The notes under the pieces are model-generated. The model did not search any database. It saw only the letters and a program-made list of their open reading frames with translations, and was not told where the DNA came from. 21,786 nt of DNA from a virus, in the IMG/VR virus record IMGVR_UViG_3300007352_000437, positions 1-21,786 of that record. One strand, 5' to 3'. Below are positions 1 through 21,786 of the stretch, piece by piece; within the stretch, counting starts at the first letter, position 1, and each line of letters begins with the position of its first letter. Position numbers and translations under genes: made by a program.

Positions 1-99
1 AGGAGGATGATGCCAGACCGGTCAGCTGACCGGACGAGAGGTCATGGGGTGGGGAAAATTACTTCGGCGGAAAAGGGGAGAATCAAACCGGCGTTGACA
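1..99. mobile_element. IS21-like element end (left contig edge)
   Basis: These 99 bases are the exact reverse complement of 21688-21786. Read outward from the interior they begin TGTCAACGCC, a TG...CA-type terminus. They contain two similar blocks, about 50-70 (TGGGGAAAATTACTTCGGCG) and 74-94 (AAGGGGAGAATCAAACCGGC), resembling the multiple internal repeats near IS21-family termini. A 16-bp palindrome, CCGGTCAGCTGACCGG, lies at 18-33. No istA or istB coding sequence is inside the window; the element body would lie to the left. The family assignment rests on the style of the terminus only. The open frame starting at base 7 crosses this repeat into the IS3 remnant and is not a natural N-terminus. 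Confidence 0.55.
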
Positions 100-1505
<1,406 letters not shown>

Positions 1506-1856
1506 GAAGTCGTTCGATCAGGTCGTTTCCGGCGTCGAGCAGAAAGCGGTGGAGAAGGGCTTCAGAGTCCTGCATACCCACGATGTGGCGGCGACCTTGG
1601 CTGAGAAGGGCTTCCCGCGAGAGCCGCTGAAAATCGTGGAGGTCTGCAATGCGAAGTACGCGAGCGAGATCCTCACCAAGGACATCAAGATCGCTCTCAT
1701 GCTTCCGTGCCCGATCTGCGTCTACGTTGATTCTGGGAGGACCTGCATCAGCACCATGCTTCCACGGCGTATCCCGGAGTTCTTTCCTCAGGCGGGGATC
1801 GAGGATGTAGCCGGCAAAGTGGAGAGGATCTTGCTCGAAATCGTGGAGGAGGCGCG

Positions 1857-2288
1857 GTGAATGTGAGCAGGGGCCGTCCCGAGGAAGGTCGGTCAAACAA
1901 GCTCGCTGGCACGATCATGCCGCGGGCCCGCCTCTATGTCCTTTGTTTGCTGGTGGCTTTCTCGCCATTGAAGTGCTGCACGTATGAGGATGCACGTGCC
2001 CAAGAACCTGTCTACCGCATGACAGTCATGGCCGGCTCGGGAGGATTACCGGAGCACCGGGTGCATGGACCAGGGCGGGGCCCATGTGGGATCCACTCAC
2101 GTGCGATCGAACTCCCACTCGATCGCCCGGATCGCCACATGGGTGTGGGACGCGCCCCAGGTCCAGATCCTGACGCGCAGGTGGTTGTTGAGTCGGCCAA
2201 GCCCGGACTCCGTGGTCTACAGCTGTCGAAAGAGGACAAGGACGCTTTCATCCTGCGCTTCGTTCCGCAGCCCGAGACGGGCAAGTAG
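1857..2288 (+). CDS. Small exported protein of the metal operon, C-terminal half probably scrambled
   Basis: The GTG start at 1857 overlaps the DUF302 stop and follows GGAGGAGG, so translation of this frame is plausible. Residues 21-50 look like an export signal: M-P-R-A-R-L-Y-V-L-C-L-L-V-A-F-S-P-L, then a Cys pair and a possible A-R-A-Q cleavage site. An alternative ATG at 1917 would begin exactly at this signal but has no ribosome site. From about base 2040 the frame becomes Gly/Pro/Arg-rich and runs antisense through a decayed phage tail gene end (2097-2216). I read residues from about 62 onward as out-of-context sequence fused to an original small periplasmic protein. The last residues, S-K-E-D-K-D-A-F-I-L-R-F, may be genuine but match nothing I recognise. 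Confidence 0.4.
   Translation: MNVSRGRPEEGRSNKLAGTIMPRARLYVLCLLVAFSPLKCCTYEDARAQEPVYRMTVMAGSGGLPEHRVHGPGRGPCGIHSRAIELPLDRPDRHMGVGRAPGPDPDAQVVVESAKPGLRGLQLSKEDKDAFILRFVPQPETGK
2097..2216 (-). pseudogene. Decayed second copy of the tail tip protein 3' end
   Basis: Read on the minus strand from 2216 to a TGA at 2097-2099, this stretch encodes 39 residues that align end to end with the C-terminus of the tail tip protein at 3014-5473. It has E-S-G-L-G-R-L-N-N-H-L-R-V where the intact gene has E-S-G-L-E-R-L-N-D-H-L-R-V, then A-I-R-A-I-E-W-E-F-D-R-T against A-I-R-E-F-E-W-E-M-N-R. In the same frame the codon just upstream of the homology is a TAG stop and no further similarity is seen, so only the gene end survives. 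The divergence is too great for a recent duplication, which points to a related but distinct phage. It lies antisense within the plus-strand frame at 1857-2288. Confidence 0.75.
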
Positions 2289-2327
2289 GTCCAGACTTGC
2301 CCAGGCCGTCGAGGTGTACTGCGCCGT

Positions 2328-2855
2328 CTAGGGCAGCAGGTTGACCCTAACGTCTAGCCGGTTGCTCTCGTGGCCGTGTTGGTCGAATCCGCAGAACTCG
2401 TAGCGGTACTGGCCCGGCCGCGCGCCACGGCTGTGGCAGCCGTACTCCTGCCCACCATCGACGAAACAGTAGATCCCGTCCCCGGGGGCCGGATCACCGT
2501 GAGTCCCATCATCGTAACAATAGAGCTCGCCCAGATGCATGTAGCCGTCCATGTGTCCCATCATGCCATACATACCGAAGCGCACCTGCACCTGGCCACC
2601 GGTAACGGGGTTGCCATGTTGATCGGCGAGCCGGGCCTCGTAACGCACCGGTCCCGCTTGGCTTCCCTGCTGAATGTCCTGGCCGTCTAGAGACTGGCCG
2701 TCGACGCTGACGTTGGCAGCACTGAGTGTGAGGTCTCCTGCGTTCGAGTCTGCCGGCCGGGTTGGGTCGTTCTCGCTACACCCCACGGCCGTGAGAACCA
2801 GAATGGCAACGGCGATGGTGGCTATCGGGAGGGAGTGTATCTTTCGCTTCAGCAT
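2328..2855 (-). CDS. Met/His/Cys-rich secreted lipoprotein
   Basis: A 175-residue predicted lipoprotein. It has a basic N-terminus (M-L-K-R-K), a hydrophobic stretch at residues 10-24, and lipobox-like A-V-G-C with lipidated Cys26, followed by S-E-N-D-P-T-R-P. The start follows AGGAGG by 7 bases. Residues 70-105 form an Ig-like strand pattern (Y-E-A-R-L-A-D-Q-H-G-N-P-V), and D-D-G-T-H-G-D-P-A-P-G-D-G-I-Y resembles loops common in extracellular beta domains of environmental bacteria. Between them lies G-M-Y-G-M-M-G-H-M-D-G-Y-M-H-L-G with six Met and two His in sixteen residues; four Cys follow. The composition suggests extracellular metal binding, which would suit the nearby metal genes, but this is inference. 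It is convergent with the metal operon and codirectional with the phage tail genes, separated from them by 158 bp. Confidence 0.72.
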   Translation of the reverse strand: MLKRKIHSLPIATIAVAILVLTAVGCSENDPTRPADSNAGDLTLSAANVSVDGQSLDGQDIQQGSQAGPVRYEARLADQHGNPVTGGQVQVRFGMYGMMGHMDGYMHLGELYCYDDGTHGDPAPGDGIYCFVDGGQEYGCHSRGARPGQYRYEFCGFDQHGHESNRLDVRVNLLP

Positions 2856-2884
2856 GACGTACCTCCTGGTGAAACTGCTGGCAC

Positions 2885-3011
2885 AGGCTCTCGTCGAAGC
2901 TAACGCAACGGCTCATAGTAATCCAATGGGAATTGCGGGCAGGCCATAGGGGCGCGATATCGAGAACCGAAGTCAATCGCGAATTCCTGTCCGGGGCAAT
3001 AGGCTCTCGTC
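2885..3011. repeat. Pair of 11-bp direct repeats in the lipoprotein/tail gap
   Basis: AGGCTCTCGTC occurs at 2885-2895 and again at 3001-3011, with looser similarity after each copy (AAGCTAACG against AGCTAGACG). The pair brackets most of the 158-bp gap between the tail tip gene and the lipoprotein start. The gap would contain the lipoprotein promoter; a TTGACT box is readable on the minus strand, but no convincing -10 at standard spacing goes with it. The repeat may be a footprint of recombination at the phage edge, or chance. Confidence 0.3.
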
Positions 3012-3013
3012 AG

Positions 3014-5473
3014 CTAGACGGTGTGTATTCTATTCATTTCCCACTCGAATTCCCGAATCGCCTCATGTGCCCGCCCTGCCCCGTACGTCCGAATGATCAC
3101 GCGCAGATGGTCGTTGAGCCGCTCGAGCCCGGACTCCGCGATCTCGGTCACCTCGAGATAGGTCCAGGAAGTGCCGCTGAGTCCGACCTGCGTGTGGACC
3201 AGGGTGCCGATCTCACCGTAGACAAGAACGTCGTACTCCGTCCCCGGCTCCGCGGTAGCTGTCTTCCCGGAGTCGACGTAGCTCCACGCTCCGAGGCGGT
3301 TCCGGTGGGCCCAAGACACGGTCAGTTCCCCAGTGATGGAAGCGGGGTAGCTCTCCCCATTGAACCGCACGTCGGTTGGGCAGTAGATCATCGCCGATCG
3401 CGCTGGCGTGGTCGCCTCGACCTGCGACGTCGGGCACGAAGAGAAGTTGTACTCGCTCTGGTTGTTGTACGGTTGCAGGCGGATGTCGTTGAAGACATTG
3501 ACGGTCGGAGACACCGGTCCGCGGATGTTCACGACTTGGCTGCCGTACGAGATGAACCATACGCGCGTGCCTGCGGGAAACGCGGTGGGTGCGCTATCCA
3601 GGCAGCCGCGAGCGATGGTCTGCAGCGTAATGCCGCCTGCATCCTGAACGACGCTCTGGAAGGCGATGTACTCCTCCAGCCCGTCGTGGGACAGCCAGGC
3701 GACGTTGACCCCGAGCGCGAAATCGGGCCCGCTGACCGACGCGACCCGATCGGTGTCCAATCCCGAGGTAACCACGATCTCGCTCGTGAGCTCATCGATC
3801 GCCGCGGCGAGAACCCCCGACGGCGTGAAGAACGGGACGTCGACCGGTGGCGCCCAGCCACCGGCGCCGTCAGCAACGTGGGCGCGGTACCCGAGGGAGA
3901 TCCCGGTAGGTCCGCGTGCTGCGAGCGCAATGGCCTTCTGGACGCCGGCGGCTAGGTCCCCATAGCCTTTCACAGCTTCGTAGGGCGCGGCCAGAACGGC
4001 CTGGTCGGTCAAGGCGGGCACGTCACCGGACGGGTCCTCCCAGCCCGAGGCGGGCGGCGTGGAGTAGCCGGTCCAGTCGACGGCGAAGATGTCCTCCATG
4101 GCCTCGATCTCGATCTTCCCGGAATCGAGCCGGCCGGTGCCGACCCGAACCGCGCGGCACACCATGCCGTCGATACCCAGCGGGTCCCAGACGAGCTTGA
4201 ACACCGCTCCAGGCCTGAGCGCCCACGCCGAGCGGTCGGCCTCGATCGTGATCGTGGCCAAGGGATAGGCCAGGGCGGCCAGCGCCCGCGCGGCGGCCTG
4301 CTGAGCGTTCGTGGCGTTGGACAGCCCACGCAACGTGAGTTCCTGGAGCGATACCTCGCCGCCTTGGACCTCGATCCCGGCGAGGTCCTGGGCCTGGGCA
4401 GTGCTCTCGATGAACCCGGCGTCGCGGCTGACGTAGCCCACGCGCACGGAGTTCTTGAGGTCGCCCCACGACGGACGGGCGAACGACTTGACCGTGCACG
4501 AGTCCGCATCGAGCACCGGGATCGTCTCGGGATCGTAGTCGTAGCGGACCAGGCGGATCGTCAGGAGCCCGCTCGTGGGCTCGACGTACATGACCCCGTC
4601 GATGTGACGCAGGATTTCGAGCACGAGGTCCTTCGCGGTCGTGCCGCGGTCCTGGAGCATGGAGAGTCCGAGGCCTTCGTCGGCCAACGTCTGGCCTACC
4701 GCCCGAAACGCAGTCACGTCTAGGAACCCCACCGGCAGCCCGAGACCGTTGCCCGACGCCGGCGAGGTTAGGATGTCGTAGATCATGGCTGCCGGGTTGG
4801 CGTCGCCGTCGATGTTCTCGGCGCCGTCTGTTAGCCCCAGGCTATTGGGGCAGCGGCGAACCACGAAGGAGATGGCCTTGATGTACGGGCTCGTCCCCAG
4901 GTAGACATGCCGCATGACGGCGTGGCAGACGTGGCGCCAGGCGGGCAGGTTGTCGCCCAGACGGTCCTGGAGGTAGGTGTCCACCGGCTGGGTAGGCGAC
5001 CCATGGTAAACGTAGATGCTGCCGGCGACGCCGCCTTCGGATTCCTCGCCGCCGAAGAAGTTCGGCGCGTTGATGTGGATCTGGGTCACGTCGCCGACGT
5101 GGGGATAGCCCGCGGGGGGCGCGCGGTCGTCGAAGCGGATCTGCACGACGTCGTCGACTTCACCACTGCACAGCACCAACTGGGCACCGAGGTAGTAGCG
5201 GTAGCCAACGGTGACGTCGTCGGACGAGAACAGCCCCGTCTTGACTTCCTTGGTGATGGCCTGGACCTGGAGGTCGCCGTACCAGGTAACCATGGGACCC
5301 GAGAGCTTGCAGGTGCCCCAGACGACGGGGATCGCGCGGCCCTCGCCGATCGTGGGGAACTGGAAGTCACCGAGCGAAGACGGCGTCGGAGCGTCGAACT
5401 GCGGCTTGGGGCGCAGGACATCGTAGAGGACCGTGCCGACGATGTAGACCAGGGCCAGGACCCAAAAGGCCAT
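3014..5473 (-). CDS. Phage tail tip / host-specificity protein (gpJ-like hub)
   Basis: An 819-residue protein, last in the tail operon, predicted to form the tail tip that contacts the host. The ATG at 5473 overlaps the upstream stop (TGATG); an open extension to 5716 lies inside the upstream gene in another frame and is not used. A hydrophobic segment (residues 3-20, F-W-V-L-A-L-V-Y-I-V-G) opens the protein. G-E-G-R-A-I-P-V-V-W-G-T near residue 48 is typical of this class. The middle contains gpJ-type hub features such as the S-A-W-A-L-R-P-G-A-V-F-K-L strand pattern and E-I-E-A-M-E-D-I-F-A-V-D. The last 100 or so residues look like a fibronectin type III-like domain (E-L-T-V-S-W-A-H-R-N-R, then E-Y-D-V-L-V-Y). 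The exact family is not certain. A decayed homologue of its C-terminus lies at 2097-2216. Confidence 0.82.
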   Translation of the reverse strand: MAFWVLALVYIVGTVLYDVLRPKPQFDAPTPSSLGDFQFPTIGEGRAIPVVWGTCKLSGPMVTWYGDLQVQAITKEVKTGLFSSDDVTVGYRYYLGAQLVLCSGEVDDVVQIRFDDRAPPAGYPHVGDVTQIHINAPNFFGGEESEGGVAGSIYVYHGSPTQPVDTYLQDRLGDNLPAWRHVCHAVMRHVYLGTSPYIKAISFVVRRCPNSLGLTDGAENIDGDANPAAMIYDILTSPASGNGLGLPVGFLDVTAFRAVGQTLADEGLGLSMLQDRGTTAKDLVLEILRHIDGVMYVEPTSGLLTIRLVRYDYDPETIPVLDADSCTVKSFARPSWGDLKNSVRVGYVSRDAGFIESTAQAQDLAGIEVQGGEVSLQELTLRGLSNATNAQQAAARALAALAYPLATITIEADRSAWALRPGAVFKLVWDPLGIDGMVCRAVRVGTGRLDSGKIEIEAMEDIFAVDWTGYSTPPASGWEDPSGDVPALTDQAVLAAPYEAVKGYGDLAAGVQKAIALAARGPTGISLGYRAHVADGAGGWAPPVDVPFFTPSGVLAAAIDELTSEIVVTSGLDTDRVASVSGPDFALGVNVAWLSHDGLEEYIAFQSVVQDAGGITLQTIARGCLDSAPTAFPAGTRVWFISYGSQVVNIRGPVSPTVNVFNDIRLQPYNNQSEYNFSSCPTSQVEATTPARSAMIYCPTDVRFNGESYPASITGELTVSWAHRNRLGAWSYVDSGKTATAEPGTEYDVLVYGEIGTLVHTQVGLSGTSWTYLEVTEIAESGLERLNDHLRVIIRTYGAGRAHEAIREFEWEMNRIHTV

Positions 5474-6273
5474 CAGTCGATCCTCCCCGAGAAGGGATTG
5501 CGACCCGGAAGGCGCGACCAACCCAGGTGGTTCACGAGGTTGTCGAACTTGGTGCGGCAGGTGGCCTCGAGGTGATCGCAGCCCCAGTAGGCTCTCACCT
5601 GGTCCAACGACGAAAGGCCGGGCAACGGGGAGATCAGCGTGACGGTGTTGCCCTGGTGGCTGACGATGAAGCGGGTCTCGCCGGCCACGGTCTCGAGGCG
5701 CCCCCCGCGGAACCACTGGTTAGGGCGCAGGGCAAACCCATTCGAGACCACGGTCGCGCCCGAGACCGACGTGACCGAGACCAGGTCGCGGCAGGCGGTG
5801 GGATCAGCGCCGCACGCGGCCGAATACAGCACGTGGTTGCAGGGGGTCTGCATGGCCAGGATCGGCACCGTGCGTGCCAGCATGGCCATCAAACTCGCAC
5901 CGGTGAGAATGGCCTCGGATTCCTCGAACCGGGCCCGGACCACCTTGCCGCTGAAGATCGTGACGGCGAGCGACTCCTCGCCGCGGTGGGCGCGGTAGAT
6001 CGTCACCCAGACCGGGGTGGACGGCAGATCGCCGATGAACAGCGCCGGCACGGGATTCGCCCGCGGAAGGGTCAGTTCGATCGTCTCGCCGGTGTCCTCC
6101 TGAGAGAAGTCGAGCTCGCTGCGGCTGATGGCCTCGGGGGCGAACACACCCGCGGGCAGCGTGATCGCCCTGTCCGCCGAAGTGAAGAACCACGAGTTGC
6201 TGCCCTGAGCGAACCGGTAGCCCTCGACCGGCTGGCCGAGGTAGCGGCTCTTCTCTCTGGCATCGTAGGTCAC
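5473..6273 (-). CDS. BR0599/DUF2163 family phage tail protein
   Basis: A 266-residue baseplate or distal-tail protein. The C-terminal part carries the family signature G-C-D-H-L-E-A-T-C-R-T-K-F-D-N-L-V-N-H-L-G (residues 231-251), followed by P-G-R-N-P-F. Cysteines at 145, 154 and 161 plus 232 and 239 match the paired-Cys pattern of this family, related to gp13 of the Rhodobacter gene transfer agent, where a metal or Fe-S site has been proposed. The N-terminal domain has the usual strand-rich region with T-Y-D-A-R-E-K-S and E-L-D-F-S. Translation starts with GTG at 6273 overlapping the upstream stop (GTGA), and the stop overlaps the tail tip start. It probably acts with the tail tip protein. 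Confidence 0.85.
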   Translation of the reverse strand: MTYDAREKSRYLGQPVEGYRFAQGSNSWFFTSADRAITLPAGVFAPEAISRSELDFSQEDTGETIELTLPRANPVPALFIGDLPSTPVWVTIYRAHRGEESLAVTIFSGKVVRARFEESEAILTGASLMAMLARTVPILAMQTPCNHVLYSAACGADPTACRDLVSVTSVSGATVVSNGFALRPNQWFRGGRLETVAGETRFIVSHQGNTVTLISPLPGLSSLDQVRAYWGCDHLEATCRTKFDNLVNHLGWSRLPGRNPFSGRID

Positions 6274-6890
6274 AGCGGCGCCTCCAGGGGAAGCTCATGG
6301 ACCCGAATCGTAGCCTCGGCCACCTGGGGGCTTGGGTACGTGACCTCGACGCGGTCCTCGTCGAGGCGGCAGAGCTTCAGGAACGACAGCACGGTCTGCG
6401 AGCGCGAGTAGTCGCGCTGCGCGACCGGGTCGAGCGTGAGCGTCTCGGTCAGGTAGTTGGCCGGGTCGGTGGCGCCGATGATCTTGCAGTAGTCCATGAC
6501 GCTGCTGCCGAGCGACCAGAGCGCGAGGTGGCGTCGGGCCGCGGTCGTGCCCCACATCTGCTGTTTGTACCGGACCCACCTGATCGTGGCGCCGGACTGG
6601 TTCTGAGCGATGTCCTCGGCCAGGGCGAGGTCCCACTGGAAGCTCGGCAGCCAGAACGGAACCGCGCGTCCCTTGCGGGCGTCGAGGAACGTCCGCATGG
6701 CCGCAATCTCGTCGCGGCCGATCGCAGTCCAGGTGAACGGTCGCAAGGCTGCGGGGGCCAGCGCCTGCTCATCGGCGATGCGCCGACCGGTCTTCGAGCT
6801 CAAGAGCACGAACTTCCGTCTGAGGCGCTCCTCGAATGCGCCGACGCGGTTGTAGTTGAGCTCCAGGACGTCGTACCCGAGGTAGCTCAT
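6270..6890 (-). CDS. Phage distal-tail-like protein
   Basis: A 206-residue structural protein. The central segment W-T-A-I-G-R-D-E-I-A-A-M-R-T-F-L-D-A-R-K-G-R-A-V-P-F-W-L-P has the layout of distal tail and tail-tip adaptor proteins, in which a helix of the A-F-F-E-A-R-x-G type leads to an F-W-x-P strand, as in DUF2460-type proteins. No catalytic motif or signal peptide is present. The ATG at 6890 overlaps the stop of the upstream gene (ATGA) and its stop overlaps the GTG of the BR0599 gene, so it is part of a coupled series. The position between tape measure and hub proteins supports a distal-tail role. The family is inferred from layout and pattern only. Confidence 0.65.
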   Translation of the reverse strand: MSYLGYDVLELNYNRVGAFEERLRRKFVLLSSKTGRRIADEQALAPAALRPFTWTAIGRDEIAAMRTFLDARKGRAVPFWLPSFQWDLALAEDIAQNQSGATIRWVRYKQQMWGTTAARRHLALWSLGSSVMDYCKIIGATDPANYLTETLTLDPVAQRDYSRSQTVLSFLKLCRLDEDRVEVTYPSPQVAEATIRVHELPLEAPL

Positions 6891-7963
6891 GGCCGGAATC
6901 CATCGATGTCGAAGGTGAGCGAGGTCGAACCGATCGCAAGCGCGTCCCAGGTGAACGCTTCGTCGTCCGACAGGCGGCCGACCACGATCGGCAGGACGAG
7001 GGTCAGGCCCGCGGTCCAGGTTTGGATGAGGCCGAAGTCCAGGACCACGCGGTCTGCCAAGACGCTCTCGATGGTCTGAACCTCCCAGTGATACGGATCA
7101 GTCCAGAGCAGGACCATGCCGCCCGGCTCGAAGGGGATGTCGGAGGTGTCGCAGAGGATGTCGTGGTCGCCCGCAGCGGCGTCTTGCAGCAGCCGGGTCT
7201 GGAACTGCCAGCGTCCCACCCCGAACGCGCGGGCCTGGTTGCCGAAGAGGATGGCGCCCGCCATTTGGGCATCACGTAGGTCGTCCAGAAGCGTCGCGTA
7301 GCGGATCGTGCCTACCGGGACGGCGCGCAGCTGGATACGCTGCTCCATGCCCCGGTAAGAGACGATGATGTCAGTCATGAACCCGAAGGTCTCGGTCACC
7401 GGTTGGGCCCAGTTCGGCGGGAACGGGAACGGGATCAGCCGGAACCCTAGCAGCTGCAGGTTGGTCCCAGCGGGGTCGTGCCCCGTGAACACCCACGTGA
7501 CCAGGTTGTCGATCAGGGCGTCGCCGTCGCTCAGCACCTTGACCAGGTAGATGTGCGACGCCGAGGCCGGGAAGTGAGCCGGCTGGCCGAGGTCGTCCTC
7601 GACGGCGATGCCGGCGGGGCCGTCGACGGTGATCTCCTGGAGGGTGTGGCCGCGTTGGATGTCGGCGTTCCAGACCTCAACCTCGGCCTCCTGTTCGGAG
7701 ACCACAGCGCCGAGGTCATGCCGGCGCGGAAACACATGGATGCGGCCGAGGACCGTCAGGCCGTGGACCGGGGCGATCCCGCCATCCATCTGGAACGCGA
7801 CCGGCCGCGGGTCGGCCAGGGCCAGGCGTGTGCCTGCATTCATGCCGACGCGGTGCAAGGGCCGCGCGCTGATCACGTCAAGGGCGGCCGCGGACAGGTC
7901 GGTCGAGAACGAAGGCCCCGAGATGAGGACCAAGGGCGCGGGGGCCTGGACCGCGGTTGCCAT
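6887..7963 (-). CDS. Phage tail structural protein (distal-tail type)
   Basis: A 358-residue protein. The start at 7963 overlaps the upstream stop (TGATG); a longer open frame to 8266 is only a shadow in the upstream gene. The middle reads D-I-I-V-S-Y-R-G-M-E-Q-R-I-Q-L-R-A-V-P near residue 210, a pattern (G-x-E-Q-R-I-x-L-R-x-x-P) found in phage tail tip and distal tail proteins. It is followed by a helical region and I-L-F-G-N-Q-A-R-A-F-G-V-G-R-W. The C-terminus is strand-rich and ends D-I-D-G-F-R-P. It is probably a ring or adaptor component at the tail end, acting with the 206-residue protein encoded next. Confidence 0.65.
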   Translation of the reverse strand: MATAVQAPAPLVLISGPSFSTDLSAAALDVISARPLHRVGMNAGTRLALADPRPVAFQMDGGIAPVHGLTVLGRIHVFPRRHDLGAVVSEQEAEVEVWNADIQRGHTLQEITVDGPAGIAVEDDLGQPAHFPASASHIYLVKVLSDGDALIDNLVTWVFTGHDPAGTNLQLLGFRLIPFPFPPNWAQPVTETFGFMTDIIVSYRGMEQRIQLRAVPVGTIRYATLLDDLRDAQMAGAILFGNQARAFGVGRWQFQTRLLQDAAAGDHDILCDTSDIPFEPGGMVLLWTDPYHWEVQTIESVLADRVVLDFGLIQTWTAGLTLVLPIVVGRLSDDEAFTWDALAIGSTSLTFDIDGFRP

Positions 7964-9036
7964 CAGGCGGCCTTCTTGACGGCGAAGAACGGGAACAGCA
8001 TGTAATTCTGGCCGCCCACCTGCATGATGTCGCCCGCGCTGTAGCCGTTGCCCACCGCCTCCGTCCAGAACACCGTGGGCGGGTAGCCGATCGGCGCCCA
8101 GCGGTTCTGCGGCTCCGCCTCCATGAAGCAGTGCAGGGGCAGGAACAGCGCGCCGCCGAATGCGCTCTGTAGCGTGCGGTCGCCAGGGCTGTTCACTCCG
8201 CTGTCCCATAGGTACTGGTAGCCTGGGTATTCGTCCTCTTCCATGCCGCCCAGGGCATCGGGGCACTTGTTCAGGGCGTCGCGCATGCGCCGGCCCGTCC
8301 AGCCGAAGCCCTCATCCTCGGGCTTGCAGTCGCCGATCCACCGACCGGTGAACGACGCGGCATCGACGCGGACGAACGCCGTGCAATGCGTCATCCCGGT
8401 GCTGCCGGAGATAGTCGAGTAGTCCTCGTCCGTGTGGGACATCGGGGGATAGGCGGTCAGGTCTATGCCGCGCCTGTTTCCGGAGAGTAGGTCGGACAAC
8501 TCGGCGGTGTTGAGCTTGGTGCTCGAACTGGCGAAGAAGTAGGGGAACGGCTCGGGCAGGGACGCGCGCTCCATAGACGGTCCCCAGCCCATGTGGCAGA
8601 AGATCCCAGGCGCGCGTTCGACCACGACGGTGATGTGGTCGTTGCCGTCGTCGAAGAAGTGGTACGCGGCCACCGATCCCTGGGGCAGGTTCATGCCGCA
8701 GCCGGACGTGTTCAGGTCGTACGGCCTCACCGGGCCGCCTGGCTGGGCGTACCAGTAGGTCTCGCCGTTCCAACCGGTGCCGAGATACAGGCCGATCCCG
8801 TAGCCGCCGTTGCCCATGTCGTGGTAGTTGCTGGTGCCTCGGCGCCAGATCCGCTCGTTCTCGGCCGCGCGCAGGTTCACGTGCAGACTGCCGGCCTTCA
8901 CGAGGTGGGCGCGCCAGCCGGCTCCATCTTGCACGGACTGGTTCACGGTCCAACCTTGGCCGGCAAGCCAGGTCACCAGCGCCTGCAGGAGCGTCGTGGG
9001 CGAACTGCTGATTCCGGTTTGGTAGGCGGCGGCCAT
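7963..9036 (-). CDS. Putative phage tail structural protein, 357 aa
   Basis: An aromatic- and Gly-rich protein with no signal peptide, membrane segment or catalytic motif that I recognise. The first 25 residues (T-T-L-L-Q-A-L-V-T-W-L-A-G-Q-G-W) form a short helix plus tryptophan strand, like the N-terminal end of the neighbouring 545-residue protein, which hints at a shared virion attachment region. The rest is dominated by W, Y, G, N and H, as in tail-side binding proteins. It ends F-P-F-F-A-V-K-K-A-A. It starts at 9036 with a stop/start overlap and ends overlapping the next gene. I assign a virion role from position, coupling and composition; the function is unknown. Confidence 0.6.
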   Translation of the reverse strand: MAAAYQTGISSSPTTLLQALVTWLAGQGWTVNQSVQDGAGWRAHLVKAGSLHVNLRAAENERIWRRGTSNYHDMGNGGYGIGLYLGTGWNGETYWYAQPGGPVRPYDLNTSGCGMNLPQGSVAAYHFFDDGNDHITVVVERAPGIFCHMGWGPSMERASLPEPFPYFFASSSTKLNTAELSDLLSGNRRGIDLTAYPPMSHTDEDYSTISGSTGMTHCTAFVRVDAASFTGRWIGDCKPEDEGFGWTGRRMRDALNKCPDALGGMEEDEYPGYQYLWDSGVNSPGDRTLQSAFGGALFLPLHCFMEAEPQNRWAPIGYPPTVFWTEAVGNGYSAGDIMQVGGQNYMLFPFFAVKKAA

Positions 9037-10673
9037 CAGTCCAACCTCACGGCGCAGAAGTCGTCACGGTCGTTGCGGAACACGTTGGGGATGACGATCC
9101 AGTCGACCGTGCCCTGCCGGATCAGGGTCTCGGCCGTCAGGCCCTGGCCGGTGACCAGGGCGATGCCGGGCAACTGGCCGGGCGTGTTGGTGCCGCCCCC
9201 GACGTCGCCCAGCATGAGCATCACCGGCCACAGGTCGTAGGTGGCGCCGGTCCCCGGGTCCAGGAGCGACAGGCCGCAGCGCGTCGGCCAGATGATGTGG
9301 TGGTAGGTGTTGGGCGTGGACCCGATTGAGTCGAGGTACGACCCCTCCAGGGCCTTCCAGCCGCCGTCGAGATTGCGAACACGAAGTTGGGTATCCCAGG
9401 GGTCGCGCTCGCCGGAGCCGACCGGGGCATTGCCCGTGTCGGCATGCGTCGGGATGCGGTGGCGATTGTCCGCCAGGGACCAACGGTAGTCCGTGTCGGC
9501 CCACTGCGAGAACTCGCCGTGGGACATCGAGCCGCCCAGGAACAGCGGGTAGGGCCACTGGTTAGGGGAGTAGTAGGGCTCCAGCAGCCCGAAGGCCGCG
9601 ATCTCGTACTGGTTCGAGATCTTGGCGACCACGACGGCGCGGCGCCCGTCGCAGACGAACCAGTATGGGATCGCGGCGTTCCAGAGCGGCAGGTAGAGGT
9701 TCCCCTGGAATCCCGCCTGCTGGTAGAACCGGGACCCTGAGAGCCACCCGTCCATGCCGGCGATCTCCCAGTTGTAGTAGTCGGCGTCCTGGCGCTCGAA
9801 ACCGTGGATGCCGACGAAGATCTCGGAGGCGCCGTCGTTGCCCGGGGCCATCCAGGCGTACTCGTGGAAGCACGCATCGACGCCATCAAGCTGCCGGAAC
9901 ATGCGCAGGGTGCCCATGTGACACTGGCTGTAGCGCAGCCCGGTGATGTGCCACCGGTAGCGGGTCGCCGACACCGGCGCGGCGATGGTGAAAGTCTGAG
10001 GGATGCCGTCGAAGAAGTTGATCCCCACCCGGGTGTCGAGCGTTACCCAGGCAGAGCCATTCCAGTACTGCATCTGCCAGTCGTCGGGCGCCTGACCGGT
10101 CGTCTCGAACAGAGTCAACTCGTAGGCGGCGATCGTCACGGGCTCGAAGAACGTGATCTCCACTTCCTGCGGGAGCGTGACCGTTGAGTAGATGTTCCAC
10201 GAGCGGTTGGCCAGGCCACCGATGTTGAACGGCCAGATGTCGAGCTTCCCGTCCACCAGGTTCTGGACGGCGTACGTGCCCTCGTTGACCTGGGTCGATA
10301 CGAGCCGGCAGCCGCGGGAGCGGCGCAAGGTCGTCCACTTGGGAGCGGTCGACAGGGTGAACTGGTCACCGGCCACAAATGGCGTCCCGCCAGCGGAGAT
10401 CAGGAACTCCAGCGCCCCGTGGGTGAACGGCGTGCCGACGGTCGCGGGACCGATCGAGCCCGTGACGGCGCCGACCACATCGAAGGACGTGGGGGAGACG
10501 GCCGTGATGGTGAAGGTCTCAGCGACCGAGGCGGTGCCACCGGAATACGCCGTCAGGCGGCCGTCACCGGTCCCCGTGTAGGCGAGCCCGAAGGCCGATC
10601 CCTTGGCGGTCAGGAACGCGTGCAGCCGCTCGGCCAGGTCGTTGTAGTCAGTCGCGGTTCCGGTGGTGAACAT
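9036..10673 (-). CDS. Phage tail protein with discoidin-like (F5/8 type C) domain
   Basis: A 545-residue protein encoded right after the tape measure gene (3-bp gap). The N-terminal 25 residues form a helix (D-Y-N-D-L-A-E-R-L-H-A-F-L-T-A-K-G) typical of tail structural proteins, followed by a strand-rich region to about residue 110. Residues 135-248 have the pattern of a galactose-binding/discoidin jelly roll: V-Q-N-L-V-D-G-K, then a long strand region, W-Q-M-Q-Y-W-N-G-S-A-W-V-T-L-D-T-R, and R-Y-R-W-H-I-T-G-L. Such domains bind sugars, so cell-surface glycan recognition is possible. The remainder is aromatic-rich with P-Y-W-F-V-C-D-G-R-R-A-V-V-V-A-K and Y-P-L-F-L-G-G-S, resembling structural proteins of other siphophages. 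The domain call is by pattern only. Confidence 0.68.
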   Translation of the reverse strand: MFTTGTATDYNDLAERLHAFLTAKGSAFGLAYTGTGDGRLTAYSGGTASVAETFTITAVSPTSFDVVGAVTGSIGPATVGTPFTHGALEFLISAGGTPFVAGDQFTLSTAPKWTTLRRSRGCRLVSTQVNEGTYAVQNLVDGKLDIWPFNIGGLANRSWNIYSTVTLPQEVEITFFEPVTIAAYELTLFETTGQAPDDWQMQYWNGSAWVTLDTRVGINFFDGIPQTFTIAAPVSATRYRWHITGLRYSQCHMGTLRMFRQLDGVDACFHEYAWMAPGNDGASEIFVGIHGFERQDADYYNWEIAGMDGWLSGSRFYQQAGFQGNLYLPLWNAAIPYWFVCDGRRAVVVAKISNQYEIAAFGLLEPYYSPNQWPYPLFLGGSMSHGEFSQWADTDYRWSLADNRHRIPTHADTGNAPVGSGERDPWDTQLRVRNLDGGWKALEGSYLDSIGSTPNTYHHIIWPTRCGLSLLDPGTGATYDLWPVMLMLGDVGGGTNTPGQLPGIALVTGQGLTAETLIRQGTVDWIVIPNVFRNDRDDFCAVRLD

Positions 10674-10676
10674 GGC

Positions 10677-13235
10677 TTACGTCCCCAGGGCCGAGCGGAT
10701 CGCGCGGCGGTTCTTGGCCATGGCTTTCACAAGGATGCGCTGGCCGGCGGGGCTTTCGAGGTGGCGCAGGATGAGTCCTTCCTCGAGGCCGATCAGCATC
10801 TGGCCGTCCTTGGCTGCCTGCGGGTCCGCGGCAGCGGGGGCGTCGACCAAGCCGCCCTCGGCGAACCTGGGCACCGGCGCTTCGATCAGTACCGGGGTTT
10901 GGACCAGCGCCTGAGCGCCGCGGCGGTTCAGCTCGTCGAGGTGGCGCAGGACGCCCGGCTCGCGGACCACCGCGGCCCGGACGAGGTACTCGCCGCGGGA
11001 GAACCAGGCGAGGTTCGAGTCCGAAGTGCCGGTACCGATCCCGCCCAGGACGCCGCCCGTGGCCTTCTTGTCGGCGCCACCGACCTGGCCGCCACTGCCG
11101 AACACGCCGGCGATCTTCTTGATGATGGCCGTGGCCAGAAGCTGGGCGGCCATGCGCTTGAGATCAGCGATGATCGACAGGGCCAGGCCCCGAAACGCCT
11201 CACCCAGGGACTTGGAGCCGGTGATACCGGTGTCGAAGAACTCGGTTAGGGCGTCCCTGCCGCTATCGAGGGCCGTCTTGCCGAAGTCCGCGAACGAGAC
11301 GCGCGCGCTCTCGACCGCGTACCCGAGGTCGCGCACGGCCGCGGTGAAGGCCTGTGCCTGAGCAATGCGCTCGGGGTCGCCGGTGGCCCAGGCCGCCTGC
11401 TCCAGGGCGGTGGCGAGGGGTTGAAGAGCGACCAGCCGCTCGGCCTCGATGGCCAGGATCTGCTGCTCGCCCTCGACCTGGGAGAGCAGGCCAGCAGAGA
11501 CGCGGGCCTCGATCTCGGAGTGCGTGGCGTCCAGGTCGGCCAGAGCGGCCTCCGCCTGGCGCTTCGTCTCGTCGAAGTTGGCGCCCGATTCCATCGACCG
11601 GCGCATCCGGGCGAGCGTCGCCTCGCGCTCGGCGTCGGAAGCGCCCTGCTTCTTCAGCAGCAGATCGGCCCGGCGGATCTCCTCGTCGATCCCCAGGAGC
11701 GCGGCCTCGTGGCGGCGTCCCTGGGCTTCGAGCAGGGTCTTCTCCAGAGCGAGGCGCTCCTCGGCGAGCTTCTGGACCGCCTCGCGCTCTTCGGCCAGGA
11801 GGGCGGCCGTCTGGTCTTCGTATTCGAGGCGGGCCTTGGCCAGTTCGGCGTCGAGCTTTCCCTGCTCGTCGCTGCGGCGGCCGGGGTCGGGCTCGCTATC
11901 CAGCAGCTTGCGTTTCGATTCGAGGACCTCGATCTCCTTCGCATGCTCCTCTTCGGCGATCCGGCGGCGCTCGGCGTAGTAGGCTTGGACGTCCCTGAGC
12001 CCGTCCTCGAATGCCCGCTTCTCGGCCGCGGCGCGCAGGCTGGCTGCCGCGCGAACGAGCGCCAGTTCGCGATCCAGCGTCGCCTGCAACGCCTGGACCC
12101 GCCGGGCTTCAAGCACGGCCGGATCCTCGGTGACATCGCCCTGGGGGGCCTGCGGCCTGGCTGCCGGCTCTGGCGGCTTGGACACTGTCAACTCGAAGCG
12201 GGCCTTGAGACGGTCCTCGAGATCGCGGCGTCCCGCGCTGATCGCTTCGTCCGCGTTCGCAAGGAACGCCTTGGCCTCATCGAGATTGCCATGCAAAAGC
12301 GCCCACGTCGCCCGCACGCCGGCATCGATTCGCATCATGATCATCGCCAGGGCGCTGCCCACGATGTCAAAGGCGGACGACACCACCGCGACGATGAACT
12401 TCACCACCAGGCCAATGCCCTGCCCGAACCGCTCCCAGGCTGCGGTGGTCTGCTTGAGGTCGCCGCTCATGATCTGCAGGGCTTGGGACAACTGGGGGAC
12501 CAGACCAGCGGCGAGCCGTGCGCCGAGGCCTTCGCTCTGAGCCTTCAGCAGCTCGAAATCGTCGTTCATCCGCGCGGCGGACTGAGCCAGGCGGTCGTCG
12601 ATCAGGACACCAAGCTCACGGGCGCGCTCGATGACCGCACCGAGCCCTTCGTCGGCCAGCGCGGTCATCGTGGGGATGAGGTTCGCGCCGGACCGACCGA
12701 AGACGTCCATGGCGGTCTTGGTCTTCTGGATCGGCGAGAGCAGCGCGGCGATCCGTTGGGCGAACAACTCGAAGATCTGGACCGCGTCCTTGCCCTTGAA
12801 GTCGGCCAAGGTGAGACCAAGCTCACGCAGCGTGGCAGTGGCCTTGGGGTTTCCGGCCGCCGCCTCGCCGATGAACTTGTTCTGCTTGGCCAGGGCCGCA
12901 CCCATCTCTTCCAGGCTCGAAGCGGAGGTGCGGGCGAGCATACTCAGGGCCGACAGGTTCTCGGTCGAGGCGCCGACCTTCTGGCCGAGCTCGTCAATCT
13001 GGTCGGCCGCATTCACCGACGAGCGGATCCACTGCTGGAACTGGCCGACGCCCAGCGCCACTCCGAGACCACTGAGAAGCGCCGAGGTGGAGCCCAGGAC
13101 CCGGTTCAGCCCCAGGAAGCCGTGCGATTGCTTGGCCGAGGCCTTCTCCGCCTCAGCCTGGACCTTCTTGAGGGCGGCCACAACCTCGGCGACGCCTTCG
13201 GCCGATAGCCGGACCCTGACATCAGGCGTGGCCAT
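10677..13235 (-). CDS. Phage tail tape measure protein
   Basis: An 852-residue protein that would set tail length and occupy the tail tube. The N-terminal region (residues 1-130) is helical, with V-A-A-L-K-K-V-Q-A-E-A-E-K. A-M-D-V-F-G-R-S-G-A-N-L-I-P at 175-188 is a motif recurrent in tape measure proteins. A hydrophobic stretch at 273-301 may be the membrane-active segment. Residues of about 370-570 are charged heptad-rich coiled coil. The C-terminal part resembles lambda gpH (F-G-K-T-A-L-D-S-G-R-D-A-L-T-E-F-F-D-T-G, then S-L-G-E-A-F-R-G-L-A) and is followed by Gly-rich sequence and F-A-E-G-G-L-V-D. The start has an AGGAAGG site and overlaps the end of the frameshifted chaperone frame by 14 bp. 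At about 1.5 Angstrom per helical residue the protein predicts a tail of roughly 120-130 nm. Confidence 0.92.
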   Translation of the reverse strand: MATPDVRVRLSAEGVAEVVAALKKVQAEAEKASAKQSHGFLGLNRVLGSTSALLSGLGVALGVGQFQQWIRSSVNAADQIDELGQKVGASTENLSALSMLARTSASSLEEMGAALAKQNKFIGEAAAGNPKATATLRELGLTLADFKGKDAVQIFELFAQRIAALLSPIQKTKTAMDVFGRSGANLIPTMTALADEGLGAVIERARELGVLIDDRLAQSAARMNDDFELLKAQSEGLGARLAAGLVPQLSQALQIMSGDLKQTTAAWERFGQGIGLVVKFIVAVVSSAFDIVGSALAMIMMRIDAGVRATWALLHGNLDEAKAFLANADEAISAGRRDLEDRLKARFELTVSKPPEPAARPQAPQGDVTEDPAVLEARRVQALQATLDRELALVRAAASLRAAAEKRAFEDGLRDVQAYYAERRRIAEEEHAKEIEVLESKRKLLDSEPDPGRRSDEQGKLDAELAKARLEYEDQTAALLAEEREAVQKLAEERLALEKTLLEAQGRRHEAALLGIDEEIRRADLLLKKQGASDAEREATLARMRRSMESGANFDETKRQAEAALADLDATHSEIEARVSAGLLSQVEGEQQILAIEAERLVALQPLATALEQAAWATGDPERIAQAQAFTAAVRDLGYAVESARVSFADFGKTALDSGRDALTEFFDTGITGSKSLGEAFRGLALSIIADLKRMAAQLLATAIIKKIAGVFGSGGQVGGADKKATGGVLGGIGTGTSDSNLAWFSRGEYLVRAAVVREPGVLRHLDELNRRGAQALVQTPVLIEAPVPRFAEGGLVDAPAAADPQAAKDGQMLIGLEEGLILRHLESPAGQRILVKAMAKNRRAIRSALGT

Positions 13236-13566
13236 CGCTGGACCTTCCTCTGAGGATCTCGGGCACGATCGGCGGCCGCGGCCGCGAACCCTTGGCGCTG
13301 TGCGGAGCCAGGACGCACCAGCACAGGTACCTGTGGCGGAAGTCCTCCAACGCCTGCTCTCTCATCAGCCGGCGGTAGGAGGCGAGGGCGACTCGAAGCG
13401 GCCAGCGCTTGATCCGCTCGGCCCGGTCGTGGTCGCCTGCGGCGAGTTCCCGAACGAGATCGGTCCAGAGTCCGTACCGGCCGGGGACACCTGGTTGGGC
13501 GTGGGAATCGGGATCGCCTCGGCGAAGGACATCGGCGAAGTCCACAAAGAGACGATCCCGCTCTCG
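13222..13566 (-). CDS. Tail assembly chaperone, frameshift extension (gpT-like)
   Basis: This frame is reached from the chaperone gene by a -1 slip at T TTT TTC (13566-13572). The first codon after the slip is CGA at 13566-13564 and the frame stays open for 114 residues to a TGA at 13222-13224. The joined product would be 237 aa (123 from the zero frame plus 114), close to lambda gpGT. An independent GTG start at 13545 is possible but has no ribosome site. The extension is basic and helical (D-R-A-E-R-I-K-R-W-P-L-R-V-A-L-A-S-Y-R-R-L-M-R-E-Q-A-L-E-D-F), consistent with a region that contacts the tape measure or tube protein during assembly. It overlaps the tape measure start. Confidence 0.75.
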   Translation of the reverse strand, partial: RERDRLFVDFADVLRRGDPDSHAQPGVPGRYGLWTDLVRELAAGDHDRAERIKRWPLRVALASYRRLMREQALEDFRHRYLCWCVLAPHSAKGSRPRPPIVPEILRGRSSDGHA

Positions 13567-13934
13567 AAAAAAGAGACCAGCAGCGACAGGACCAGGCTGC
13601 GCACCTCCGCCTTGTCCTTGGGGTCACGCAACTGGCCGAGGAACCGGGCGGTCTCTTGGCCGACTTCCGGGGTCCAGACCTCCCCGGGGTTCCGGTCCTG
13701 GGGAGCGAGCTCCTCCGGGACCAGGAGGCACCCGAGGAGGTCCAGGATCACGCCGCTTTCGATCGTGACCTCGAGCAGCCGCCGGGCAAAGGCCTCGGGG
13801 CGTTCACCGGGCTGCATGACCACCTCGTCGATCCGGGCTCGCCCCACCAGGGCCAGGAACCGGAAGTCCTGCTCCACGGTCGATTCGCGAAGCGGCAGGA
13901 ACGTGCGCCCGCCGAGGATGTGCTTTTCGGCCAT
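13365..13934 (-). CDS. Tail assembly chaperone (gpG-like)
   Basis: A 189-residue protein encoded between the tail tube and tape measure genes, the standard place for gpG-type chaperones that guide tape measure and tube assembly. The start at 13934 overlaps the tail tube stop (TGATG); the open frame up to 14084 is a shadow in the tail tube gene. The N-terminus reads M-A-E-K-H-I-L-G-G-R-T-F-L-P-L-R-E-S-T-V-E-Q-D-F. The body is helical (P-E-A-F-A-R-R-L-L-E-V-T-I-E-S-G) and acidic. Residues 124-189 after the slip codon are Pro/Ser/Thr-rich and look like a low-complexity tail. A minority of ribosomes should shift to the -1 frame to make the long form. Sequence similarity to characterised chaperones is not obvious; the call rests on position, size and the frameshift signal. 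Confidence 0.78.
   Translation of the reverse strand: MAEKHILGGRTFLPLRESTVEQDFRFLALVGRARIDEVVMQPGERPEAFARRLLEVTIESGVILDLLGCLLVPEELAPQDRNPGEVWTPEVGQETARFLGQLRDPKDKAEVRSLVLSLLVSFFESGIVSLWTSPMSFAEAIPIPTPNQVSPAGTDSGPISFGNSPQATTTGPSGSSAGRFESPSPPTAG
13509..13572 (-). promoter_or_regulatory. Programmed -1 ribosomal frameshift site
   Basis: The heptamer T TTT TTC lies at 13572-13566 in the correct phase of the chaperone frame (TCT TTT TTC, codons 121-123). After a 5-base spacer (GAGAG), CGGGATCG at 13560-13553 pairs perfectly with CGATCCCG at 13516-13509, an 8-bp stem enclosing 36 bases. A smaller hairpin with a GGAC/GTCC stem can form inside the loop. Slippery heptamer, short spacer and downstream stem are the standard parts of a -1 signal, and the position between tail tube and tape measure genes is where such sites occur in siphophages. 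Confidence 0.78.
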
Positions 13935-14701
13935 CACGCGATCCTGATCAGCCGGTAGTGCGGCTCGTTCGGGTGGTTCGCGGCGTCGGACTCGATGTCC
14001 CCGGCCATGGTGAAGCTGGCGTACTCGTCCGAGATAAAGCCGATGGCTCCGTCCGCGCGCAGCGAAGCCCGCCAGATCTCGCACTCGTACTTGGGGCCGC
14101 GGGCCGGGTCGCCGATGAACCGCAGGTACCCCTTGACCGAGGTTTGGTTCATCCCACGCACAGTCGGCAGCGCGATTGTCCCGTAGGTGAAGTCCACCTC
14201 GATGTCCGAGCCGTCGGTGATGTCGCCGCCTTCGACGATGTAGACGCGGCCCGTGACGGCATCGACCTTGTAGTCGTCGTCCACCACGTAGGTGGGCGTG
14301 CCGCTGGGCCCGCTCACCGACACCAGGCTCACCTGGCGCTTCGACAGCGGGTAGTATCGGCCCTGCAGCACGTCGGCGATGGCCTCGTTCGTAACCGTGG
14401 CGCCCGTCTGCGACAGCGTTGCCGTGTCGCCGAACAGGGCCATGGCGAGGTTCTCCTTGGAGAACTCATCGCCGACGATGCGGATCGCGAGCGTCGTGCG
14501 CAGCACGTCCGAGGCGATCAGGTCGGCCGACCGGTCGGCGCTCGAATACTTCTTGATGTCCTCGCTCGTGGGCGTGATCTCGAACGTGGGGCAGTTGCCC
14601 AGGAACAGCTCGCCGGTGCGCACACCGCTCGCGTTGAACCGGTCGAAGTAGATCTTGCCCCTGCCGAGCAGGATGTTGTTGCCGTTGACGACCTCGGACA
14701 T
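13934..14701 (-). CDS. Major tail tube protein
   Basis: A 255-residue protein predicted to polymerise into the tail tube. The N-terminus N-N-I-L-L-G-R-G-K-I-Y-F-D-R-F-N matches the tail tube pattern in which a G-R-G-x-x-Y-F-D strand opens the fold. E-I-T-P-T-S-E-D-I-K-K-Y-S-S follows, and the C-terminal half is strand-rich, with G-Y-L-R-F-I-G-D-P and Y-E-C-E-I-W-R-A-S. The start has GGAGG 6-7 bases upstream and lies 13 bp after the tail terminator gene. The strong site fits a protein needed in many copies. It sits next to the chaperone gene as in lambda (V then G/T). The second half has a possible insertion domain (S-G-P-S-G-T-P-T-Y-V-V-D-D-D-Y) like those of extended tube proteins. Confidence 0.82.
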   Translation of the reverse strand: MSEVVNGNNILLGRGKIYFDRFNASGVRTGELFLGNCPTFEITPTSEDIKKYSSADRSADLIASDVLRTTLAIRIVGDEFSKENLAMALFGDTATLSQTGATVTNEAIADVLQGRYYPLSKRQVSLVSVSGPSGTPTYVVDDDYKVDAVTGRVYIVEGGDITDGSDIEVDFTYGTIALPTVRGMNQTSVKGYLRFIGDPARGPKYECEIWRASLRADGAIGFISDEYASFTMAGDIESDAANHPNEPHYRLIRIA

Positions 14702-14714
14702 GGCTTCCTCCGTC

Positions 14715-15185
14715 TTAGGTCAACGTCTCCGCGCTATCGCTGCGAGACTGGTACTCGATCCGAAACGTCTGCGTGGCGCGGCAGATCGACGTCTCTGCCT
14801 GCTCGTACTCGAACTTGGTGCCGATCTCGTCAGCGGGTTCGTTCGCGAGGCCTCCGAAGGTGCCGGCTGCCGCCAATGCGGTCGTGGCCCAGGCCAGGAT
14901 CGGATCGGCCGCCTTGTCGGGCTCCTCGCCGGCGCCAGCTCTGGTCAAGACCTCGATACTCAGCAGCAGCGATCTCCTGACAACGGGCCCGCGGCTGGCC
15001 ATGCCGGCCTTGGCGTCCCGCATCGGCTCGACCGTCTCGCTGCCCTGGTAGACCGTGAGCGCGGGTAGCTGGTCCGCGCTGGGGGAGTCCAGGCGCGTCC
15101 GCACCGGAGCGGGAACGCCAGGGGGCGCGCCTGCGGCCAGCGCCAGGACGGCGGCCGAGACGATTTGCTCCCGGATCGTGCTCAT
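14715..15185 (-). CDS. Putative tail terminator protein (gpU-like)
   Basis: A 156-residue protein in the position of lambda gpU, just upstream of the tail tube gene, where it would cap the tube and join it to the neck. It opens with a helix (S-T-I-R-E-Q-I-V-S-A-A-V-L-A-L-A-A-G), followed by L-P-A-L-T-V-Y-Q-G-S-E and a strand-turn-strand pattern (L-L-L-S-I-E-V-L-T-R-A-G). It then has a helix (D-P-I-L-A-W-A-T-T-A-L) and a final strand pair, as in minor tail protein U-like folds. The start overlaps the previous stop (ATGA). Identification is by order, size and predicted fold; sequence identity to known members cannot be judged here. Confidence 0.66.
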   Translation of the reverse strand: MSTIREQIVSAAVLALAAGAPPGVPAPVRTRLDSPSADQLPALTVYQGSETVEPMRDAKAGMASRGPVVRRSLLLSIEVLTRAGAGEEPDKAADPILAWATTALAAAGTFGGLANEPADEIGTKFEYEQAETSICRATQTFRIEYQSRSDSAETLT

Positions 15186-15487
15186 GGCGTCCTCAGTAGG
15201 GCGCGGACCATGGCCCCGTCGCCGTAGGGCAGGACCTTCAGCACCACGTAGGCGGTCCCGCCGACCGTGATCGCGGCTCCCGACTGCAGTCCGGGCAGCG
15301 CCCCGCTCTGGACGTGGACCATCTCTTCGGCGGCGACGACGCCAGGCATCTGGTCGCCGAGCAACTCGACAGCCTCCCGGTCGAGCAGGCCGGTCACCGT
15401 GGTGCCGCCGAGCGTGACCTGGACGCCGCCGCCGGCAGCGGCCAGGTCAACCAGGATCGCGGTGATGTCGGACTCGCCGAGGTACAT
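15182..15487 (-). CDS. Putative head-tail joining protein (gpFII-like)
   Basis: A 101-residue beta-rich protein with the layout of the FII/Phage_attach family: a short helix with Y-L-G-E-S-D-I-T-A-I-L, then paired strands including Q-V-T-L-G-G-T-T-V-T-G-L and a final A-I-T-V-G-G-T-A-Y-V-V-L-K-V-L-P-Y-G-D-G. In lambda this protein attaches the tail to the filled head. The start at 15487 lies 3 bp after the preceding gene; the stop overlaps the tail terminator start. The order capsid, small proteins, FII, U, V is retained from lambda. Confidence 0.66.
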   Translation of the reverse strand: MYLGESDITAILVDLAAAGGGVQVTLGGTTVTGLLDREAVELLGDQMPGVVAAEEMVHVQSGALPGLQSGAAITVGGTAYVVLKVLPYGDGAMVRALLRTP

Positions 15488-15490
15488 CGA

Positions 15491-15880
15491 TCAGGCCGCC
15501 TTCTTGATCCCGACGAACTCCACCCCGAAGTCGAACGACGGCGTGGTGCCGGCGATCGTGCCCAGCACCCGCACGTAGCGCTTGAGATCCGAGACGTTGA
15601 CCTTCATGACCTTGACGCCGGCCGTCCCGGCCACGTCGGTGACCTGGGAGAACGCGCCGCTGGTCACATCGCTGAACGTGGAGTTGTCGTCCGAGTGCTG
15701 GAGCTTGACGTCGAGAGTGGGGCTCGTGCCGGTGCCGGCCGAGGTGTTCAGCAGCACCAGGGCCACGCCCTCGTACTCGAGCACGTCGATCGCCGTGCCG
15801 GTCAGGGTCGAAGTGCGACGGGCTGCCGTGGCCAGCGCCGCGCCCACGGTCTGGGCCAGGGCGTTGAGCAGGTGAGTCAT
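15491..15880 (-). CDS. Small virion structural protein, possible capsid decoration
   Basis: A 129-residue Thr/Ser/Val-rich protein with a strong GGGAGG ribosome site. After a helix at residues 4-20 it shows alternating hydrophobic strands (A-L-V-L-L-N-T-S-A-G, then L-D-V-K-L-Q-H-S-D-D-N-S-T-F) and ends K-R-Y-V-R-V-L-G-T-I-A-G-T-T-P-S-F-D-F-G-V. This pattern, Q-x-S-D-D followed by R-Y-V-R-V, recurs in small proteins encoded beside capsid genes in many siphophages; some are decoration proteins. The high-quality ribosome site fits an abundant virion protein. A cement or decoration role is inferred, not shown. Confidence 0.6.
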   Translation of the reverse strand: MTHLLNALAQTVGAALATAARRTSTLTGTAIDVLEYEGVALVLLNTSAGTGTSPTLDVKLQHSDDNSTFSDVTSGAFSQVTDVAGTAGVKVMKVNVSDLKRYVRVLGTIAGTTPSFDFGVEFVGIKKAA

Positions 15881-15886
15881 TCTGTT

Positions 15887-16192
15887 CTACCTCCCGCCGG
15901 CGCGCGGCCGGCTCTTGCGCCCCTCGGGCGTGGGCGTTGTAGGGTCCCGGTCCTCGACGGCCGGGTCTGCGTGGCTGACTTCGGCGGGCCCGGAGGCAGC
16001 GGGAGCCTCCGGACCCGCCTCGGGCACGGACGGGATGGCGCGGGCGTAGCCCATCCGGACCTTCTTGCGCGCTTCGGCGATCGACAGGTCCCTCGGTGCC
16101 ACCAGGACTTGGCCGGGGAAGACGTCGTTGCCTTCGCCACCCAGGCAGTGTCCGGTGGTGACCTCGATGGTGAGCGTGCCTTGCTCCGTCAT
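15887..16192 (-). CDS. Small protein beside the capsid gene
   Basis: A 101-residue protein beginning M-T-E-Q-G-T-L-T-I-E-V and including H-C-L-G-G-E-G-N-D-V-F-P-G-Q-V-L. Its second part is Pro/Ala/Glu-rich and ends in a basic K-S-R-P-R-A-G-G-R tail. Similar short proteins with a V-x-x-G-D-V-x-x-L and I-x-x-G-Y-A pattern (here K-V-R-M-G-Y-A-R-A-I) commonly follow phage capsid genes; they may correspond to a gpFI-like or head completion factor. The start at 16192 is chosen because the frame upstream, although open to 17125, is antiphase to the capsid gene and looks like a shadow. The ribosome site is weak (GGACGGAG). The gap to the capsid stop is 23 bp. Confidence 0.55.
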   Translation of the reverse strand: MTEQGTLTIEVTTGHCLGGEGNDVFPGQVLVAPRDLSIAEARKKVRMGYARAIPSVPEAGPEAPAASGPAEVSHADPAVEDRDPTTPTPEGRKSRPRAGGR

Positions 16193-16215
16193 GCGCTCCG
16201 TCCCTTCGTGCCCAG

Positions 16216-18189
16216 CTACGACAGCAGGGCGCCAGTGCCCTTGACGAACGACTCGCCGCGGCGCACTGCGGTGTCGGCCATCGAGTAGCTGGTGATCAGG
16301 ATCTGGCCGCGGGCGGCTTTGGTGACGACATCGACCACGATCTCGAGGTCGTTGCCCCACATGCCCACCAAGAGGTCGTTCCAGTTGCCGAAGACCAGGC
16401 CGTGCTCGTTCGCGCCGGCGCCGAGCGTCTTGGAGATCTGGTTCGTGGTCCGGGCGGGGTAGCCGCCGAGCTCGCCCTCGCGGTAGGTGCCCGACCACAG
16501 GAACACCGGGTAGCCGCTGACCAGGGGCGTGCGCTTGAGCACGCCGGCCATCAGCGGGGTGGTCATCCAGGACAGCGCGCCGAGGTCGGCGTTCTTGTCC
16601 GCGACCAGGGCGGGCATCGTGGTGATGTCCGCGAGGTCGGGCACGCCGCCCACCGGGTGGGATTGCACGTCGGCAGCGCCGTAGATGCCCACGGGCTGCT
16701 TGTCCGTGCCCTTGCCGTGCAGCGCGCCCAGGTCCAGGGCCAGTCCGTGGCCGGTCGCCAGGTCGCTGCGGATGTCCGCCTCGACATCGATTGAGGACAT
16801 CACCAAGAGCTGCCGCGGGATCTGCACTTGGCCGATCAGGGTCTTGGGCGAGAGCGACACGTAGCCGTACGCCGGCTCGGACTGCGGCGCGTCGCTCGGC
16901 GGATTCTCCTCCATCCACGCGACCGTGGGCGCGCCGGTCTTCTTGTTGAAGTACACGACACCCTGCAGACCCGGGTAGAGCTTGGCGCCAGCGACCAGGA
17001 CCAGCGCCCGGTTGCGCAGCAGGTCGATCATGTCGGGCATGATCTGCTGGCCAACCAAGGTCGCCCCGCCCGTGGGCTGGGTCGTGCCCAGGACGCGCTG
17101 CTGGTCGTCGCCGTCCAGGCGCCACGGCACCAGCACGCCGCCGTGGTCGGCGCCGGTGCGGTGCTTGGTGAGCTCGTCGTGGACCTCGGCCTCCAGACCG
17201 TCGTACCGGCTGCGCTTGCCGTCCATCAGCTCGGCCTGCATGCGGATGGCGCGGTGGATGGAGTAGCGCTTCTTGTCCCGGACCGGCATCGCGGCCAGCG
17301 CTTCGGCCGCCGGCTGCGCGGGTCCTTGGGTGCGGACGGCCTTGAGAATCTCGCGCGAGACCTGGTCCGGCGTCAGGCCCTGCCTGAGCCAGCCGGCCGC
17401 CTTGTCGGTCACGCCGTAGGACTGGGCCATGTCCATGATCTCGGCCGCTTCGGCGCCGCGATCCCGCATCTCGACCTTGGGCGCCGGCGCAGGGGCCGGT
17501 GCCACCGGGGTCTCGGTGCCCGGCGCGGGGGCTTGGGCCGCGGTGGGCTGGGTTCCTGCATCGACACTCATGGTTCGCTCTCCTTCGCAGGCGGGTTCTT
17601 CGATCGTGAACTCGACCAGATCGACGTCGGGCGCCGTTCGTGCGCGTCCGAAGCCGACCTTCGGGTCAGCGGGGATGGGTTCGGTGGAGACTTCATAGGG
17701 CATCCAGCGGCAGCGGTAGGTGGCCAGGCCCGTCTTCTTGTCCTTCGAGACCATCTCCATCGACAGGACCTGGTAGCCCACCGAGACAGTCTTGATGTGC
17801 CCCTCGCGGAGCATCGTCTCTTGCTCCTGGCCCAGCGGGATGGACGAGAAGCTGGCCATACCGCGCAGACGCTTGCGCTTCTCGTCGAGCTCGATGTCGT
17901 TCACCGAGCCAAAGTGCAGCAGGCGCTGGTGGGACTTGATCAGCGGCAGGCCGATCTTGGCGCGGCCGAGGTCCACATCGCCAGCGACGTGGGACAGGAC
18001 CTCGTCGTACTCCTCCCAGGTGTCCCAGGAGTAGCGGCGCACGGGCGCTTCGCTGGAGAAGGACACCGGGTAGAGGCGGACCTCACCCTCGCCGCCATCG
18101 GCGCGGGCCTCGACTTCGACCTCGAAGTCGCGGTACTGGATGCGCGGCACCTTCACGGTGCGCGTCTTGATGGCACTTGGCGTTTCCAT
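16216..18189 (-). CDS. Prohead protease-major capsid protein fusion (HK97 type)
   Basis: A 657-residue polyprotein. Residues 1-205 are an HK97-type U35 prohead protease: V-R-R-Y-S-W-D-T-W near 50, L-P-L-I-K-S-H-Q-R with probable catalytic His87, I-K-T-V-S-V-G-Y with probable Ser136, and Y-E-V-S-T-E-P-I-P-A-D with Glu166 as the likely third member. A Pro/Ala linker (205-240) leads to a helical scaffold-like delta region (about 240-345). G-G-V-L-V-P at 351-356 then marks the start of the HK97 capsid fold, which runs to the end. In HK97 these are two genes, a 225-aa protease and a 385-aa capsid protein; here there is no stop between them. Met207 has its own strong ribosome site, so free capsid protein is probably also made. 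The outer start at 18189 has no clear ribosome site. Confidence 0.88.
   Translation of the reverse strand: METPSAIKTRTVKVPRIQYRDFEVEVEARADGGEGEVRLYPVSFSSEAPVRRYSWDTWEEYDEVLSHVAGDVDLGRAKIGLPLIKSHQRLLHFGSVNDIELDEKRKRLRGMASFSSIPLGQEQETMLREGHIKTVSVGYQVLSMEMVSKDKKTGLATYRCRWMPYEVSTEPIPADPKVGFGRARTAPDVDLVEFTIEEPACEGERTMSVDAGTQPTAAQAPAPGTETPVAPAPAPAPKVEMRDRGAEAAEIMDMAQSYGVTDKAAGWLRQGLTPDQVSREILKAVRTQGPAQPAAEALAAMPVRDKKRYSIHRAIRMQAELMDGKRSRYDGLEAEVHDELTKHRTGADHGGVLVPWRLDGDDQQRVLGTTQPTGGATLVGQQIMPDMIDLLRNRALVLVAGAKLYPGLQGVVYFNKKTGAPTVAWMEENPPSDAPQSEPAYGYVSLSPKTLIGQVQIPRQLLVMSSIDVEADIRSDLATGHGLALDLGALHGKGTDKQPVGIYGAADVQSHPVGGVPDLADITTMPALVADKNADLGALSWMTTPLMAGVLKRTPLVSGYPVFLWSGTYREGELGGYPARTTNQISKTLGAGANEHGLVFGNWNDLLVGMWGNDLEIVVDVVTKAARGQILITSYSMADTAVRRGESFVKGTGALLS
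17569..17585 (-). promoter_or_regulatory. Internal ribosome site and start for free capsid protein
   Basis: Within the fusion gene, AAGGAGAG at 17585-17578 is followed by 6 bases and an ATG at 17571-17569, in frame (codon 207). It stands exactly at the junction between the protease domain and the delta region. Translation from here gives a 451-residue precursor, close in layout to HK97 gp5 (delta domain plus mature capsid). The site is far better than that of the outer start, which would give capsid protein in excess over protease fusion, recalling the nested in-frame starts of lambda C/Nu3. Confidence 0.72.
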
Positions 18190-18221
18190 GCACCCAGTAG
18201 TGATGCAATCGCGAAGGCCCG

Positions 18222-18248
18222 ACCAATCTAAATGTCATTTAGATTGGT
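18222..18248. promoter_or_regulatory. Palindrome in the divergent capsid/connector gap
   Basis: ACCAATCTAAATG (18222-18234) and its exact reverse complement (18236-18248) flank a single T, forming a nearly perfect 27-bp palindrome. It is AT-rich in a GC-rich window and lies in the 90-bp gap between two divergent genes (starts at 18189 and 18280). This is where an operator, bidirectional promoter element or recombination site could sit. No T-tract follows on either strand, so an intrinsic terminator is unlikely. An ATG within the palindrome (18232) is in frame with the connector gene but has no ribosome site. No convincing -35/-10 pair was found. Confidence 0.7.
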
Positions 18249-18279
18249 GGGCTCATGCGCGCGGTGGCACCGTGAGCGC

Positions 18280-18837
18280 ATGGCAATCGAACTCGCAAAC
18301 CTCCCTGACCAGTTCGCCGCCGGCACGACCGTCTGCTACCGCAGGCGGCTTGTCGACCATCCGGCCTCAGAAGGGTGGACGCTGCAGGTCTACCTGGCCG
18401 GCGCGAGCGTGCGCGCCAAGACGGCGGTCGCCGACGGCGACGACTTCCTGATCACCATCGAGGCCACAGACACCGAGGGCGGATTCGCTGCCGGCCTCTA
18501 CAAGTGGGTCGAGCGGGTCTCGAACTCGGGCGGCGAGGTCTACGAGGTGGGCCGCGGCTCGGTCACGGTGCTGCCCAACCTGGCCGAAGCCACCGAAGGC
18601 AGCGAGCAGGAGTGGATCGAACGGGCGATCGCCACGCTGCGTGCTCACATCGAAGGCCGGCTGCCCGCGGGGATGGAGAGCTACCAGATCGCCGGCCGCG
18701 TCGTGGCGAAGATGCCGATCAAGGAGGCGGTCAGCCTCCTGTCCAGCCTCGAGTCCCGCCTGGCTGGTCTGCAGAACACCGGGTCCTTCACGCGGCCAGT
18801 CCTCGTGTCGTTCACCGGACCCGGGTTCGACCGATGA
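18280..18837 (+). CDS. Putative head-tail connector (gpW-like), upstream of portal
   Basis: A 185-residue protein ending in an ATGA overlap with the portal gene, the position of lambda gpW. The first 100 residues form strands (T-V-C-Y-R-R-R-L-V-D-H-P-A-S-E-G-W-T-L-Q-V-Y-L-A-G, then G-L-Y-K-W-V-E-R-V-S). The C-terminal half is helical, and A-G-M-E-S-Y-Q-I-A-G-R-V-V-A-K-M-P-I-K-E-A-V-S-L-L resembles the gpW-type ending that precedes portal genes in many siphophages. The start at 18280 is preferred over 18232, which lies within the palindrome. The ribosome site is weak. In standard order a terminase gene lies upstream; here the upstream neighbour is the divergent capsid gene. Confidence 0.65.
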   Translation: MAIELANLPDQFAAGTTVCYRRRLVDHPASEGWTLQVYLAGASVRAKTAVADGDDFLITIEATDTEGGFAAGLYKWVERVSNSGGEVYEVGRGSVTVLPNLAEATEGSEQEWIERAIATLRAHIEGRLPAGMESYQIAGRVVAKMPIKEAVSLLSSLESRLAGLQNTGSFTRPVLVSFTGPGFDR

Positions 18838-20345
18838 AGCGGCCGCTGCAGACACGCGTCCGGCGCGCATTCCAGCTCGCGATGCGAGAGCTTCGGGGCC
18901 AGCGCGGCGTCTTCGACGGGGCGGGCGTCCACCGGCTGCTTTTGGACTGGATCGCCCAGACCCGGTCCGCGGACGAGGAAGTCCGTGGCGACATCCGCAT
19001 GCTGCGCGCCCGCGCCCGTGAGCTCGGCCGCAACAACAGCTACGTCAAACGCTACTTCCGCCTCCTGGTGACCAACGTCATCGGGCCCATGGGGATCAAG
19101 CTCCAGGCCCAGGTTTGGGCCGGCGACCAGCCCGACACCAAGACCAACGCGGCTATCGAGGCGGCCTGGAATGCCTGGGCCACTGGCCCGGTCACGGTCG
19201 ACGGTCGGCTCACTCTGCGCCGCTTCGAGAAGCTCGTCATCAAGACGGTAGCGTGCGATGGCGAGGCATTTGTTCGCCTGTGGCGGGGGTTCGAGGGCAA
19301 CGCCTTCGGTCTGGCCCTGCAGGCGATCGATGCTGATCTGATCGACGAGACGTTCAATCGCCCACGTCGCGGGGCGCAGAACGAGATCCGCATGGGCGTC
19401 GAGATTGACGCCATCGGACGGCCGGTCGGCTATTGGGTCTGGGATGCCGTGGGCACCGACTTGGTGCGGGAGCGCTACTTCGTGCCTGCGGGCGAGATGC
19501 TCCACCTGTACGACCCCGAGCGTGTGAACCAGACCCGCGGCGTGACCTGGGTCCATTCGGTCATGGTCCCGGCGCACATGCTCAATGCCTACGAGGAGTC
19601 GGAGGCCGTCGCAGCCCGGATCGGCGCCTCGAAGATGGGGCTGTTCGAGAAGCGCGCCGACTCGCTGGCCGGGGACCTTGCGGCCAGCTCGAAGCCCGCG
19701 ACCATGGAGGCTAACCCAGGCACGTTCGAGATCGTCCCTGACGGCTACGAGTTCAAGGCCTGGGAGCCGGATCACCCGACCGCCCAATTCCCGGCGTTCA
19801 TCAAGCAGATGCTCCGCAAGATCGCCTCAGGGTTCAGCGTCTTCTACAACGTGCTCGCCAATGACGCGGAGGGCGTCAGCTACTCCACGATGCGGAGCTT
19901 TGCGTTGGTCGAGCGCGACGACTGGCGGTCTATCCAGCAGGACTTCATCGACGGGTGGCGCCGGCCGCTGTACGCGGTGTGGCTTGGCATGGCTTTGCTC
20001 ACGGGCGGCCTGAAGCTCCCTTCCCGCGACCCCTCCCGCTACCTAGCTGTCCGGCATCGTCCGCGCGGCTGGCAATGGATCGACCCCGAAAAGGAAGCCC
20101 GGGCGGCTGTGATCTCGATCCAGAACGGATTGGGGACGAGAACCGGCTTCCTCGCCGAGAAGGGCGAGGACATCGAGGACGTCTTCGCCGAGTTGGCCAG
20201 GGAGCAGGCGCTGGCCGAGGAGTACGGGATCAACGTCTCGGGCGAAGTGCCGGCGAGCCAGAAGGATTCGGCCGATGGGTCCGACGAGGCGGCCAGCGGC
20301 GACGAAGCAAGCGAGAAGAGCGGTAGCGCAAGCGCGACCTCGTGA
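18834..20345 (+). CDS. Phage portal protein, lambda type
   Basis: A 503-residue portal protein that would form the dodecameric ring through which DNA enters the head. Family features are R-A-R-A-R-E-L-G-R-N-N-S-Y-V-K-R-Y near residue 65, then N-V-I-G-P-M-G-I-K-L-Q-A, A-C-D-G-E-A-F-V-R-L-W, I-D-A-D-L-I-D-E, and the C-terminal crown region P-E-K-E-A-R-A-A-V-I-S-I-Q-N-G-L-G-T-R-T, which matches the lambda-type (gpB) family well. An acidic Ser/Asp/Glu/Ala tail ends the protein. The length is close to lambda gpB (533). It is coupled to the gpW-like gene by ATGA. It lies on the opposite strand from the protease-capsid gene that normally follows it. Confidence 0.93.
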   Translation: MKRPLQTRVRRAFQLAMRELRGQRGVFDGAGVHRLLLDWIAQTRSADEEVRGDIRMLRARARELGRNNSYVKRYFRLLVTNVIGPMGIKLQAQVWAGDQPDTKTNAAIEAAWNAWATGPVTVDGRLTLRRFEKLVIKTVACDGEAFVRLWRGFEGNAFGLALQAIDADLIDETFNRPRRGAQNEIRMGVEIDAIGRPVGYWVWDAVGTDLVRERYFVPAGEMLHLYDPERVNQTRGVTWVHSVMVPAHMLNAYEESEAVAARIGASKMGLFEKRADSLAGDLAASSKPATMEANPGTFEIVPDGYEFKAWEPDHPTAQFPAFIKQMLRKIASGFSVFYNVLANDAEGVSYSTMRSFALVERDDWRSIQQDFIDGWRRPLYAVWLGMALLTGGLKLPSRDPSRYLAVRHRPRGWQWIDPEKEARAAVISIQNGLGTRTGFLAEKGEDIEDVFAELAREQALAEEYGINVSGEVPASQKDSADGSDEAASGDEASEKSGSASATS

Positions 20346-20366
20346 GCGCGGCGTACTGCGATGGGC

Positions 20367-20382
20367 GCCCCGTGTCCGGGGC
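20367..20382 (+). other. Short GC-rich hairpin between portal and secreted protein genes
   Basis: GCCCCG (20367-20372) and CGGGGC (20377-20382) can pair around a TGTC loop, 19 bases upstream of the GTG start at 20402. No T-run follows, so it is not an obvious intrinsic terminator. It may act on the mRNA between the portal gene and the next gene, for example as a processing or attenuation element, or it may be incidental in GC-rich DNA. Confidence 0.35.
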
Positions 20383-20401
20383 AAAGCCGAAAGGTGAAGT
20401 C

Positions 20402-20779
20402 GTGAGGAAGATTGTGATCTGCCTGCTGATCCTGATCGCGGCCGTGACCTGGCCACCGCTGCCTGGTCTGGCAGCCCAGGATGGAGCTCGCGCCGGCGTC
20501 ACCGGCTGGGTGCCCTTCTACGGCACTGGCCAGGTGGGATCGAAGAGAGCGCACATCCTCGACATGTACGCGCTGCCCGACCTGGGAACGGTCTCCATGT
20601 CGTTCTGGAGCTATAACGCTACCACGGGGACCTGGTCGAAGCTCAAGCCGAAGGTGGCGCTTGGAGACACCGTCTTCACTCTGCGCGAGGGCCTGCCCGT
20701 GCGCTTCATCTTCGAGCCGAATGCTCCGGACGCGGCCTACCTCTCGGGCGACGGGCGAGCGGACTTGATGTGGGAGTGA
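20402..20779 (+). CDS. Signal-peptide protein in the portal transcript, 125 aa
   Basis: A small exported protein of unknown family. A GTG start at 20402 (AAAGGTGA site upstream) gives M-R-K-I-V-I-C-L-L-I-L-I-A-A-V-T-W, a basic and hydrophobic signal segment, with a likely cleavage region A-A-Q near residue 26. The mature part (about 100 aa) is strand-rich: G-W-V-P-F-Y-G-T-G-Q-V-G-S-K-R, M-S-F-W-S-Y-N-A-T-T-G-T-W-S, then F-I-F-E-P-N-A-P-D-A-A-Y. No Cys pair or catalytic motif is seen. The frame is open from 20342, but the extra residues do not look like a natural N-terminus. It lies 57 bp after the portal stop and 5 bp before the next gene, so it is probably cotranscribed with the portal. Cargo or host-surface modification is a possibility. 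Confidence 0.6.
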   Translation: MRKIVICLLILIAAVTWPPLPGLAAQDGARAGVTGWVPFYGTGQVGSKRAHILDMYALPDLGTVSMSFWSYNATTGTWSKLKPKVALGDTVFTLREGLPVRFIFEPNAPDAAYLSGDGRADLMWE

Positions 20780-20784
20780 TTGCC

Positions 20785-21273
20785 ATGCGAATCGTGATCC
20801 TCTCGCTGGCCGTCCTCGGACTGGCGGCGGCGCTGCCCGCGGCGGCGTGGGCCCAGTACGGAGGCGCCCTGCACAGCGGCGGCTGGGCCAACGGGATGGG
20901 CGTGCCCATGCCGGCGCGCTCGGCCGCGGCCGCGCCGGTCATGCTGGAACTGGTGCCGCAGACGCGGTTCTTGGCCGGGGGCACCAACTCCTACCTGTAC
21001 ATCTACCTCAACGCCCCGCTGTCGCAGGCGCGGGGGAGGATCCGCATCGTCCGTGTCGCCGATTCGGTGATCGTCGGCACGAGCAACTGGACCAGTGCCT
21101 CCGACAACCGCGCGCTCGTCTCTGGGCTGGTAGTCGGGACCACCTACCGCGCCGATGTGGAATTGGAAGCTCTCGACCCCGCGTGGCTGAGCGTGCCGTG
21201 GACCACGTTCATCCCCTCCTATGTGCAGCCGAGCAAGAACGATCCACCGTTTGATTGGCAGCTGCATTCTTAG
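20785..21273 (+). CDS. Signal-peptide protein in the portal transcript, 162 aa
   Basis: An exported protein beginning M-R-I-V-I-L-S-L-A-V-L-G-L-A-A-A-L-P-A-A-A-W-A-Q, a clear Sec signal with an A-W-A cleavage motif after residue 23. A GGGAGTG ribosome site precedes the ATG at 20785. The mature part starts Gly/Asn-rich (G-G-A-L-H-S-G-G-W-A-N-G-M-G), then has a strand-rich segment that could be a single Ig/fibronectin-like domain (Y-L-Y-I-Y-L-N-A-P-L, I-R-I-V-R-V-A-D-S-V-I-V-G-T, G-T-T-Y-R-A-D-V-E-L-E-A-L). No family recognised. It follows the other signal-peptide gene by 5 bp and precedes the one-TM protein gene by 22 bp, so these three look like one unit. A sheath, adhesion or surface-exclusion role is possible but unproven. 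Confidence 0.62.
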   Translation: MRIVILSLAVLGLAAALPAAAWAQYGGALHSGGWANGMGVPMPARSAAAAPVMLELVPQTRFLAGGTNSYLYIYLNAPLSQARGRIRIVRVADSVIVGTSNWTSASDNRALVSGLVVGTTYRADVELEALDPAWLSVPWTTFIPSYVQPSKNDPPFDWQLHS

Positions 21274-21295
21274 CTGCGGAGCCGGAGGGCAAGCG

Positions 21296-21655
21296 ATGGA
21301 GATGGCATTCGAGGCAGCCCGCAGTTTGGGACTCGGTGGGCTCGGGCTGATGGCGACGATGCTGGCCGTGAAACTGGCGATCCAAGTCGTCGACCTCGCA
21401 CGAAACCAGGTTTGGCGGCGCAGTGGCAGCAACGGGACGAAGGTCGCCTTCGAGGAACTGAAGGTCGTCTGCCCTCTGGCGCCGGGACGGCATTCCCTGG
21501 ACGACGTCCACGAGGTCCTGATCCAGATCCGCAGCGGCATGGAGCGGCTCAACGAGACCCAGAAGGAGATCGAGACGGACATGAAGGACCGCAGCCAGCG
21601 CCTGTGCGACATCCTCGGAGCGCTACGTCTTGAACTGGCGAGAAGGGATGGCTGA
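21296..21655 (+). CDS. One-TM coiled-coil protein, possible lysis-related membrane protein
   Basis: A 119-residue protein with a GGAGGG ribosome site. A hydrophobic helix at about residues 11-33 (L-G-L-G-G-L-G-L-M-A-T-M-L-A-V-K-L-A-I-Q) is followed by basic residues (W-R-R), a short linker, then an amphipathic helical region, V-H-E-V-L-I-Q-I-R-S-G-M-E-R-L-N-E-T-Q-K, likely a coiled coil continuing to the C-terminus. Small membrane proteins with one TM segment and a charged helical tail occur among phage holin-type and other morphogenesis-linked proteins; there is no second TM segment. The frame is open from 21221, but 21296 carries the ribosome site. Its stop overlaps the start of the truncated next gene. 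Function unknown. Confidence 0.55.
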   Translation: MEMAFEAARSLGLGGLGLMATMLAVKLAIQVVDLARNQVWRRSGSNGTKVAFEELKVVCPLAPGRHSLDDVHEVLIQIRSGMERLNETQKEIETDMKDRSQRLCDILGALRLELARRDG

Positions 21656-21704
21656 GGTGACCAGCAGGGATCTATTCGACAAGGCGATGTCAACGCCGGT
21701 TTGA
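21648..21704 (+). pseudogene. 5' end of a gene cut by the IS21-like end
   Basis: ATG at 21648 (8-bp overlap with the preceding stop) or GTG at 21657 opens a frame reading M-A-E-V-T-S-R-D-L-F-D-K-A-M. At 21688 the IS21-like terminus begins and the frame ends in TGA at 21702-21704 inside it. Overlap with the upstream gene suggests this was the next gene in the portal transcript. Fourteen codons are too few to identify it. It would be the first place to look for a missing lysis or packaging gene on the other side of the insertion. Confidence 0.45.
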
Positions 21705-21786
21705 TTCTCCCCTTTTCCGCCGAAGTAATTTTCCCCACCCCATGACCTCTCGTCCGGTCAGCTGACCGGTCTGGCATCATCCTCCT
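21688..21786. mobile_element. IS21-like element end (right contig edge), inverted relative to 1-99
   Basis: Starts TGTCAACGCC and is the exact reverse complement of bases 1-99. The boundary at 21687/21688 interrupts the small frame beginning at 21648. The two edges carry the same end of the same element in opposite orientation, so the element body lies outside the window on both sides, or the assembly graph joins both edges at one repeat node. Confidence 0.55.

Follow-up and report, generated by a model that had tools for sequence, protein, structure and literature searches.

The nested protease and scaffold genes of phages lambda (C/Nu3) and Mu (I/Z) each occupy a single frame with two in-frame starts. 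The long product bears the protease and the short product is its assembly partner, and the C terminus that the two share admits the protease to the prohead. In HK97, an S78 protease (gp4) and a capsid protein (gp5) with an N-terminal delta domain as a built-in scaffold are encoded by separate genes. Fused genes have been described in actinobacteriophages of clusters AM, AU, AN, EE, and EL and in RRH1 (PMC5513430, PMC7302621), in which one gene likewise encodes an S78 protease and an HK97-like capsid protein; the passages of those papers that describe the fusions do not mention an internal start. A homologue of the fusion examined here, 619 to 629 aa long, is present in Dinoroseobacter phage vB_DshS-R4C and Rhodobacter phage RcCronus (Cronusvirus), where it is annotated plainly as the major capsid protein (MCP). 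The R4C shell has T=7 architecture with 415 MCPs (PMC10276861). The R4C gene product is the 629-aa fusion, and the capsid structure was solved as a 268-residue chain (8gta); in the portions of the structure paper covered by a term search (PMC10276861), neither cleavage nor a protease is mentioned.

The window, meaning the whole stretch of DNA that was analyzed, is a 21.8-kb virus record (IMG/VR record IMGVR_UViG_3300007352_000437; 21,786 nucleotides). It shares the S78 protease, delta domain, and capsid fold with HK97, but protease and capsid are fused in one gene, with the following features:

16216 to 18189, minus strand: protease-delta-capsid fusion open reading frame, 657 aa, with the outer ATG at 18189 to 18187 and the stop codon at 16218 to 16216.
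17596 to 18189, minus strand: S78 prohead protease domain, residues 1 to 198, by Pfam (PF04586), a conserved triad, and the structure model.
17931 to 17929, 17784 to 17782, and 17694 to 17692, minus strand: catalytic codons His87, Ser136, and Glu166, respectively.
17470 to 17589, minus strand: fast-changing disordered linker containing Met207, residues 201 to 240 (pLDDT below 50).
17155 to 17460, minus strand: helical delta-like scaffold domain, about residues 244 to 345, with predicted helices, between the protease and the mature capsid.
16219 to 17067, minus strand: mature HK97-fold capsid part, about residues 375 to 657, by PF05065, phmmer, Foldseek, and VIA.

There is no stop codon within positions 16219 to 18189 of the minus strand, the outer ATG has an in-frame TGA 48 nt ahead of it, and both domains share one uninterrupted frame here as in 84 relatives. 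Residues 55 to 174 match Peptidase_S78 (PF04586; E value of 2e-5 and 25.2 bits versus a gathering cutoff of 21). Across the fused homologues, Ser136 and Glu166 are kept in 84 of 84 proteins and His87 in 81 of 84 by alignment column; the three exceptions are alignment slips, as those proteins retain the KSH motif. The catalytic His-Ser-Glu residues of Peptidase_S78, which the preliminary description had named, are therefore conserved. Residues 375 to 652 match Phage_capsid (PF05065; E value of 2e-30, 106 bits), and phmmer matched residues 377 to 651 to the R4C capsid chain 8gta (E value of 6e-29). The capsid fold also agrees with that of the R4C capsid by Foldseek (E value of 4e-19) and by VIA (Z of 17.4, root mean square deviation of 4.0 over 243 residues). 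An AlphaFold2 model of the fusion, built with 50 fused homologues, has a protease-like N-terminal half (pLDDT mostly 80 to 90 for residues 41 to 170), helices at residues 244 to 342, low confidence at residues 201 to 240, where Met207 lies, and at 360 to 384, and the capsid thereafter. The fold search listed capsid matches only, so the assignment of the protease half rests on Pfam and the conserved residues. Both Pfam matches, the absence of an internal stop, and a model with a protease-like fold before Met207 and delta helices and capsid after it bear out the initial reading of a single frame, which lies on the minus strand, as an HK97-type protease joined to a delta-domain capsid protein.

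Neighboring genes encode head-tail joining and portal proteins on the plus strand and tail proteins on the minus strand. The contig ends carry a perfect 99-bp inverted repeat (positions 1 to 99 and 21688 to 21786). Beside the left copy lie fragments of an integrase-core transposase (7 to 408) and of ACR_tran, together with a cation efflux gene and a DUF302 gene; this left-end DNA may derive from the host or a mobile element, or the assembly may be chimeric.

Two further elements lie at the joint between the protease and the delta domain:

17569 to 17571, minus strand: internal start codon, ATG (Met207), invariant in a 13-sequence alignment and kept in 27 close loci.
17578 to 17585, minus strand: internal Shine-Dalgarno (SD) sequence AAGGAGAG, with a 6-nt spacer to the ATG.

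The sequence before the codon 207 ATG (17571 to 17569, minus strand) is GCGAAGGAGAGCGAACC, which contains AAGGAGAG at 17585 to 17578. Its anti-SD duplex energy of -8.8 kcal/mol is the strongest among the 49 in-frame ATG, GTG, and TTG codons, so the ribosome site that had been noticed six bases ahead of this codon is also the best candidate in the gene. The predicted product from Met207 is a 451-aa capsid precursor (codons 207 to 657). Several downstream genes in the window have good SD sequences, and the host therefore evidently uses them; no 16S sequence for a check of the anti-SD was found in four metagenome-assembled genomes (MAGs) with near-identical genes.

Relatives of the gene were collected from IMG/VR and GTDB genomes at about 30% to 98% identity, and nearly all of them are two-domain single frames. 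In the 13-sequence alignment, the linker around the invariant Met207 varies in both length and sequence. Among the 27 close loci (56 to 98% identity, several of them near-identical and not independent), the start and a GGAG core are kept as DNA while the peptide differs: the variants at the SD read EGER, EGVR, GGER, and TGGED, and the GGAG bases are constant throughout. The Gly codon within the SD is GGA in all 27 of these loci, and GGA accounts for 11% of the Gly codons in these genes; of the 27 columns with an invariant Gly, the SD column alone uses a single codon. The preliminary description had proposed an alignment of homologues as a test that could refute it, and in these relatives the internal Met and its ribosome site are both conserved. 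Genes up to 95% identical (L096 to L102) occur in MAGs labeled Krumholzibacteriia, Fibrobacter, Verrucomicrobia, and Planctomycetota; these labels conflict, and the binning may be wrong. One locus (L038, positions 0 to 1454) was considered as a split protease/capsid pair and rejected, because its frame changes within the delta region, away from the joint; the two overlapping frames there reflect either a sequencing error or a real frameshift.

The family-wide scan covered 103 fusions, including those of 19 named phages, grouped into 44 clusters at 60% identity. It was anchored on the invariant Asp175 at the end of the protease, and the next 75 codons were scanned for an in-frame ATG with AGGA, GGAG, or GAGG at 4 to 11 nt. 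Such a start is present in 37 of the 44 clusters, and an in-frame ATG, with or without an SD, is present in this interval in 43. The same scan out of frame yielded three clusters (+1) and none (+2), and seven other in-frame intervals yielded 1 to 7. Counted by codon, 41 of 70 ATGs in the linker have an SD versus 44 of 670 elsewhere (Fisher P = 5e-25). Synonymous-codon shuffles of the linker gave 23.8 ± 2.2 clusters, with a maximum of 30, versus the 37 observed. The shuffle mean is high because the residues encoded in the linker (Glu, Gly, and Lys) favor SD-like words, and the protein sequence of the linker also appears to be shaped by the start signal. The SD core occurs mainly in two codon phases (25 and 11), the residues that follow the internal Met (S, P, E, T, and D) resemble those of an N terminus, and the signal persists in relatives that share only about 30% identity and whose linkers cannot be aligned. 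The internal start, first presented as a specific design, is not peculiar to this phage and is a feature of the family.

Named carriers of the internal SD and ATG include R4C (codon 189), RcCronus (190), VP882 (185), CRP-811 (404), CRP-823 (312), and Stenotrophomonas phage S1 (207), as well as Persinger, PPpW-3, and Escherichia coli phage HeidiAbel_Bas97. In the group of ten phages that includes ep3, HeidiAbel_Bas97, and Mica, the Met lies exactly between a variable linker and a conserved K(I/V)LRDA-GNL. In HeidiAbel_Bas97, a phage of E. coli K-12, the internal ATG of the fusion (XPK41221.1) is followed by EKILRDAAGNL and has the SD-like sequence GAGGG. A few clusters, among them those of L086, L092, S-LBS1, and FoX3, have no SD, and the SD is weak in Mica and Mano; most of the clusters with an absent or weak SD still have a Met at the joint. 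The cyanophages S-LBS1, S-CBS3, and S-CBS1 retain the Met at the linker boundary without an SD, and cyanobacteria rely less on SD initiation. Some fused genes are longer (995 aa in L052, 816 aa in L113, and 835 to 836 aa in L109 and L122), with the extra sequence N-terminal of the protease; in CRP-811 (L113), this extension has a weak TUDOR-type Pfam match.

The actinophage fusions, whose sequences are very divergent from that of the window gene, carry an in-frame ATG behind an SD close to the junction in five of five representatives (RRH1, AN, EE, AU, and EL). The EL/AU type was covered by an alignment of 74 full fusions in 35 clusters, 33 of which have an ATG or GTG with an SD just before NVF(D/E). 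Controls at 22 other positions yielded 0 to 8 clusters, and those out of frame yielded 1 and 0. This site was found by anchoring on the NVFD motif; an ATG scan in 30-codon bins missed it because alignment gaps shift its position. In AN and EE, the site is retained in the near relatives found, whose closeness means that they add little weight, and a more distant AN relative (L136) has no such site by the same criteria. The internal start of this second lineage (L128, L129, and L147 to L226) stands before M(x)2-3NVF(D/E) and after a long protease-capsid stretch, which the internal product would not include.

Given an internal start and ribosome site conserved across fusion lineages, the best explanation is nested in-frame initiation yielding both the fusion and a free capsid precursor, and on these patterns of conservation we consider it very probable. 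Two in-frame starts on one mRNA would be used. The outer ATG would give the 657-aa protease-delta-capsid fusion, and we infer that ribosomes also start at the internal ATG, which has its own SD within the flexible linker and would give a 451-aa delta-capsid precursor, the counterpart of HK97 gp5. By analogy with HK97 biology and R4C, the fusion would coassemble with the free precursor, as it could because both products share the capsid domain, and would carry the protease covalently into the prohead. There the protease would cut off the protease and delta segments to leave roughly 280 residues as the mature subunit. The comparison with lambda C/Nu3 drawn in the preliminary description holds at the level of logic. 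Like those genes, the window gene has a second in-frame start, which is conserved and is preceded by a ribosome site of its own. However, in lambda C/Nu3 and Mu I/Z the short product serves only as scaffold and the capsid has a gene of its own, whereas codons 207 to 657 here hold the whole Phage_capsid match (residues 375 to 652), making the short product a predicted delta-capsid precursor and not a separate scaffold. The gene would thus work like C/Nu3 and yet is no member of that group, because its short product includes the capsid domain.

At the outer start, which bears on how much of each product would be made, the clade of the window differs from much of the family. The outer start, ACTACTGGGTGC-ATG, has an anti-SD duplex energy of -0.9 kcal/mol, in line with the earlier remark that it lacks a clear ribosome site. 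This absence is itself conserved: throughout the clade of the window, the outer start has no SD and lies downstream of a conserved upstream block and a palindrome, which faces two divergent genes:

18223 to 18247, no strand: palindrome CCAATCTAAAT-gtc-ATTTAGATTGG, between the divergent capsid and joining/portal genes; candidate operator.
18280 to 18837, plus strand: head-tail joining protein (phrog_5774, E value of 4e-25), divergent from the capsid gene.
18834 to 20345, plus strand: portal protein (phrog_21, E value of 5e-101), divergent from the capsid gene.

In the close clade, the palindrome CCAATCTAAATgtcATTTAGATTGG occurs once per locus in the divergent region (18190 to 18279 in the window), with conserved half-sites and a variable 3-nt center, and it looks like an operator for both the capsid and portal operons. 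The portal gene is divergent from the capsid gene in 29 of 29 members matching at 55% identity or more, and the portal and joining genes are divergent throughout the close clade (L002 to L016, L030 to L036, and L096 to L100). In most distant relatives, both are upstream of and codirectional with the capsid gene, and in R4C and RcCronus (Cronusvirus) the portal gene is so placed, unlike in the window. Good SDs are frequent at outer starts outside the clade, and the outer start of R4C has one, unlike that of the window.

It is possible that the outer start in this clade is leaderless and under the shared operator. A reading built on this possibility has both starts in use with the outer one as the main start, driven by a regulated divergent promoter, so that the fusion would not be a minor product. 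The conserved lack of an outer SD next to a conserved block and palindrome is consistent with this reading, as are the divergent joining gene, which also has no SD, and the frequency of good outer SDs outside the clade. However, no sigma-70-like promoter was found in a scan of positions 17400 to 18400, around both starts, and the outer start region is predicted to be more paired than the inner one, and we regard a predominant outer start as doubtful. An abundant capsid precursor with a minority of fusion, as originally predicted, is plausible for the clade of the window but does not extend to the family. With the best candidate taken as the outer start, the inner SD is the stronger in 25 of 44 clusters (Wilcoxon P = 0.08), and a generally stronger inner start was rejected as not significant.

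A second alternative makes the fusion the sole product, with the protease cutting its own linker and the conserved EGERTM serving as a cleavage site and not as a start. The protease would then be joined to its own substrate through a linker that is exposed in the model, and the nearest relatives conserve the motif at the protein level. Across the family, however, the SD and ATG are kept and the peptide around the Met is not, GGA is fixed against codon usage, and the SD varies in codon phase. By arithmetic, a protease domain of about 22 kDa on each of 415 subunits would also add about 9 MDa of protein inside a T=7 shell, and we consider a fusion-only gene very unlikely. That the internal SD and ATG are an unused relic of formerly separate protease and capsid genes, which are the usual HK97-type arrangement, is scarcely credible, as a relic would decay, yet the signal is kept at about 30% identity with unalignable linkers and in at least two divergent lineages.

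Protease-capsid fusion and the nested-start principle are each already known; the former is described in the actinobacteriophage papers (PMC5513430, PMC7302621) and had been acknowledged at the outset. What appears to be unreported is a capsid precursor made as a nested product, with conservation of this arrangement among fused phage lineages. The open-access literature searched contained no report of an internal start in fused protease-capsid genes, an absence that is weak evidence with most subscription journals lying outside it. Beyond the window, internal capsid initiation is likely to be a general rule of protease-capsid fusions, with the start kept or regained and fusion possibly having occurred on several occasions. 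Fused lineages would keep this start because a protease attached to each subunit would prevent shell assembly.

If this is true, dozens of genes now annotated as major capsid protein or as capsid and protease fusion would encode the real major capsid precursor as an unannotated product. Nested initiation predicts such a precursor in many published phage genomes, including those of R4C and the BASEL-collection E. coli phage, and it would let annotators locate the beginning of that precursor by a simple rule. With a protease on each capsid subunit, a shell would contain hundreds of proteases; the conserved internal start would answer that problem and would carry the nested-start principle of lambda C/Nu3 over to the capsid protein.
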